Below, in pieces: positions 1 through 64,000 of a stretch of 64,000 nt of DNA. This DNA comes from Sphingomonas sp. (lineage in GTDB: Bacteria; Pseudomonadota; Alphaproteobacteria; Sphingomonadales; Sphingomonadaceae). Position 1 is the first letter of the stretch. Every line of letters starts with the position of its first letter. The notes under the pieces were generated by a model. That model was not told where the DNA came from. It saw only the letters and a program-made list of their open reading frames with translations, and ran no database searches. The DNA is taken from positions 62,001 through 126,000 of the forward strand of contig NZ_JACDDV010000001.1 in assembly GCF_013816785.1 (NCBI RefSeq), in the 5' to 3' direction. Made by a program: the position numbers and the translations under genes.

Positions 1-25
1 TTGATGCCCCACAATTTGATGCCCC
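1..25. repeat. short direct repeat at window edge
   Basis: The ten bases TTGATGCCCC occur twice, at 1-10 and 16-25, separated by ACAAT. No gene covers this stretch. The repeat may continue outside the window, so its size cannot be judged. Confidence 0.4.
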
Positions 26-115
26 CCGGCCATGACTGGGTCATTTGGGAAGCGCGCTTTCGGGTTTCAATACGCACTCTTGCTTCAGGTTATACTCTCG
101 CGCATCAATCGCGGC

Positions 116-766
116 ATGAACGCGATCGATTTGGCGAGCCTGATGTGCTCGCGACTGTGCCACGATCTACTGTCGCCCGTCGGCGCGCTCAACAACGGCA
201 TCGAGCTGCTTGCCGACGAGCAGGATCCGGACATGCGCGAGCGTTGCCTCGAGCTACTCGCGGAAAGCGCCAAGGCCAGCGCCAACAAGCTCAAATTCTT
301 TCGGCTCGCGTTCGGCGCGGGTGGCGGATTCGGCGAGGAGATCGACACGCGCGAGGCGAAGGGCGCGCTCGAAGGCTTGTACGGGGCCGACAAAAGGATC
401 GAGCTTGGCTGGATCGTCGCCGATGACAGGCTGTCGAAGGGCGCGATCAAGCTACTGCTCAATCTCGGCATGATCGCCGGCGATGCGCTGGTCCGCGGCG
501 GGCGGCTCGACGTTGGGGTCGAACAGCGCGGCGGCGCGCTCGAGATGGTGATCCGCGCCGAAGGCCCTCGCATCCTGCTCGATCCCAAGCTGCGCGAGAC
601 GATCGCCAAGGGCCATGCTGACGGCGAGGTCGAGCCGCGCGCCGCCGGAGCTTGGCTGGCGCACAGCTTGGCGGCCGAGGCTGGCGGCACAATTCAGCTC
701 AGCGATCCGGCCGATGAAGTGCTGCTGATCGGCGTGACGCTGCCGAAGGCGCATGGACAGGACTAA
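116..766 (+). CDS. chpT: histidine phosphotransferase ChpT
   Basis: A 216-residue dimeric-type histidine phosphotransferase. In alphaproteobacteria ChpT passes phosphate from the hybrid kinase CckA to the response regulators CtrA and CpdR. The N-terminus holds the phosphoacceptor helix motif CSRLCHDLLSPVGA, with His16 as the likely phosphorylated residue. The rest resembles a degenerate HATPase fold (conserved LNLGMIAGDAL and SDPADEV segments) without the nucleotide-binding G boxes, as expected of ChpT. The open frame runs upstream to base 32, but homology begins at MNAIDLASLMCSRLCHD, so the ATG at 116 is preferred; no strong ribosome site precedes it. It lies 65 bases upstream of cheA on the same strand. 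The assignment is by motif and length; cytoplasmic. Confidence 0.88.
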   Translation: MNAIDLASLMCSRLCHDLLSPVGALNNGIELLADEQDPDMRERCLELLAESAKASANKLKFFRLAFGAGGGFGEEIDTREAKGALEGLYGADKRIELGWIVADDRLSKGAIKLLLNLGMIAGDALVRGGRLDVGVEQRGGALEMVIRAEGPRILLDPKLRETIAKGHADGEVEPRAAGAWLAHSLAAEAGGTIQLSDPADEVLLIGVTLPKAHGQD

Positions 767-778
767 CGCGGCATTAAC
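763..778 (+). promoter_or_regulatory. candidate CtrA box upstream of cheA
   Basis: CTAA, seven bases, then TTAAC matches the known CtrA recognition pattern TTAA-N7-TTAAC with one mismatch. It overlaps the chpT stop codon and lies about 54 bases before the cheA start. The spacing is seen directly; binding is inferred from the general role of CtrA in motility and chemotaxis promoters of alphaproteobacteria. Confidence 0.4.
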
Positions 779-831
779 ACCTTGGCGGCATAGAGGGACC
801 AAGCAACTTATTGCATGGGGCCTCGCCGCCG

Positions 832-3171
832 ATGGACGACCTGATTGCCGACTTCGTGGCCGAGTGCCGGGAAATGCTCGAAGCACTGGGCGGTGAAATC
901 GTCGCCTGGGAAGCCAGCCCCGGCGACCGCGCCCGGCTCGACAATATTTTTCGCTTCGTCCACACCGTCAAAGGCAATTGCGGCTTTTTCGAATTTCCGC
1001 GGCTCGAGGCGCTGAGCCATGCCGCCGAGGATGCGCTGGCCGACTGCCGCTCGGGCCGGCGCTCGCCCGATTATGCACTGGTCAGCGCGGTACTCGCGGT
1101 GATCGACCGGATCGGCGAGATGATCGCGGCGATCGATGCCGGCGAAGAGATGCCCGGCAGCGACGACGCGCCCCTGATCCAGGCGCTCGAACCGGGCGCC
1201 GAAGGACCGATCGCCGCCGCGCCTGCCAACACGGCCGAAGGAACAGCCAAGGGGGCTCCCGCGGCGCCGCGCACCATCCGTTTGTCAGTCGAGCTGCTCG
1301 ACCGGGTGATGTCGGGCGTGTCGGACATGGTGCTGGCGCGCAACGAACTGTCGCGCCGGCTGCGCGAAGCGCCGGGGGACGTGGCGGTTGACGGGGCGTT
1401 CGAGCGTTTGTCCGGCATCATCGCCGAGATGCGCGACGCCATCACCCGGACCCGCATGCAGCGGATCGAAAACCTGTTCGTCGCCCTGCCGCGCATGGTT
1501 CGCGACCTTTCGGGCGAGCTTGGCAAGCAAGTGCTGGTTGATATCGACGGCGGCGATGTCGAACTCGATCGCGAAATGATCGAGATGATCCGCGATCCGT
1601 TGACACATATCATTCGCAATGCGGTCGATCACGGCATCGAAGTCCCCGCCGAGCGGCGCGCGGCCGGCAAGCGCGAAATCGGCCTCGTGTCGGTCTCGGC
1701 GCGCCAGTCGGGCAACCAGATTTTGATCGACATCGTCGACGACGGAAGGGGCATCGATGGCAAGAAATTGCTGCAAAAGGCGATCGATAACGGCCTCGAC
1801 AAGGACGAAGCGGCCAAACTCGGCAAGACCGAACAGCTCGCGCTGATCTTCGAGGCCGGCCTGTCGACCGCGAACGAGGTCACGTCGATCTCGGGCCGCG
1901 GGGTCGGGATGGACGTCGTCCGCTCGAACGTCGAGCGAATCGGCGGCGTCGTCGAGGTTGATTCGGCGCCGGGCAAGGGCACCCGCATGACGTTGCGCGT
2001 CCCGCTGACGCTGACCATCATTCCCGCCCTGACCGTTTCGATCGGCGACCAGCATTTCGCGATTCCTCGCTCGGCGATCGAGGAGATCGTTCGCGCCAAC
2101 GGCAACAGCGTCACGCTTGAGAAAATTGGCGGAGCCGGGATCGCCACCATTCGCGGCCGCCGCGTCCCCGAAATTGCGCTGGCCGACATCCTTGGCCTGC
2201 CAAGCGAACTGGCTGACGAGCAGCGCACGCTGGTGGTTCTCCGTCCGGCGGGCGGCGATATTTATGCGCTCGCGGTCGATCGCATTCACGACCATGAGGA
2301 GCTGGTGGTCAAACCGGCCGCGCCCGCGGTGATGGCGACCGGTCTTTACGCCGGCACGACGCTGGCCGACGACGGCAGCCCGATCCTGCTGTTCGACCCG
2401 GCGGGTCTGGCCCAGGTCGGCGGTATTCATCTTGAAAGCATAGAGCGCGGCGCACGCGTCGCCGAAGGGTCGGCAACGGTTAAGAACAACGAGGTTCCGG
2501 TGCTGCTCTTCCGCGGCCTGGACGGCGCGCGGCGCGCATTGCGCCTTGGCGTCGTCGATCGGATCGAGGAGGTCGGGGCCAGCGCGATCGGCGAAGGCGC
2601 GGGGCGGCTGAGGGTTCAGCTGGGGGAGGCGATCCTGCCGCTTGCCGGGGTCGATCGGGTCGAAAAATTCGAGGGCAAGGTCCGTGTGTTCCGCCTCAAC
2701 GACGGTCATTACGAGATCGGCTATGCCTTCCGCGAGGTGATCGACCTGATGACCATCGATCGCGCGATCATTCCGGCCGAATGTCCGGGTGTGATCAGCG
2801 GCGTGACCCTGATCGGCGGCGAGCCGGCGGAGCTTATCGACACCCACTGGCTGTTCGCCGAATATCTCGGAGCAGTCGCCCCGGCCCAGGCGAAGCTGGT
2901 CTGCCGGCTCCCTGAGGGCGACGCGTGGATGCAGAACATGCTGCGCCCGATCGTCGAGGCGGCGGGCTATCTGGTCATTGGCGAAAGCGACGAGCTGGCC
3001 GCCGACCTGACGATCGTGTCGGACGGTAAATCCGTTGAGGCAGGCCAGGGCGGGCGCGTGCTGCGCCTGTCGAGCAACCCCGACAGCGCCGACGGAGATG
3101 AATCCATTTATCGCTACGACCGCGCCGGCCTGCTGCTGGCGCTCAAGAGCGCGGGCGCGGGGAGGGCATGA
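832..3171 (+). CDS. cheA: chemotaxis histidine kinase CheA with C-terminal extension
   Basis: A 779-residue CheA, the kinase that phosphorylates CheY and CheB in response to chemoreceptors. An N-terminal HPt domain carries the phosphoacceptor in FVHTVKGNCGFF (His44). Next come a dimerisation region, a HATPase with an N box (IRNAVDHGIE, around residue 263), G1 (VDDGRGID, about 303) and G2 (GRGVGMDVV), then a CheW-like P5 domain (about 395-530). Unusually, another CheW-like stretch follows (about 545-665), then a tail from about 686 that looks like a degenerate receiver domain (GDAWMQNMLRPIVEAAGY, then DLTIVSDGKS with Asp731 where a phosphoacceptor would sit). The frame opens at a TTG at 811, but the ATG at 832 starts exactly at the HPt homology. 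First gene of cheA-cheW-cheY-cheB-cheR. Confidence 0.93.
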   Translation: MDDLIADFVAECREMLEALGGEIVAWEASPGDRARLDNIFRFVHTVKGNCGFFEFPRLEALSHAAEDALADCRSGRRSPDYALVSAVLAVIDRIGEMIAAIDAGEEMPGSDDAPLIQALEPGAEGPIAAAPANTAEGTAKGAPAAPRTIRLSVELLDRVMSGVSDMVLARNELSRRLREAPGDVAVDGAFERLSGIIAEMRDAITRTRMQRIENLFVALPRMVRDLSGELGKQVLVDIDGGDVELDREMIEMIRDPLTHIIRNAVDHGIEVPAERRAAGKREIGLVSVSARQSGNQILIDIVDDGRGIDGKKLLQKAIDNGLDKDEAAKLGKTEQLALIFEAGLSTANEVTSISGRGVGMDVVRSNVERIGGVVEVDSAPGKGTRMTLRVPLTLTIIPALTVSIGDQHFAIPRSAIEEIVRANGNSVTLEKIGGAGIATIRGRRVPEIALADILGLPSELADEQRTLVVLRPAGGDIYALAVDRIHDHEELVVKPAAPAVMATGLYAGTTLADDGSPILLFDPAGLAQVGGIHLESIERGARVAEGSATVKNNEVPVLLFRGLDGARRALRLGVVDRIEEVGASAIGEGAGRLRVQLGEAILPLAGVDRVEKFEGKVRVFRLNDGHYEIGYAFREVIDLMTIDRAIIPAECPGVISGVTLIGGEPAELIDTHWLFAEYLGAVAPAQAKLVCRLPEGDAWMQNMLRPIVEAAGYLVIGESDELAADLTIVSDGKSVEAGQGGRVLRLSSNPDSADGDESIYRYDRAGLLLALKSAGAGRA

Positions 3172-3617
3172 TGAACGAGTTGCTGTTGGTCGTGTCGATC
3201 GCCGGAAGCCGGGTCGCCTTTCCGGCGGCGGCGGTCGAAAGCGTGGTCGAGCTCGAAGCGCTGATCCCGGTGCCGCGCGCCCCGCACCATGTCGCCGGCC
3301 TGTCGGCATTGCGTAGCCGAGTGCTGACGGTGATCGACTGCAAGCGTTCGCTCGAGTTTGGAACGACCGAACGGATCGAGGGTGAAATCCACGAGGCGGC
3401 GGTGGTCGAACTCGACGGGCACCATTACGCATTGACCGTCGATGCCGTCGAAGACGTCGTCGAGACCCTGTCCGAACCGACCCAGTTGCGCGCGTCGATG
3501 GGGGCCGGGTGGGAACGGGTGTCGAAGGGCATCGTCGAAACCGAACAGGGCCCGCTGCTGCTGGTCGACATCGCTGGGCTGGTCGCCGGTCCCGGCGTCG
3601 AACTGCGCGCGGCTTAA
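3171..3617 (+). CDS. cheW: CheW-family chemotaxis coupling protein
   Basis: A 148-residue single CheW domain, the adaptor linking chemoreceptors to CheA. It shows the family pattern: an early beta strand (ELLLVVSIAGSRVAFP), ESVVELEALIPVPRAP, GLSALRSRVLTVIDCK, and a C-terminal GIVETEQGPLLLVDIAGL. The start lies at adjacent ATGs (3168 and 3171); the second has better spacing from GGAGGG at 3161-3166 and overlaps the cheA stop as TGATG, implying translational coupling. The sequence is divergent from enteric CheW, but position directly after cheA supports the call. Confidence 0.85.
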   Translation: MNELLLVVSIAGSRVAFPAAAVESVVELEALIPVPRAPHHVAGLSALRSRVLTVIDCKRSLEFGTTERIEGEIHEAAVVELDGHHYALTVDAVEDVVETLSEPTQLRASMGAGWERVSKGIVETEQGPLLLVDIAGLVAGPGVELRAA

Positions 3618-3672
3618 GGGGTTCGTTACCCTTCTTGCTTATTGATCCTCGCGAACCAGATGGAAAACTCGC

Positions 3673-4038
3673 ATGAAAACCTGCCTAATCGTCGATGACA
3701 GCAAAGTGATCCGCAAAGTCGCGCGGCATATCCTCGAGACGCTGGAATTCCAGGTCGAGGAAGCCGGGGACGGGCGCGAGGCGCTCGATCGCTGCGAAGC
3801 CAAGATGCCCGACGTCGTGCTGCTCGACTGGAACATGCCGGTGATGAGCGGGATGGAGTTTTTGAAATTGCTGCGCCAGCGCGGCCACGACGACCAGCCC
3901 AAGGTCGTCTTCTGCACCACCGAGAACGACATGGCGCATATCCGCGCGGCGCTCGAGGCCGGGGCCGACGAATATGTCATGAAGCCGTTCGACCGCGAAA
4001 CGCTGCATATCAAGCTGCAACTCGTCGGCGTCGCCTGA
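3673..4038 (+). CDS. cheY: single-domain response regulator CheY
   Basis: A 121-residue stand-alone receiver domain. All catalytic residues are present: the acidic pair Asp8-Asp9 in LIVDDSKVIRK, phosphoacceptor Asp52 in VVLLDWNMP, Thr82/Thr83 in FCTTEND, and Lys104 in YVMKPF. There is no output domain, so it acts by protein contact, classically with the flagellar switch. The WNMPVMSG and FCTTEND segments are typical of alphaproteobacterial CheY linked to CheA. It lies 55 bases after cheW in the che cluster. The flagellar target is not encoded in this window. Confidence 0.88.
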   Translation: MKTCLIVDDSKVIRKVARHILETLEFQVEEAGDGREALDRCEAKMPDVVLLDWNMPVMSGMEFLKLLRQRGHDDQPKVVFCTTENDMAHIRAALEAGADEYVMKPFDRETLHIKLQLVGVA

Positions 4039-4048
4039 GGCCGCTCCT

Positions 4049-5158
4049 ATGACTGGCGCTCTCGCCTCGTCGCGGCCCGGTCACAGCGCCGGGGCCAAGC
4101 CCGCGGCGCGACCGATCAAGCTGATGATCGTCGACGATTCGATGGTCGCCCGGGCGGTGCTCAGCCGGATGATCGACAGCGACCGCGGGTTCGAGATCGC
4201 CGCCGTCGCCGGCACCGCCGAGGACGCCATCGAGGCGCTCCGCCAGGTCATGGTCGACATCGTTCTGCTCGACCTTGAAATGCCCGGCGTCGGCGGTCTC
4301 AAATCGATCCCCCGGATTCTCCGTGCGGCCAAAGGGGCCAAGGTCCTGATCGTCTCCAGTCTTGCCGAGGAAGGCGCCGAGGAGACCGTCGCCGCGCTCG
4401 CGCTCGGGGCCGCCGACACTTTGCCCAAGCCCGGCACCGGCCGCTTCAACGGGCGGTTTTCCGAAGTGTTGCTCGCCAAATTGCGCGCGCTTGGCTACGC
4501 GGATCGCGGCGGCGCAGTGCCGGCGCCGCAGCCGGCGCCCACGGCCGGCGTGCTTCGGCCTCCGGTTGACGTCCCGCTAAAGCTGCTCGCGATTGGCGCC
4601 TCGACCGGCGGCATCCATGCGCTTGGCGTGTTCTTCGCGGCCTTGCCCGATCGCATCGGCGTGCCGATCCTGGTCACCCAGCATCTGCCTCCGCCCTTCA
4701 TGACCGTCTTCGCCCGCCAATTATCGACCGCCGCGCGGCGCGAGGCGCTGGTCGCCGAGGACGGCATGGCGCTGCTTCCCGACCGCATCGTCGTCGCGCC
4801 TGGAGAGGCACATTTGCTTGTCGACGAGATCGGCGGTCACCTTGTCGCCCGGCTGCTCAAAACCCGTTCGGCGAGCGGCTGTCTGCCATCGGTCGATCCG
4901 ATGCTCGCCTCGGCCGGGGCGGTGCTCGGCGCCGGGGCGCTCGGCGTGATCCTGACCGGCATGGGCCGCGATGGGCTGGAGGGTGCGCGCCGGCTGGTCG
5001 AGGCGGGTGGCGCGATCATCGCCCAGGACGAGCGTAGCTCGGCCGTATGGGGCATGCCGCGAGCGGTGGCCGAAGCGGCGCTCGCCTGCGCCATCCTGCC
5101 GCCCGACAAGATTGCCCGCCGCGTGGCCGGCCGCGCGCTGGAGGGCCTGTGCAAGTAA
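4049..5158 (+). CDS. cheB: protein-glutamate methylesterase CheB
   Basis: A 369-residue CheB that demethylates (and deamidates) receptor glutamates (glutamines) during adaptation. The N-terminal receiver has VDD at 28-30 and phosphoacceptor Asp75 in IVLLDLEMPG. A linker rich in Pro and Ala (about 155-175) precedes the C-terminal methylesterase, with a Ser-His-Asp triad visible as Ser185 in AIGASTGG, His212 in TQHLPPPF and Asp308 in TGMGRDG. It begins 10 bases after cheY. Its last codons overlap the start of cheR, a common cheB-cheR pairing. Confidence 0.93.
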   Translation: MTGALASSRPGHSAGAKPAARPIKLMIVDDSMVARAVLSRMIDSDRGFEIAAVAGTAEDAIEALRQVMVDIVLLDLEMPGVGGLKSIPRILRAAKGAKVLIVSSLAEEGAEETVAALALGAADTLPKPGTGRFNGRFSEVLLAKLRALGYADRGGAVPAPQPAPTAGVLRPPVDVPLKLLAIGASTGGIHALGVFFAALPDRIGVPILVTQHLPPPFMTVFARQLSTAARREALVAEDGMALLPDRIVVAPGEAHLLVDEIGGHLVARLLKTRSASGCLPSVDPMLASAGAVLGAGALGVILTGMGRDGLEGARRLVEAGGAIIAQDERSSAVWGMPRAVAEAALACAILPPDKIARRVAGRALEGLCK

Positions 5159-6000
5159 GCGACCACAGCAGCCGGATTCTCGCCGGCCTGCTCGAAGCCC
5201 GAACCGGACAGCAGCTGACGATGAGCCGCCGCTGGCGCATCGAGACGGCGCTTGGCGCGTTGCTGCGCGAGCGGGGCATCCCGTCGCTCGACGAGCTGAT
5301 CACCGTCCTCGTCATGGGCGCCGAGCCGAGCCTTGCTACCCAGGTTGTCGAAGCGTTGCTCAACAACGAGACCTATTTCTTTCGCGACCGCTCGCCGTTC
5401 GACCTTCTTGCCCGGGCCGCGCTCCCCAAATTGGCGCAGCTGCGCCAGTCGACCAAGCGCCTGCGCATCTGGTCGGCGGGATGCTCGACCGGGCAAGAGG
5501 CTTATTCGCTGGCCATGCTGTTCGCCGAGGATGCGGCGCGCTGGGCAGGTTGGACGATCGACATCGTCGGCTCCGACGTCAGCGAAAGCGCGGTCCGCCG
5601 CGCCCGCGACGGCGTCTACACACAGTTCGAGGTCCAGCGCGGGCTCGGCATCACTCAGATGATCAGATGGTTCGAGGAATGTGAGGGCGGCTGGCGCGCG
5701 GTCGAGCCGCTCCGTCGCCAGCTTCGCTTTCAGGTCCACAACCTGCTCGAGCCCGCGCCGCACCCCGGCCAATACGACATTGTCCTGTGCCGCAACGTCC
5801 TCCTCTACCTGAACACCGAGCGCCGCGCGCTGGTGTTCGACCGGATCGCCGGCGGCATGGCGAGCGACGGCTGGCTGATGCTCGGCGCCGGCGAAACCGT
5901 CATTGGTCAGACGCGGCGATTCGAATCCGACACCGCGGCGCGTGGCCTTTATCGCCTGGCCGATCCGATCATCGAACGGCGGGCCGCGGTAAGGGCTTGA
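5149..6000 (+). CDS. cheR: chemotaxis protein methyltransferase CheR
   Basis: A 283-residue SAM-dependent methyltransferase that methylates glutamates of chemoreceptors, opposing CheB. The N-terminal all-alpha CheR domain contains NNETYFFRD; the catalytic domain has the SAM-binding loop SAGCSTGQEAYSLAM and motif QYDIVLCRNVLLYL. The frame is open from 5047, but homology begins near VSDHSSRILAGLLEARTG. A GTG at 5149 with GGAGGG-like sequence five bases before it is the best start and overlaps cheB by 10 bases. Last gene of the che cluster. Confidence 0.92.
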   Translation: MQVSDHSSRILAGLLEARTGQQLTMSRRWRIETALGALLRERGIPSLDELITVLVMGAEPSLATQVVEALLNNETYFFRDRSPFDLLARAALPKLAQLRQSTKRLRIWSAGCSTGQEAYSLAMLFAEDAARWAGWTIDIVGSDVSESAVRRARDGVYTQFEVQRGLGITQMIRWFEECEGGWRAVEPLRRQLRFQVHNLLEPAPHPGQYDIVLCRNVLLYLNTERRALVFDRIAGGMASDGWLMLGAGETVIGQTRRFESDTAARGLYRLADPIIERRAAVRA

Positions 6001-6031
6001 CCCGAACCCATGTTGCGTGCGCCATGCCGCG

Positions 6032-6712
6032 ATGGACGTGACGCCCCGCCCTTCGCCCAATTTCGATGAGCGCGCGCTGCCGGTTTCGATGATCGTCCTC
6101 CATTATACCGGCATGCCCGATGCCGAGGGCGCTCTCGACCGGCTGACCTCGCCCGAGGCAAAAGTATCGGCGCATTATTGCGTCAAGGAAGACGGTGAGA
6201 TCATCCAACTGGTCGATGAGGAGCGGCGCGCCTGGCATGCCGGGAAAAGCTATTGGCGCGGAATTACGGACGTCAATTCGGCCAGCGTCGGGATCGAGGT
6301 CGTCAATCCCGGCCACGAGTTCGGCTATCGCGCGTTCCCCGACGAGCAGATGGCGTCGGTCATCCCGCTGATCGCCGACATCAAAGCGCGCCACGGCATC
6401 GGCCGCGGCAATATCGTCGGTCACAGCGATGTGGCCCCGGCGCGCAAGGAAGACCCCGGCGAGCTGTTTCCGTGGTGGGAGCTGGCCAAGCGCCGCCTGG
6501 CCTTGCCCAGCCCCGCGCGGGATTTGATGGATCCGTTCTGGACCGACGCCGGCTTCTTCCTCGCGCTCGAACGCTTCGGCTATGACGTTACCGATACGTT
6601 CAAGGCGACTCTCGCCTTTCAGCGCCGCTTCCGCCCCGACATGATCGACGGCATTGTCGACGGCGAATGCCGGGCAAAATTGCTCGCCCTCTTGCTGCCA
6701 AGGCCGCAATAA
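6032..6712 (+). CDS. N-acetylmuramoyl-L-alanine amidase, AmpD/AmiD type
   Basis: A 226-residue zinc amidase cleaving the bond between N-acetylmuramic acid and L-alanine of muropeptides. An Amidase_2 fold spans about 15-150, with likely zinc ligands His24 (IVLHYTG), His131 (GHSDVAP) and Asp141 (KEDPGELF), plus catalytic-site Glu89 (VGIEVVNPG). A C-terminal peptidoglycan-binding-like helical region (FKATLAFQRRFRPD) follows. There is no signal peptide, suggesting cytoplasmic recycling of anhydromuropeptides, consistent with amgK and murU elsewhere in the window. ATG 6032 is preferred over a GTG at 6017. AmpD versus AmiD cannot be separated without alignment. Confidence 0.86.
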   Translation: MDVTPRPSPNFDERALPVSMIVLHYTGMPDAEGALDRLTSPEAKVSAHYCVKEDGEIIQLVDEERRAWHAGKSYWRGITDVNSASVGIEVVNPGHEFGYRAFPDEQMASVIPLIADIKARHGIGRGNIVGHSDVAPARKEDPGELFPWWELAKRRLALPSPARDLMDPFWTDAGFFLALERFGYDVTDTFKATLAFQRRFRPDMIDGIVDGECRAKLLALLLPRPQ

Positions 6713-6755
6713 CGACGCCCTTTTGTGTTGCTTGTTCCTGGTCTATATCGCCCCT

Positions 6756-7134
6756 GCCAGGGGACCGGGCGACCGCGGCTTGCGCAAGCAGGGCGAGGAA
6801 AGTCCGGGCTCCACGGAACGACGGTGCCGGGTAACGCCCGGCGGGGTCGCGGCCTTCGGGCCAAGGCTTCAGGGAAAGTGCCACAGAAAGCATACCGCCT
6901 GCTCTCGGGCGGGTAAGGGCGAAACGGTGCGGCAAGAGCGCACCGCGTCGCTGGCAACAGCGGCGGCACGGCAAACCCCACCGGGTGCAAGACCGAATAG
7001 GGGTGGTATATGGGCCTGTTCCGGCCCGCCGCCCGGGTTGGTTGCTTGAGGCGAAGGGCAACCTTCGTCCTAGAGGAATGGTCGCCCAGGTGCTTTAGGG
7101 CGCTGGACAGAACCCGGCTTACAGGTCCCCTGGC
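6756..7134 (+). ncRNA. rnpB: RNase P RNA, bacterial class A
   Basis: The catalytic RNA of ribonuclease P, which trims tRNA 5' leaders. The universally conserved elements are visible: GAGGAAAGTCCGGGCTCC near 6793, AGGGCGAAACGGTGCGGCAAG near 6915 with the AGAGCGCACC partner, AGAGGAATGGTCGCC near 7072, and ACAGAACCCGGCTTACAG near 7108. The ends are set by the P1 helix: GCCAGGGGA at 6756-6764 pairs with TCCCCTGGC at 7126-7134. A TATA-like -10 (CTATAT at 6743-6748) sits at the right distance upstream, but no good -35 is seen. It occupies the 528-base gap between the amidase and the J-domain gene. Confidence 0.96.
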
Positions 7135-7142
7135 AAATTTTT

Positions 7143-7216
7143 GTCATTGCGAGCGAAGCGAAGCAATCCAGACGGGAAACGATGGATTGCCACGGCGCTT
7201 CGCGCCTCGCAATGAC
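7143..7216. repeat. palindromic repeat element (GTCATTGCGAG type)
   Basis: A long inverted repeat: GTCATTGCGAGCGAAGCGAA then GCAATCCA on the left, answered by TGGATTGC and CGCTTCGCGCCTCGCAATGAC on the right. This is a dispersed intergenic palindrome known from many proteobacterial genomes. It would fold into a long hairpin in the rnpB 3' region and may aid termination or 3'-end protection there, which is inference. Confidence 0.85.
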
Positions 7217-7240
7217 GGCAGGATGAGTTAGAAAGCAGCA

Positions 7241-7780
7241 ATGGCTAAGCAAAAACGATCCGATGACTGGGGCTTTCCCCGCTGGCGCCCTTACGGAGCG
7301 AAGGGCCGCGAGGCGGTGCGCGTGCGACTGTGCGACCGCGAAGGCTGCGACCAGCCGGGCGACCGCCCCGCGCCCAAGGCGCCCAACAAGCCCGATCGCT
7401 GGATGTTCTGCGAGGCGCACGCCGGGGAATATAACAAGGGGTGGAATTATTTCGCCGGGCTCACCCCCGAAGAAGCGGCGAAGCGCGCGGCCGACGAGGA
7501 AAGCGATGCTTCGGCCTATCGCAAGAGCGCGCATTACCAATGGGCCGGCCCCGGCGACGGCAGCCGCAGTCGCGACGAGATGCGCGCGCTTGATGCGCTT
7601 GAGTTGGATGTCGACTCTGATTTTACCGCGGCCAAGGCGGCCTATCGCCGACTGGCCAAGGAATTTCACCCCGACGTCAACCAGGGTGACAAGGAAGCGG
7701 CCAAGCGCTTTCAGCAGGTCCAGGCCGCTTATGACGTTCTGCGCCGCGCGGACGAGCGCAACCTCGCCGCAAAGGTCTAA
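7241..7780 (+). CDS. J-domain protein with cysteine-containing N-terminus
   Basis: A 179-residue protein ending in a J domain (about 115-179), the part of Hsp40 cochaperones that stimulates DnaK ATPase. The essential His-Pro-Asp is at 143-145 in KEFHPDVN, followed by QVQAAYDVL. The N-terminal 100 residues are not the usual G/F or zinc region of DnaJ; they hold Cys31 and Cys36 (CDREGC) and Cys57/His60 (CEAH), perhaps a small metal site. Such DnaJ-like proteins are common in sphingomonads and of unknown client. It ends convergently, overlapping the thioesterase stop by three bases. Confidence 0.85.
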
Positions 7781-8235
7781 GGGTTGAGCATGAAAGTGCC
7801 GGTCGCCTGGGCAATCGGCCGTGCCTCATCGCCGCCATGGGCCATACCCCGCACGAAGCCAATCGAACGGGTCAGCCGATAGCACTCACATCGGGCGATC
7901 ACCGTTTCGCCCTCCACCGCCGGACGTAGATAGTCGAGGCGCAGATCGATCGTGGCGATCGGTTGGAAATGGCCGAGCGCCATCCAGATCGATGCGCCGC
8001 CCGCCGTATCGACCAAGCTGACGATCGCGCCCGACGCGAGGATGCCGCTATCGGGAACGCCGACCAATTGTTCGCGCCACGGCAGAGCCAGCTCGATCCA
8101 ATGGGCGCCCGCGGCGCGGAATTGAATCCCCAGCGCTCGCCCATGGCCGACCTTGCGGGCCAGCTCGAAAAACAGTTCGGGGTCGAATTTCCCCCGGAGG
8201 ACAGCTGGATCGAGTTCGGGCGGAACATCGGTCAT
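7777..8235 (-). CDS. PaaI/hotdog-fold acyl-CoA thioesterase family protein
   Basis: A 152-residue hotdog-fold protein. The segment [18 protein letters not shown] matches the conserved helix of the PaaI/4HBT family, and [13 protein letters not shown] with a later [20 protein letters not shown] matches its beta strands. These enzymes hydrolyse acyl-CoA or aromatic acyl-CoA thioesters; the substrate cannot be told here. The ATG at 8235 overlaps the sufE stop as ATGA, so it is translated as the second gene after sufE. The longer open frame upstream lies inside sufE and is not used. Confidence 0.82.
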
Positions 8236-8651
8236 CCGTTGGCCAGTCGCGCGGCGGTCTCGCGCACCAGCGCGATCATGTTCGGGATACCCTGGGTGCG
8301 GTTCGACGACAGCTCCCGCTTCAGGTCGAACGGGGACAGCAGCTCGGCGATGTCGGCTTGGGCGACCTCGGCCGCGGGCCTGTCCTGGACGGTGGCGAGG
8401 ATCAGTGCGACCACGCCCTTGGTGATGGCGGCATTGCTGTCGGCCAGGAAATGCAGCCGACCGTCGGGCAGCTGGGTCGGATAAACCCACACCGACGCCG
8501 AGCAGCCACGCACCTTGGTCGCCTCGGTCTTGAGCGCCTCGGGCATCGGCTCGAGCTTGCGGCCGAGCTCGATCAGCAGACGATAGCGATCCTCGCTGTC
8601 GAGATATTCATAGTCGTCGGCGAGATCGGCGAGAGAGGGAAGGGCGGTCAT
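8232..8651 (-). CDS. sufE: cysteine desulfuration protein SufE
   Basis: A 139-residue SufE-family sulfur acceptor. SufE takes persulfide sulfur from the cysteine desulfurase SufS and hands it to the SufBCD scaffold for Fe-S cluster assembly. The active Cys50 is in KVRGCSASVWV, the family signature, and GRLHFLADSNAAITKGVVALIL is the conserved core. The length is usual. Only sufE is here; other suf genes are not in the window. It overlaps the thioesterase gene downstream by four bases. Confidence 0.93.
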   Translation of the reverse strand: MTALPSLADLADDYEYLDSEDRYRLLIELGRKLEPMPEALKTEATKVRGCSASVWVYPTQLPDGRLHFLADSNAAITKGVVALILATVQDRPAAEVAQADIAELLSPFDLKRELSSNRTQGIPNMIALVRETAARLANG

Positions 8652-8689
8652 TGTTCCCAGCGCCTAGCGCGCCGCCCCACGCAAGTCAT

Positions 8690-8941
8690 CTAGCGGTCGC
8701 GCAATTCCTCGATCTGGCGGGCGACGCTGTTTTCCTTGTCGACCGCGATGCGTTCCAGGACGTGGAGGCGCTCCTTTAATTGCTTGACCTCTTCCTTGAG
8801 ACGAAGCGTTTCCGCGCGCTCGGCCGGCGCGACCTCGCCCCCGTCCTGGCCTCGCCGGCGGCGATAACCATATCTCGCTCGCAGCACGCTTGCCACCATT
8901 ACCGCGACGACGATGACCGCGACCATTTCAAAAGGATTCAC
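8690..8941 (-). CDS. small PspB-like membrane protein (psp operon, fifth gene)
   Basis: An 83-residue protein: one N-terminal membrane helix (MVAVIVVAVMVASVL), a basic stretch (RARYGYRRRR), then a charged coiled coil (LRLKEEVKQLKERLHVLERI). This is the layout of PspB, a membrane partner of PspA regulation, and LHVLERIAVDKE recalls the PspB heptad end. The GTG start at 8941 overlaps the previous gene's TGA as GTGA, so translation is coupled. It shares layout with the neighbouring 92-residue protein and with PspB, suggesting triplicated small PspB-type proteins. Function inferred only from context and topology. Confidence 0.7.
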   Translation of the reverse strand: MNPFEMVAVIVVAVMVASVLRARYGYRRRRGQDGGEVAPAERAETLRLKEEVKQLKERLHVLERIAVDKENSVARQIEELRDR

Positions 8942-9216
8942 TGGACCTTGTCTCCATCGGTAAGCTTGGCGGTCGTGCGCAGCGCTTCGATCTGCGCGGC
9001 GGTTTCGACGCCGCGGTCGGTGGCGAGCTGCTCCAGCACGCGCACGCGCTGTTCGAGCCGCTCGACGTGCGACGCATATTGAGCGCTTTTCTCGGCCGCA
9101 AGCGTCGTTTGAGCATCGATCTGCCGTTCCTTGATCCGCAGCCACATTTTGAACGGCGCGATGCTGATCGCGGCGAGGGGGATCAGCACCCAAATCCAGC
9201 TGGCAATATCGTCCAT
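8938..9216 (-). CDS. small PspB-like membrane protein (psp operon, fourth gene)
   Basis: A 92-residue protein with an N-terminal membrane helix (ASWIWVLIPLAAISIAPF), a short basic turn, and a coiled coil (HVERLEQRVRVLEQLATD) followed by IEALRTTAKLTDGDKVQ. Topology and the RVLEQLATDRG ending resemble PspB, although overall identity looks low. A GAGGAC ribosome site lies upstream of the ATG at 9216. It follows pspC in the same operon and couples to the next gene by a GTGA overlap. Likely a modulator of the PspA/PspC envelope-stress system; this is inference. Confidence 0.7.
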   Translation of the reverse strand: MDDIASWIWVLIPLAAISIAPFKMWLRIKERQIDAQTTLAAEKSAQYASHVERLEQRVRVLEQLATDRGVETAAQIEALRTTAKLTDGDKVQ

Positions 9217-9257
9217 CAGCGAATGTCCTCGTTGGCGGTCACGGATAGCCCCTAGGT

Positions 9258-9644
9258 TTAGCGCAGGCTGTCGATTTCATGGGCCAGGCTGCGATTTTCG
9301 GTCGTCACATAATGTTCGATGTCGGCCAGGCGCCGATCGATGTCGCGCATCCGGCCGCGGATGTCGCGCGCGCTTTGGCCTGGCGACGCGCGAACGCCCT
9401 GCCAGAACCGGCGCTCGTCCTTGCTGTCGCTGGCGATCTCGCGGGGCTCGTCATCCGCTATCCACGCGGCGATGAAATAGACCGGCAGCAAGGCACCGCC
9501 ACCGATCACGACCGCGGCGACAAAGCCGATGCGGACCAGCGAGACATCGAGCCCGGTATAGTTGGCGATGCCCGAGCAGACGCCGAGGAACTTCTTGTGG
9601 CGCTTGTCCAGGTAGAATTTTGTGCGGCTGGGAGGCTGGGACAC
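9258..9644 (-). CDS. pspC: phage shock protein C, PspC-domain membrane protein
   Basis: A 128-residue inner-membrane protein with the PspC domain: KFYLDKRHKKFLGVCSGIAN, then YTGLDVSLVRIGFVAAVV and the helix GGGALLPVYFIAAWIA. In the Psp system, PspC senses inner-membrane stress and, with PspB, draws PspA away from PspF. The C-terminal part (DIRGRMRDIDRRLADIEHYV) is a coiled coil. A GTG at 9644, preceded by GGAG in GGAGTAACGATC, is the best start; the frame is open farther upstream into pspB. Third gene after pspA and pspB. Confidence 0.9.
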   Translation of the reverse strand: MSQPPSRTKFYLDKRHKKFLGVCSGIANYTGLDVSLVRIGFVAAVVIGGGALLPVYFIAAWIADDEPREIASDSKDERRFWQGVRASPGQSARDIRGRMRDIDRRLADIEHYVTTENRSLAHEIDSLR

Positions 9645-9649
9645 GATCG

Positions 9650-9922
9650 TTACTCCGTGTCGCTGAGCAGCCGCTGGCGGCTCGTCGCGTCCGGCAGGCA
9701 CTGCTGGCGCCAATCGGGATTTTCGGCGGTCATGATCCGTTCGATCGAGCACAAGCGGTCGTCGAGCCGTCGCGCTGCGTCATAAAGCTCGTCGAGCAGT
9801 TTTTCGTCGCTTCCCGTCAGGCGTGCGGCGGTCTTCCAACGGGTAATGTAATGAAACACCAGCCAGGGCAGGCCGATGAACAGCGTGACGATGGCGATCG
9901 TCGGTATCAGCACCTCTTCCAC
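9650..9922 (-). CDS. pspB: phage shock protein B
   Basis: A 90-residue PspB: one N-terminal membrane helix (IPTIAIVTLFIGLPWLVFH) and a cytoplasmic coiled coil ending in the family signature RLCSIERIMTAENPDWRQQ. PspB works with PspC to transmit membrane stress to PspA-PspF. The GTG start follows the pspA stop directly (TAAGTG), so translation is coupled. It is slightly longer at the C-terminus than enteric PspB. Confidence 0.92.
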   Translation of the reverse strand: MEEVLIPTIAIVTLFIGLPWLVFHYITRWKTAARLTGSDEKLLDELYDAARRLDDRLCSIERIMTAENPDWRQQCLPDATSRQRLLSDTE

Positions 9923-10591
9923 TTACGCCCCCTTTGGCTTCATTGCGGCCTTCATGGCCTCGAGCTCCGCATCCACCTTCTCGGTAGAGCGAAGGTCGGC
10001 GATTTCTTCTTCCAGGGTTTTCGGGCCGGTCATGCCGAGCGCATCGGCGCGGCCCTCGGCGAAGTCGGCGCGCCGCTCCAGGACTTCGAACCGCGAGAAG
10101 GCGTCATCGGTGCGGCTGCCGTGAAGCAGTTCGCTGGTCCGGGCGCGGGTCACCGCGCTTTCGATCCGCGTCGCGATTGCGTTCTGACGGGCACGCGCCT
10201 CGCGCAGCTTGGCCTGCAACTTGGCGATATCGGCTTCATAGCTCTTGAGCGTGTCCTCGATTCCGCCGAGTTCGGCGCGCAGGCCCTCGGCCATGTCGGT
10301 CGCCTTCTGCCGCTCGATCAGGGCGGCCTTGGCCAAGTCCTCGCGATCCTTCGACAGGGCGAGTTCGGCCTTTTCGGTCCAGCTTGCCTGCAATTCGTCG
10401 AGCCGTGCCAGCGCGCGGCGCATTTCCTTGCTGTCGGCGATCGACCGCGCGGCCGAGGCGCGAACCTCGACCAGCGTTTCCTCCATTTCGAGGATGATCA
10501 TGCGGATCATCCGCGCCGGATCTTCGGCGCGGTCGAGCAGCTCGGTCATATTGGCCGCGAAAATATCCCGTGTTCGGGAAAAAATACCCAT
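9923..10591 (-). CDS. pspA: phage shock protein A (PspA/IM30 family)
   Basis: A 222-residue PspA, an ESCRT-III-like coiled-coil protein that binds stressed inner membrane and inhibits the enhancer-binding protein PspF when unstressed. It has the N-terminal amphipathic helix MGIFSRTRDIFAANMTELL, then DPARMIRMIILEMEETLVEV, and long heptad regions to the end. A GGAG ribosome site precedes the ATG. It is the first gene of the minus-strand psp operon, transcribed from a sigma-54 promoter just upstream and divergent from pspF. Confidence 0.94.
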   Translation of the reverse strand: MGIFSRTRDIFAANMTELLDRAEDPARMIRMIILEMEETLVEVRASAARSIADSKEMRRALARLDELQASWTEKAELALSKDREDLAKAALIERQKATDMAEGLRAELGGIEDTLKSYEADIAKLQAKLREARARQNAIATRIESAVTRARTSELLHGSRTDDAFSRFEVLERRADFAEGRADALGMTGPKTLEEEIADLRSTEKVDAELEAMKAAMKPKGA

Positions 10592-10629
10592 CGAGCACTC
10601 CAGCTTGATAGTCCTGTTGCGATAACCTT

Positions 10630-10645
10630 TGCAGAGTTCGTGCCA
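10630..10645 (-). promoter_or_regulatory. sigma-54 promoter of the psp operon
   Basis: Read on the minus strand the sequence is TGGCACGAACTCTGCA. This matches the -24/-12 consensus TGGCACG-N4-TTGCA with one mismatch, keeping GG and GC ten bases apart. Transcription would start near 10619, about 28 bases before the pspA ATG. Sigma-54 dependence with PspF as activator is the known arrangement for psp. Confidence 0.85.
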
Positions 10646-10719
10646 AAACCCGGTTAGTCCCGCAAATTCAAAAATATTGCCGATTTTCGATCAACGCCAC
10701 TCCGATATATCTTGCCAGT

Positions 10720-10737
10720 TGGTGGGATTTGCCACCA
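10720..10737. promoter_or_regulatory. inverted repeat, candidate PspF-binding site
   Basis: TGGTGG and CCACCA are separated by six bases. The dyad lies about 100-118 bases upstream of the predicted pspA transcription start, where enhancer-binding proteins usually bind, and abuts the pspF start, so it could also mediate autorepression of pspF. The dyad is seen; its role is inferred. Confidence 0.4.
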
Positions 10738-10738
10738 C

Positions 10739-11794
10739 ATGTTGGGGATGGAAAGGACCAATCAGTTCGTCGGTCAAAGCCTGGCGTTTCTCGACGCGGT
10801 CGAGCGGGCGAGCCGCGCCGCGCCCTTGAACCGGCCGGTGCTGGTCATCGGCGAGCGCGGCACCGGTAAGGAACTGATCGCCGAACGGCTGCACCACTTG
10901 TCGGGGCGCTGGGCGGGGCCGCTGGTGACGATGAATTGCGCCGCCTTGCCTGAAAACCTGATCGAGGCCGAGCTGTTCGGCCATGAGGCGGGCAGTTTCA
11001 CCGGCGCCGCCAAGACCCGCCATGGCCGATTCGAGGAGGCGGATGGCGGTACGCTGTTTCTCGACGAACTGGCGACGCTTTCCTCGCCGGCGCAGGACCG
11101 GCTCCTGCGCGCGGTCGAATATGGCGAGATCACCCGCATCGGCGCCTCCCGGCCGATCGAGGTCGACGTCCGCATCGTCGCCGCGACCAACGAGCATCTC
11201 CCGGGTCTGGTCGATCAGGGACGGTTCCGCGCCGACCTGCTCGATCGGCTGTCGTTCGAAGTCATCACCTTGCCGCCGATGCGCGCCCGCAAGGGCGACA
11301 TTGCGCTGCTGGTCGAACATTTCGGGCGGCGTATGGGGGTCGAGCTCGAGTGGACCAACTGGCCCGGTTTCTCACCCCAGGCGCTGGCCGAGCTCGAGCG
11401 CTATTCCTGGCCTGGCAATGTGCGCGAATTGCGCAATGTTGTCGAACGTGCGGTCTATCGCCACGAAAACCCCGAACGACCGATCCAGGCACTCCAGTTC
11501 GATCCGTTCGCCTCGCCGTGGGTCTTGAATCATGACTCGGCCGGCGCCGTGGAAGTCGCGGCGCGAACGGGCGAGGTGCCCTCGCCGACGGTCGAGCCAG
11601 CCCTTCCGTTCCCGTTGGTTGCCACGACCGACCTCCGCGGCGCGGTGGCCGATTATGAAAAAGCGCTGCTTGAAAACGCTCTGGCGCGGCATCGCTTCAA
11701 CCAGCGCTCGACCGCCATCGCGCTTGGCCTCACCTACGACCAGCTTCGCCACGCGATGAAGCGTCATCAGTTGGCCGTCACCGCTCCGACCTAG
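10739..11794 (+). CDS. pspF: phage shock operon transcriptional activator PspF
   Basis: A 351-residue sigma-54 enhancer-binding protein without a regulatory N-terminal domain, as in PspF. The AAA+ domain has Walker A GERGTGKE, the sigma-54 contact loop GSFTGA (GAFTGA variant) in GHEAGSFTGA, Walker B GGTLFLDEL, and the arginine-finger region RFRADLLDRLSF. The C-terminal Fis-type helix-turn-helix is NQRSTAIALGLTYDQL. The start may be the ATG at 10739 or 10748; homology (ERTNQFVGQSLAFL) begins just after both. Divergent from pspA, which it is expected to activate. Confidence 0.93.
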   Translation: MLGMERTNQFVGQSLAFLDAVERASRAAPLNRPVLVIGERGTGKELIAERLHHLSGRWAGPLVTMNCAALPENLIEAELFGHEAGSFTGAAKTRHGRFEEADGGTLFLDELATLSSPAQDRLLRAVEYGEITRIGASRPIEVDVRIVAATNEHLPGLVDQGRFRADLLDRLSFEVITLPPMRARKGDIALLVEHFGRRMGVELEWTNWPGFSPQALAELERYSWPGNVRELRNVVERAVYRHENPERPIQALQFDPFASPWVLNHDSAGAVEVAARTGEVPSPTVEPALPFPLVATTDLRGAVADYEKALLENALARHRFNQRSTAIALGLTYDQLRHAMKRHQLAVTAPT

Positions 11795-11862
11795 TGCAAG
11801 GTTGTTCACTTCGTGGTAAGATGGCGGTGGATGTCGTCGATCGAACGAGTCGGGAGATCTTT

Positions 11863-12414
11863 ATGCGCAATCTCGCAATAGCTGCCCTGTTGGTTTCAGG
11901 AGTCCTTGTTTCGCCGGCGCACGCTGCGGTTCAGACCATTGGTGGCGGCTATGCCAAATCCTGCTTCGAAGCTGCGGATGCCCAATATCGCACTCGCCAG
12001 GCGCTTGACGTCTGCGACAAGGCATTAACCGAAGAAGTGCTAACCCGGGAAGATCGCGTAGCGACTTTTGTCAATCGCGGCATCGTCAAGCTCCGCCGCG
12101 GCGACCTGCCGCCAGCGACGGCCGATTTCGATGCGGCGCTCGCCCTCAATCCAATGGAGCCGGATGCCTGGCTCAACAAAGCAATTCTCAATGTCCGCTA
12201 CGGCAACAGCGCCGCCGCGCTGCCGTTGGTCGCCAAGGCCATCGAACTCAAGACTCGACGACCCGCCTTGGCCTATTTTGTGCGTGCGGTAGCGTACGAG
12301 GACAGCGGCAACATCCCCGCCGCCTATCATGACCTTCAGCACGCTCGGGCGCTTGACCCCTCATGGAACGAGCCCGTTGTCGAGCTCAGGCGCTTTCAGG
12401 TCCGCCAGCGTTAG
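11863..12414 (+). CDS. secreted TPR-repeat protein
   Basis: A 183-residue protein with a signal peptide (RNLAIAALLVSGVLVSPAHA, likely cleaved after AHA) and three or so tetratricopeptide repeats: ATFVNRGIVKLRRGDLPPAT, PDAWLNKAILNVRYGN and ALAYFVRAVAYEDSGNIPAA. TPRs mediate protein-protein contacts; a periplasmic location is likely. Start at ATG 11863 is set by the signal peptide and the GGGAG upstream; the frame opens earlier at 11794. Partner and function are unknown. Confidence 0.8.
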   Translation: MRNLAIAALLVSGVLVSPAHAAVQTIGGGYAKSCFEAADAQYRTRQALDVCDKALTEEVLTREDRVATFVNRGIVKLRRGDLPPATADFDAALALNPMEPDAWLNKAILNVRYGNSAAALPLVAKAIELKTRRPALAYFVRAVAYEDSGNIPAAYHDLQHARALDPSWNEPVVELRRFQVRQR

Positions 12415-12441
12415 CCGGCGGACCGATCGAAGGATTTCGGT

Positions 12442-13014
12442 TTAGCTGCCGAGCGTCTGATAGGTGGTCATAGCGTAGAGCATCGGGATCGACAGCAGCG
12501 TGTTGGTGCGGCTGGCGAGCATGGCCACCCGGCCTGCCTTCGCCTTGGCAGCGTCGTCGGCTTCCACCAGGCCAAGTACTTTCTGCTGGTTTGGCCAGAT
12601 GATGGCCCACACGTTGACCGCCATGATCAGCGCCAGCCACATGCCGATCCCGATCAGACGGACCTGCGGCTGGAGCGTGAGCGCTTCGACGATGTAGCCG
12701 TTGACGTAGGCGAGCAGCGCGCCGGTCAGCACGGTGAAGGCCGCGCCCCAGCGGAAAAAGAACAGCGCTTTCGGCGCGATATATTTCGACACGCCTGGTT
12801 TGAGCTCGGCCGGAATCGCCGGCATGGTCGGGATCTGCACGAAGTTGAAATAATAGAGCAGACCAATCCAGGTGATGCCGAAAAACACGTGCAGCCAGCG
12901 CAGCACAGCCTCGGCACTCAGCGTCTCGGCATGGAAGCCCATCATCAGCCCGATCGCGGCGGCGACGCCGATCAGCAGCACCAGGTGCAGGTTTTCGAAT
13001 ATCTTGCCCATCAT
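12442..13014 (-). CDS. PuuD-like membrane domain protein
   Basis: A 190-residue polytopic membrane protein with about five helices. It resembles the membrane domain of PuuD urate hydroxylase: VLRWLHVFFGITWIGLLYYF then NFVQIPTMPAIPAELK, and FRWGAAFTVLTGALL, MWLALIMAVNVWAIIWPNQ. The C-terminal cytochrome c part of full PuuD is absent (no CxxCH motif, indeed no cysteine), so urate oxidation is doubtful. Such short versions are common in sphingomonads and lack a proven role. It is divergent from sodB. Confidence 0.7.
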   Translation of the reverse strand: MMGKIFENLHLVLLIGVAAAIGLMMGFHAETLSAEAVLRWLHVFFGITWIGLLYYFNFVQIPTMPAIPAELKPGVSKYIAPKALFFFRWGAAFTVLTGALLAYVNGYIVEALTLQPQVRLIGIGMWLALIMAVNVWAIIWPNQQKVLGLVEADDAAKAKAGRVAMLASRTNTLLSIPMLYAMTTYQTLGS

Positions 13015-13165
13015 TCCCCCTCATGGGCGGTCGCATCCGCCCTTATGGTCGCCTCGTTACGCCCGCATACGGTGATCGGGCAAGCGTTTGCGGTGGGTGG
13101 CGGAGCCGGTTGTCGGCCCACTCGTTGATGAAGAGTTGTCAATCGTCTGCCTCCAGGAGCACGCC

Positions 13166-13813
13166 ATGCCCTTCACTCTTCCCGACCTGCCCTTCGCTAA
13201 GGAGGCTTTGGCTCCGCACATGTCCGCGGAAACGCTCGATTTTCACCATGGTAAGCACCACAAGGCCTATGTCGACAAGGTCAACTCCATGCTTGCCGAG
13301 AAAGGGCTTGAGCAAGCCTCGCTGATCGAAGTGATCAAGGACGGAAAGGAGAAGAGGGACAAGAAATTGTTCAACAACGCCGCGCAGATCTGGAACCACA
13401 GCTTCTTCTGGCAATGCCTCGCCCCCGAAGGCTCGACCCGTCCGTCGGGCAAACTGCGCGAGCTGATCAACGACGATTTCGGCGGGGAGCAGGCGTTGCT
13501 AGACCAGCTGGCCAAGGCAAGCGCCGAACATTTCGGCAGCGGTTGGGGTTGGCTGGTGCTGAATGGGAATAAGCTAGAGGTAACGTCGCTCCACGATGCC
13601 GACACGCCGGCGGTTCACGGCCTGACGCCGCTACTGACGATCGACGTGTGGGAACATGCTTATTACATCGATTATCGCAACGAGCGGCCCAAGTTCGTCA
13701 AGAGTGTCCTTGAGAACCTCATCAACTGGGACTTTGTTGGCCAAAATCTCGATGGCAAGGGCATCGAGCGCGCCGACCAGTCGCAAAACGCCAAGGCGGA
13801 TATCATTGCTTGA
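13166..13813 (+). CDS. sodB: iron superoxide dismutase
   Basis: A 215-residue Fe/Mn superoxide dismutase converting superoxide to oxygen and peroxide. Metal ligands are visible: His27 (LDFHHGKHH), a histidine in IWNHSFFW, and Asp and His in [11 protein letters not shown]. The glutamine in [10 protein letters not shown] is the marker of the iron form. No signal peptide, hence cytoplasmic. An AGGAGC ribosome site precedes the ATG at 13166; the upstream part of the open frame is not used. Its end overlaps the convergent ABC permease gene by 11 bases. Confidence 0.95.
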
Positions 13814-14579
13814 GCCGGTAACCGGTCTTAAACACCCAGATGATGGCGGTGAGGCAGGCGGCGATGATCGCCAGCATCACCGTCACGCTGGCCAGGACCG
13901 GGACGTCGGCAGTGCCGAAAAAAGTCCAGCGGAAGCCGCTGACCAGATAGACCACCGGGTTGAACAGGGTGACGGTTCGCCATGGCTCGGCCAGCGCGCT
14001 GACCGAATAAAAGGCCCCGCCCAGGAAGGTGAGCGGGGTCACAATCAGCATCGGGATGATCTGTAGCTGCTCGAAATTCTTGGCCCAGATACCGATCACG
14101 AAGCCCATCAGGCAAAAGGCGGTGGTGATCAGCAGCAGGAACAGGATCATCAGCGCCGGATGTTCGATCCGCACGTCAACGAATAAGGTCGCGGTGGCAA
14201 GCGTCACCAGCGCTAGCACCATCGATTTGGTCGCCGCCGAGCCGACATAGGCTAACACCACTTCAAGGCTTGAAATCGGAGCTGAGAGAAGTTCGTAGAT
14301 AGTGCCGGTAAACTTTGGAAAATAAATGCCAAAACTGGCGTTGAAGATCGACTGCATGAATACCGACAACAAAGTCAGTCCGGGGACGATGAAGGCACCG
14401 AAGCTGATGCCCTGCATGTCGGTCATGCGGCCACCGATCGCAGCGCCGAACACGACGAAATAGAGTGCGGTAGTTATTACCGGGGTGACGAGACTCTGCC
14501 ATAGAGTGCGCAGAGCACGCGCCATTTCGAACCGATAAATGGCGAGCACGCCGTGGCCATTGAAGCCGCCATTCCGCAT
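13803..14579 (-). CDS. ABC-2 type transporter permease
   Basis: A 258-residue integral membrane protein of the ABC-2 family with six predicted helices, for example [38 protein letters not shown] and [20 protein letters not shown]. The motif [16 protein letters not shown] is typical of the family (polysaccharide, drug or lipid exporters). It pairs with the ATPase immediately upstream: the ATPase stop and this ATG share one base (TGATG). Substrate unknown. Start 14579 is chosen because upstream codons lie inside the ATPase gene. Confidence 0.88.
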
Positions 14580-15511
14580 CAATTGCGCTCCCCATGAACC
14601 AATCCGACGAAAATATCTTCGAGGCTCGATTGCTCGGTCGACAAATCCTTGAAGCTGATGCCGAGGTCGCTCACCCGCCTGAGCAGCGACGGCACCCCCG
14701 TCCTTTCGGCATTGGCATCGAACGCGTAGCACAGCACATGACCGTCATCCTCAAGCGCGAGGTTCCACTCGCCCAGCTCGGGTGGGATTGTCGTCATCGC
14801 TTCGGCTAGCGTCAGTTTCAGCGTCTTGCAGCCGAGCTTTCGCATCAACACCTTCTTGTCCTCGGCGGCGATCAGCTCGCCCTTGCTGATCACCCCGACC
14901 CGGTCGGCCATCTCTTCGGCTTCCTCGATATAATGGGTCGTCAGAATGATTGTCGTTCCGTCCGAGCGCAGTTTGCGAACCATTTTCCACATGTCGCGGC
15001 GCAGCTCGACGTCGACGCCGGCACTCGGTTCGTCGAGAAAGAGGATGTCGGGCTCGTGGCTGAGCGCTTTGGCGATCATCACCCGGCGCTTCATGCCGCC
15101 CGACAACTCCATCATCTTGGCCTTGCGCTTGTCCCATAACGACAGTCGTTTCAAAAGATCCTCGACCTTGGCCGGATCGCGAGCTTTTCCGAACAGGCCG
15201 CGACTGAAGCTGACGGTGGACAAAACGCTTTCGAACGCATCGGTCGTCAGCTCCTGCGGCACCAAGCCAATGCGGGCGCGGGCATGGCGGTAGTCGGTCA
15301 GATGATCCTTGCCGTCGACTAGCACGGTCCCGCCGGAGGGCGTGACGATCCCGCAAACGATGTTGATCAGCGTCGTCTTGCCGGCGCCGTTGGGCCCGAG
15401 CAACGCGAAAATCTCGCCGCGTTCGATATCGAGATCCACCGACTTCAACGCTTCGGTGCCGCTGGCGTAAGCCTTTTTGAGACCGCGGATGGAAAGGATG
15501 GCATCGTTCAT
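14579..15511 (-). CDS. ABC transporter ATP-binding protein
   Basis: A 310-residue ATPase. Walker A is [14 protein letters not shown], the Q loop LVPQELT, the signature [17 protein letters not shown], Walker [14 protein letters not shown], and the switch histidine lies in [17 protein letters not shown]. The C-terminal part (about 230-310) is a regulatory extension as in ABC-2 drug or polysaccharide exporters. It forms an exporter with the downstream permease. Its ATG overlaps the yciB stop (ATGA), placing it in the dapF-mtaB-ftsY-yciB operon. Confidence 0.92.
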
Positions 15512-16134
15512 TCGATCGGCCCCGGTTCGGCAGGTTTTGGATTTTCCTCGGCGGTCAGCCCATAGCGCAGAAGCATCGGCACGTTGGCGAGCGCGAACAG
15601 CAGAGTTGCGGGGATTGCCCCCCATAGCTTGAAGCCGATCCAGAAATCGGTGGTGGTGTTGCGCCACACCGCCTCGTTAACCAGCGCCATGACCGCGAAG
15701 AAGATGGACCAGTTGCGGGTCAGCTTGCGCCACCCCTGCTCGTCGAGGCCGGGGTAGGCGCTGCCGAGCACCGTTTTGAGCAGCGGTCGCCCGGTCGCGA
15801 GGCCGAACGCCAGCAAGCCCGAGACGATGGCATAGTAAATCGTCGGCTTGATTTTGATGAAGGTTTCATTGTGCAGCCAGATCGTGAGGCCGCCCAGGAC
15901 AACCACCATTACGCCCGAGAACAGCAGCAACGGCGAGATGCTGCGGCAGCGGATCGCAGAAAAAACGAGCGCCGCCATCATCGCTGCCATGAATGCACCG
16001 GTGGCGACGAATATCTTGAGCGGTCCGGGCACGGGCGCGAGGAAATTGACGAGGAAAAATACCAGCAGCGGACCGACATCGACCGCCAGCCGCGCCATGC
16101 CCGCCGGCTCTGCCTTCTGTGGCACCGCGCTCAT
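15508..16134 (-). CDS. yciB: inner membrane protein YciB / septation protein A
   Basis: A 208-residue protein of the IspZ/YciB family with about five membrane helices. The signature segments are [52 protein letters not shown] and [17 protein letters not shown]. YciB affects cell envelope synthesis and septation in some bacteria; the exact activity is unsettled. ATGA overlaps at both ends join it to ftsY upstream and the ABC ATPase downstream. Confidence 0.9.
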
Positions 16135-17045
16135 GCCGGAAGGCCGGCGATGGCCCGGGCCACCGCGCGCGGATCGAACGGCCGCAAGTCGTCGACTCCT
16201 TCGCCGACGCCGATCGCGTGGATTGGCAGCCCGAATTTCTCGGCCGCCGCGACTAATATTCCACCGCGCGCGGTGCCGTCCAATTTGGTCATGATCAGTC
16301 CGGTCACCCCGGCGCTCTCCTTGAATACTTCGATCTGGTTGAGGGCGTTCTGCCCAGTGGTGGCGTCGAGGACGAGCAGAACGTCGTGCGGTGCCTCGGG
16401 GTTCAAACGCCCTAGCACGCGGCGGACCTTGGTCAATTCATCCATCAGATGCTGCTTGTTCTGCAGCCGACCGGCGGTGTCGACGATCAACGCGTCGATG
16501 CCTGTGGCGGTGGCTTGCTTGACCCCGTCGAATACGATGCCGGCGCTATCGCCGCCTTCCTTTCCGGCGATGACGCCCGCGCCAATCCGGTCGCCCCAGA
16601 TCTGGAGCTGCTCGATCGCCGCGGCGCGAAACGTGTCGCCCGCCGCCAGTAGCACGCCATAATCCTGCTCTTGCAGCAAATGGCCCAATTTGCCGATGGT
16701 CGTGGTCTTGCCCGACCCGTTGACCCCGATCACCAGGATGACGTGCGGGCGGGGAAAACCCCATACATCCAGGGGCTTGGCGACAGGAGCGAGGATTTTC
16801 TCGATCTCGTCGGCAAGGATGGAGCGTAATCCGCGCTCGTCGAGCTGCTCGAACCGGCGCGCGGCGATTGCCTCGCGGATCCGTTTCGACGCGCCCGGGC
16901 CGAGGTCGGAGGCGATCAATGCTTCCTCGATGTCGTCGAGCGTCGCCGTGTCGAGCGCGGCCTTGGGCGCAAGTCCGGCCAGATTCTCGCCCAGTCGGTC
17001 GGCGGTCTTCTTAAATCCGCCGGTCAGGCGGTCGAGCCAACTCAT
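16131..17045 (-). CDS. ftsY: signal recognition particle receptor FtsY
   Basis: A 304-residue SRP GTPase. The NG domain has G1 GVNGSGKTTTIGKL, the DTFRAAAIEQL insertion-box motif, G3 DTAGRLQNKQHLMDEL, G4 TKLDGTARGG and the C-terminal GVGEGVDDLRPFDP. There is almost no acidic A domain, so it is a short alphaproteobacterial form. It receives ribosome-nascent chains from Ffh (gene at 19868) at the membrane. Starts with ATG overlapping the mtaB stop; cytoplasm and membrane-peripheral. Confidence 0.96.
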   Translation of the reverse strand: MSWLDRLTGGFKKTADRLGENLAGLAPKAALDTATLDDIEEALIASDLGPGASKRIREAIAARRFEQLDERGLRSILADEIEKILAPVAKPLDVWGFPRPHVILVIGVNGSGKTTTIGKLGHLLQEQDYGVLLAAGDTFRAAAIEQLQIWGDRIGAGVIAGKEGGDSAGIVFDGVKQATATGIDALIVDTAGRLQNKQHLMDELTKVRRVLGRLNPEAPHDVLLVLDATTGQNALNQIEVFKESAGVTGLIMTKLDGTARGGILVAAAEKFGLPIHAIGVGEGVDDLRPFDPRAVARAIAGLPA

Positions 17046-18244
17046 TCGAATGTCCCGACCAATTGATCGCCATCGCGGCCGGTGATGCGTGCGCTGCCGA
17101 CATCGCCGCGCCGCGAACCGACGATGTAAACCGGAGCGAACAGGTCGCTATGACCTTTCTCTTTGTTTTCGACCAACACCATCTGGCGAGTGCCGACTTG
17201 GTTGCCGAGCCAGCGCATGCGTCGCGCCGCCGCCGCCTCGCGCAGCCGGGCGGCTCGGGCCTTGACGATCTCGCGTTCAAGCTGCGGCATTCGGGCGGCC
17301 GGTGTGTCCGGGCGAGGCGAAAAGGGAAAGATATGCGCCGCGACCACGTCGCAATCGTCGAGCAGGGCCAGGCTGCCCAGTGCGGCCTGCTCACTCTCGG
17401 TCGGAAAGCCGGCGATCAGGTCGGCGCCGATGCTGACGTCGCCGCGCAGTCCCTTCAGCCGTTCGACCAGTGCGACGGCCTGCGCGCGGCTATGGCGGCG
17501 CTTCATTCGCTTGAGGATCAGGTCATCACCAGCCTGAAGCGACAAGTGGAAATGGGGAAGCAAGCGCGGCTCGCCCGTGACCAGCTCGAACAGCGCTTCG
17601 TCGACCTCGATGCTGTCGAGCGAGGATAGGCGCAGCCGCTGAAGCGAGGGCAGGGCGTCTAGCAGGCGCTGGCAGAGCAAGCCGAGCGACCCTTCGTAAG
17701 CGGTGATGTCGACGCCCGTGAGCACAATTTCCTTCGCACCTGCATCGAGCTCAAGGGCGATCGCATCGCGCACCGCCTCATAGGGCAGCGACCGGCTCGG
17801 TCCGCGCGCCTGCCAGATCGAGCAGAAGGTGCAGCGATGATCGCACCCGGTCTGAACGGCCACGAAGCTGCGCACGCGCGAGAGGAAGCCGGCGGCGACC
17901 GGCGGGACCGGCGCCGCCATGACGTCAGAGACATGAATTTTGCTCTGTCCGCCTATAGCGAAGGCCCGTCGATCGTATTTTTCAGCGTTCCCCACGACGC
18001 GCGCCACCTCGGGCATCGCCGCGAAACTTGCCGGATCGAGCTGCGCCGCGCATCCGGTCACAACGATCCGCACATCGGGCCGCTCGCGATGCGCGCGGCG
18101 GATCGCCTGCCGCGTCTGGCGAACCGCTTCATTGGTGACGGCGCATGAGTTGACGATGATTGTCCCGTCTTCGGCCAGCCCGCGCATTGCCTCGCTTTCG
18201 GCGAAGTTGAGCCGGCAGCCGAGCGTGATCGTGTCCACCCCCAT
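17042..18244 (-). CDS. mtaB: tRNA t6A37 methylthiotransferase MtaB
   Basis: A 400-residue radical SAM methylthiotransferase. MtaB converts t6A37 to ms2t6A37 in tRNAs reading ANN codons. The N-terminal UPF0004 domain has cysteines in TLGCRLN, VNSCAVT and VTGCAAQ; the radical SAM cluster motif is CDHRCTFC (CxxxCxxC). The TRAM-like C-terminus is GTRQMVLVENKEKGHSDLF. The family call (MtaB rather than MiaB) rests on the short NSCAVTNEA motif. It shares one base with the dapF stop and overlaps ftsY by four. Confidence 0.92.
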   Translation of the reverse strand: MGVDTITLGCRLNFAESEAMRGLAEDGTIIVNSCAVTNEAVRQTRQAIRRAHRERPDVRIVVTGCAAQLDPASFAAMPEVARVVGNAEKYDRRAFAIGGQSKIHVSDVMAAPVPPVAAGFLSRVRSFVAVQTGCDHRCTFCSIWQARGPSRSLPYEAVRDAIALELDAGAKEIVLTGVDITAYEGSLGLLCQRLLDALPSLQRLRLSSLDSIEVDEALFELVTGEPRLLPHFHLSLQAGDDLILKRMKRRHSRAQAVALVERLKGLRGDVSIGADLIAGFPTESEQAALGSLALLDDCDVVAAHIFPFSPRPDTPAARMPQLEREIVKARAARLREAAAARRMRWLGNQVGTRQMVLVENKEKGHSDLFAPVYIVGSRRGDVGSARITGRDGDQLVGTFE

Positions 18245-19071
18245 CAGCCCAGCGCCTCAAGGTCGATCTCGCCGGTAAATACATGGGTCGCCGGCCCGCG
18301 CATGCGGATCGGCTCGCCCGGCGCCCAGGCGATGGTCAACCCGCCGCCCTTCATTAGGACCTTGACCGGCGAGGTCGCTTTCCTCTGGACGATTGCGGCG
18401 ACACCGGTTGCACAGGCCCCGGTCCCGCAGGCCAGCGTCAGCCCCGCACCGCGCTCCCAGGTGCGAAGCGTGATGCCGTCCGCGCCGGTGCTAGCGACGT
18501 TGACGTTGATCCGGTCGGGAAAAGCCGGGTCTTGCTCGATCGCCGGCCCAATCGCCCGCACCCGCTCCTCGTCGACCGCATCGACGAAGAAAACCAGGTG
18601 AGAATTGCCTACATTGAGCGCCATCGGCCGCGACAGCTCCTCCCACGCCATCGGCAGCGCGGCGGTGTCCATCGGATAGGCGAGGGGGATCGCGTTCCAC
18701 TCAAACCGCGGCTCGCCGATCGCGACCTCAATCTCCTCACCTTCGGCCGACCCCTGCAAAATACCGCCAGCGGTCTCGATGCTGGCCGCGCCGGTCAGCG
18801 TGATAACGCAGCGCGATGCGTTACCGCAGGCTTCCGCCGGCGATCCGTCAGCGTTCCAGATGTCCATCCTCATCGCCGCCCGATCGCTCGGCCCGAGCAG
18901 GATCAGCTGGTCGCAGCCAATCCCGGTCTGTCGGTCGCTCAGCGCCTTGGCCAGCGCTTCGGTCATCGCAATCGGCTCAACGCGCCCGTCGAGAATGACG
19001 AAATCGTTCCCGAGGCCGTGCATTTTGTGGAATTGCCGCGTCACGCCGGGGGACTTAGGGAGGCGGGCCAT
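18244..19071 (-). CDS. dapF: diaminopimelate epimerase
   Basis: A 275-residue DapF converting LL- to meso-diaminopimelate for lysine and peptidoglycan. Both catalytic cysteines are present: one in ADGSPAEACGNASRC and one in LACGTGACATGVAA. N-terminal KMHGLGNDFV is the family signature. The ATG at 19071 is preceded on its strand by AGGTGG; a GTG at 19044 would give the more usual short N-terminus. With the ATG start, its start codon overlaps that of the divergent DUF924 gene in CATG. First gene of a six-gene overlapping operon. Confidence 0.95.
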   Translation of the reverse strand: MARLPKSPGVTRQFHKMHGLGNDFVILDGRVEPIAMTEALAKALSDRQTGIGCDQLILLGPSDRAAMRMDIWNADGSPAEACGNASRCVITLTGAASIETAGGILQGSAEGEEIEVAIGEPRFEWNAIPLAYPMDTAALPMAWEELSRPMALNVGNSHLVFFVDAVDEERVRAIGPAIEQDPAFPDRINVNVASTGADGITLRTWERGAGLTLACGTGACATGVAAIVQRKATSPVKVLMKGGGLTIAWAPGEPIRMRGPATHVFTGEIDLEALG

Positions 19072-19627
19072 GACTGTCCACCTGTCCCCCGCCGAGGCCG
19101 CGCCCGCTGTCCTTCATTTCTGGTTCGAAGAACTGACCGAGGGCCAGCATTGGCGGAAATCACCGGACCTGGACCGGCATATCGCCGAACGGTTTGGAGC
19201 CGTGCGAAAGCGGGTGCTGGCGGAGGAGGCGGCCGGGTGGCGCGAAACGCCAGCGACGCTGCTGGCGGCGATCCTCCTTCTCGACCAATTCTCGCGCAAC
19301 ATGTTTCGCGGAACGGCGCGCGCCTTTGAAGGCGATCCATTGGCCCTCGAATTGAGCAAAGATGCGCTGGAACGCGGCTGGGTCGATGCCGCACCGCCAC
19401 CATGGCGCCAGTTTCTGATGATGCCGCTGATGCACAGCGAATGGCTCGACGATCAGGAAAAATGCGTGGCCGAGTTCCAACGCTTTGGGGAGGCCAACCT
19501 CAAATTTGCCCTTCTCCATCGCGATCAGATTGCCAAGTTCGGCCGCTTTCCGGGACGAAATGCCGCGCTGGGCCGCCGTTCAACCGAAGCCGAAGAGGCC
19601 GCTCTCGCCGAAGGCGCTGCTTTTTAG
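19070..19627 (+). CDS. DUF924 family protein
   Basis: A 185-residue protein of the DUF924 family. Conserved elements are VLHFWFEEL, ILLLDQFSRNMFRGTARAF and MMPLMHSEWLDDQEKCV. The fold is an all-alpha TPR-like bundle in known relatives; biochemical function is unknown. A GGGAGG ribosome site lies five bases before the ATG at 19070, so the start is good although it lies over the dapF start codon on the other strand. Unrelated open frame upstream is not used. Confidence 0.85.
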   Translation: MTVHLSPAEAAPAVLHFWFEELTEGQHWRKSPDLDRHIAERFGAVRKRVLAEEAAGWRETPATLLAAILLLDQFSRNMFRGTARAFEGDPLALELSKDALERGWVDAAPPPWRQFLMMPLMHSEWLDDQEKCVAEFQRFGEANLKFALLHRDQIAKFGRFPGRNAALGRRSTEAEEAALAEGAAF

Positions 19628-19629
19628 GG

Positions 19630-19697
19630 ATTTGCGCAGAGACGCGGAGACGCAGAGAGGTCAGGGCTGGACCCAGTCCTCTGCGCCTCTGCGCGAA
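19630..19697. repeat. palindromic repeat (CAGAGACGCGGAGACGCAGAG type)
   Basis: An imperfect inverted repeat: TTTGCGCAGAGACGCGGAGA and CGCAGAGAGG on the left face CCTCTGCGCCTCTGCGCGAA on the right around a short GGGCTGGACCC centre. This kind of element recurs in intergenic regions of many bacterial genomes. It lies just after the DUF924 stop and may act as a terminator-like hairpin. The remaining bases to ffh (19698-19867) show nothing else clear. Confidence 0.7.
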
Positions 19698-19867
19698 CCA
19701 TTTCTGGCTCCCGCCGCTAAACTTGACCGAACAGTCGTCGGGGCGTAGGCGCGCAGCTGTCTTAACGGATATGACATCGATGAAGCATCCACGGGTGCGC
19801 GTTGGCCGGCGAGGTTTCGCCCGCCGGCGTGTCATGCGTTTTTGCCTCCCGACTGTGGAGTGAGTGA

Positions 19868-21331
19868 ATGTTCGACAGCCTGAGCGATCGCCTTGCCGGC
19901 GTGTTCGACAAGCTCCGCGGCCGCGGCGCCTTGTCGGAGGAAGACGTGCGCTCGGCGATGCGCGAGGTGCGGGGCGCGCTGCTTGAGGCCGACGTCGCGC
20001 TGCCGGTGGCGCGCGATTTCGTTGACCAGATCACCGAGCGCGCGGTGGGGGCCGAAGTCATTCGTTCGGTCACGCCGGGCCAGATGGTCGTCAAGATCGT
20101 CAACGATGCGCTGGTCGAGATGCTCGGCAGCGAGGCGGCTGGACTCCACCTCGACGTCAATCCGCCGGCCGTGGTGATGATGGTCGGGCTGCAGGGCTCG
20201 GGCAAGACGACGACCACCGCCAAGCTAGCCAAGCGGCTCCACGAGCGCGAGCGCAAGCGCGTGCTGATGGCCTCGCTCGATGTTGCTCGCCCGGCCGCGC
20301 AGGAACAGCTGGCGGTGCTCGGTCGTCAGGCCGGGGTCGATACGCTGCCGGTCGTCGCCGGCCAGACGCCGGTTCAGATCGCCGAGCGCGCGCTCCAGGC
20401 GGCAAAGCTTCAGGGCTATGACGTGCTGATGCTCGACACAGCGGGACGGCTCCACGTCGACGAAGCGCTGATGTCCGAGATGAAGGCTGTCGCCGCCGCC
20501 TCGCGTCCGGTCGAGACGCTGCTGGTGGTCGACAGCCTGACCGGCCAGGACGCAGTCAACGTCGCCAAGGGCTTTGCCGGAGAGGTCGAATTGTCGGGCG
20601 TGATCCTGACCCGACTGGACGGCGATGCGCGCGGCGGCGCGGCGCTCAGCATGCGTGCGGTGACCGGCAAGCCGATCAAATTCGCCGGCACCGGCGAGGG
20701 ACTCGACGCGCTCGAGGCTTTCCACCCAAGCCGTGTCGCCGGCCGCATTCTCGGCATGGGCGACGTCGTCGGTCTGGTCGAGCGCGCGGCCGAAACGGTC
20801 AAGATCGAGGACGCCGAGAAGCTCGCTGCGAAAATGGCCAAGGGCAAGTTCGATCTCGACGATTTGCGCCTCCAGATCAGCCAGATGCAGCGCATGGGCG
20901 GGCTTGGCGCCCTGGCCAACATGCTGCCCGGCATGAAGGGCATGAAGGGCGCCGCCAATGTCGATGACAAGGCGCTGGTGCGGCTGGAAGCAATGATGTC
21001 GTCAATGACAGCAAAGGAACGCGCGCGACCCGAGATCATCAATGCCAAGCGCAAGATCCGTCTCGCCAAGGGCAGCGGAACCACCGTTCAAGAGGTCAAC
21101 AAGCTGCTCAAGATGCACCAGGAAATGGCCAATGCGATGAAGCGCCTCAAGAAATTGGGCGGCTTTGGCAAGCTCGCCTCAATGTTCGGCGGGGGCGGCA
21201 TGGAAAAGGCGCTGCAGGACCTGTCCCCCGGCCAGATGCCCGGCAACCAGCTGCCGCAGATCCCCGGACTTCCCGGCGGCGCGGCACCGTTCAACCTTCC
21301 CCCCGGTTTCAACAAATTCTCAAAGAAATAA
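19868..21331 (+). CDS. ffh: signal recognition particle protein Ffh
   Basis: A 487-residue SRP54 GTPase that, with 4.5S RNA, targets nascent membrane proteins to FtsY and SecYEG. The N domain begins MFDSLSDRLAGVFDKLRGRG; the G domain has GLQGSGKTTTTAKLAKRL, DVARPAAQEQL, DTAGRLHVDE and TRLDGDARGG. The M domain (from about 330) is methionine-rich (QMQRMGGLGALANMLPGMKG) and binds the RNA and signal peptide. First gene of the ffh-rpsP-rimM operon. No 4.5S RNA gene was recognised nearby. Confidence 0.97.
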   Translation: MFDSLSDRLAGVFDKLRGRGALSEEDVRSAMREVRGALLEADVALPVARDFVDQITERAVGAEVIRSVTPGQMVVKIVNDALVEMLGSEAAGLHLDVNPPAVVMMVGLQGSGKTTTTAKLAKRLHERERKRVLMASLDVARPAAQEQLAVLGRQAGVDTLPVVAGQTPVQIAERALQAAKLQGYDVLMLDTAGRLHVDEALMSEMKAVAAASRPVETLLVVDSLTGQDAVNVAKGFAGEVELSGVILTRLDGDARGGAALSMRAVTGKPIKFAGTGEGLDALEAFHPSRVAGRILGMGDVVGLVERAAETVKIEDAEKLAAKMAKGKFDLDDLRLQISQMQRMGGLGALANMLPGMKGMKGAANVDDKALVRLEAMMSSMTAKERARPEIINAKRKIRLAKGSGTTVQEVNKLLKMHQEMANAMKRLKKLGGFGKLASMFGGGGMEKALQDLSPGQMPGNQLPQIPGLPGGAAPFNLPPGFNKFSKK

Positions 21332-21356
21332 CCGAACTCACTGAAAGGAATATCAA

Positions 21357-22085
21357 ATGGCAGTTGCAATTCGTCTGGCCCGTGGTGGCTCCAAGAAGCG
21401 CCCCTATTATCGCCTCGTCGTCGCCGACAGCCGCAATGCGCGCGACGGCCGCTTCATCGAGAAGGTCGGCATCTATAACCCGCTGCTCGCCAAGGACAGC
21501 CCCGACCGGGTCAAGCTCGACGCCGAGCGCATTTCGCATTGGCTGAGCGTCGGCGCCCAGCCGTCGGACCGCGTCGCCCGCTTCCTCGATGCCGCCGGCA
21601 TCCGCGAGCGCGCCGCGCGCAACAACCCGAATAAAGCCGAGCCGGGCGAAAAGGCTAAGGAACGCGTCGAAGAGCGCGCAGGCAAGGCCGCCGCCGCCGA
21701 GGAAGCCGCCGCTGCCGCCGCCCCGGCCCCGGTAGTTGAAGAAGCCGCGCCGGTTGAAGACGCTCCCGCTGAGGAAGTGACCACCGAGGCCGAAGCGCCT
21801 GCTGAAGAAGCCGCCGCCGAAGAGGCTCCAGTCGAGGAAGCGGTCGCCGATGAAGCTGTCGCAGAAGAGGCTCCGGCCGCTGAAGCCACCGCCGAGGAAA
21901 CTCCGGCCGCCGAGGAAGTCGCGGCTCCGGCCGAAACCAATGAAGCGACCCCGAACAGCGACGCCGGCGACGAAGCCGGCGGCGTGACCGGGGAAAGCGC
22001 CCAGGCCCCTGCCGAGGGCGAAGCTTCTCCAGCCGAGGGTGAAGCCGCTCCCGCTGAGGGCGATGAAGCCGCGAAGGCCAAGTAA
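21357..22085 (+). CDS. rpsP: 30S ribosomal protein S16 with long acidic tail
   Basis: The first 80 or so residues are a standard S16 ([50 protein letters not shown]), a protein needed for 30S assembly. Total length is 242 residues because about 140 residues of Ala/Glu/Pro-rich low-complexity sequence follow (for example [18 protein letters not shown]). S16 elsewhere is usually 80-100 residues, with moderate tails in alphaproteobacteria, so this tail is long. An AAAGGA site precedes the ATG. No frameshift is needed to explain the tail. Confidence 0.95.
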
Positions 22086-22096
22086 GGATGATCAGA

Positions 22097-22206
22097 AGCC
22101 CCTCCCCTCGATGGGGAGGGGTTGGGGCGGGGTGATGTCTTCAAATATGCCGCATCCATCTCCACCCTCACCCCCACCCAACCCTCCCCCATCGAGGGGG
22201 AGGGCC
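22097..22206. repeat. inverted pair of GC-rich palindromic repeats reaching into rimM
   Basis: Two palindromic units face each other: CCCCTCCCCTCGATGGGGAG at about 22099, and CCCTCCCCCATCGAGGGGGA at about 22183. Each is followed or preceded by complementary TTGGGGCGGGGTG and CACCCCCACCCAA arms. Units of this type are dispersed intergenic repeats in many proteobacteria. Here the right-hand unit lies inside the reading frame of rimM and encodes Pro-rich residues. Confidence 0.8.
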
Positions 22207-22689
22207 TCCGAACGGCGTGTCGCGCTGGCCGCGGTCGCCGGGGCGCATGGCATCCAGGGCGAGGTGCGGCTCAAGCTATTCGCGCAAAGCGCCGGCAGTC
22301 TCGCCCGCCACAAATGCGTATTCGTCGACGGGCAGCCGATGACCCTTCGCGACGTTCGCGCCAACGGCAAGGCGGTCATCGCCCGCTTTGACGGCATCGC
22401 CGACCGCTCTGAGGCCGAGGCGCTGCGCGGCAAGCTAGTTGAGGTAGACCGAGCCGAGCTGCCGCCTCTCGAAGAGGGCGAATATTATCACGCCGACCTG
22501 ATCGGGCTGCCGTGCGTCGATGAAGCAGGGACCCGGCTCGGCACGGTTGCCGCGATAGAGAATTTTGGCGCCGGCGATCTAATCGAATTGGAGCGCGAAG
22601 GCCAAAAACGTTCGCTGATCCCGTTCCGCGACCCGATTGCCCGGCTCGAACACGACCGGATTGTCCTCGATCCAGGCTTCCTGGCCTAA
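22135..22689 (+). CDS. rimM: 16S rRNA processing protein RimM
   Basis: A 184-residue RimM, which binds S19 and helps mature the 30S head. The conserved body starts at [20 protein letters not shown] and includes [13 protein letters not shown] and [20 protein letters not shown], the PRC-barrel end. No start codon lies close to the conserved body in frame. The nearest are ATGs at 22147 and 22135, inside the repeat, giving an added N-terminus rich in Pro and Ser ([17 protein letters not shown]). GGGGCGGGG from the repeat precedes 22135 and may serve as ribosome site. It ends convergently with the FAD oxidoreductase gene. Confidence 0.88.
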
Positions 22690-23609
22690 CGCAGAAGCGG
22701 CTCGTTCTTTGCGAGATCGTTGCGGATGGTGGTCGAGGCGACCCCGCCTTCGCCCATCGCATGGCTGATCTGGTCGAGGCCGAGCACCACGTCGCCCGCC
22801 GCGTAAAGACCGGGGACGCTGGTGCGCTGGTGGCTGTCGACGCGAATACAGGCCTCGCCGCTCAAATCCGCGCCAAGCATCTCGGCCAAGTGGATATGGG
22901 TGTCGCTGCCGAGCGCAGGGTAGATGCTGTCGAAGTTATGACGTGTGCCCGCCGTGATTACCGTGATGTCGCCTTCGCCTGGCTCGATCGCCTCCACCGG
23001 TCCGTCGATTAGCGCGATCCCGTCCGTCGCGAGTAATTTCCGCTCGTCCGCGTCGAACTCATGCGGCCCATCCGGCGCGATCAGGGTTAGCTCGGCGGTG
23101 TAGCTCCGCAGGAAAATCGCTTCGGCCCTGCCGCGCTCCCCGGCGCCGATCACGGCGATTCGCTTGTCGGTCACTTCATAGCCGTCGCAGATCGGGCAAT
23201 AGCGGATCAGTCCCTTGGCCATCGCCGCGTCATGCACCTCCATGTCCATCGGCGGACGGCGGTTGGTCACCCCGGTCGCCAGCAGGACGGCGCGCGCGAC
23301 GACCGGGCCCGACCCAAAGTCGGCGGTGAACAGGCCGCTACCCGCGTCGCGCTCGATCTTCGCTACTTGCCCATCCTCGATCCGCGTCCCGTAGCGCTGC
23401 GCTTGGTCCTTCATCCGGTCGAGCAGTTCCTTGCCGTTGATCCCCTCGGGAAAGCCGGCGTGGTTGTGACTGGTCGGAATCCATGCGGCGCGGCTCTTGC
23501 CCCCGTCGACGACCAGAATGTCGAGATGATAGCGCGAAAGATAAATCGCCGCCGTCAGCCCCGCCGGGCCGCCGCCGATCACCAAACAGTCGAGAGTCTT
23601 GTCTTCCAT
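22686..23609 (-). CDS. thioredoxin-reductase-like NAD(P)/FAD oxidoreductase
   Basis: A 307-residue two-domain flavoprotein. FAD-binding GxGxxG is in [19 protein letters not shown]; the redox pair is CPIC in YCPICDGYE (classical thioredoxin reductase has CATC); the NAD(P) motif is [13 protein letters not shown]; the second FAD motif is [17 protein letters not shown]. Electron acceptor is unknown: it may be a thioredoxin-like protein or serve as a TrxB variant. It sits on the opposite strand between rimM and trmD, interrupting an otherwise usual ribosomal operon, and overlaps the rimM stop by three bases. Confidence 0.88.
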
Positions 23610-23675
23610 CGGAAGTCGAAGCGCATGGTCACGATGCGAGTTCCAACGGCTTTGTGAGAATGCTAACTCCGAGTG

Positions 23676-24017
23676 ATGATTTGGGGCGACCTCCTTACCG
23701 AGAACCTACTCTTTGGGGCGGCCTCCGCTCTTATTGCAGGCATGACCGCCGCCTTTCTCGATTGGTGGCGACCAGCAATGCCTGCGCGTCGAATTGCGGT
23801 AATCAGCGGTTTTGTTTTGCCATTCCTCTTGCTCGTCCTGGTAATCGTGGGAACGATCTTCTTCCTTTCTGATGACTGCCCGCCGGAGGATGTTTGCGAT
23901 GCCGGTGCGATGGCCTTCGCCGGACTGATGATGATTGGTGCATGGGCCATCTGTGTCGCATTGATTTTCGGGCTCATGGCTGGGCACTTGGCGATCAAAT
24001 ATCTGCGCAGATCATGA
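23676..24017 (+). CDS. small hypothetical membrane protein
   Basis: A 113-residue protein with three predicted membrane helices: [40 protein letters not shown] and [22 protein letters not shown] loop with two cysteines ([10 protein letters not shown]) lies between helices two and three. I do not recognise a family. The ATG at 23676 follows a GTG at 23673; its stop overlaps the trmD start as ATGA, so it is translationally coupled to trmD and likely real. Confidence 0.65.
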
Positions 24018-24736
24018 CCTTCCGCGCCACCATCCTTACTCTCTATCCGGAGATGTTTCCCGGGCCGCTTGGCACGAGTCTTGCCGGGAGGGCGCTTGAG
24101 GACGACGTTTGGACCCTCGAGGCGCGCAACATCCGTGATCATGCGGTGGGCAAGCATCGCACGGTGGACGACACGCCGGCCGGGGGCGGGGCGGGGATGG
24201 TCTTGCGCGCTGACGTGCTCGCCGCCGCGCTCGATGCGGTGGCTGACGGCCGCCCGATGCTGGCCATGACCCCGCGCGGGGCGCCGCTCACCCAAGCGCG
24301 CGTCCGCGACCTCGCGGCGGGTGAGGGGGCGACCATCCTGTGCGGGCGGTTCGAGGGGTTCGACGAGCGCATCTTCGAGGGCCGCGCTATCGAGCCGGTC
24401 AGCGTTGGCGACTATGTCCTCTCGGGCGGCGAATTGGGCGCGATGGTGCTGCTCGACGCTTGCATTCGGCTGCTCCCCGGCGTAATGGGCGCGGCCTCTA
24501 GCGGGGAGGAGGAGAGCTTCGACGAAGGGCTCCTGGAATATCCGCATTATACCCGGCCCGTCGAATGGGAAGGACGCACGATCCCCGAAGTGCTGCGATC
24601 GGGGGATCATGCGAAGATCGCGGCGTGGCGAAAGCAGCGCGCGATCGACGATACACGGCTACGGCGGCCGGACCTGATCGAGCGCCATGGGGGCGCTCGG
24701 GAGGCACCGCCCTCTGGCGCGCAGCGCGATACATAG
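24014..24736 (+). CDS. trmD: tRNA (guanine37-N1)-methyltransferase TrmD
   Basis: A 240-residue SPOUT methyltransferase forming m1G37, which prevents frameshifting. Family motifs: [81 protein letters not shown] and [10 protein letters not shown]. The ATG at 24014 overlaps the small membrane protein gene; open sequence upstream in frame is unrelated. It is 13 bases from rplS. Confidence 0.96.
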
Positions 24737-24749
24737 GGTCGATAAGACA

Positions 24750-25142
24750 ATGAACCTGATCCAGACGCTCGAAGCCGAGCAGATTGCCTCGCTCGTCGAG
24801 CTCCGCCCAATTCCCGAATTCCGCCCCGGCGACACGCTCAAGGTCGGCGTCAAGGTGGTCGAAGGCGAACGCGCCCGCGTGCAGATGTACGAAGGCGTGT
24901 GCATCGCGCGGGCCAACAAGGGCGTGAATTCGAACTTCACTGTCCGCAAGATTTCGTTCGGCGAAGGCGTCGAGCGCGTCTTCCCACTTTATTCTCCGAT
25001 AATCGACTCGATCGAGGTCGTTCGCCGTGGCGCCGTGCGCCGCGCCAAGCTCTATTACCTCCGCGGCCGCCGCGGCAAATCGGCGCGCATCGCCGAGCGC
25101 CGCGACCCGCGTCCGCCCAAGAGCAGCAAGACGGACACCTAG
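24750..25142 (+). CDS. rplS: 50S ribosomal protein L19
   Basis: A 130-residue L19, at the 30S-50S interface. Conserved motifs: [62 protein letters not shown] and [20 protein letters not shown] short basic tail follows. The start at 24750 matches the family N-terminus; an upstream in-frame extension lies inside trmD. A hairpin with T run after the stop probably ends the operon. Confidence 0.96.
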
Positions 25143-25163
25143 GCGCTCGTCAATCGTCGAACG

Positions 25164-25196
25164 AAGGGGCGGTTCGCGATGGCGGGCCGCCCTTTT
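25164..25196 (+). terminator. probable rho-independent terminator after rplS
   Basis: AAGGGGCGG and CCGCCC form a GC-rich stem around a 14-base loop, followed by TTTT. It lies 22 bases after the rplS stop and before the convergent M28 peptidase end. The T run is short, so strength is uncertain. Confidence 0.55.
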
Positions 25197-25206
25197 CGAT
25201 TCCGGT

Positions 25207-27423
25207 TCACAGCGTGAAGGGAATGATGCGCACGCTGCTGTTCGGAGCATAGTGCGGGATATGACTCGCCGGGCGTGCGGCGACCAAGGGCGCGCTCTCC
25301 GGCGGAAGCGCGAAGGCGGTGCCGATCAATTCTCCCTTGACCGGCCTGCGGTCGGCGAAGCGCAGCTCCACCGACAGGCCGTCGCAGCCGCGCCCGGCGC
25401 AACGCAGCAGGCTAAAGCCCTTGCCCGCTGCCGTCGGAATGACCTGCGCATCGCCGCCGAGGCCCATCGCGGTTACCGCCACCCCCTTGGCGAAGCGCAA
25501 CCCCATCGTGTCGAATCCGCCGCGGTGGAGGATGAGCGTGATGCGCCGCCCGTTTCCGTCGGGTACGATCGAGCTCACCTGGGCTCGCGGAGTCGGCAAG
25601 GGCAGCAAAGGAGCCTTCGCCAGCCAGCGCTTGCTAGTCGAATTGCGCAGCTCGGCCTTGCGCCACGGGCCGAACCGGCTCCAGCCAGCGGGCAGGGGCG
25701 TCATGCCGTTCGATACCGACCAGTCGGCGCGTTTTTCGACATCGTCTCGTAGGTAATCGAGCGTCAGTCCGCCCGGCCGAATTGGGGTGGTTCTGGGTAT
25801 GCTCAGCGCTCCAACGCACACCAGCGCCGCTGCCCCGACCATTAGCGTGCCGAACCGGCGATCGATGGGCCCGGCGACTTCCACCAGCACCGGCAGCGTC
25901 GCCAGCGCCGCGAGCGGTGCGACCGCCCATAGCGGCCCATCGACCAGCAGCATTTCGATTTCCGCCAGCAACTGCGCGAACATCAGCAACTGAACTAGCG
26001 CTGCGGCGGCAATGAGCGTGGCACCCGCCCGGCCCGAGCGCGGCATGATGAGCAATGCCGCCAAGGCCAGCCCCGGTGCGGCGAGAAAGTAGATGGTCGC
26101 TCCGGGCAAGATGACGCTCGCCAATACGCCGAGCAGGAGAGTGAGGGTCCAGGCGGCAGCCCGACGGCGATCGAGATCGGCGGTTAGGGCAAGCCGGGCG
26201 AGGATCATTGTCTCGACGACAATGATGACGGCGTAAATCGCGAGGTAGGCGGGCAGGGGCTCGGCTCGCCAGAAGGCACCGGGGCGAATCAGGTTAAACA
26301 GAGTGGCGGCAAGCGCCGCTGCCGCGACCGCACCGGTCCATGCGGCGGCGCAGGTAAGCAGAGGGCGACCGAGCGCGTTCCTCTGCCTTGCGACGAACAG
26401 TGTCACCAGCAGCAGCGCGGCCAACAAGGCGGCCGCGAACAGCAGCGGAAGCGCGATCAAGAAAAGTCCCGCGATATCGGTGAACACCATTCGCGAACCG
26501 CCCTCGGCACGCGGCGCTTCAACCATCGCTCGCGTCGCTGCCAGCACTTCGCTGCCCATCTGCGCCGCGCTCCCCCGATCAAGCGTGGCGACGGTGTCGC
26601 CGGGCGAGTGATAGCGCGTCTCGTTGCCGATGATCGCGTAGCTGAGCGTCATCCAGCCCTTCTCCTTGAACACCTGCACGTCGGTCGTATTGGGGATCAG
26701 CGCCGCCATGTCGGTTGAAATCGAATTGGCGTTGGGGCGGCGCGTGGCGCGAGCGTAGGCGGCGATCGCGGGACCGTTGGGCGCGTTCGTCTCGAACATC
26801 GTTGCGGCGCCGCTGACCCCGCGCGATTCGATGTTGATCAGCGAGTCGACCGACGGCGCCAGCGGGTCGTGCCGGGCAAAGGCGCTGGCACCGTTGAGCC
26901 CATATTCTTCGCCCTCGTTGAACAGGAAGGTCACGGGCCGGACAGGGGGCTTGGCACGCAGCTGGCCAGCCACTTCAAGCAGCGTCGCGACGCCTATTCC
27001 GTCGTCGGCGGCGCCTGGGCCAGCCGGCGTGCTGTCGTAGTGGGCATTGAGCAGCAGTCGTGGCCCGGCAGCGGGGCCGATCGAGGCGACGACGTTGCGG
27101 ACATGGCTGCAGCTGACGACGCGGGCGCGAGGATTGGCGCGGCAGTCGGTCGCTTCGCGTATTTCAGGGCGGAGCCCGATGGCGCGAAGCTCGCCGATCA
27201 GGCGGTTGCGCACCGCGTCATTGGCGGAGGTGTCGACCGGGTGCGGGCGCTGGTCGCCGAGAATGCGCTCCAGCCTCGCCACCGCGCGCCCTGTATCGAA
27301 TTGCCCGGCCTTCACGGTGACCGGAGCGGACGGCGGCGCGACCAGCCAGCCCTTGACGGCGAACGCCAGCATCAGCAGGCCAATCGCCAGCAGCAGCCGT
27401 CCCATATTCTGTTGTTGCCCCAT
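25207..27423 (-). CDS. M28 family metallopeptidase with membrane domain
   Basis: A 738-residue membrane-bound aminopeptidase-like protein. An N-terminal helix (LLLAIGLLMLAFAVKGWLV) precedes a M28 zinc domain: HYDSTPAGPGAADDGIGVAT (His and Asp ligands), FLFNEGEEYGLNGASAF (catalytic Glu pair), NIESRGVSG and YHSPGDTVATL (last His ligand). Then about nine membrane helices and a C-terminal globular part follow. The layout resembles eukaryotic ER metallopeptidase 1. Substrate unknown; the catalytic domain should face the periplasm. GGGGGA precedes ATGATG, and the second ATG is chosen for spacing; the longer frame upstream overlaps asd. Divergent from asd. Confidence 0.87.
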   Translation of the reverse strand: MGQQQNMGRLLLAIGLLMLAFAVKGWLVAPPSAPVTVKAGQFDTGRAVARLERILGDQRPHPVDTSANDAVRNRLIGELRAIGLRPEIREATDCRANPRARVVSCSHVRNVVASIGPAAGPRLLLNAHYDSTPAGPGAADDGIGVATLLEVAGQLRAKPPVRPVTFLFNEGEEYGLNGASAFARHDPLAPSVDSLINIESRGVSGAATMFETNAPNGPAIAAYARATRRPNANSISTDMAALIPNTTDVQVFKEKGWMTLSYAIIGNETRYHSPGDTVATLDRGSAAQMGSEVLAATRAMVEAPRAEGGSRMVFTDIAGLFLIALPLLFAAALLAALLLVTLFVARQRNALGRPLLTCAAAWTGAVAAAALAATLFNLIRPGAFWRAEPLPAYLAIYAVIIVVETMILARLALTADLDRRRAAAWTLTLLLGVLASVILPGATIYFLAAPGLALAALLIMPRSGRAGATLIAAAALVQLLMFAQLLAEIEMLLVDGPLWAVAPLAALATLPVLVEVAGPIDRRFGTLMVGAAALVCVGALSIPRTTPIRPGGLTLDYLRDDVEKRADWSVSNGMTPLPAGWSRFGPWRKAELRNSTSKRWLAKAPLLPLPTPRAQVSSIVPDGNGRRITLILHRGGFDTMGLRFAKGVAVTAMGLGGDAQVIPTAAGKGFSLLRCAGRGCDGLSVELRFADRRPVKGELIGTAFALPPESAPLVAARPASHIPHYAPNSSVRIIPFTL

Positions 27424-27509
27424 CATGTTCCCCCGATCGGCTCCGCTGGCGTTGACTTTGCCATGTTGCTGCCTACGTGCAAGCCACACTACATCAGCGG
27501 AAGTTGGAC

Positions 27510-28544
27510 ATGACCATGGGCTATCGGGTGGCCGTCGTCGGCGCGACCGGCAATGTCGGACGAGAGATTTTGAATATCCTCGCCGAGAGGCAATTTCCGC
27601 TCGACGAAGTGGCGGCGGTGGCCAGTTCGCGCTCGACCGGCAACCTGATCGACTTCGGCGACAGCGGCAAGGAGTTGAAGGTCCAGAACATCGAGCATTT
27701 CGACTTTGACGGTTGGGACATTGCGCTGTTCGCGGCCGGGTCGGATGTGTCGAAGGTCTACGCACCGATTGCCGCCGGGGCGGGTTGCACCGTGATCGAC
27801 AATAGCTCCTTCTATCGCATGGACCCCGATGTCCCCCTGATCGTCCCCGAAGTGAATCCCGAGGCGATCGACGGCTATCGCGCCAAAAACATTGTCGCCA
27901 ACCCCAATTGCTCAACCGCGCAGATGGTCGTCGCGTTGAAGCCGTTGCACGACGCCGCGCGGATCAAGCGCGTCGTCGTCGCCACTTATCAGTCGGTGTC
28001 GGGCTCGGGGAAGGCGGGGATGGACGAGCTGTTCGAGCAGAGCCGCAACATCTTCGTCGGCGATAGCAACGAGCCGCGCAAATTCACCAAGCAGATCGCA
28101 TTCAACGTCATTCCGCAGTGCGGCGACTTCCACGACGACGGCTCGACCAGCGAGGAATGGAAGCTGGTGGTCGAGACCAAGAAGATCCTCGATTCGTCGA
28201 TCAAGATCAGCGCGACCTGTGTCCGCGTGCCGGTGTTCGTCGGCCATAGCGAGGCAATCAACATCGAGTTTGAGGATGAGATTTCGGCCGACCAGGCGCG
28301 CGAGATCTTGCGCGAGGCGCCGGGTGTCATGCTGATCGATAAGCGCGAGGACGGCGGCTACGTCACCCCGGTCGAGTGCGTCGGCGAATATGCCACCTTT
28401 GTCAGCCGGGTGCGCGAGGATCCGACGGTCGACAACGGCCTGTCGATCTGGGTAGTCAGCGATAACCTCCGCAAGGGCGCGGCGCTGAACGCGGTCCAGA
28501 TCGCCGAATTGCTCGGCCGCCGTCATTTGCAGAAGGCCGCGTGA
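27510..28544 (+). CDS. asd: aspartate-semialdehyde dehydrogenase
   Basis: A 344-residue Asd, reducing aspartyl phosphate to aspartate semialdehyde with NADPH for Lys/DAP, Met and Thr synthesis. NADP-binding VAVVGATGNVGREIL; the catalytic cysteine is in VANPNCSTAQM; SVSGSGKAGMDEL and the catalytic-site histidine in VPVFVGHSEAI follow. Start is ATG 27510 or 27516; an earlier in-frame GTG at 27477 lacks support. Its stop overlaps the next gene's ATG (TGATG). With dapF in this window it serves DAP synthesis. Confidence 0.96.
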   Translation: MTMGYRVAVVGATGNVGREILNILAERQFPLDEVAAVASSRSTGNLIDFGDSGKELKVQNIEHFDFDGWDIALFAAGSDVSKVYAPIAAGAGCTVIDNSSFYRMDPDVPLIVPEVNPEAIDGYRAKNIVANPNCSTAQMVVALKPLHDAARIKRVVVATYQSVSGSGKAGMDELFEQSRNIFVGDSNEPRKFTKQIAFNVIPQCGDFHDDGSTSEEWKLVVETKKILDSSIKISATCVRVPVFVGHSEAINIEFEDEISADQAREILREAPGVMLIDKREDGGYVTPVECVGEYATFVSRVREDPTVDNGLSIWVVSDNLRKGAALNAVQIAELLGRRHLQKAA

Positions 28545-28984
28545 TGGCAATCTCGGGCGGATGTCGCTGTGGCGCTGTGCGTTACCTCCTCGCGGGCGGG
28601 GAGTTGCCCCGCGTCTATTGTTGCCACTGCCGGGCGTGCCAAAGCTGGTCCAGCAGCGCCTTCACCGAGCAAGCCCCGGTTAGGGAAAGCGAGCTGACGG
28701 TCAGCGGCGCTTTGGCGACCTTCACCTATCAGACACCCAGCGGCGCGACCTCCACCCACAGCGCTTGCGCAAAATGCTTCTCGCGGGTGTTCAATGTCAA
28801 CGAGCGTTTGCCCGGCTACGCCTTGCTGCGCGCCGGCACGCTCGACGACAGCCATGCAATTGTCCCGGTTGCGCACATCTGGACCAGCGCCAAGCAACCG
28901 TGGGTGGTGCTTCCCGAAGGCGTTCCGGCGTTCGATGAAGGCGCGCCGCAAGATGAATTCAGGAAATTGACAGGGCTTGAGTAG
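28544..28984 (+). CDS. GFA family protein (zinc-binding, glutathione-dependent formaldehyde-activating-like)
   Basis: A 146-residue GFA/CENP-V domain protein. Zinc-ligand cysteines are arranged as usual: GGCRCGAVRY, YCCHCRACQSW and SACAKCFSRVF. The family includes a glutathione-dependent formaldehyde-activating enzyme, but most members have no proven activity. It overlaps the asd stop by one base, suggesting co-translation. A second member lies at 29535. Confidence 0.85.
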   Translation: MAISGGCRCGAVRYLLAGGELPRVYCCHCRACQSWSSSAFTEQAPVRESELTVSGALATFTYQTPSGATSTHSACAKCFSRVFNVNERLPGYALLRAGTLDDSHAIVPVAHIWTSAKQPWVVLPEGVPAFDEGAPQDEFRKLTGLE

Positions 28985-29058
28985 CGCCGACACCATCGTC
29001 GCGACTTGCGGAAGTTCGCCTGGCGTGTAGCTTCTCAGCCCAACCAATGGGGAGAAGT

Positions 29059-29538
29059 ATGATGCGTACCATGCTGATTCTAGGCGGAACGGTTCTCGCC
29101 CTGGCCGGCTGTGCGAAGCCGGGTGCACCGCCGGCGCCGCCTGCCCAGGCCGAAGCGGAAAAAATTGTCGCCGACACCGAGGTCAGCTTCACCGGCGGCA
29201 ACGTCGAGGCGATCATGGGCCATTATGCCGACGGAGCGGTGGTTTTCGATCCTTCGGTGCTCGACCCGAGCAATGACCGCGCGATGCAGACAAAGTGGAC
29301 CGCGGGCTATGTGACGATGAAGCCCTCCGATCAAACGGTTGGCTCGCGCCATGTGCAGGTGCTCGACGCCGACACGATCGTCGCGTCGGGCGTGATGTCG
29401 TTCACCGCCGCGGTGGGTCCAACCCGCCAGATGCTGCGTACTCGCTACACCGACGTCTATCAGAAGCAGGCCGACGGCAGCTGGAAGATCGTCCACGAAC
29501 ATATGTCCGGACCGCCGCCCGAGACGCCGATGCCATGA
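29059..29538 (+). CDS. SnoaL/DUF4440-like lipoprotein
   Basis: A 159-residue protein with a lipoprotein signal peptide: MRTMLILGGTVLALAGCAK has the lipobox L-A-G-C. The mature part follows the SnoaL/DUF4440 (NTF2-like) pattern: FTGGNVEAIMGHYADGAVVF, then RYTDVYQKQADGSWKIVHEH. Members bind small ligands or have ketosteroid-isomerase-like folds; no role is assigned. The ATG at 29059 with GGGGAGAAGT upstream fits best. It overlaps the next GFA gene as ATGA. Confidence 0.8.
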   Translation: MMRTMLILGGTVLALAGCAKPGAPPAPPAQAEAEKIVADTEVSFTGGNVEAIMGHYADGAVVFDPSVLDPSNDRAMQTKWTAGYVTMKPSDQTVGSRHVQVLDADTIVASGVMSFTAAVGPTRQMLRTRYTDVYQKQADGSWKIVHEHMSGPPPETPMP

Positions 29539-29984
29539 GCGAAGCGGAACCCATGAGCGGCGGTTGCGCCTGCGGTGCGGTGCGCTTCGAAGCGAAGGTC
29601 GACAGCGACGAGGCCTATCTCTGCCATTGCCGGATGTGCCAGCGCGCGACCGGCAGCGTGTCGATCGCGTTCAAGAATATACCGCAGGCGAAGGTGCGCT
29701 GGCTGTCGGGGCCGGATTGGTACGACAGTTCGCCGATCGCCCGGCGACCCTATTGCTCGGCGTGCGGAACATCGTTCGGGTTCCAGTTCCTCGAGGGGAC
29801 GAACCTCGATCTTACCGTCGCCAGCTTCGACGATCCGTCGCACTTCAGGCCGACCAGCCACTTCGGCGCCGAGAGCCTCCATGAAGCCTGGATAGACACC
29901 AGTGGCCTGCGCCGCACACGGACCGACGAGCAGCCGAAGCTGGTCGACAAATGGATTGCGGCCACGGGGTCGCTGCCCGGCTGA
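29535..29984 (+). CDS. second GFA family protein
   Basis: A 149-residue GFA/CENP-V protein with zinc motifs GGCACGAVRFEA, LCHCRMCQRATG and YCSACGTSFGF. It is only distantly like the first GFA protein at 28544 and more typical of the family (LDLTVASFDDP, HFGAESLHEAWI). It is coupled to the lipoprotein gene by an ATGA overlap. No glutathione-formaldehyde pathway genes are adjacent, so the enzymatic name should not be taken literally. Confidence 0.87.
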   Translation: MSEAEPMSGGCACGAVRFEAKVDSDEAYLCHCRMCQRATGSVSIAFKNIPQAKVRWLSGPDWYDSSPIARRPYCSACGTSFGFQFLEGTNLDLTVASFDDPSHFRPTSHFGAESLHEAWIDTSGLRRTRTDEQPKLVDKWIAATGSLPG

Positions 29985-30100
29985 TCGGGACCAGCATTGC
30001 AATGTAGGACTTGCTTTGCCAACAGGTCGCCCATGCCGCATTCCGCGATCATGTATTTTCAGTTTGCGGGGCATTTTCCGTCTGAATTCGGCCATCGTCA

Positions 30101-30886
30101 GTGCGAACATTGGGACCATTCGACGTCGTGACGGAGCTGCCGATCCACCGCTGGAACGCGTCCGACGGCGTGGAGCTTGTCTGGCGCGAGCTGGGCGAGG
30201 GCCGACCGGTGGTGCTGGTCCACGGCCTCTTCTCCGACGCGGTTACCAACTGGATCAAGTTCGGCGGCGCCGCCGCGGTCGCGGCGCGCGGCTTTCGCGT
30301 CATCATGCCGGACCTTCGCGCGCACGGCCTCAGCGGTAAGCCCCATGACCCGGCCGCCTACCCCGACGGCATCCTCGGCCGCGACCTCAAGGAGCTGGCT
30401 GCCCATCTCGGGCTCGACGATTATGATCTCGGCGGCTTCTCGCTTGGCGCTCGGACCACGGTGCAGGGAGTGGGCGAGGGGCTTCGTCCGCGCCGCGCCG
30501 TGCTGGCCGGGATGGGGCTCGAAGGCCTCAGCGGCTGGCTCCGCCGCAAGGACTTCTTTCTCGATGCGATCGCCAATTTCGACACGACAAGCCGCGGCGA
30601 CAAACACTGGCTGGCAATCCAGTTCATGAGGACCATGAAAGTTGACCGCGCCGCAGCAGCGCTCTTGCTACCGACGTTCACCGACGCGCGGCCCGAATGG
30701 CTCGCCGCCTTCACCATGCCGACGCTGGTGCTGTGCGGGATCGAGGATCGCGACAATGGCTCAGCGCCGAAGTTGGCCGACGCGCTTCCCGACGCCACCT
30801 ACGTTTCCGTGCCCGGCACGCACATGAGCAGCGTCACCAAGCCGGAATTCGCCGAACGGCTTGCCGAATGGCTCGCCGCGCCTTGA
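30101..30886 (+). CDS. alpha/beta hydrolase
   Basis: A 261-residue alpha/beta-hydrolase. The oxyanion motif is VVLVHGLFSDAVTNW, the nucleophile elbow GGFSLGART (Ser), an acid is likely in LCGIEDRDNGS, and the histidine in VPGTHMSSV. PDLRAHGLSGKPHDP is typical of esterases and hydrolases of the MhpC/PcaD kind. No signal peptide is seen. Start is a GTG at 30101; a GTG at 30128 would remove nine residues. Substrate unknown. Confidence 0.85.
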   Translation: MRTLGPFDVVTELPIHRWNASDGVELVWRELGEGRPVVLVHGLFSDAVTNWIKFGGAAAVAARGFRVIMPDLRAHGLSGKPHDPAAYPDGILGRDLKELAAHLGLDDYDLGGFSLGARTTVQGVGEGLRPRRAVLAGMGLEGLSGWLRRKDFFLDAIANFDTTSRGDKHWLAIQFMRTMKVDRAAAALLLPTFTDARPEWLAAFTMPTLVLCGIEDRDNGSAPKLADALPDATYVSVPGTHMSSVTKPEFAERLAEWLAAP

Positions 30887-30961
30887 CCTTAGCCGCGCGA
30901 CGTTTCACTGATTTCGTCACGCGAAAACAATGAATTGACCCAGGACGAGGAGTTTGACGCC

Positions 30962-32833
30962 TTGAAATACCTTGCCGCTTCCGTGTCGCTAGCCGCGCTT
31001 GCGCTGGCGGGCTGTGCCGCTACCCCGCCGGCCCAGATGGCCGCCGAAATTCCGGCCGAAGCTCCCGCAGCAGCCGCGGCCGCAGCGGCCTACCCGCTGA
31101 CTCCCGACGGCGCTCGCGCCTTCATCGCCGAGGTCGAGAAGGATCTGTATGACTTTGGCACCATTTCGGGCCGCGCCCAGTGGGTCAACGCGACCTACCT
31201 GACAGACGATACCGACGCGCTCGCCGCCTATTTCGGCACGATCGGCACCGAAAAGGGTGTCAAATATGCGTCCGATGCGGCCCGTTATGCCCGGGTCGAG
31301 GGTCTCGACTTTGACACGGCTCGCAAATTGAACATCCTGCGCGGTGCTTTGGTGCTGGCGGCGCCGAGCACGCCGGGCGCGGCGGCCGAACTCAACACCA
31401 TCGCCACCCGACTCCAGTCGAACTACGGCAAGGGCCGTGCGTCGCTGCACGGCAAGGTGCTGACCGGCGACGACGTCGAGGCAATGATGGGCACCAACCG
31501 CAACCCAGCCGAGCTGGCCGAAATGTGGAAGACCTGGCATGAGAATGTTGGCCGCCCGATGCGCCCCGATTATACCCGCATGGTCGAGATCGCCAACGCC
31601 GGCGCCAAGGATCTCGGCTATGGCGATAGCGGCTCGATGTGGCGCAGCCAGTATGACATGACGCCCCAGCAATTTTCGGCGATGTACGACCGACTGTGGT
31701 CTGAAGTGAAGCCGCTCTACGACGACCTCCACTGCTACACCCGGACCAAGCTCAACCAGAAATACGGCAATGCCGTTCAGCCAGCGTCAGGTCCGATCCG
31801 CGCCGATCTACTCGGTAATATGTGGGCGCAGGAATGGGGCAACATCTACGACATCGTCGCGCCCAAGGGCGCCGGCGATGTCGGCTACGACACCACTGAT
31901 CTGCTGGTGAAGGCGAAATATACGCCCGAGAAGATGGTCCGCACCGGCGAGGGTTTTTACAAGTCGCTTGGTCTCGCGCCTTTACCGGCAAGCTTCTGGG
32001 AACGGAGCCAGATCACTCGCCCACGCGACCGAGAGGTGATCTGTCACGCTTCGGCCTGGGACGTCGACCAGAAGGATGATCTGCGCATCAAGATGTGCAC
32101 CAAGGTCAATGGCGACGACTTCGTCACCATTCACCACGAGCTCGGCCACAACTATTACCAGCGCGCCTACAACCAGCAGCCCTACCTCTACCTGAACGGC
32201 GCCAACGACGGCTTTCACGAGGCGATCGGCGACTTCATCGCGCTGTCGATCACGCCCGAATATCTGACGCAGATCGGCCTGCTCGACAAATCGAAGGTGC
32301 CTTCGGCTGATAAGGACACTGGTTTGCTGTTACGTCAGGCGATGGACAAGGTCGCCTTCCTGCCGTTCGGCCTGCTGGTCGACAAATGGCGCTGGGGCGT
32401 TTTCGACGGATCGATCACCCCGGCCAACTACAACCAGGCCTGGGTTGACCTCAAACGTCAGTATCAGGGAATTACGCCGCCGGTGGCGCGCAGCGAAAGC
32501 GATTTCGATCCGGGGGCCAAGTTCCACATCCCGGGAAACACACCCTATGCTCGCTACTTCCTCGCGCGCCTGCTGCAGTTTCAGTTCTACAAGGCGGCGT
32601 GCGACATCTCCGGATGGAAGGGCCCGCTTCACCGCTGCAGCTTCTACGGCAACAAGCAGGTCGGCGCACGCTTGAACGCGATGTTGGCGATGGGTGCGTC
32701 CAAGCCGTGGCCCGACGCGCTCGAGGCGTTTACTGGCAACCGAGACATTTCGGGTAAGCCAATGATCGAATATTTCGCGCCGCTCCACGCTTGGCTCAAG
32801 CAGCAGAACGCAGGCAAGCAGTGCGGATGGTGA
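30962..32833 (+). CDS. M2 family (ACE-like) peptidyl-dipeptidase lipoprotein
   Basis: A 623-residue zinc metallopeptidase of family M2, the angiotensin-converting-enzyme family, releasing dipeptides from C-termini. The zinc motif HELGH is in TIHHELGHNYYQ and the third ligand in DGFHEAIGDF. The N-terminus KYLAASVSLAALALAGC is a lipoprotein signal (A-G-C), followed by an Ala/Pro linker. The start is likely TTG at 30962 behind GAGGAG, since an ATG is not available; an upstream TTG at 30935 would break the signal peptide. Expected in the periplasm, outer-membrane anchored. Bacterial members are common in sphingomonads and xanthomonads. Confidence 0.93.
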   Translation: MKYLAASVSLAALALAGCAATPPAQMAAEIPAEAPAAAAAAAAYPLTPDGARAFIAEVEKDLYDFGTISGRAQWVNATYLTDDTDALAAYFGTIGTEKGVKYASDAARYARVEGLDFDTARKLNILRGALVLAAPSTPGAAAELNTIATRLQSNYGKGRASLHGKVLTGDDVEAMMGTNRNPAELAEMWKTWHENVGRPMRPDYTRMVEIANAGAKDLGYGDSGSMWRSQYDMTPQQFSAMYDRLWSEVKPLYDDLHCYTRTKLNQKYGNAVQPASGPIRADLLGNMWAQEWGNIYDIVAPKGAGDVGYDTTDLLVKAKYTPEKMVRTGEGFYKSLGLAPLPASFWERSQITRPRDREVICHASAWDVDQKDDLRIKMCTKVNGDDFVTIHHELGHNYYQRAYNQQPYLYLNGANDGFHEAIGDFIALSITPEYLTQIGLLDKSKVPSADKDTGLLLRQAMDKVAFLPFGLLVDKWRWGVFDGSITPANYNQAWVDLKRQYQGITPPVARSESDFDPGAKFHIPGNTPYARYFLARLLQFQFYKAACDISGWKGPLHRCSFYGNKQVGARLNAMLAMGASKPWPDALEAFTGNRDISGKPMIEYFAPLHAWLKQQNAGKQCGW

Positions 32834-32836
32834 AAA

Positions 32837-32864
32837 AGCCCCTCTCCCGCGCGGGAGAGGGGCT
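32837..32864. terminator. bidirectional palindromic terminator
   Basis: AGCCCCTCTCCCGC is followed at once by its exact complement GCGGGAGAGGGGCT. AAAAA precedes it at 32833-32837, giving a U tract for minus-strand transcripts of the convergent small membrane protein gene. It lies between two convergent genes and probably serves both. Confidence 0.75.
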
Positions 32865-32872
32865 CGTACAAT

Positions 32873-33304
32873 CTAATAAGAGACCGCGCCGGCCTTGAGC
32901 TGATCTTCGATCAGGGGATCGGCGGGTTTGGTCGTCTTGACGCCGGTTTCCTTGAGGGTCAGAGCCTCCTCGGCGATCTCGGTCTGCGACTTTTCATCAA
33001 TGCCGTCGATCTTACGCGAGGCGCGCTCGGCGGTAGATTTCACTTTCGACTTCGCGTCGGCCAGTCCATCCTTGACCCGCTCGGCCAGGTTGGCGGCGGC
33101 GTCCTTGAACGAGCCTTTGTTGCGCGAGAAAAAATAGGCGCCGGCGGCCGCCGCGGCGACGGCGGTGACCGCGCCGGTCGCGATTGCCGCGCTGGCGTAG
33201 GGGCGATCCCTGACCGTCCGTCCGCTACGCGCGAGCAGCGTCTGGTCTTTCGGCGCCGAACGGCTGCGACGGTTGGTTGTCGAAGGTTTCTTGGTAGTGG
33301 CCAT
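32873..33304 (-). CDS. basic membrane-anchored protein of unknown function
   Basis: A 143-residue protein. The N-terminus is basic (TKKPSTTNRRSRSAPKDQ), then comes one membrane helix (YASAAIATGAVTAVAAAAAGAYFF) and a C-terminal charged helical region with an apolipoprotein-like or LEA-like pattern (FKDAAANLAERVKDGLADAK, KSKVKSTAERASRKIDG). I do not recognise a named family; similar proteins occur in sphingomonads. A GAGGAG ribosome site precedes the ATG at 33304. It lies downstream of the peroxiredoxin gene on the same strand. Confidence 0.7.
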   Translation of the reverse strand: MATTKKPSTTNRRSRSAPKDQTLLARSGRTVRDRPYASAAIATGAVTAVAAAAAGAYFFSRNKGSFKDAAANLAERVKDGLADAKSKVKSTAERASRKIDGIDEKSQTEIAEEALTLKETGVKTTKPADPLIEDQLKAGAVSY

Positions 33305-33383
33305 GGCGATACTCCTCACAGGATGGTGCGAGATATCAAACGCCCGGCGAGCCAAATCGACCCGCCGGACGGCGTGCTTTTTG

Positions 33384-33863
33384 TTACAGCTGGCCGAGTA
33401 GGGCTTCGGCGCTCGATGCCTGATATTCGCCGGGCGCCTCGACATTCAGCTGCTCGACGACTCCGTCGTTGACGATCATCGAATAGCGCTGGCTGCGCTG
33501 ACCCATGCCGAACTTGCTGCCGTCCATTTCCAGCCCGACCGCCTTGGCGAAATCGCCGTTGCCGTCAGCCAGCATGGTGATGTCCTCGCTGCCCTGTTCC
33601 TTGTTCCATGCGCCCATCACGAAGGCATCGTTGACGCTGGTGCCGACAACCTCGTCGATGCCCTTGCCCTTTAGTTCCTTGGCCTTTTCGACATAGCTCG
33701 GCAGGTGCCGTGCCGAGCAAGTGGGAGTGTAAGCGCCCGGGACCGCGAAAAGCGCAACGCGCTTGCCCGCGAAATAATCGCCGCTTTTGACCGGCACCGG
33801 CCCCTCCGGTGTGGCTAGCGACATATGAACGTCCGGGATGCGGTCGCCGACCTGGATAGGCAT
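33384..33863 (-). CDS. peroxiredoxin, Prx5 type
   Basis: A 159-residue thiol peroxidase reducing peroxides. PGAYTPTCSARHLPSYVEKA holds the peroxidatic cysteine in the PxxxTxxC pattern; VGTSVNDAFVMGAWNK and GQRSQRYSMIVNDGVVEQLN are Prx5 hallmarks. Only one cysteine is visible, so reduction probably uses glutathione or glutaredoxin. AGGAG lies before the ATG at 33863; the frame upstream is not conserved. Divergent from yqgE. Confidence 0.93.
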   Translation of the reverse strand: MPIQVGDRIPDVHMSLATPEGPVPVKSGDYFAGKRVALFAVPGAYTPTCSARHLPSYVEKAKELKGKGIDEVVGTSVNDAFVMGAWNKEQGSEDITMLADGNGDFAKAVGLEMDGSKFGMGQRSQRYSMIVNDGVVEQLNVEAPGEYQASSAEALLGQL

Positions 33864-33961
33864 GAGGAATCTCCTGTTTGATGGACAGGCCGGGACATAG
33901 GTGCAGCGCAGCGCAGTCTCAAGGCTTGTGCCATTTCTCGTCGCCAAGCATTCATCGAGCG

Positions 33962-34522
33962 ATGGAACAGCCTCGCTTTCAGTCGGGCAAGTTGCTGCTT
34001 GCTATGCCGGGCATCGGCGATCCGCGCTTTGAGCGCGCGGTGATCGCGGTCTGCGTCCATGACGAACATGGTGCGGTTGGCATCGGCATCGGCCACCTGC
34101 GCGCAGGCGTCGGGTTGCGCGGCCTGCTTCACGAGCTCGATATCGATCCGGGCGACGCGCCCGACGTACCCGTGCTGCATGGCGGGCCAGTCGAGCCGGG
34201 CAGGGGCTTTGTCCTTCACAGCGACGATTGGGGCGGGCAGGATACGATCGCGGTAACCGGGCTTGGCGCGTTGACCGGCACGCTCGACGTGCTGAACGCC
34301 ATTGCCGAAGGCCGCGGACCGAGCCGCTATCTTGTCGCATTGGGTTATGCCGGATGGGGCGAGGGCCAACTCGACGACGAAATGACCAGACCTGGCTGGC
34401 TCACGGCATCGGGCTCTCCAACGATCCTGTTTGAAACACCGGTCGTGCAGCGCTGGGAAGCATCGTTCCGCGCCGAAGGTATCGACCCGCGCCTGCTTGA
34501 CAGCGCTGCCGGCGCCGCTTGA
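33962..34522 (+). CDS. YqgE/AlgH family protein
   Basis: A 186-residue protein of the UPF0301 (YqgE/AlgH) family. Characteristic segments: FQSGKLLLAMPGIGDPRFERA, PVLHGGPVEPGRGFVLHS, ALGYAGWGEGQLDDEM and WLTASGSPTILFETP. Structure of relatives is known but function is not. ATG 33962 matches the family start; 15 codons or more of open frame upstream are dropped. Confidence 0.9.
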   Translation: MEQPRFQSGKLLLAMPGIGDPRFERAVIAVCVHDEHGAVGIGIGHLRAGVGLRGLLHELDIDPGDAPDVPVLHGGPVEPGRGFVLHSDDWGGQDTIAVTGLGALTGTLDVLNAIAEGRGPSRYLVALGYAGWGEGQLDDEMTRPGWLTASGSPTILFETPVVQRWEASFRAEGIDPRLLDSAAGAA

Positions 34523-34535
34523 TCTAACGGGCGGT

Positions 34536-35327
34536 TTATTCGTAACCGAGCATGCCGCGCAGCCCGGGCGCGGCAAAATCTAGCAATCGCCTTTGCATCT
34601 CGGGCAGCTCCGCCGGTAGGTCCAGCTTGACCCCCGTGAGATTTTCCCTCGCGGTGCCGCTTTGATTGCGATCGGAGCCGATCCGAACCCGCGCCTGCCA
34701 GTCTTGAGGTCGTTCGATCCCGCAGGCTTCGAATAATTTGGTGAAGAATAACTCGGCCGCCTTGCCGTCCAAATCACCCAACGCGGCGACAAGGTCTTCA
34801 TAGCGGATCAGCCGCACTCCCGTTCCAAGCCAGGCAAGGGCGTTATAGGTGAACGTCGCGGCGAGCGGCGGCTCCTTCCCGTGGATGCCCAGGATCATCA
34901 TGTTCAGAAGTGCTTCGGCGCCGACCGACCCATCCTGGGGAAATTCCAGCGGGCCTTTGAATTCATCGCTCATGAAGAAGCGCGCGCGGGCGATCACCCA
35001 GTCGTAAGGGTCGCGGACCAGCAGGACCTGGCGGACTCCCGCTAGCGCCCTGACGGTAGTGTCGGTGAAGAGCAGGTGCCCCCAACTCAGCAGTTTTCGG
35101 TTCTGGTCGAAGGCGGCAAGGTGATGCTGCAAAATTTGATGTTGGATAAATTCCGCTTTGTATTGGCTTTCGACCGGCACAAACATTCGGAGGATGTTGC
35201 GCAACAAATGGCTGCCGCTCTTCGGGACACTGTTCAGGAACAAGGGCTGGTCAAGAGGGCGCTGATCGAATTTGCGATTTTCGTCGTCAAGCGTATCCGG
35301 CTTCACCGTGACCCGTGTAAACGACAT
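34536..35327 (-). CDS. sulfotransferase family protein
   Basis: A 263-residue protein with a sulfotransferase fold. The phosphate-binding loop FLNSVPKSGSHLLRNILR corresponds to the PAPS 5'-phosphosulfate site and VLLVRDPYDWVIARARFF to the 3'-phosphate site; RLIRYEDLVAALGD is the usual following motif. It would transfer sulfate from PAPS to a hydroxyl or amine; the acceptor is unknown. ATG 35327 has GGAG upstream and is preferred over GTG 35351. No sulfate activation genes are nearby. The 168 bases before it hold no clear feature. Confidence 0.78.
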   Translation of the reverse strand: MSFTRVTVKPDTLDDENRKFDQRPLDQPLFLNSVPKSGSHLLRNILRMFVPVESQYKAEFIQHQILQHHLAAFDQNRKLLSWGHLLFTDTTVRALAGVRQVLLVRDPYDWVIARARFFMSDEFKGPLEFPQDGSVGAEALLNMMILGIHGKEPPLAATFTYNALAWLGTGVRLIRYEDLVAALGDLDGKAAELFFTKLFEACGIERPQDWQARVRIGSDRNQSGTARENLTGVKLDLPAELPEMQRRLLDFAAPGLRGMLGYE

Positions 35328-35495
35328 CGAAATACTCCTGGAGGCGTGCACTGTCGCCGCGGGAAGGGTGGGTTTGCACGGATGTTACGAGCAGCGGCGG
35401 CGGGGCTCAAGAGAGGCGGGGCACCCCAATTGCTTCGAACACGCTTCCCCGCCGAAGGCGCCCGCTGTTCGACAGCGCCACCGGTGCGGCTTTAA

Positions 35496-36359
35496 TCAGT
35501 GCACTGTGTATTCAAGGTGCCGCAACTTGTCCGGATTGCGCATCACATAAATTGCCTCAATTCGATCGTCGACAAGCAGTAGGGCCGTCGTCTGGAGCAT
35601 TCCGTCCGCTTCGCGGGTAACGAAACCCGGGAGGCCGTTGATGAAGGCAAAACGGACGCTGGTCGACGGATGAAGTCGAAACAGCTTTGCCAGACCGGCG
35701 TGCAGCTTTGTCACCGCCGTGATTCCCCGGATCACTTGCGTCGCCGCTGATCGCTTTCCGCCGCCATCGGCATAAAGGCCGACATCGTGGGCCAGCATCG
35801 CTTCCAGACGCTGGATGTCGCCCTTTCGAGAGGCAGCGAAGAAAGCCGATGCGATTTCCAGTCCGCGTTTCCGATCGACATGATAACGTGGCCGGTCGGC
35901 GCGAACATTTTGGCGGGCACGGCTGGCGAGCTGGCGGCACGCAGCCGCATCCCGGCCAAGGGAAGCTGCAACATCGTCGAAGCTTTCCCCGAAAACATCA
36001 TGAAGCAGGAATGCCGCGCGCTCTAGCGGAGAGAGCCGCTCCAGCGCGAGCATCAGCGGCAAGGTGACATCCTCGACCTCTTCGTCTTCAACCGTCGGCT
36101 CGGGCAGCCATGGACCGACGTAAGTCTCTCGCCGCGAGCGCGCCGACTTCAGCTGGTCGAGGCAAAGCCTAATGACCACTCGGCGAAGGAACGCCTGGGG
36201 CGCCTCGACTTCGCTTCGATCCGTACTCGACCAACGCAGCCAGGCATCTTGCACCACATCCTCCGCATCGGCGATCGAGCCGAGCATCCGATAGGCAACC
36301 TGGATCAAATCCGGTCTCATTGTTTCGAACTGAGGCGGCGGTTGCGCTTCTCCTACCAT
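35496..36359 (-). CDS. ECF41-type sigma factor with fused SnoaL-like domain (SigJ family)
   Basis: A 287-residue ECF sigma factor. Sigma2 is at about 10-75 (MLGSIADAEDVVQDAWLRW) and sigma4 at about 105-155 (LSPLERAAFLLHDVFGESF). A C-terminal SnoaL-like domain (about 165-287) replaces a separate anti-sigma factor. The three ECF41 signature motifs are all present: WLPEP in the linker, DGGGK in the extension, and NPDKL near the end. In this group the C-terminal domain regulates the sigma activity. The gene is the second of an operon with an AhpD-like protein, the usual ECF41 partner, overlapping it by seven bases. Confidence 0.93.
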   Translation of the reverse strand: MVGEAQPPPQFETMRPDLIQVAYRMLGSIADAEDVVQDAWLRWSSTDRSEVEAPQAFLRRVVIRLCLDQLKSARSRRETYVGPWLPEPTVEDEEVEDVTLPLMLALERLSPLERAAFLLHDVFGESFDDVAASLGRDAAACRQLASRARQNVRADRPRYHVDRKRGLEIASAFFAASRKGDIQRLEAMLAHDVGLYADGGGKRSAATQVIRGITAVTKLHAGLAKLFRLHPSTSVRFAFINGLPGFVTREADGMLQTTALLLVDDRIEAIYVMRNPDKLRHLEYTVH

Positions 36360-36802
36360 CCGACGCTCGCGTCAAAAATTTCGAAGCCCACGGCAAGGCG
36401 GTTCCATCCGTTGATGACGACGATCATCATGGTCAGCTTGACTTGCTCCTCCTTGCTGAACTGGTCATCGAGCGCTGCGTATATAGCGTTAGGGGCTCGG
36501 CGATCGGCAACCAGCGTCAGATGGTCGGTCCATGCGAGCGCCGCGCGCTCCCGCTCGCTGAAGACCGGCGCTTCATGCCATGCCGTCAGCAGGTGAAGCC
36601 GTTGTTCCGTTTCCCCCTTCTTCCTCGCGTCGGCGGTGTGCATGTTGAGGCAGTTGGCGCACCCATTGATCTGCGACGCCCGAATTTTGACTAACTCGAG
36701 CAACCCTTTTTCGAGGCCGCTGTCACCGACTTGGGTCGAGAATTCCACGAACCGCTTCATCATCTCGGGGTTAGAGGCAAATAGGTTGTTGCGGGGCTCC
36801 AT
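36353..36802 (-). CDS. AhpD-like carboxymuconolactone decarboxylase family protein
   Basis: A 149-residue AhpD-fold protein with the redox motif CANCLNMH (CxxCxxxH) at about 48-55, in the segment LVKIRASQINGCANCLNMHT. Such proteins have alkylhydroperoxidase activity in some cases. Members of this family are standard targets of ECF41 sigma factors. It is preceded by AAAGGA and by an ECF41-type promoter. The downstream gene encodes that sigma factor, so autoregulation is likely. Confidence 0.9.
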   Translation of the reverse strand: MEPRNNLFASNPEMMKRFVEFSTQVGDSGLEKGLLELVKIRASQINGCANCLNMHTADARKKGETEQRLHLLTAWHEAPVFSERERAALAWTDHLTLVADRRAPNAIYAALDDQFSKEEQVKLTMMIVVINGWNRLAVGFEIFDASVGW

Positions 36803-36835
36803 CAGGTCGTCCTTTCAAAAGGGTTTCGAAAACTT

Positions 36836-36862
36836 GACGAAACAGGCCGGGCAATTGTGACA
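36836..36862 (-). promoter_or_regulatory. ECF41-type promoter
   Basis: On the minus strand TGTCACA is followed by 16 bases and CGTC. This fits the reported ECF41 target promoter (-35 TGTCACA, -10 CGTC). It lies about 34 bases upstream of the AhpD-like start codon, giving a short leader that includes the AAAGGA ribosome site. Confidence 0.85.
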
Positions 36863-36999
36863 TGCGGGCCCCAATTTACGCCTCCGACCTCCGCGCAGGA
36901 CGCCGGCCGATTGCTTTTGGAGACTGTCAGGGCTAGGGGCGGCGCGACTGATCGGGCGGCCGTGCGCTGCCCTTCATTTTCATTCTGGAGAGCTTTGCC

Positions 37000-38412
37000 G
37001 TGGCCACTACTGCCGACACCATGACCCGCGATTATCTCGTCAAGGATATCAGCCTCGCTGCCTTCGGCCGCAAGGAAATCGACATTGCCGAGACCGAGAT
37101 GCCTGGCTTGATGGCGCTGCGCAGCGAATTCGGCGCGTCGCAGCCATTGAAGGGCGCGCGGATTACCGGCTCGTTACACATGACTATCCAGACCGCGGTG
37201 CTGATCGAGACGCTGACCGCGCTTGGCGCCAACGTCCGCTGGGCGTCGTGCAACATCTTCTCGACCCAGGACCATGCCGCCGCCGCCATCGCCAAGTCGG
37301 GCGTTCCGGTGTTCGCGGTCAAGGGAGAGACGCTCGAAGAATATTGGGACTATGCGGCGCGCATCTTCGACTGGGGGCAGGACGAAACCTGCAACCTAAT
37401 CCTCGACGACGGCGGGGACGCGACCATGTTCGCGCTTTGGGGCGCCCGGGTCGAGGCCGGCGAAACCCTATTCACCCCGACCAATGAGGAAGAGGAAATC
37501 TTCGCCGCGACGCTGACGCGTTTCCTCAAGGAGCGTCCGGGCTATCTGACCAGGACGGTCGCCGCCATCAAAGGCGTTTCGGAAGAGACCACCACCGGCG
37601 TCCACCGCCTCTATGAACTCGCCAAGCAGGGCAAGCTCCCGTTCCCGGCGATCAACGTCAACGACAGCGTCACCAAGTCGAAATTCGACAACCTTTACGG
37701 CTGCAAGGAAAGCCTGGTCGATGCCATCCGCCGCGGCACTGACGTGATGCTGGCCGGCAAGGTCGCCTGCGTCGCCGGCTTCGGCGATGTTGGCAAAGGT
37801 AGTTCGGCCAGCTTACGCAATGGCGGAGCGCGTGTGCTGGTAACCGAAGTCGACCCGATTTGCGCGCTGCAAGCGGCGATGGAGGGCTATGAGGTGGTGA
37901 CGATGGAAGAGGCGGTCAAGCGCGCCGACATTTTCGTCACCGCGACCGGCAACGCCGACGTCATCACGCTCGATCACATGCGCGAGATGAAGGACATGGC
38001 GATCGTCTGCAACATCGGACACTTCGACAGCGAGATCCAAATCGGCGCGCTCAGCAACATGAAGTGGGACGAGATCAAGCCGCAGGTCGACGAGGTTACT
38101 TTCCCCGACGGCAAGCGCCTGATCATCTTGTCGAAGGGCCGTCTGGTCAACCTCGGCAATGCCACCGGCCACCCCAGCTTCGTGATGTCGGCCAGCTTCA
38201 CCAACCAGACGCTCGCCCAGATCGAGCTATGGACCGGCGGCGACAAGTATAAGAACGACGTCTATGTCCTGCCCAAGCACCTCGACGAGAAGGTCGCCGC
38301 ACTCCACCTCGACAAATTGGGCGTTAAGCTGACCACGCTGACCGACAAGCAGGCCGGCTATATCGGCGTTCCGAAGCAAGGCCCGTTCAAGCCCGATCAT
38401 TATCGCTATTAA
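37000..38412 (+). CDS. ahcY: adenosylhomocysteinase
   Basis: A 470-residue S-adenosylhomocysteine hydrolase splitting SAH to adenosine and homocysteine, removing the inhibitor of methyltransferases. NAD-binding [20 protein letters not shown]; substrate motifs [28 protein letters not shown] and [12 protein letters not shown]; the C-terminal FKPDHYRY is typical. The bacterial insertion of about 40 residues is present. The start is GTG at 37000 behind GGAGAG. The 137 bases upstream hold no riboswitch that I could recognise. Convergent overlap of four bases with the oxygenase gene. Confidence 0.97.
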
Positions 38413-39377
38413 TCTCTAGCGGGACCAAATGGACGTTCGCGGATCCACCGGGAGGCGAGAAACTTTTCGCCTCTGGCGACGGGAAGTCCCGCGTGCTCGG
38501 AATTGGGATCGGGTTGCCCGTGCCGGTCGACGTTGCGGAACAGCAGGGCGTCGCCTTTGCGTCCCTTCACGCGCAAACCCGTCGCCAGGAATTCAGTCTC
38601 CCCGTCTTCGTAATCGTCGTTCAAATAGACAAGGAAGGTGAGGATCCGCTGATTGTCCGTATCGGTCAGCGCATCGAAATGCGCCCGATACTCCTGGCCG
38701 GGGCGATAGCGCAGGACTTGCATCGGCTCGCCCTGGTTGACTTTCGTGCCGCTGGCGACGGCGAGGCGCCGGCAGAGCGCATGAATTGCTGGGCTTTCAG
38801 CGACCCAAGGATAGGCCGTCGCATCGGAAGTCCGGACCGGGTTCGGGACAAGGGCGCCGCTGATCGGGTCAACCACCGTTGAAGGCTCGAACGCCGGCAT
38901 CGAGGATTCGATGAGGAAATTGCATTCGGCGTCGGTGAACAGCGATTCGAAGGCCTGCACCTCCGGCGACTTGGATACAGTTAAAGCCGGGCATGGATGG
39001 ATCGGGTCGCCGCTTTCCATGAGGCGCATCCGGGCGATGAGGTCCAGCTCGCGCCGCGCCGCCGTATCGGTCGCCGCCGCTTGTTCGAGCAATTTTACGG
39101 CGCCCGTCCAGTCGGGCGGACCACCCGTGCCATTGGCAACGAAGGCGCGATACGCGGCCGCCCCGGCCACGCTTCCTGCCAAGCCTGCTCGTCGGAACAG
39201 ATCGCGGGAGAGTTTCAGGTCGCGATTCACGACGTCTCCTGAGAGGGACATGCTGGCGAGGTAGGCGAGCGCATCGGGATCGTTTGCCCTTGCGGCCACG
39301 CCGAGCAGGTCCAGACCATCCTGATACTGGCCGACGCGGAACAGTGATTCCGCTCGCTCTATGGCGTTGCTTGTCAT
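38409..39377 (-). CDS. Sel1/TPR-repeat 2OG-Fe(II) oxygenase (prolyl 4-hydroxylase type)
   Basis: A 322-residue protein. The N-terminal part (about 1-115) is helical with Sel1-like repeats ([35 protein letters not shown]). The C-terminal P4H-type dioxygenase (about 140-315) has iron ligands His233 and Asp235 in [10 protein letters not shown], His295 in NSEHAGLP, and 2OG-binding Lys305 in [27 protein letters not shown] is the family core. It would hydroxylate a protein or small substrate using 2-oxoglutarate and O2. It lies after a TonB-dependent receptor and a hairpin terminator, mirroring the pair at 43071-47884. Start at ATG 39377; no clear ribosome site. Confidence 0.87.
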
Positions 39378-39421
39378 GTCACTTTTGTTGGCAGCACTAA
39401 GACCACGCCGCCACAAAAAAA

Positions 39422-39445
39422 GGGCCGGGGGGTTAGCCCCGGCCC
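39422..39445 (-). terminator. hairpin terminator after first TonB receptor
   Basis: GGGCCGGGG and CCCCGGCCC are separated by six bases. On the minus strand the stem is followed by seven T (the A run at 39415-39421), a classical rho-independent terminator. It stands 27 bases past the receptor stop and ahead of the downstream oxygenase gene. Confidence 0.9.
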
Positions 39446-39471
39446 AAAGATTCGATTTTGCTATATTGCTT

Positions 39472-42400
39472 TTAGAAACGTGCCTTGAAGCCGGCGTAGT
39501 AATTGCGGCCTCGGGTCCTGTATATCGGAGACCCGTTGCCGCCGCCCGCTAGCCTTTCGCCATTACCCTGCAGACCCAGCGGCGGATCGGTATCGAGCAG
39601 GTTATCAACACCAACGAAGAAATTCATGGCTCGCCCAATTCCACCAGGCCCCATGGCCCACTCGAACCGCACGTCGTGATAGAAGACTGCCGGATATTTC
39701 CTGATGTCCGCGAAGTCCTCATTCTGCGGCGGACGACCTTGTAAGCTGTTGAAGTCCTCATAGAAACCAGTCCACATCGGTCCAATGTAGCTCATCTGAT
39801 AGCCAACGGTGAACGGCCCATGGGTCAACGCCAAATCCCACCGGAACTCATCCTCGGGATCGCCCAGCTCGCCAAGAATGCGATTCTCGAACTTGGGCAG
39901 CGTAGGGTTTTCAAAATTGCTGTTCTTCAGATTGTGCGTGTAAAGCAGATGCGTGTCGAGGCGGGCAAAGCTGCCTAAGCCGGTGCGATACGCGGCCTCG
40001 AAATCGATGCCCTTCCTGACTCTTTTCGCAAAGTTAAGCGGAGCCTGAAGGAGCGTGTTGTTGGCGATCTGACCCGGAATTTCGCCCGCCCCGCTTACGC
40101 CTGCCCCACGGTAACGCGTGAATAGCGAGCAGAAGGGATTGTCGAGGGTCGGCAGGTCGTAGCAGCCGTTGGCGATATTCTGCGCGCTGACCGAAGTAAT
40201 CACTTTATTCACCGTGATTGCATAATAATCCACGCTTAGCGACAGGCCAGGGATGAAGCGGGGCTGGGCAACAGCGCCCAGCGTGTAGGAATCGGAGGTT
40301 TCCGCCACGAGGTCCGGGTTGCTTCCGCTCAAAACTGGAAGCGAGAAGGCAGCGATATTCGCGAAACTGGGACTGTTGAGGAGTGCAGCTCCTAGGTCCG
40401 CCAAGCAATTCGCCGCACGGTATTGCGTGCCTTGCCCGATATTGGCGGCACGGCAGGGATCCTGGAATCCCGGCGCGAAGTTGGGAACTACCGGGAACCC
40501 CGTCTCCGAATAGTTCGGAGCGCGAACCGCACGGCCATAATTGCCGCGGAAGCGGAGACCGCGGATTGGCGACCAGTCGACGCCGGCGTTATAGGCCCAG
40601 ACGGTACCGGTGGCTCCCTTGTAATCCGCAACGCGTGCTGCGCCGCTCAGCGTCAATTCTTCGAAGAAAGGCGTGTCCTTGAGGACCGGAATCTGGATTT
40701 CACCATAGGCTTCCTTGACCTCAAATTTAGGAGGGTTGAACAGCCCGACGTTAACCGCATTCGTGAAGTTCCCGATGATGAAAGGGTCGTTCACATATTC
40801 GGCCTTCTCGGTACGGTATTCGCCACCAACGACGAAGCGGACTGGGCCCCCAGGCAGCTCGAATAGCTGGCTCGAGTCACCGCCCACGAAAGCCGAGGCA
40901 ACGAACTGACTGAGTTCGGCGCGGTTGTGGGCGTGAAACACGAAGTATTTGGCGGCAGCGCTGTTATCCGCGAGGCCGAAGGGATTATAGGGAACGCAGG
41001 CCGCGATGTCGTTCGCGAGGCGTGATGCATATGCTGCGATTTCAGCAGCCCGGGCAGCAGGATTCGTTGCGGGTGATGCAATGTTCTGAAAGGGAATCGC
41101 GGAAGCGGGATCGAATTGCGACCGGCACTGGATCTGGCCCGTAGCCGGGTTGCGTCCGGCATCGAGCGAAAGCGCGAAGCGTTGCTTATCGACGTAGCCG
41201 GAGCTGGTCCCATCTTCCTTCATCTTTCCGTAGTTTGCGGAAACTTCGTAGCTCCAATCGTCATTGAAATCGCCGCGGATGCCGGCCACGACACGATAGG
41301 TGTCCCGCCGGAATCTATCTTTGCGCTCACCGATGTCGATGAGTTGCCGCGCATTAACAAAGCGATAGACACCGCTATTGATATCCGCGCGTTGCGCCGC
41401 CGTAAGCGGGTTGCGGGATGCCACGTCCGTGTTGAAGCCCGATGTCAGGATAGCATTGGCGAGCGTCGTCCGACCGCCGGCACCGAGAAAAGGATTGTCG
41501 AGGCGGAAGCGTTCGCGGAAATCGAATTGGCCGAAGCTCCCCGTAACTGAGGTCGGGCCAGCATTTCCGCCATCCGTGATTGTCCGAGCGAACTTGGCTT
41601 CGACAAATGGCTCAAGCGCTTCGCTGACCTCATAGTGCGCCAGCAGGTTGAAGTTGTACCGCTCCTGCAGCGGCAACAGCGTGACCAGATGTCCCTCGCG
41701 TCCGGTCGTACTATTGCCGCCAGCGATGCTGCCGATGATGCCCTGGCCAAAGCGGGCACCTGTTACCGGAACGGGTATTCCACCTGCCTGAAATATGAAA
41801 TTGCAGTTGTAGGGCAAGGTTGCGCCGGTCCCACTTGGTATGCCAGTACCGCACAGCGCGCCTGCACCGGCCGGCTGGACGATCGGGACCAGGCCCAAGT
41901 AGCTGACGTTGACTTGGCGGATGTCGCGGAAGAAAGTCCGGTCCGGAATGCCGTCGCCGCCGTTGACGACGTTGACATCGCAACCGGCTGGAGTACGCGC
42001 GCCGGTCGCGGAGGTACCCGTACAAGCAACGCCGTCAATGTCGGTGACGAATAGCCCGTCGTTCCGGCGAATGAAGGGAACCTCGGACCCGTAGACGCGA
42101 TCTTGGTGCGCAAATTCGCCGTGCAACGTGATATTGCCCCGGCCGTCGCTGAAGTTTTTCCCGTACATCGCCGAGACATACTGGTTGCCGCCGAATCCTT
42201 CTTCCGAGACGCCGGCTTTGCCGCGAACCTGCAATCCGTCGAAATCACGCTTGAGGATGAAGTTAACCACGCCGGCGATCGCATCGGAACCGTAAACCGC
42301 CGAGTTGCCACCAGTCACGATGTCGACGCGCTCGATAAGGTCGTTCGGAATGGTATTGATATCAGGCGATACGGCATTGACCAGGATATCCGAAGCGACG

Positions 42401-42843
42401 TGCCGGCGACCGTTGACCAGAACCAGGGTGCGCTGAGTGCCAAGACCACGAAGGTCGAGCAGGTTGAGGCCGGTAGTGCCTACCTGAAGGTTGGAGTTGC
42501 TTTGCTGGCGGGTGGAACGCAGCTGCGGCAACTCGTTCAGCGAGTCGCCGATGTTGTTTTGGCCCTGCTGGAAAAACTCTTCCCCTGTGACCGAAATGAT
42601 CGGAACGGTGGATTCGAGATTCGGCCGCTTGATGCGCGAGCCGGTGACGACGATGGCTTCGTCGGTTTTCACTGGCGTGTCCGATTTCGCCAGGACTTCG
42701 GGCGTGGCGACCGGCGGCGCGGGTTCGACCGTTTCGGTCGCGGGTGCCTGTTGGGCAAGCGCCGGATTGGCGATGGTGCATGCGAGCCCGCAAGCTGCAA
42801 ACGTCCGGAGCGCAGTCGCGCACAAAAGCATATTTTTCGACAT
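39472..42843 (-). CDS. TonB-dependent outer membrane receptor
   Basis: A 1123-residue receptor. A signal peptide (ends NPALA-QQAP) precedes a TonB-box-like DEAIVVTGSRIKRPN, then a plug domain (GEEFFQQGQNNIGDSLNELP, LNLLDLRGLGTQRTLVLVNG, NDLIERVDIVTGGNSAVYGS) and a long 22-strand barrel, ending YYAGFKARF with a terminal Phe as outer-membrane proteins do. These receptors import bound ligand with TonB-ExbBD energy; the ligand cannot be told. It is paralogous to the receptor at 44576. AAGGA lies upstream of the ATG. The downstream oxygenase is separated by a terminator. Confidence 0.93.
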   Translation of the reverse strand: MSKNMLLCATALRTFAACGLACTIANPALAQQAPATETVEPAPPVATPEVLAKSDTPVKTDEAIVVTGSRIKRPNLESTVPIISVTGEEFFQQGQNNIGDSLNELPQLRSTRQQSNSNLQVGTTGLNLLDLRGLGTQRTLVLVNGRRHVASDILVNAVSPDINTIPNDLIERVDIVTGGNSAVYGSDAIAGVVNFILKRDFDGLQVRGKAGVSEEGFGGNQYVSAMYGKNFSDGRGNITLHGEFAHQDRVYGSEVPFIRRNDGLFVTDIDGVACTGTSATGARTPAGCDVNVVNGGDGIPDRTFFRDIRQVNVSYLGLVPIVQPAGAGALCGTGIPSGTGATLPYNCNFIFQAGGIPVPVTGARFGQGIIGSIAGGNSTTGREGHLVTLLPLQERYNFNLLAHYEVSEALEPFVEAKFARTITDGGNAGPTSVTGSFGQFDFRERFRLDNPFLGAGGRTTLANAILTSGFNTDVASRNPLTAAQRADINSGVYRFVNARQLIDIGERKDRFRRDTYRVVAGIRGDFNDDWSYEVSANYGKMKEDGTSSGYVDKQRFALSLDAGRNPATGQIQCRSQFDPASAIPFQNIASPATNPAARAAEIAAYASRLANDIAACVPYNPFGLADNSAAAKYFVFHAHNRAELSQFVASAFVGGDSSQLFELPGGPVRFVVGGEYRTEKAEYVNDPFIIGNFTNAVNVGLFNPPKFEVKEAYGEIQIPVLKDTPFFEELTLSGAARVADYKGATGTVWAYNAGVDWSPIRGLRFRGNYGRAVRAPNYSETGFPVVPNFAPGFQDPCRAANIGQGTQYRAANCLADLGAALLNSPSFANIAAFSLPVLSGSNPDLVAETSDSYTLGAVAQPRFIPGLSLSVDYYAITVNKVITSVSAQNIANGCYDLPTLDNPFCSLFTRYRGAGVSGAGEIPGQIANNTLLQAPLNFAKRVRKGIDFEAAYRTGLGSFARLDTHLLYTHNLKNSNFENPTLPKFENRILGELGDPEDEFRWDLALTHGPFTVGYQMSYIGPMWTGFYEDFNSLQGRPPQNEDFADIRKYPAVFYHDVRFEWAMGPGGIGRAMNFFVGVDNLLDTDPPLGLQGNGERLAGGGNGSPIYRTRGRNYYAGFKARF

Positions 42844-42946
42844 TCCGGAAAGTTCCTTGCGTTAGGAAAGAATTGCGATGCCATTCCGGCAATCCGCGAC
42901 GTTTTTCAAACGGCGTTTTGATGACAGCGCCAGATTGGTCTCTTCC

Positions 42947-42962
42947 GTTACATTAATGTCAC
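42947..42962. promoter_or_regulatory. imperfect palindrome upstream of TonB receptor, candidate operator
   Basis: GTTACATTAATGTCAC is a 16-base dyad with one mismatched pair, 104 bases upstream of the receptor start. Receptor genes of this kind are usually controlled by substrate-responsive regulators. No regulator gene is adjacent, so the binding protein is unknown. Confidence 0.35.
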
Positions 42963-43024
42963 ATCTAAGCATCGCCGGCCCCTGGAATCTGGCGCCACAC
43001 AGGGGGCAACCTCTTCTAAAGATT

Positions 43025-43046
43025 GTTGCTAATCGGTAACAGCAAC
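43025..43046. other. weak hairpin after second oxygenase gene
   Basis: GTTGCT and AGCAAC can pair across a ten-base loop 25 bases beyond the oxygenase stop. There is no T run, so it is at most a weak terminator. The rest of the 227-base gap up to the receptor start shows only the 42947-42962 palindrome. Confidence 0.25.
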
Positions 43047-43070
43047 TAAAGTTAGCTCGGGATAATCGGA

Positions 43071-44465
43071 TCAGTGTTTTGGCAATGCAACCAAATCAAA
43101 GGCCACGCTCAACCGCTCGCCGCCGGTGAAGGGTCGGGTCCCATGGAATAGGAAGCTTGGGAACAGCACCAGTCGGCCTGGCCTGGGCTGAAAGGTGGCA
43201 AGCGGTGGCAAATCGATGCCCAGCTCAACCGGCGGCCGGCCAATTTCAAGCCAGCCTTGTTGATCCTCGTTGTCAGCGATGGCCTCAGGCAGGCAGATGT
43301 AGCATGCCGAGCTCAGAATGCCGCCGGGATGGAAGTGAGCAGCATGATGGCCTCCGCCCCTGAAACGCACCGACCAGCTCGGACCGAAGGCCATTCCCAT
43401 ATTTCGGTACCTCAAAAGCGGGTGACGAGGATCAGCTTCGGGAAGCTCCCCAACGAATTGCCGGATTGCGACAGCTAATGCATCGGTGAGCATGGTTATT
43501 TCGGGTTCGTTGCGCAGGAACAGCTGCCCGGATGTTTGGGTCCCTCCTCGAACGGACTGGCCGATCGGCTGCGAGCTTGACCGATGCATGGTTCGAAGCA
43601 TCGCCGATATATCAGCTAGTTGAGGGGCATTGAGTTCCAATTCGCTCGTGCCGTAGAGCCGGGGCTGGCCGATGAGCCAGTCGTGACGAGGATTGCCGGT
43701 GATCCGCCAGGCAAGTTCGAGAAGGGACCAAGCCTCGAGGTTGTCAGGCTGCGCCGAGACAACACTTTCCAAAAGTATCGCAGCCTCGTCGGGGCTGCCC
43801 CTTTGCAGCCGATTTAGTCCCCGCGCGAGCTGCGCATCCGGCCGGCTGTCTAGTTTCTCCAGCAAGCTTCCCGCTAGATCGATTTGGCCGGAATGAGCGG
43901 CGATGGCAATTTCCAGCATAGTGAAGTCGCGGTCACCGCCAAACTTGGATCGATGAGCATCCATCGACTCGATTGCCTGACGATAGTGGCGCGACTGGGA
44001 CAAAATGTTCCAATAGGACATCAGCAATGGCTTGTTGGCAGGATCCTTGGACAAGGCCGCCGGATAACTGTCGATGAAGTTATCGCCCGCGCCCGCTTGC
44101 GCTCGAAGGTCCGCCAGCAACTCGTGTGCAACGATGTTGTAGGGATGACGAGCAAGGTAGGTTTCCAGCAGCGGTATGACCGCAATTCCGAGCGCGGCTG
44201 CTGCCGTCTCAATCATTTGCATCTGCAATTCAGGATCGGCCTCATGAAAGGCGAGGGCGCGCGCGCAATGATCGGCTGCATCCTCTTCCCCTAGTTGGAT
44301 TGCGACGCGGGCGCGGCCTTCGGCAAAGATCTGCGAACTTGGGTCCAGCCGCAGCCCGGCGTCGAACGCGTCCCGCGCATCCTCCAGCCGTTGTTCGCTT
44401 TCAAACCCAAGTGCTAGGCGCTCGATTTCTGCGCAACTGACTGTACCGGGCTTGGTTTTCGTCAT
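43071..44465 (-). CDS. TPR-repeat putative 2OG-Fe(II) oxygenase
   Basis: A 464-residue protein with TPR-like helices in the first 290 residues (RLEDARDAFDAGLRLDPSS, SRHYRQAIESMDAHRSK, GSPDEAAILLESVVSAQPDN) and a C-terminal dioxygenase of the putative 2OG-Fe(II) oxygenase family. The family signature QSVRGGTQTSGQLF is present, with likely iron ligands His377 or His379 (HHAAHFHPGG) and His441 (FLFHGTRPF), and Arg451 for 2OG (ERLSVAFDL). TPRs suggest a protein or peptide substrate. It follows the 44576-47884 receptor after a hairpin. Its start ATG has no strong ribosome site. Confidence 0.85.
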   Translation of the reverse strand: MTKTKPGTVSCAEIERLALGFESEQRLEDARDAFDAGLRLDPSSQIFAEGRARVAIQLGEEDAADHCARALAFHEADPELQMQMIETAAAALGIAVIPLLETYLARHPYNIVAHELLADLRAQAGAGDNFIDSYPAALSKDPANKPLLMSYWNILSQSRHYRQAIESMDAHRSKFGGDRDFTMLEIAIAAHSGQIDLAGSLLEKLDSRPDAQLARGLNRLQRGSPDEAAILLESVVSAQPDNLEAWSLLELAWRITGNPRHDWLIGQPRLYGTSELELNAPQLADISAMLRTMHRSSSQPIGQSVRGGTQTSGQLFLRNEPEITMLTDALAVAIRQFVGELPEADPRHPLLRYRNMGMAFGPSWSVRFRGGGHHAAHFHPGGILSSACYICLPEAIADNEDQQGWLEIGRPPVELGIDLPPLATFQPRPGRLVLFPSFLFHGTRPFTGGERLSVAFDLVALPKH

Positions 44466-44528
44466 CCAGAATCAATGGAGCGCGGGACCAACGCTGTCCA
44501 CCTGCTGCTGGGCGCAGTTGCAAAAAAA

Positions 44529-44550
44529 GGGGCCGGAATTACCCGGCCCC
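44529..44550 (-). terminator. hairpin terminator after second TonB receptor
   Basis: GGGGCCGG and CCGGCCCC flank a six-base loop. On the minus strand the stem is followed by seven T (A run 44522-44528). It lies 26 bases past the receptor stop, the same place and shape as the element at 39422. Confidence 0.9.
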
Positions 44551-44575
44551 ACAATAGTGTTGACGTTAACGCCAA

Positions 44576-47500
44576 TTAGAATTTGGCGACTGCACCCGCG
44601 TAGAAGAAGCGGCCGCGATTGTCGTAAATGGAACTGCCGCCACCGATGCCGGTAAGGCCGAGCGGTGGATGCCGGTTGGTCACGTTGTCGACGCCAAGGT
44701 AGAAGTTGTAGTCCTTGGTGGCATCGAAGCTCAGGCGTACGTCGTGGTACGACACTGCCGGATACTTCTGTCGATCGGCATAATCGGCGTTCTCCGGCGG
44801 ACGACCCTGGACACTGTTAAAGTCCTCATAGGTGTTCAGGTACATCGCGCTGAGGTAACGCATCTGGTAACCGAAGGTCATCACACCGCGCTTGAAGGAC
44901 GTGTTCCAGTTGAACGAGTCCCGCGGATCGCCCAGCTCGCCGCCCTTCTTGCCGACAATTACATTTTTGCGCTTCGGGTCGGTCGGATCGAGGAAGTTCG
45001 AGCGGTCGAGTACGTGAGTGTAGGTCAGGCGCGTGTCCAGCCGGCCAACATCCCCCAATTGTCCGCGATAGGCCACCTCGAAGTCGATGCCTTTGGCGAC
45101 CAGGTTCGCGAAGTTGAGCGGCTGCTGGAACAGGCTGCCCTCGATGATCCGGAACGCCTGTTCACCGCTGTTAGCACCACCCGCCGGAGCGCGCTGAAAC
45201 AGGCTGCAGAACTGATTGTTCAGATCTGACAAATCGTAGCAGGCATTGATGATCGCCTGCGGAGTCGGCGAGGTGATGACCTTCTTCACGTTGATATTAT
45301 AATAGTCGACCGAGACCGAGAAGCCCGGCACGAACGTCGGAGTGACTACCACCCCGACCGTGTAGCTGTCGGCCTTTTCCGCCTGCAGCTCCGTATTGCC
45401 GCCACTGACCAGTTCCAGCGATGAATCATAGCGGAAGTCAAATGGCCCCGTTGGATTGGGAGCGGGGACCCCAGGCCGACTTGGATTCGTCGTTGCGTCA
45501 GTCCCGCCCGGTCGTCCCGCGGCCGCACAGTTCGTGGCACGATTGGACGAACCCGTTGCGATATTAATCGAGGAGCAGGGGTCGCCGAAGGCCGGCGCGA
45601 AGTTCTGGCCGGGCAGCGAGAATAGTTCGACCTGGTTCGGAGCGCGAACTGACCGGCCATAGTTAGCGCGGAACCTTACGTCTTTGACCGGAGCCCAGAT
45701 GGCGCTGGCGTTATAAGCCCACACCGTTCCCGTGTTGCCAATGTTGTAGTTCGAGACGCGCGCGGCGCCGCTGATTTCCAGCTCGTTGAAGAACGGAGTG
45801 TCCTTCAGAATTGGAATTCGGATTTCGCCGAACGCTTCCTTCACCTTACTCTTCTTCGCTTTAAAGGTCGGAATTGCGTTGTAGAAAGTGTAGCCAAGCG
45901 AGACATCATCATCCTGGTCATAAAAAACGTTTTCAGCACGATATTCGGCGCCAACCACGAAGCTGATCGGGCCGCCCGGCAGGTTCAGGAATTTGCCGGT
46001 GTTGCCACCGACAAATCCCTGGAAGTCGAGCTGGGACGTCTTGCCCCTCGCGATCGTGTTGCGCAGCACATAATCACGCTGGGCCTGGGTGAAGTTGCCG
46101 CCTAATACATTGACGGGCGTGCAGGCTGCGATGTCGGCAGCGAGGCGCGCATTGGCGTTGGGATCGGTGCCGTACACCCACGGGCTATAACCGAACGCCG
46201 CATTCGGATCGACTTGCGAGCGGCACACGATGTTGCCGTTCGCGGCGCCACCTCTGGCGACTCCCTGGTCGACCGCGTCGTTGGCGAGCAGGAACCGTTG
46301 AACATCGAGATTGCCGAGGATCTTCGTCTCTTCCTTGAGCCGTCCGTAGTTGGCCGAAACCTCATAATTCCAGTCGTCCCAGAAGTTGCCGCGGACACCG
46401 CCGACGATGCGGAAAGTCTCGCGCTTCGCTGCCTCAGTGCGCGAACCCAAGCCCAGCAAATTCTCGCGGATGGAGATCTGAGTGGCATTGGTGCAACCCT
46501 GTTTGCTTAGCGCCCGCTGCTCACAGATTAGCGTACGAGCCTGCGGACTCAGAAACGGGTTATCGAGACGGATCTGCTCTCGGTTGCGGCCACCATTGAA
46601 CTGGAACGGATCACCCAGAGTGCCCCCCTGAATGAACGCGGGACCGGAACTGCCGCTGCCGACGCTGTCGGTGCGCGAATATTTCGCCTCGACGAAGGGC
46701 GTGATCGCGTCCGAAACGTCATAGTGGGCGAGCAGGTTTATGTTGTAGCGATCAAGCTGCGGCGCCAGCTGGAACTGCCTGCCGCCACGAAAATTCTCGC
46801 TGTTTCCTCCAACGAAACTCCCGGGAGTAAGGCCCGTTCTCTCGCCGGTTGCGGGAATCAGTGTGCCATTCGGCTGGAAGATGAACACACACGGATAGCG
46901 CCCGCCCAGGGGATCCGCGCCGCAGCTATTGGCGGCCGTGGTGCCGCCAAATCGAACGACGCCCGTGTTGGTCAGGCTTGCTGAACGAATATCGCGGAAG
47001 AACAACCGGTCCGGGGTCCCATCCGCATTCTCAAGCTCAGGCGTATCCTTTTTGTCGATCGGATCGGTATCAACGACCAAGAAGCCATTGTTGCGGGCGA
47101 GGAACGGCCGGCCCGCACCGAAATATTGTTCCTGCCTGGCATATTCGGCGTTGACTGCGACGTTGCCGCGACCGTCTGCGAAGTTGGTGCCCCACAGGCC
47201 GCTGATGAAATAGGATCCGGCATCGCCATATTTGCTGGCGCCGCCCTGGGCGCGCAGCTGGGCGCCTTCATAGTCGTCCTTAAGGATGAAGTTGACGACG
47301 CCTGCGATGGCGTCCGATCCGTAAACGGCCGAATTACCGCCCGTTACAACATCGACCCGCTCGATCAGGTCAGTCGGGATGGTGTTGACGTCGGGCGTGA
47401 CGCCGCTGTTCAACACGTCGCCGCCAACGTGGCGACGGCCGTTCTGCAACACCAGGGTGCGAACAGTGCCCAGACCGCGAAGATCGAGCAGGTTGAGGCC

Positions 47501-47884
47501 AGCAGTGCCAAGGAAGCGGGTCGAGTTCGACTGGCTGAAGGTCGAGCGAAGCGCCGGAAGGTCGTTGAGCGTGTCGCCGATCGAGACGTTGCCTGTTTCG
47601 AAGAATTCTTCACCGCTGATGGATGTCACCGGAAGGGCCGAATCCAAATTCGGGCGGCGAATGCGCGAGCCGGTAACAACGATTGCCTGGCAGCCGGCAG
47701 CCGAGGGATTGGCAGTGCAATCCGCATTTTCTCCCGATTCGACTTCCTGCTCGCTGGTCAAGGTTGCTGGGGGGTCCTGCGAGCCCGCCGTTTGCTGTGC
47801 CATAGCCGGCAACGCGATCATGATGGCGCCGGTAAAGGCCGCAGAGTGCAGCACGGTCGTGCCTAGCAACTTGAACTTGTTCAT
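44576..47884 (-). CDS. TonB-dependent outer membrane receptor (paralogue)
   Basis: A 1102-residue receptor, paralogous to the one at 39472 along its whole length: LNLLDLRGLGTVRTLVLQNG, TDLIERVDVVTGGNSAVYGS and SVQGRPPENADYADRQKYPA all have close partners there. Signal peptide ends LPAMA-QQTAG; the TonB-box region is AIVVTGSRIRRPN; the last residue is Phe (AGAVAKF). Cys56 and Cys65 lie just before the TonB box, absent in the other copy. Ligand unknown. A weak AGGGA site precedes the ATG. Divergent from divL; followed by a terminator and an oxygenase gene. Confidence 0.93.
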   Translation of the reverse strand: MNKFKLLGTTVLHSAAFTGAIMIALPAMAQQTAGSQDPPATLTSEQEVESGENADCTANPSAAGCQAIVVTGSRIRRPNLDSALPVTSISGEEFFETGNVSIGDTLNDLPALRSTFSQSNSTRFLGTAGLNLLDLRGLGTVRTLVLQNGRRHVGGDVLNSGVTPDVNTIPTDLIERVDVVTGGNSAVYGSDAIAGVVNFILKDDYEGAQLRAQGGASKYGDAGSYFISGLWGTNFADGRGNVAVNAEYARQEQYFGAGRPFLARNNGFLVVDTDPIDKKDTPELENADGTPDRLFFRDIRSASLTNTGVVRFGGTTAANSCGADPLGGRYPCVFIFQPNGTLIPATGERTGLTPGSFVGGNSENFRGGRQFQLAPQLDRYNINLLAHYDVSDAITPFVEAKYSRTDSVGSGSSGPAFIQGGTLGDPFQFNGGRNREQIRLDNPFLSPQARTLICEQRALSKQGCTNATQISIRENLLGLGSRTEAAKRETFRIVGGVRGNFWDDWNYEVSANYGRLKEETKILGNLDVQRFLLANDAVDQGVARGGAANGNIVCRSQVDPNAAFGYSPWVYGTDPNANARLAADIAACTPVNVLGGNFTQAQRDYVLRNTIARGKTSQLDFQGFVGGNTGKFLNLPGGPISFVVGAEYRAENVFYDQDDDVSLGYTFYNAIPTFKAKKSKVKEAFGEIRIPILKDTPFFNELEISGAARVSNYNIGNTGTVWAYNASAIWAPVKDVRFRANYGRSVRAPNQVELFSLPGQNFAPAFGDPCSSINIATGSSNRATNCAAAGRPGGTDATTNPSRPGVPAPNPTGPFDFRYDSSLELVSGGNTELQAEKADSYTVGVVVTPTFVPGFSVSVDYYNINVKKVITSPTPQAIINACYDLSDLNNQFCSLFQRAPAGGANSGEQAFRIIEGSLFQQPLNFANLVAKGIDFEVAYRGQLGDVGRLDTRLTYTHVLDRSNFLDPTDPKRKNVIVGKKGGELGDPRDSFNWNTSFKRGVMTFGYQMRYLSAMYLNTYEDFNSVQGRPPENADYADRQKYPAVSYHDVRLSFDATKDYNFYLGVDNVTNRHPPLGLTGIGGGSSIYDNRGRFFYAGAVAKF

Positions 47885-47984
47885 GTGATGACCATCCCTG
47901 TGGAGTTAATCTGTGGTCACGCTCGACGATTTACGCCATTGTTTCAACCATCTGACCCCCTTTTCGTTCGTGTTTTGCGCCAAC

Positions 47985-48000
47985 TGTCACTTCTTTGACA
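47985..48000. promoter_or_regulatory. inverted repeat between TonB receptor and divL
   Basis: TGTCA and TGACA are separated by six bases, about 100 bases upstream of the receptor start and 75 before divL. It may be an operator for either divergent gene. It differs in sequence from the palindrome before the other receptor. Confidence 0.3.
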
Positions 48001-48075
48001 CAGCGGCTGCTCGCCCTTTGCGTGACGGCCTTGCCCGCCTTATGGATCCGACATGAAGACCAGGGTCAGGTAGCG

Positions 48076-50430
48076 ATGTTAGTCGGAGCGAGGGCGGCCG
48101 CGGCGATCATCGTGATGGCCGCGCTATGGCTGGCGATCGCGGCCGCTCTGGCCATCCTGGCCGCCCGCCGGCTGCGCCGAGCTGACGCCGTTCTCGGCGC
48201 GGCGCAAACCATGCGCGCACTGCTCGATGCCGCGCCGACGCGGCCCATGTTTGCCTATGCCGATGGGCGGATTGAGATCGATGAGCAATTGCATCGAGAT
48301 CTCGGCTTACTGGCGCCGTCACGGCAGCTCGACGACCTGGCCGCCGAGGGCCAGGGAATCGCCCGCGACGATCTCGACGCCTTGGCTGCCGCGCTTGTCG
48401 ATCTCCGACTCGGCGGTCGCCCATTCCGCCGGCAGTTACGCCTCGCCGGGCGCGAGCGGATGATCGAAGCCCGCGCTGCGCTCGCTGCGCCACCGGCGCC
48501 GCCAGGCACGGTCCTTCTCTGGCTGCTCGACATTAGCGAAACCGAGGCCGAACGGGCTCAGCTGTCGCAGCGCCTGTCTCAGATGGAGGGCGCGCTCGAC
48601 GCATTGTCACAGCTGATCGAAAGCGCGCCCTTCCCGATGTGGTACCGCGGCCCCGACCTCAGCCTGGGCCTGGTCAACGCCGCGTTCGTCGCGGCGGTCG
48701 AGGGCCGTGACGCGGCCGAAGTGATCGAGCGGGGCAGCGAATTGATCGACGGTGCGGGCGAACAAAGCGCCCGGTCGGGGGCCGAAATGGCGCTCGAAAG
48801 CGGCCGGGCCTATTCGCGCGTGCAGCCGGCAACGATCGGTCAGGAGCGGCGCATGCTGCGCTTGGTCGACGTGCCATTGCCGACCGGGGCGGTGGCCGGC
48901 TTCGCGATTGACATCCAGGACCTGGAAAATGCCAGGGTCGAGCTAGCACGCCATCAGGAATCACAGCGCGAACTGTCCGACCGAATGACCGCCGGCGCGG
49001 TCCAGTTCGATGCTGATCGTCACCTCGACTTCTTCAACCGGCCGTTCGCGATCATGGCCCAACTCGAGCCCGAGTGGCTCGCCGAGCGGCCTGAATTCGA
49101 CCGCATCCTGGACCGCATGCGCGAACAGGGGCGGCTGCCCGAAGTGCGCGACTTCCCCAGCTGGAAGGATGAGCGGCGCGACTGGTTCACCTCGCCCGAC
49201 GAAGCGATCGAGGAGGATTGGATCCTGTCCAATGGCGATCATTTACGCATCCTTGGCCAGCCGATGCCCGACGGTGGCTTGCGCCTCATTTTCGAGGATC
49301 GCACCGAACAGGTCCGGCTCGCCTCGGCTCGCGACACGTTGCTTCGCGTGCGCGCAGCGACCTTCGACAATCTGTTCGAAGTCATTAGCGTATTCGCCTC
49401 GGATGGGCGCCTCTATCTGTGGAACCGTCGCTTCTCGGAAGTGTGGGATTTGGACGAGGTTTGGCTGGCTGAGCATCCCCGGGTCGACGAGCTCGTCCCG
49501 GCGATGGCCAAGCGCCTGGTCAATCCGACTGCTGCCGCACAAGTCCGCGAGATGGTCCGATCAACCACCAGCGGGCGGCAATCGGGCACCGGGCGCGTGT
49601 CGCTCACCGACGGGCGCCACTTCGAGTTCGCCGCGGTCCCGCTGCCAGATGGCAATGCACTGTTCACGATGATCGACGTTACCGACTCCAGTCGCATCGA
49701 GGCTGCCTTGCGCGAGCGGGCGACCGCACTGGAGGAGGCTGACCGAGTCAAGACCGACTTTGTCGCCAGCATGAGTTACGAGCTGAGAACGCCGCTGACT
49801 TCGATCGGCGGCTTCGCGCAGATGCTCGCCGCTGGCTATGCTGGGAAACTGCCCGCCGCGGCCAGCGACTATGTCGGCGCGATTTTGGAATCGGTCGATC
49901 GACTGTCGAAGCTGATCAACGACGTGCTCGACTTGACTCAAGGCGACACCAAGGGTGTCGTGCTGGAGCGCGAGCGAGTCGACATCGCCGGCATGTGCCG
50001 CGCCGCCGCCGAGGCCTTGCGCGACCGCGCGGACGCCAAACAACAGACGCTCGATTTGTCGATTAGCGACACGACCGGCAGTGTCATCGGCGACGCCCGG
50101 CGCTTGCGTGAATCGGTCGAGCATCTCCTTCGCAACGCCGTCGCCTATTCCGACGAGGGCGGGCATGTTTCGCTAACGGCGGCGGGTGACGACCAAATGG
50201 CGACCATCACCGTTATGGATGAAGGCCCTGGGATCGAACTGGACGAGCAGAGCCAAGTGTTCGTCCGGTTTCACCGGTCGGGAGCGGGCGGGCGCGGCGA
50301 TGCGGCGCTCGGTCTCGGCTTGCCGCTCACTCGTCAGTTTATCGAGGCGCACGGTGGCAGCGTCGAGTTGGTCTCGGCGCCGGGCGAGGGCACCTCCGTT
50401 ACTCTGTCGATCCCCCGCGCTCCCCAATGA
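48076..50430 (+). CDS. divL: DivL-type atypical (tyrosine) kinase homologue
   Basis: A 784-residue membrane-anchored PAS-domain kinase homologue. An N-terminal helix (AAAAIIVMAALWLAIAAALA) is followed by several PAS-like regions (LIESAPFPMWYRGPDLSLGL, FDNLFEVISVFASDGRLYLW) and an HK core. The phosphoacceptor segment reads FVASMSYELRTPLTSIGGF: the usual His is replaced by Tyr568, the hallmark of DivL, which controls CckA rather than acting as an ordinary histidine kinase. The HATPase keeps an N box (LLRNAVAYSDEGG), G1 MDEGPGIEL and G2 GLGLPLTRQF. ATG 48076 with AGG upstream is preferred over TTG 47995. Coupled to tsaE by ATGA. Confidence 0.87.
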   Translation: MLVGARAAAAIIVMAALWLAIAAALAILAARRLRRADAVLGAAQTMRALLDAAPTRPMFAYADGRIEIDEQLHRDLGLLAPSRQLDDLAAEGQGIARDDLDALAAALVDLRLGGRPFRRQLRLAGRERMIEARAALAAPPAPPGTVLLWLLDISETEAERAQLSQRLSQMEGALDALSQLIESAPFPMWYRGPDLSLGLVNAAFVAAVEGRDAAEVIERGSELIDGAGEQSARSGAEMALESGRAYSRVQPATIGQERRMLRLVDVPLPTGAVAGFAIDIQDLENARVELARHQESQRELSDRMTAGAVQFDADRHLDFFNRPFAIMAQLEPEWLAERPEFDRILDRMREQGRLPEVRDFPSWKDERRDWFTSPDEAIEEDWILSNGDHLRILGQPMPDGGLRLIFEDRTEQVRLASARDTLLRVRAATFDNLFEVISVFASDGRLYLWNRRFSEVWDLDEVWLAEHPRVDELVPAMAKRLVNPTAAAQVREMVRSTTSGRQSGTGRVSLTDGRHFEFAAVPLPDGNALFTMIDVTDSSRIEAALRERATALEEADRVKTDFVASMSYELRTPLTSIGGFAQMLAAGYAGKLPAAASDYVGAILESVDRLSKLINDVLDLTQGDTKGVVLERERVDIAGMCRAAAEALRDRADAKQQTLDLSISDTTGSVIGDARRLRESVEHLLRNAVAYSDEGGHVSLTAAGDDQMATITVMDEGPGIELDEQSQVFVRFHRSGAGGRGDAALGLGLPLTRQFIEAHGGSVELVSAPGEGTSVTLSIPRAPQ

Positions 50431-50864
50431 AGCTGGCCGAGGAATTGGACACCATCAAAGCCGGCGCCCGCATGGCTGGCGTGCTGCGCAAGGGCGATGT
50501 CGTGACGCTGTCGGGGCCCTTGTCGGCTGGCAAGACGACTTTCGTCCGTGGCCTCCTCGCGGCGCTAGGCCACGAAGGCGAGGTGCCAAGCCCGACCTTT
50601 GCCATCGTCCAGCCTTACGAAGCGCTAGAACTGCCGCTGTGGCACGTCGATCTCTATCGCATCGAAGATCGCGAAGAGTTGCGCGAACTTGGCCTCGACG
50701 AGTTGGGCGACCAGGGCGTGCTGGTGGTCGAATGGCCCGAGCGTGCCGGGATCGGCGCATGGCCCGAGGCGCTCGCTTTGTCGCTCCATATCGCGCCTGA
50801 TGATGGGCGTGCCTTGACAGCCAAGGTGCCCGCGTCATGGGAGGGGCGATGGCCCCCCCGATGA
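50427..50864 (+). CDS. tsaE: tRNA t6A biosynthesis ATPase TsaE
   Basis: A 145-residue P-loop ATPase of the TsaE/YjeE family, needed with TsaB, TsaC and TsaD for t6A37 on tRNA. Walker A is LSGPLSAGKTTFVRGLL; the family motifs SPTFAIVQPYE, HVDLYRIEDREELRELGLDE and VLVVEWPERAG follow. Its ATG overlaps the divL stop (ATGA). It makes the substrate base that MtaB (17042) then modifies. Confidence 0.94.
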   Translation: MKLAEELDTIKAGARMAGVLRKGDVVTLSGPLSAGKTTFVRGLLAALGHEGEVPSPTFAIVQPYEALELPLWHVDLYRIEDREELRELGLDELGDQGVLVVEWPERAGIGAWPEALALSLHIAPDDGRALTAKVPASWEGRWPPR

Positions 50865-51853
50865 TTCCGCCTGCAAACGCAGCTTCGTTTCTTGCCGCGC
50901 ATGGTTGGCAGGGCGCCGAGATTTTGCCGCTGGCCGGGGATGCCAGCTTTCGGCGCTATTTCCGCATTCGGGCGGGGGACCGCCGCGCTGTGCTGATGGA
51001 TGCGCCGCCGCCGCATGAGAACCCGCGTCCGTTCGTCGAGATCGCCGGCTGGCTCGAAGGAGTAGGTTTAACCGCCCCCCGGGTTTTGGCCGCCGATTTC
51101 GATGAGGGACTGCTGCTGCTCGACGATCTCGGTGACGCACGGATGCGGGAGACTCTCGACGCCGACCCGGCCGCCGAACGGGAGCTTTATGAAACCGCGG
51201 TCGACATCCTCGTGCATCTCCACGATCACCCGCCGATGGCCGGCCTATCTTCGCAGGGACTCGACGAATGGCTCGCGGAACTGCGCCTGTTTCCCGACTG
51301 GTATGTTCCTGCGGTCGGTTTGGACATGGTTGACGTCGGCGCGTGGGATGACGTCTGGCGCGAGGCGCTCGCCCCTGTTGCCGCCGATGGGCTAGCCCCG
51401 GTCACGGTCCTCCGCGATTACCATGCTGAAAACGTCATGCTGATCGACGGCAAGGGCGGGATCGGGCGTTTTGGCCTGCTAGATTTCCAGGACGCGTTAG
51501 CGGGCCACCCGGCCTATGACCTCGTCTCGGTGCTCGAAGACGCACGCCGCGACGTGCCACCCGAGCTAGAGCGAGCGATGATCGACCGCTATGTCGATCG
51601 AACGCAAGCCGATGAGCGTTTCGAACGTGCATATTGGGTATTGGCAGCTCAGCGTAACACCCGGATATTGGGCGTTTTCTGCCGCCTGTGGAAGCGCGAC
51701 GGCAAAGATCGCTACAAAGTGTTCCAACCGCGCATGTGGGGGCTGCTTGAGCGCGATCTGGCGCATCTCGCGTTGGCCCCGGTCCGTGCATGGTTCGATG
51801 AAAATATTCCGCTATCGACCCGCGCAGCCGCCTGGCAAGAGGCAGGTTCATGA
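50849..51853 (+). CDS. amgK: anomeric MurNAc/GlcNAc kinase AmgK (APH-type phosphotransferase)
   Basis: A 334-residue aminoglycoside-phosphotransferase-fold kinase. Motifs: GDASFRRYFRI (nucleotide-binding lobe), VTVLRDYHAENVML (catalytic Asp of the Brenner motif) and GLLDFQDALAGHPAYDL (metal-binding). Together with the next gene, a MurU-like nucleotidyltransferase, this matches the AmgK-MurU shortcut of peptidoglycan recycling (MurNAc to MurNAc-1-P to UDP-MurNAc). Starts are possible at 50837, 50849 or 50861; 50849 has GGAGG four bases before it. It overlaps tsaE by 16 bases and murU by four. Confidence 0.87.
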   Translation: MAPPMIPPANAASFLAAHGWQGAEILPLAGDASFRRYFRIRAGDRRAVLMDAPPPHENPRPFVEIAGWLEGVGLTAPRVLAADFDEGLLLLDDLGDARMRETLDADPAAERELYETAVDILVHLHDHPPMAGLSSQGLDEWLAELRLFPDWYVPAVGLDMVDVGAWDDVWREALAPVAADGLAPVTVLRDYHAENVMLIDGKGGIGRFGLLDFQDALAGHPAYDLVSVLEDARRDVPPELERAMIDRYVDRTQADERFERAYWVLAAQRNTRILGVFCRLWKRDGKDRYKVFQPRMWGLLERDLAHLALAPVRAWFDENIPLSTRAAAWQEAGS

Positions 51854-52611
51854 CACGCAAGGCCCGCGCCCTGTCGCTTCGCCCCGACATCGACGCCAAC
51901 GTTCCCGACACTGCGATGGTCATGGCCGCAGGCCTCGGCAAGCGCATGCGCCCGCTGACCGCGAGCCGCCCCAAGCCGCTGGTCGAGGTCGCCGGTAAGC
52001 CGTTGATTGACCATGTCCTCGACCGGCTGCGCGCGGCAGGCGTGGGCAAGATTGTCGTCAATGTTCATTATCTCGCCGACGCGCTCGAAGCGCATCTCAA
52101 GGCAAAGGCCGCCGACTTCGACGTTACTGTCAGCGACGAGCGCGCAGGGCTGCTCGAAACTGGCGGCGGCATGGTCCGCGCCGAACCGATGATCGGCGCC
52201 GACCCGTTCCTGGCGATCAACAGCGACAATTTTTGGATCGACGGTCCCGCCGATACGTTGCACCTGCTCGCCTCGCACTGGCGCGAGGGGGAAATGGACG
52301 CGCTGCTGCTGCTCGTTCCGCAGGCGCGCGCCGGCAATCATGGCGGGCAGGGTGATTTCCACATGGGTCCGGCCGGCCGCCTGACGCGCCGCAAAAAAGG
52401 CCGCGTCGCGCCGTTCGTTTTCACCGGTATCCAGATGGTTGCCAAGCGCTTGCTGCGCGACGCCCCGGAGGGGCCGTTTTCGACCAATATCCTGTGGGAT
52501 CGGGCCATCGCGGATGGCCGTTGCTTCGGCGCGGTCCACCAAGGGCTGTGGTTCGATGTCGGCAGTCCGGCGTCGATCACGGCGACTGAACGCGCGCTGC
52601 AGGATGACTGA
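51850..52611 (+). CDS. murU: N-acetylmuramate-1-phosphate uridylyltransferase MurU
   Basis: A 253-residue nucleotidyltransferase. The NTP-binding signature is VMAAGLGKRMRPLTASRPKP followed by LVEVAGKPLIDHVLDRL; metal-site DNFW lies in INSDNFWIDG; ETGGGMVRA and LWFDVGSPASI are typical of MurU/GlmU-type sugar transferases. It would make UDP-MurNAc from MurNAc-1-P, bypassing fosfomycin-sensitive MurA. It overlaps amgK by ATGA and addB by eight bases. Confidence 0.88.
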   Translation: MTRKARALSLRPDIDANVPDTAMVMAAGLGKRMRPLTASRPKPLVEVAGKPLIDHVLDRLRAAGVGKIVVNVHYLADALEAHLKAKAADFDVTVSDERAGLLETGGGMVRAEPMIGADPFLAINSDNFWIDGPADTLHLLASHWREGEMDALLLLVPQARAGNHGGQGDFHMGPAGRLTRRKKGRVAPFVFTGIQMVAKRLLRDAPEGPFSTNILWDRAIADGRCFGAVHQGLWFDVGSPASITATERALQDD

Positions 52612-55516
52612 GACCAGGCTGTTCGAGCGCCGCCTGACCGGCGACCCGCTGGTCTATTCGATCCCCGCCCATCGCAGCTTCGCCGACGCGCTCGCCAGCG
52701 GGCTGGTCCGCGCGTTCGGCCGCGATCCGCTCGCGCTGGCGCGAGGTCGCTTACTGCTTCCCAACAATCGCGCCGTGCGCACCCTGACCGAGGCCTTTGT
52801 TCGCGCCAGCGGGTCGGGCCTCGTCCTTCCGCGTCTCATCGCGATCGGCGATTCCGAACTTGGCGATCGGATCGGCGGCGCGCTCGACCCGCTCGATTTC
52901 GTCGACATTGTGCCGCCGGCGATCGACCCGCTGGAGCGCAGCTTGTTGCTTGCCGGTCAACTTAGGGCCGAAGGTGAAAGCGCGGCCGAAGCGATGCGCC
53001 TCGCCGTAGAACTGGCTCGGACAATGGACGCGCTGGCTATCGAGGAGATTCCGGCTGCACGGCTTACCGAGGCGGTCGACCAGAGCCCCGAACTCGCCGC
53101 GCATTGGCAAGCCGCGCTCGCTCGCTTCCGGACCTTGCTCGCTCGCTGGCCGGAGCTGCTCGCAGAACGCGGGGTCGTCGACCTTGTTGAGCGCCGTAGC
53201 CGCCTGCTCCACGCGCTAGCCGACCGCTGGGCCGAGCGTCCGCCCGAGGGCTTCACCCTCGCGGCGGGAATCACCACCAGCGCTCCGGCCGTTGCCGCGC
53301 TGCTTGCCCGTGTGGCTCGGCTCGGTCAGGGCGCGGTCGTGCTGCCGGCGGTCGCCGACGTGGCGAACATGCCTGCCGATGAATGGGACGCGCTCGGCCC
53401 CGATGAGGACGGACACGGCGAAGAAACACACCCGCAATTTCATGTGAAGCGGCTACTCGAGCGGATCGATGCTTCGCGCGATGAGCTGCGTGTGTGGCCC
53501 GGCGGCGGACGCGCGGCTTCCCCCGCGGTCCGCGGTCGCGCGGTCTCCCAAGCGATGGTCACGGCGCCGTACAGTGACAAATGGACGCGCCTTCCGCCCG
53601 CCGAGCGACGCTTGACCGGCATTCGCGTCGCCGAACTGGCCGATCCGGCGAGCGAGGCACAGGCGATCGCCATCGCACTGCGTGAGGCGCTCCAGACCCC
53701 AGGCCGTACCGCGGCGCTGGTCACGCCGGATCGCAACCTGGCCGCCCGCGTCTCGGCGCACCTCATGCGCTGGGGCATAGAGGCCGATGACAGCGCCGGC
53801 TTGCCGCTGTCCAAGTCGCCGGCGGGAACGCTGCTGCTGGCCATTGCAGCCGCCGCAGCTGAGCAGCTTGCACCGGTGCCCTTGCTCGCGTTGATCAAGC
53901 ACCCGCTGGTTGGTGGGGAGGGGGAAGCGAGGCTCATCTGGCTCGATGCAGCCCGCAAGCTCGACCTTGCACTGCGCGGCCCGCGCCCTCGCGCGGGAAT
54001 CGACGGCCTCGACGAACGGTTCGCCGAAAAGGGGGCCGCGGACGCCTGGCAGACGATGCGCCCCTGCGTTGTTCCGCTCGCGAGCCTCGACGGCGTCCAA
54101 ACCCTCTCCGCGCTCTCCGCGTCACTGCGCGAAAAAATCCTTTCTCTTTGCGGCGACAATGCCTGGCGCGGCGCCGACGGGCGCGCCGCCGCCGAGCTGC
54201 TCGCCGCTCTCGAACAATCAACACAAGCCGCGACCCTCGTCATCTCGCCCGACGACGTTATCCCCATCCTTCGTCAATTGATGGACGCTATCCCAGTCCG
54301 ACGGCCTTTCGGCGGTCACCCGCGTATCTCGATCTGGGGCTTGCTCGAAGCGCGCTTGCAACAGGCCGACCTGATGATCCTCGGCGGGATGAACGAGGGA
54401 GTGTGGCCCTCGTTGCCCAGCCCCGACCCGTGGCTCGCCCCGCGCATCCGTCGTGAACTCGGCCTGCCGGGCACGGAGTTCCGCACCGGGCTAGCCGCGC
54501 ACGATTTCATGAGCGTCTTGGGTGCCCCGCGAGTCCTGCTTACACGCGCTCGTCGCGATAGCCGCTCGCCGACCGTCGCGTCTCGCTTTTGGCTCCGGCT
54601 CCAGGCGATGACCGGGGGCATGACCCGGGACCAACGCATTGAGCGGTTGGCCCATTCGCTCGATGCCAGCGTAACGACCGATCCGGCCAAGCGCCCGGCG
54701 CCGAGTCCGCCGATCGAAGCGCGACCGAAGAAGATCGCCGTCACCGACCTCGATCGCCTCCAAGCCGACCCGTTCGCATTTTATGCCAAGACGATCCTCA
54801 AGCTGCGTCCGATGGAACCGGTCGATGCGCAGCAACATGCTGCGTGGAAAGGCACCGCGGTTCACGCGGTGCTCGAGCAATGGTTCGAGGTCGACGGCTG
54901 CGAGCCTGCAAGGCTTCAGGCGCGGGCGCGGGCCATGCTTGACGACACGACGATCCACCCGATGCTTCGCGCGCTGTGGGCGCCACGGTTAATGGAGGCG
55001 ATCGACTGGATTGCGGCGCAATCCGTCATCGATGCTACGGCGGGCCGCAAGCCCGTGCTGGCCGAAGTAATGGGCGAAGCTGATGTTTCCGGGGTGAAGC
55101 TTTACGGCAAGGTCGACCGCATCGACCGCCTGCCCGACGGCAGCCTCGCTATCGTCGATTACAAGACCGGACATGCGCCGGCTCCCAAGGCGGTCAATGA
55201 AGGGTTCGCGCTACAACTCGGCCTGCTGTCGCTGATTGCCGAGCGCGGTGGATTTGGTGGGACAAGCGGCGTTGCCGGCGCCCATGAATATTGGTCGCTG
55301 GCCAAGAAGAAAGGCCGCTTCGGTTATCGCCAGTCGCCCGACGGCAAGGGTGGCGCCGCCGCATTCGTCGAGCGTTCCGCCGCGCAGTTCACGGCGGCGG
55401 CAGCGGACTATTTGCTCGGAACGAAGCCATTCACGGCTAAGCTAAACCCGGCCTATGCGCCGTACGAGGATTACGACCAGCTGATGCGGCTCGAGGAATG
55501 GTATGGCCGCGACTGA
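52604..55516 (+). CDS. addB: double-strand break repair protein AddB
   Basis: A 970-residue AddB, partner of AddA in the alphaproteobacterial RecBCD-like helicase-nuclease. The N-terminal region is helicase-like (LLLPNNRAVRTLTEAF, ITTSAPAVAALLARVARLGQ), without a canonical Walker A. The C-terminal RecB-family nuclease has LYGKVDRIDRLPDG and AIVDYKTGHAPAP, with an upstream GTAVHAVLEQWF motif. The ATG at 52604 begins inside murU; the earlier open frame is a murU shadow. Next to addA. Confidence 0.93.
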   Translation: MTETRLFERRLTGDPLVYSIPAHRSFADALASGLVRAFGRDPLALARGRLLLPNNRAVRTLTEAFVRASGSGLVLPRLIAIGDSELGDRIGGALDPLDFVDIVPPAIDPLERSLLLAGQLRAEGESAAEAMRLAVELARTMDALAIEEIPAARLTEAVDQSPELAAHWQAALARFRTLLARWPELLAERGVVDLVERRSRLLHALADRWAERPPEGFTLAAGITTSAPAVAALLARVARLGQGAVVLPAVADVANMPADEWDALGPDEDGHGEETHPQFHVKRLLERIDASRDELRVWPGGGRAASPAVRGRAVSQAMVTAPYSDKWTRLPPAERRLTGIRVAELADPASEAQAIAIALREALQTPGRTAALVTPDRNLAARVSAHLMRWGIEADDSAGLPLSKSPAGTLLLAIAAAAAEQLAPVPLLALIKHPLVGGEGEARLIWLDAARKLDLALRGPRPRAGIDGLDERFAEKGAADAWQTMRPCVVPLASLDGVQTLSALSASLREKILSLCGDNAWRGADGRAAAELLAALEQSTQAATLVISPDDVIPILRQLMDAIPVRRPFGGHPRISIWGLLEARLQQADLMILGGMNEGVWPSLPSPDPWLAPRIRRELGLPGTEFRTGLAAHDFMSVLGAPRVLLTRARRDSRSPTVASRFWLRLQAMTGGMTRDQRIERLAHSLDASVTTDPAKRPAPSPPIEARPKKIAVTDLDRLQADPFAFYAKTILKLRPMEPVDAQQHAAWKGTAVHAVLEQWFEVDGCEPARLQARARAMLDDTTIHPMLRALWAPRLMEAIDWIAAQSVIDATAGRKPVLAEVMGEADVSGVKLYGKVDRIDRLPDGSLAIVDYKTGHAPAPKAVNEGFALQLGLLSLIAERGGFGGTSGVAGAHEYWSLAKKKGRFGYRQSPDGKGGAAAFVERSAAQFTAAAADYLLGTKPFTAKLNPAYAPYEDYDQLMRLEEWYGRD

Positions 55517-55532
55517 GCTTTGGTCATTTGGA

Positions 55533-55679
55533 TTAGTCGGCCTTCTCGCCGCCGCGCTTGGGCTTTTTGACTTTGGAAGCATAGAGCAAAGCGGCGACGA
55601 TCGCGGCCGACCCAATTCCGACCGCTACCCCGGCCTTGACCAGCTTTGTCCGACGCTCGCCGTCCTCCTGTTCGCTCAT
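55533..55679 (-). CDS. small single-pass membrane protein
   Basis: A 48-residue protein: an acidic/basic N-terminus (MSEQEDGERRTKLVKAG), one membrane helix (VGIGSAAIVAALLYASKV) and a basic tail (KKPKRGGEKAD). GAGG lies before its ATG at 55679. It sits between addB and addA on the opposite strand. No family is recognised; short proteins of this kind are often missed, and the ribosome site plus clean topology favour a real gene. Confidence 0.55.
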   Translation of the reverse strand: MSEQEDGERRTKLVKAGVAVGIGSAAIVAALLYASKVKKPKRGGEKAD

Positions 55680-55756
55680 CGCATCCTCGTTATTCTGTTC
55701 GGTCCAAATCCCTATGCCGAACGCGTCGGCATGGGAAGTGTTCACGGCGGTGCATC

Positions 55757-58700
55757 ATGCCGCGCCGGCTGAAGCCGTTCCATCTGCTGGAAGGCGCGCA
55801 GGCGTCCGCGTCCGACCCGCTCGTCCATGCCGCGCTGTCGGCCTCGGCGGGCACCGGCAAGACCCATGTGCTGACGTCGCGTGTATTGCGCTTGCTGCTG
55901 CGCGGCACGCCGCCTTCCTCAATCTTGTGCCTGACCTTCACCAAGGCCGGCGCGGCGGAAATGGCTAACCGCATCGGGGAGAGGCTTGCCTATTGGGTGC
56001 GCTTGCCTAACGCCGAGCTTCGGCAGGAATTGTTCTCGCTGGGTGAAGAGAACAGCCCGCCTGCGATCGAGAGTGCGCGCCGCCTGTTCGCGCGGGTACT
56101 CGAAGCGCCCGGCGGCGGGCTTCGCATCCAGACCATCCATAGCTTCGCGCAGACCTTGCTCGCCGCCTTTCCCGCCGAGGCCGGCATCTCACCCGGCTTC
56201 CGCCCGATCGAGGGCCGCGCCGAGGCCGAGTTGGCGCGACGCACCCTCGCCGGCCTCCTTGCCGAAGCGGAGTCGGGCCGGGACGAGCGATTGATTGCCG
56301 ATGTTTCAACGCTCAGCCTGAGGCTGGGCGAGGCCGGTGCCGAGAGCTATCTAATGGAATGCGCTCATGCGCACGAAGCAATGGAAGAGCTCGGCCTTCC
56401 GGGCATGATCGAGCCGCGGTTGTATCGCCTGATTGGCCTTGAAACCGATGAGCCGGACGGTGAGATTGCCGCTCGCCTTGCCGACGAGGAAATCGACGTC
56501 GACCTGATCGATAGGCTGATCGCCGCCAACCGTGCGTGGGGCGCAGCGACGGGCACGAAGATTGTCGCCAATCTGACAGCGTTCCTGGGCGGCCTGCCTG
56601 CCGACCGTCTCGGGTTGCTAGACGGTCTCGCCTCCGGGATTGTCACCGCTAAGGGCGAGCCCTGCAAAATCACGGCGAAGCAGGAAGCCGCTGAGCCCGG
56701 CTATGCCTCGCTCGCGGCCGAATTTGCCCTATGGTGGAGCGAGATAAGAACACTGCGTGCCGCCGCGGCTCTCGCCAAAATCCAGGCTGCGGGTCTTCGC
56801 GCGGGTCAGGCCTTCGCTCACGCTTATGTCCGCGCCAAGCGCGCCGCCGGGGTCGCCGACTTCGACGACCTGATCCATTGGACCCGCCGTCTGTTCGCAC
56901 AGCCTGGCATGGGCGATTGGGTACGATTCAAGCTCGACCAGCGCACCGACCACATCCTGGTCGACGAAGCGCAGGACACCAATGCGGACCAATGGGCGAT
57001 CGTCGACGCGCTCGCTGCCGAATATTTTACCGGCAATCCCGAAGCAGAGGACCGCTGGCGCACTTTGTTCATGGTCGGCGACTACAAGCAGGCGATCTTC
57101 GGCTTTCAAGGCACCAACCCCAGGGAATATGAGGCGTTTCGCGGCCGTATCGCAGACCGCGCCGCGGCGCTGGTCGACTCGGCCGACGAGGCAGAGGTCC
57201 GCACCCGCGAATTTCGCGACCTCTCGATCGACGCCAGCTTTCGCTCGGCACCGCCGGTGCTCGAGGTGGTCGATGCGCTGATTGACCAAGTCGGGCATGC
57301 CGCGATGGGGCTGGCCCAACCACCCAACCGCCACGTCCCTCATCATGCCCGCCGTCCGGGCCGGGTCGAGCTGTGGCCGGCCTACGACCCTGGGGTCGCG
57401 GCCGCCGACGACGCAGGCGAGGAGGGCTGGATCGACGAGCCGGTGCGGCTCTATGCCGATGCCGTCGCTCAGCAGGTCAGGCGCTGGCTCGCCGAAGCTC
57501 CGACCATGGACAGCACGGGCCGGGCGCTTTGCGCAGGCGATATCCTCATCCTCGTCCGCAGCCGGACCGAACTTGCTGCGCTGATCGTCGCCCGGCTCTA
57601 CGCGCAGGGCGTGCCGGTGGCAGGCATTGACCGGCTGCACCTGCACAAGCCTCTGGCGGTGAAGGACCTGATGGCGGCGGTCGCCTTCGCCGTGCAGCCG
57701 CTCGACGACCTGGTGGTCGCCAATCTGCTGGTTTCGCCCTTGATCGGCTGGGACCAGCAGCAGCTCTACGATCTCGCGCAGCCCCGCAAGGGACGCCTTT
57801 GGACTGAACTTCAACGCCGTCGTGAAGAGCAGGCCCATTACGCCGACGCCCACTCCGTCCTGTCCGCGTGGCTCTCCCAGGCCGACTACACCACCCCAGC
57901 GCGCTTCCTCGAATCCATTCTTTCAGGGCCGCTCGACGGCCGCAGCAAGCTGATTCGCCGGCTTGGCGAAGCCGCGCGCGACCCAATTGATGAATTGGTT
58001 GCCAGCGCGTTGCTATTCGAGGCCGAGGAAGTCGCCTCGCTCGATCGCTTCCTCGCCTGGTTCGGCCAGGGCGATGTCGAAGTGAAGCGCGACCCTTCCG
58101 CGCCCCTCAACGCGGTGCGAGTCATGACCGTTCATGGCGCGAAAGGCCTCGAAGCGCCGCTCGTCCTACTTGCCGATGCGACCCACGATCCAGCCAAGGT
58201 CGGCGGCACCTTGCTGACGATGGAATTCGACCTCACCGACGTTGGCAAGCTGCCGCTCATCCGCCCGCGCAAGGATGAATGCGCGCCGATTTTCCGCGTT
58301 TTGATCGACGCCGCAAAAGCCGCCGACCTCGAGGAACATTGGCGGCTCGCCTATGTCGGGCTGACCCGCGCCGCCGAACGGCTGGTGATCGCCGGGGTCA
58401 AGCCGAAGAAGGACGTGCCGGCGGGCAGCTGGCACAGCGCGGGGGCGCAGGCGATGCTGTCGCTCGGCGCCGGGCCGGAGGAGATCGAGGGCTGGGGCGC
58501 CGCGCTAGTGTGGGAGGGCACAGAACCCGTCGTTCCGCGCCGCGCCCGCGCCAAGGATGCGCTTTACCCGATCGAGATCCCGCCTTGGCTACGCGAGCAA
58601 GCTCCGGTCGAAGCGCGCCCGCCGCGTCCGTTGGCCCCGTCGCAGATCGTCGAGGATCGCGACGCGGTGCCCCCTCCGGGCCCAGCGATGCGCGCGGCGG

Positions 58701-59164
58701 CGCGGCGCGGGACGTTGCTCCACGCGCTGTTCGAACGGCTCCCCGCGGTGGAACCGTCCTCACGCCGCGACCTCGCCCTGAACTGGCTCAAGCGCGCCGG
58801 CGTGGAAACCGACGCGGTGCAACAGGAAATCGCCGACGCCGCCTTGGTCGTGCTCCACGATCCGCGCTTCGCCGATCTGTTCGGTTCAGAGGAGCTCGCC
58901 GAAGCCCCGATCGCCGCGACCCTTGCCGACGGCCGGGTCATCGCCGGGACCGTCGACCGCCTGTGTATCGGCCCTGACCTGATCCGCGTGATCGATTTCA
59001 AGACCGGTCGAGCCGTGCCGCCCGACCTCGCCGCGGTCCCCGATGCGCACCGTCGCCAGATGGCTGCCTATGTCGAGGCGCTGCGCGTGATTTTCCCGGA
59101 TCGCCGGGTTGAGGCGGCACTGCTCTACACTTCGGGACCGGCGTTGATCGCGCTTCCGACTTGA
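55757..59164 (+). CDS. addA: double-strand break repair helicase AddA
   Basis: A 1135-residue UvrD/RecB-type helicase and nuclease. Walker A is SASAGTGKTHVLTSRVLRLL; motif Ia LTFTKAGAAEMANRI; motif II ILVDEAQDTNADQWAIV; motif III FMVGDYKQAIFGFQGT; motif V VMTVHGAKGLEAPLVLL; motif VI VGLTRAAERLVI. The C-terminal nuclease has VIDFKTGRAVP. With AddB it processes broken ends for RecA. ATG 55757 matches the family start (MPRRLKPF); the frame opens earlier over the small minus-strand gene. Confidence 0.95.
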   Translation: MPRRLKPFHLLEGAQASASDPLVHAALSASAGTGKTHVLTSRVLRLLLRGTPPSSILCLTFTKAGAAEMANRIGERLAYWVRLPNAELRQELFSLGEENSPPAIESARRLFARVLEAPGGGLRIQTIHSFAQTLLAAFPAEAGISPGFRPIEGRAEAELARRTLAGLLAEAESGRDERLIADVSTLSLRLGEAGAESYLMECAHAHEAMEELGLPGMIEPRLYRLIGLETDEPDGEIAARLADEEIDVDLIDRLIAANRAWGAATGTKIVANLTAFLGGLPADRLGLLDGLASGIVTAKGEPCKITAKQEAAEPGYASLAAEFALWWSEIRTLRAAAALAKIQAAGLRAGQAFAHAYVRAKRAAGVADFDDLIHWTRRLFAQPGMGDWVRFKLDQRTDHILVDEAQDTNADQWAIVDALAAEYFTGNPEAEDRWRTLFMVGDYKQAIFGFQGTNPREYEAFRGRIADRAAALVDSADEAEVRTREFRDLSIDASFRSAPPVLEVVDALIDQVGHAAMGLAQPPNRHVPHHARRPGRVELWPAYDPGVAAADDAGEEGWIDEPVRLYADAVAQQVRRWLAEAPTMDSTGRALCAGDILILVRSRTELAALIVARLYAQGVPVAGIDRLHLHKPLAVKDLMAAVAFAVQPLDDLVVANLLVSPLIGWDQQQLYDLAQPRKGRLWTELQRRREEQAHYADAHSVLSAWLSQADYTTPARFLESILSGPLDGRSKLIRRLGEAARDPIDELVASALLFEAEEVASLDRFLAWFGQGDVEVKRDPSAPLNAVRVMTVHGAKGLEAPLVLLADATHDPAKVGGTLLTMEFDLTDVGKLPLIRPRKDECAPIFRVLIDAAKAADLEEHWRLAYVGLTRAAERLVIAGVKPKKDVPAGSWHSAGAQAMLSLGAGPEEIEGWGAALVWEGTEPVVPRRARAKDALYPIEIPPWLREQAPVEARPPRPLAPSQIVEDRDAVPPPGPAMRAAARRGTLLHALFERLPAVEPSSRRDLALNWLKRAGVETDAVQQEIADAALVVLHDPRFADLFGSEELAEAPIAATLADGRVIAGTVDRLCIGPDLIRVIDFKTGRAVPPDLAAVPDAHRRQMAAYVEALRVIFPDRRVEAALLYTSGPALIALPT

Positions 59165-59224
59165 GCCGCCGCTGTGCATTCCCCATATGAGGGTCTCAAC
59201 CGCGTCTCGAAGGAATCCCGGATC

Positions 59225-59551
59225 ATGGGCCAGAACACCAAGACCGTCACCGACCAGAGCTTTGCAGCCGACGTGCTCGGCGCCGATAAGCCGGTGCTGG
59301 TCGATTTCTGGGCGGAATGGTGCGGCCCGTGCAAGATGATCGGCCCGGCGCTCGAGGAAATCGCCGGCGAGCTGGCGGACAAGGTGACTATCGTCAAGAT
59401 CAACATCGACGAAAACCCCGCTACGCCCGGCAAATATGCCGTTCGCGGCATTCCGACGATGCTGTTGTTCAAAAATGGCGAACCAGTCGCGCAGAAAGTC
59501 GGCGCCGCCCCCCGCAGTCAGATTCAACAATGGTTGGAAGGCCAGATTTAG
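59225..59551 (+). CDS. trxA: thioredoxin
   Basis: A 108-residue thioredoxin with active site WCGPC in DFWAEWCGPCKMIGPALEE and cis-proline IPTMLLFKNGEP. It reduces protein disulfides in the cytoplasm. ATG 59225 gives the normal length; 17 in-frame codons upstream are dropped. It follows addA, the usual alphaproteobacterial order. Confidence 0.96.
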   Translation: MGQNTKTVTDQSFAADVLGADKPVLVDFWAEWCGPCKMIGPALEEIAGELADKVTIVKINIDENPATPGKYAVRGIPTMLLFKNGEPVAQKVGAAPRSQIQQWLEGQI

Positions 59552-59616
59552 GACGATCTGTTCTGAAAGCCATCTGGAAGGTCAAATCTGACCAATTCGC
59601 CCCAACGGCGTTTCGA

Positions 59617-59645
59617 TTGACGGCACGGCGGGCGCTGCCTACATC
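59617..59645 (+). promoter_or_regulatory. sigma-70-type promoter for secA
   Basis: TTGACG at 59617-59622, a 17-base spacer and TACATC at 59640-59645 match the housekeeping promoter pattern, giving a start near 59652 and a leader of about 108 bases to secA. Confidence 0.5.
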
Positions 59646-59665
59646 GCGCCCCGTGCAGGTACCCG

Positions 59666-59708
59666 CCAAAGCAATGCTTTGGTGGAACCTTTTTGTCCGC
59701 GCGCGGAC
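59666..59708 (+). promoter_or_regulatory. two hairpins in the secA leader
   Basis: CCAAAGC-AAT-GCTTTGG (59666-59682) is a perfect seven-base-pair hairpin; after TGGAACCTTTTT comes GTCCGCGCGCGGAC (59695-59708), a perfect 14-base palindrome. The first stem plus T run could weakly terminate, and the second lies 34 bases before the likely ribosome site (GAGGA, 59743). Regulation of secA is inferred, not shown. Confidence 0.4.
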
Positions 59709-59759
59709 GAGGCATCCCGCTCATCCGTGCGCCCGGCTCTTTGAGGAATAAATCGCATC

Positions 59760-62510
<2,751 letters not shown>

Positions 62511-62513
62511 GCT

Positions 62514-63698
62514 TCAGGCCTTTACGGGTGCGGGACTGCGATTGATCATTGCAGCCCTGATCAGGCGCTGCATCGGCGCTTCGAACCGGATAAAGACTAT
62601 CCGGCCCAGGACGATCGCCGTCGCCAGATAAGCGAGCAGGAACCATGGTTCGCTAAGCGGAAGCGCGATGCCGCTCTGCAGGACGACGATCGCTACGCAC
62701 AGTTGCATCGGGAAATGGATCAGATAGGTGGAATAGGTGAGGTTGCCGGCGGCATGGATCGGTCGCTGCCACCGATCGAGCGGGCGCCAGTCTTGCGCGG
62801 CAAGAAAAAGCAGTGGCGGCGCGATGGCGAGCAGCAAGGTCGGCAGTCGGCGCTCGATATCATCGAGGCCGAACACCATCGCCGCCACGGCGGCGGCGGC
62901 GGCAATGAGAGCGGCTATCAAGCGGGCTTCGACCGGCCGGCACCGTGCCCGTTCGCTGGCTAGAAATTCGGCTGCCGCGCCACCGGCGAAGAAATAGCCG
63001 CCGCAGATCAGCGCTGGGGACGTCGCCCGGGTCCAGATGCAGAGCAGCGCCGCCGCGACGGCGGTTACGATCAACCAGCACGCCTTGCCGAACGTTCTCA
63101 AAAGAAGGAAAAAGCCCACATAGACGAACACTTCGGCCGATACCGACCAGATCGGTCCATTGAAACTCATCGGCCGCGGCCCGCTCCATTGGTCGGCGAG
63201 TCCGAGCTGCAAAAGGAAGCTGGACCAGCTGACGTCCTTGAAGACGAACGGCTCGCCGGCGAGCGCGACATAAGCGGGCTGGAGCGCAGCGACGATCAAC
63301 AGTGTCGCCAGATGGAGGGGGTAGAGCCTCGAAAAGCGCAACCAGAAGAACCTGCCCGGCGCAACCGTCCGCGCGGCGATCGCGTCGGCGTATTTCCAAT
63401 AGACAATGAATCCGCTGATGCACCAGAATATCTGAACCCCGAGCAGGCCGAAGCTATAAAAGGGCCAAAGCAGGTCCTCGAGCGGCGCATGTGGCCGCGC
63501 CATGCCGCTCGCGTCGCCGATCATCGCGAAATGATGATAGTGCCACACCAGCACCGCCATCGCGCAGACGAACCGCACCAGCTCAAGCCCAAGCAGTTTG
63601 GACGGCGCCGCTGCGCGCAGTTCGCTGTGCATCGCGGCCGCCTCGCGCCGGTCCAGCGCGGCACCATCATTTACAGATAGATGTTCAACCCTGCTCAT
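62514..63698 (-). CDS. acyltransferase family membrane protein (AT3 type)
   Basis: A 394-residue protein with about ten membrane helices and the acyltransferase-3 pattern: GLELVRFVCAMAVLVWHYHHF (catalytic-type His), GVQIFWCISGFIVYW, RFFWLRFSRLYPLHLATLL (R-x10-H type motif) and SNGPIWSVSAE-like FNGPIWSVSAEVFVYV. Members O-acylate exopolysaccharide, LPS or peptidoglycan sugars. The acceptor is unknown. ATG 63698 is taken; 63632 is possible. Divergent from putA. Confidence 0.88.
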   Translation of the reverse strand: MSRVEHLSVNDGAALDRREAAAMHSELRAAAPSKLLGLELVRFVCAMAVLVWHYHHFAMIGDASGMARPHAPLEDLLWPFYSFGLLGVQIFWCISGFIVYWKYADAIAARTVAPGRFFWLRFSRLYPLHLATLLIVAALQPAYVALAGEPFVFKDVSWSSFLLQLGLADQWSGPRPMSFNGPIWSVSAEVFVYVGFFLLLRTFGKACWLIVTAVAAALLCIWTRATSPALICGGYFFAGGAAAEFLASERARCRPVEARLIAALIAAAAAVAAMVFGLDDIERRLPTLLLAIAPPLLFLAAQDWRPLDRWQRPIHAAGNLTYSTYLIHFPMQLCVAIVVLQSGIALPLSEPWFLLAYLATAIVLGRIVFIRFEAPMQRLIRAAMINRSPAPVKA

Positions 63699-63797
63699 GA
63701 CCGCCAGACCTAACCGAAAATGGTTACCAATTGCCCGCTGGAAAGCCCGGACGGGACAGCCTATTTGCGCAGCCAAACCGTTCTCGGAAAGAGCTTC

Positions 63798-64000
63798 ATG
63801 ATCGATCGCACCGCGCTCCGCCTTGCCTATCGCCCCGACGAGAATGACCTGGTGTCAGAGCGACTGAAGCAGGCGAAGCTGGCTGCCGGACAGCAGGGCG
63901 AAGCGAGCGCCATCGCCCGCTCGCTGGTAAAAGCGGTGCGCGGGCACAAGGCCGCTGGCCTCGACGCCTTCCTCCAAGCCTATGATCTTGGTTCGGACGA
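63798..64000 (+). CDS. putA: bifunctional proline dehydrogenase PutA, N-terminal fragment
   Basis: Only the first 67 codons are inside the window; the gene continues beyond base 64000. The visible part (RLAYRPDENDLVSERLKQAK, ARSLVKAVRGHKAAGLDAFL, QAYDLGSDE) resembles the helical arm of PutA, which oxidises proline to glutamate. There is no ribbon-helix-helix DNA-binding domain before it, so it would be a non-repressor PutA. A GGAAAGAGC site precedes the ATG. The call rests on a short stretch. Confidence 0.7.
   Translation, partial: MIDRTALRLAYRPDENDLVSERLKQAKLAAGQQGEASAIARSLVKAVRGHKAAGLDAFLQAYDLGSD

Follow-up and report, generated by a model that had tools for sequence, protein, structure and literature searches.

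The window, a stretch of 64,000 nucleotides from contig NZ_JACDDV010000001.1 of Sphingomonas sp., carries a module which by its sequence is ECF41, in the predominant form where the COE gene comes before the ECF sigma gene, and is one clean further copy of this published group. On the minus strand, the order read from the sequence is a TGTCACA-N16-CGTC promoter, a CMD/AhpD-like gene and an ECF sigma gene. In the group description of Wecke et al. 2012 (PMC3426412), ECF41 loci lack an evident anti-sigma gene and have a COE neighbour (carboxymuconolactone decarboxylase, oxidoreductase or epimerase); the sigma has a WLPEP motif and a C-terminal extension with conserved motifs, and the promoter is TGTCACA-n16-CGTC. 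Table 4 of that paper gives the COE-then-ECF order in 107 of 373 loci, the largest class having a COE gene, and 97 of the 107 have the promoter before the COE gene (PMC3426412). The module is a known kind and a textbook example, because its features are those of ECF41 in Wecke 2012. We are strongly confident in the overall explanation: a switch working on its own promoter, in which the extension would replace the anti-sigma factor, a small molecule would be the signal and a thiol enzyme the output, and which was probably acquired as a unit. The anatomy of the module, its conservation and its predicted fold were established in the present analysis.

Features of the ECF41 module and its surroundings, in window positions
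Feature	Position	Strand	Evidence
-35 element TGTCACA, ECF41-type promoter	36856..36862	-	sequence; exact promoter upstream of related CMD genes
-10 element CGTC, spacer 16	36836..36839	-	sequence; conservation in related loci
Predicted transcription start G, ninth base after CGTC; 25-nt leader	36827	-	spacing in S. meliloti
Ribosome-binding site AAAGGA, 7 nt ahead of ATG	36810..36815	-	read from sequence
CMD/AhpD-like protein, 149 aa, COE partner	36353..36802	-	PF02627, TIGR00778
CxxCxxxH redox motif, CANCLNMH, residues 48-55	36638..36661	-	sequence; kept in relatives
ECF41-type sigma factor, 287 aa	35496..36359	-	NF007214, 5xe7 match
Sigma region 2, residues 11-75	36135..36329	-	PF04542 50.9 bits, cut-off 24
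WLPEP linker motif, W84LPEP88, between regions 2 and 4	36096..36110	-	sequence
Sigma region 4, residues 102-150	35910..36056	-	PF08281 46.7 bits, cut-off 25.7
C-terminal SnoaL/NTF2-like regulatory domain, about residues 158-282	35514..35888	-	AlphaFold2 model; fold matches
DGGGK motif, D198GGGK202	35754..35768	-	sequence; conservation
NPDKL motif, N275PDKL279	35523..35537	-	sequence; conservation
Probable inserted segment: sulfotransferase-like ORF and ECF41 module	34536..36910	.	congener comparison, pointing to insertion

The promoter, TGTCACAATTGCCCGGCCTGTTTCGTC, lies at 36862-36836 on the minus strand, directly ahead of the gene pair and exactly where the sequence-only reading had put it; all motifs, genes and promoter elements named in that reading were recovered right to the base. 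Its 3' edge is separated from the CMD gene start by 33 nt. The exact TGTCACA/CGTC pattern with a spacer of 15-17 matched once in the window, while 0.06 matches were expected from shuffled sequences. Transcription is predicted to start at G36827, because in Sinorhizobium meliloti SMb20029-rpoE9 the TGTCACA-N16-CGTC motif sits 9 nt upstream of a mapped start, according to the passages on this system (PMC3616915, PMC6180224). In the corresponding part of Wecke et al., the ECF41 transcripts of Rhodobacter sphaeroides and Bacillus licheniformis begin at a G, with a leader of 22/23 bp after it (PMC3426412). The two genes share 7 nt (ATGGTAG), from the sigma ATG to the CMD stop. Promoter activity and autoregulation of the window copy are expected by analogy with homologues, and activation of ECF41 promoters was demonstrated in B. 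subtilis and R. sphaeroides (PMC3426412, in its promoter experiments).

The sigma factor matched NCBIfam NF007214 (SigJ subfamily) with 392.3 bits (cut-off 271) and the sequence of SigJ 5xe7 with E 7.4e-48; it stayed below the cut-off of TIGR02957 (SigX4; 298.6 vs 323.25 bits), which counts against the ECF41 explanation. The WLPEP, DGGGK and NPDKL motifs noticed earlier are present in full. NPDKL is named as an ECF41 motif in a passage of PMC7730460, and DGGGK as a motif of the group is the label of the sequence-only reading. When the window sigma was compared with 86 relatives (the best 80 of 547 plus six more), W84, L85, P86 and P88 were identical in at least 97% of the relatives. The complete WLPEP occurred in 46 of the 87 sigmas including the window's, and DGGG[KR] and NP[DE]K[LM] each in 85 of these 87.

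A SnoaL-like domain had also been proposed for the C-terminal part. No Pfam SnoaL domain was detected in the window sigma, even at E up to 1, which counts against the proposal; in alignment A1, which comprises 40 of the 87 sigma sequences and served as AlphaFold2 input, SnoaL_2 matched 21, the window sigma not among them. The AlphaFold2 model (mean pLDDT 86.6, pTM 0.80; the five models spanned 86.6 to 68.7) had Mycobacterium tuberculosis SigJ 5xe7 as its best Foldseek match (E 1.9e-20, query TM 0.75), followed by SigG1 7qh5. A second structure comparison of the whole model gave Z 25.0 for SigG1 and Z 24.2 for SigJ, and residues about 158-282 alone matched ketosteroid-isomerase and SnoaL-like NTF2 folds with Z near 12. 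Because the predicted fold matches SigJ and NTF2/ketosteroid-isomerase folds, the SnoaL-like domain proves right at the level of predicted fold, though not as a Pfam SnoaL_2 match.

The partner protein scored 83.8 bits with PF02627 in Pfam (cut-off 23) and 63.2 bits with TIGR00778, the AhpD core-domain model (cut-off 27.8), and failed TIGR00777, the model of AhpD proper (26.2 bits vs 191.95). Solved structures related to it are 2gmy (Atu0492) and 2ijc (PA0269). The CxxCxxxH motif was found in all 84 CMD sequences, the window's included, from the related loci (best 80 of 547 relatives plus six). With both the domain and the motif present, the partner is by sequence a member of the CMD family, and its earlier description as AhpD-like with CxxCxxxH is supported.

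The arrangement is strongly kept in the related loci, which comprised the best 80 of 547 confirmed relatives and six more, with the window's own locus apart. A CMD match was found in 83 of these 86 loci. In 80 of those 83, the exact TGTCACA-N15-17-CGTC pattern stands no more than 150 bp upstream of CMD, compared with 0 of 83 for a control in which both elements were reversed in place. Two of the remaining three CMD loci have one promoter mismatch and the third (L081) has three, with an exact site further upstream than 150 bp. The 842,565 bases of the 86 loci contained 82 exact sites vs 1 of the reversed pattern, and no locus had two exact sites. Among the three loci without a CMD match, L040 has the exact promoter ahead of an antibiotic-biosynthesis-monooxygenase family gene, whose place at L073 and L082 is without an exact site in the locus. 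A candidate sigma start was present in 80 of the 83 CMD loci and lay -12 to +10 nt from the CMD stop in 76 of them, where the nearest in-frame start was taken, a choice which leans towards small CMD-sigma gaps. Every group feature that we tested was present, and the earlier placing in ECF41 is supported by these results. One related locus (L057, 4138-4965) has a gene with flavodoxin-like fold (PF02525) between CMD and sigma, behind the ECF41 promoter, which by its domain is a redox enzyme added to the operon; another (L068) has a CMD-sigma gap of similar length.

Several described systems resemble the module. In the passages about them, R. sphaeroides RSP_0606-ecf41Rsp and B. licheniformis ydfG/ecf41Bli share with it a CMD gene, a WLPEP sigma with motif-bearing extension, the TGTCACA -35 element, a CGTC-type -10 element (TGTT or CGTC) and the lack of an anti-sigma gene, and in the R. 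sphaeroides pair the genes overlap as in the window. They differ in that they belong to other organisms with divergent sequence, whereas the window copy is known from sequence alone. The S. meliloti system belongs to another genus, and a single target was found for RpoE9 in the sections on its targets (PMC6180224, PMC3616915). M. tuberculosis SigJ has the same fold over almost its whole length, with sigma 2, sigma 4 and a SnoaL_2 domain fused to them, at 39% identity over 260 aligned residues. Streptomyces tsukubaensis SigG1 (ECF56) also has a SnoaL_2 C-terminal domain and a similar overall fold with 24% identity at its Z of 25.0; however, the passages on it describe a sigma without NPDKL and an antagonist, RsfG, encoded beside it, whereas in the window the sigma has NPDKL, and a partner of this sort was not found (PMC7730460).

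No anti-sigma family was found by Pfam in seven neighbouring ORFs (30101 to 39416) and in the peroxiredoxin ORF 33384-33947, in a search that could miss a divergent anti-sigma; for these eight ORFs, the absence of an anti-sigma gene noted before is confirmed to that extent. In the genome assembly (2,278,285 bases, 95 contigs), the window's promoter is the one exact site with spacer 15-17, and there is one ECF41-like sigma, the sole other match being 28% identical (E 2.7e-8). With a single exact site, and with one-mismatch sites about as frequent as in the control, the genome shows no sign of a wider regulon, and the scan for the same promoter, proposed in the sequence-only reading, yielded no second credible target. 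These results fit a single-operon switch, as judged from sequence patterns. Across the family, the pattern with spacer 15-17 matched in 241 of 298 genomes, and the control pattern had many matches too.

The sigma might instead serve a wider regulon and reach other genes by degenerate sites, with autoregulation as a side branch. Candidate sites are available, as 20 places in the genome, the window's included, have the N16 pattern with at most one mismatch, and a broader role is indicated for one ECF41 member: a passage of a review (PMC8999054) names RpoE10 of Azospirillum brasilense and cites a paper whose title has it control motility and lateral flagella, so that ECF41 sigma factors need not all be limited to one target. 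But the reversed control gave 16 such sites, none of the 19 other sites has a Shine-Dalgarno-led ORF of at least 80 aa at 20-60 nt (at L152 there is one at 78 nt), and overexpression in R. sphaeroides and S. meliloti gave one target transcript each in the experiments described. We consider a wider regulon very improbable.

In the single-operon switch, sigma regions 2 and 4 would recruit RNA polymerase to their own TGTCACA-N16-CGTC promoter, with no other visible site in the genome. Because the sigma would act on its own promoter, each round of activity would raise the amounts of both enzyme and sigma. In place of an anti-sigma factor, the fused SnoaL-like domain would touch the sigma core via the WLPEP linker and the NPDKL tail; a WLPEP-NPDKL link is described for homologues in parts of PMC7730460 and PMC8999054. 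This domain may lower the resting activity and be partly needed for the productive shape. A small molecule bound in the cavity of the NTF2 fold is the most likely signal and would alter the contact between domain and core. The thiol enzyme (CMD) would be the output, and its probable task is to remove this signal or a compound formed with it. Promoter recognition, autoregulation and the role of the extension are carried over to the window copy from homologues, and we infer that the cavity binds the signal and that the CxxC enzyme removes it.

The role of the extension is best seen in the truncation series of Wecke 2012, in which partial truncation gave a hyperactive sigma and removal of the whole extension abolished the activity (PMC3426412). 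In that series, variants 204 and 206 were hyperactive, 192 was reduced, and 167 and 169, at the extension start, were dead; the informative truncations were inside the extension and at its start (PMC3426412). Only 8 residues remain C-terminal of NPDKL in the window sigma, and cutting after the NPDKL region, as proposed earlier, would spare the rest of the extension.

The near-constant adjacency and overlap of CMD and sigma genes in the related loci (best 80 of 547 plus six) could also be explained if the CMD protein regulated the sigma like an anti-sigma factor, rather than being only its target. However, extension truncation changes the sigma activity by itself, and co-expression of YdfG made no significant difference in Ecf41Bli activity, both from the activity measurements in PMC3426412, so that such a regulator is hardly credible. 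The same part of Wecke 2012 describes the COE protein as without effect on the sigma, and no verifiable phenotype from a phenotype array (PMC3426412).

In the stress tests of Wecke et al., the strains of R. sphaeroides, like those of B. licheniformis, did not differ when exposed to H2O2, cumene hydroperoxide, t-butyl hydroperoxide or paraquat (PMC3426412), which by analogy speaks against a simple peroxide role. CMD genes respond to chemicals in other bacteria: Swit_311 of Sphingomonas wittichii rose up to 2.8-fold in a dibenzofuran shift (PMC3425912), and BCAL3214 of Burkholderia cenocepacia rose 35-fold with NaOCl and not significantly with H2O2 (PMC2830190); the passages of these two papers on the genes give no link to an ECF41 sigma. 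Titles and abstract openings of the literature on ECF41, SigJ and SnoaL-sigma factors, which is incompletely covered in this way, name no inducer.

Other partner genes might hint at the kind of signal. Among 299 Pseudomonadota genomes surveyed, 36 (own included) had a match, at 50 places in all, of which 44 were read; the window and five partial matches (G581:C55, G575:C37 twice, G629:C32 and G626:C6) were left apart, and some places repeat genomes of the 86-locus set, e.g. L205 and L004. A CMD-profile match was present somewhere in the stretch at 33 of the 44 places. The exact promoter was found on either strand somewhere in the stretch at 27 of them, with none at 17. At nine of the 11 places without a CMD-profile match, a gene with CGPC or CGSC stands just upstream, and at the other two (L210 and L221) it is something else. 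These nine (L214-L218, L220 and L230-L232) are divergent ECF41 loci in which a CGPC/CGSC protein replaces the usual CMD. Pfam was run on four of the nine proteins and gave two CMD matches below cut-off and two without CMD match, so the support for calling them CMD-like is weak; several of these loci have the exact promoter some hundred bases further upstream, and another gene may come first there. That nine of 11 CMD-less places have such a partner is a hint that the output is often a thiol enzyme.

A bolder extension, which we put forward as a rather doubtful speculation, is that the module is a portable, self-contained cassette whose promoter, sensor sigma and enzyme travel jointly between genera and whose SnoaL-like cavity binds the substrate removed by the CxxC enzyme, with the enzyme closing a feedback loop on the signal. 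If so, the other-CxxC, flavodoxin-fold and monooxygenase genes at divergent ECF41 loci would suggest that the signal is a reactive organic electrophile or resembles a quinone. Because it is the only ECF41-like system found in a 2.3-Mb genome and has the only exact promoter site there, the window copy offers a low-background place for this question; it is a usable, not a special, place to ask what ECF41 sigma factors sense.

What is new here is modest, namely the placement between algH and ahcY and a sigma nearer to relatives outside the genus sample than to the congeners' own. The probable inserted segment is flanked by algH, which ends at 34522, and by the ahcY upstream strip, which from about 36911 on resembles that of some congeners. 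We found ahcY in 40 of 41 genus genomes, and loci are given for 30, the own one and 29 from congeners. At 16 of the 29 congener loci algH is directly beside ahcY, and 10 have no algH in the stretch. One locus (L146) has the order algH, sulfotransferase-like gene, ahcY; at two more (L136 and L148) algH is about 1.15 kb from ahcY with other sequence between, so the interval may have gained genes more than once. No CMD or sigma match was found at any of the 29 congener ahcY loci.

The sigma sequences point in the same direction. With its nearest relatives, from Sphingomonas (among the best 80 of 547), the window sigma shares about 72% identity, and with the sigmas of five congeners 54-55%, or 49% for one partial match, values which shift by a few points with alignment. 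In a tree of 86 rows by a quick method with SH-aLRT support only (relatives from the best 80 of 547 plus six, L010 left out), the window grouped with 13 rows (98), none of them from the genus sample of the window, which belong to Sphingomonas, Novosphingobium, Croceibacterium, Altererythrobacter and unassigned bins. Four congener sigmas formed a separate group (97). Among the CMD proteins of the related loci (best 80 of 547 plus six), the ten closest to that of the window came from nine of the 13 sigma-kin loci and, as the tenth, from L010; because the nearest CMD proteins come from sigma-kin loci, the two genes appear to share their history.

The algH-ahcY interval in congeners, together with a sigma nearer to outside-sample sigmas than to the congeners' own, suggests acquisition as a cassette, and by these sequence comparisons the module was probably acquired as a ready-made unit with its own promoter. 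The GC content of the module (59.3% vs 63.4% for the window) is low but not extreme, as 12.8% of stretches of this length have an equal or lower value, and no direct or inverted repeat of at least 9 bases is common to both segment ends; both results count against acquisition. Vertical descent with many losses would be a less probable explanation of this distribution.

An acquired module could also be silent, intact by sequence and functionless in this genome. Its lineage has no other member in the genus sample, where any sigma homologue is present in 6 of 71 genomes, the own genome included, and congeners lack anything comparable at this place. But both frames are intact, the motifs are kept and the promoter is exact, and where at least 90% of relatives (best 80 of 547 plus six) agree, the window CMD differs at 0 positions and the sigma at four, which makes a silent module quite unlikely. 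A working module that was probably acquired as a unit is what we prefer.

Some further observations concern the surroundings. The sulfotransferase-like ORF (34536-35351, minus strand) has a PKSGSH stretch and a weak Pfam Sulfotransfer_3 match (18.8 bits, cut-off 27); an NCBIfam match of the same ORF to Cas13b (19 bits vs a cut-off of 150) is most likely spurious. An inverted repeat, ATATAAAG...CTTTATAT, lies before ahcY in 21 of 30 loci (L121-L149 and the window's own); it is absent from window positions 36863-37000, and the window is among the nine loci without the repeat. We take it to resemble the operator of a methionine-cycle regulator, SahR-like. Elsewhere in the window, 30935-32833 on the plus strand encodes a clear peptidase M2 of the angiotensin-converting-enzyme family (723.8 bits).
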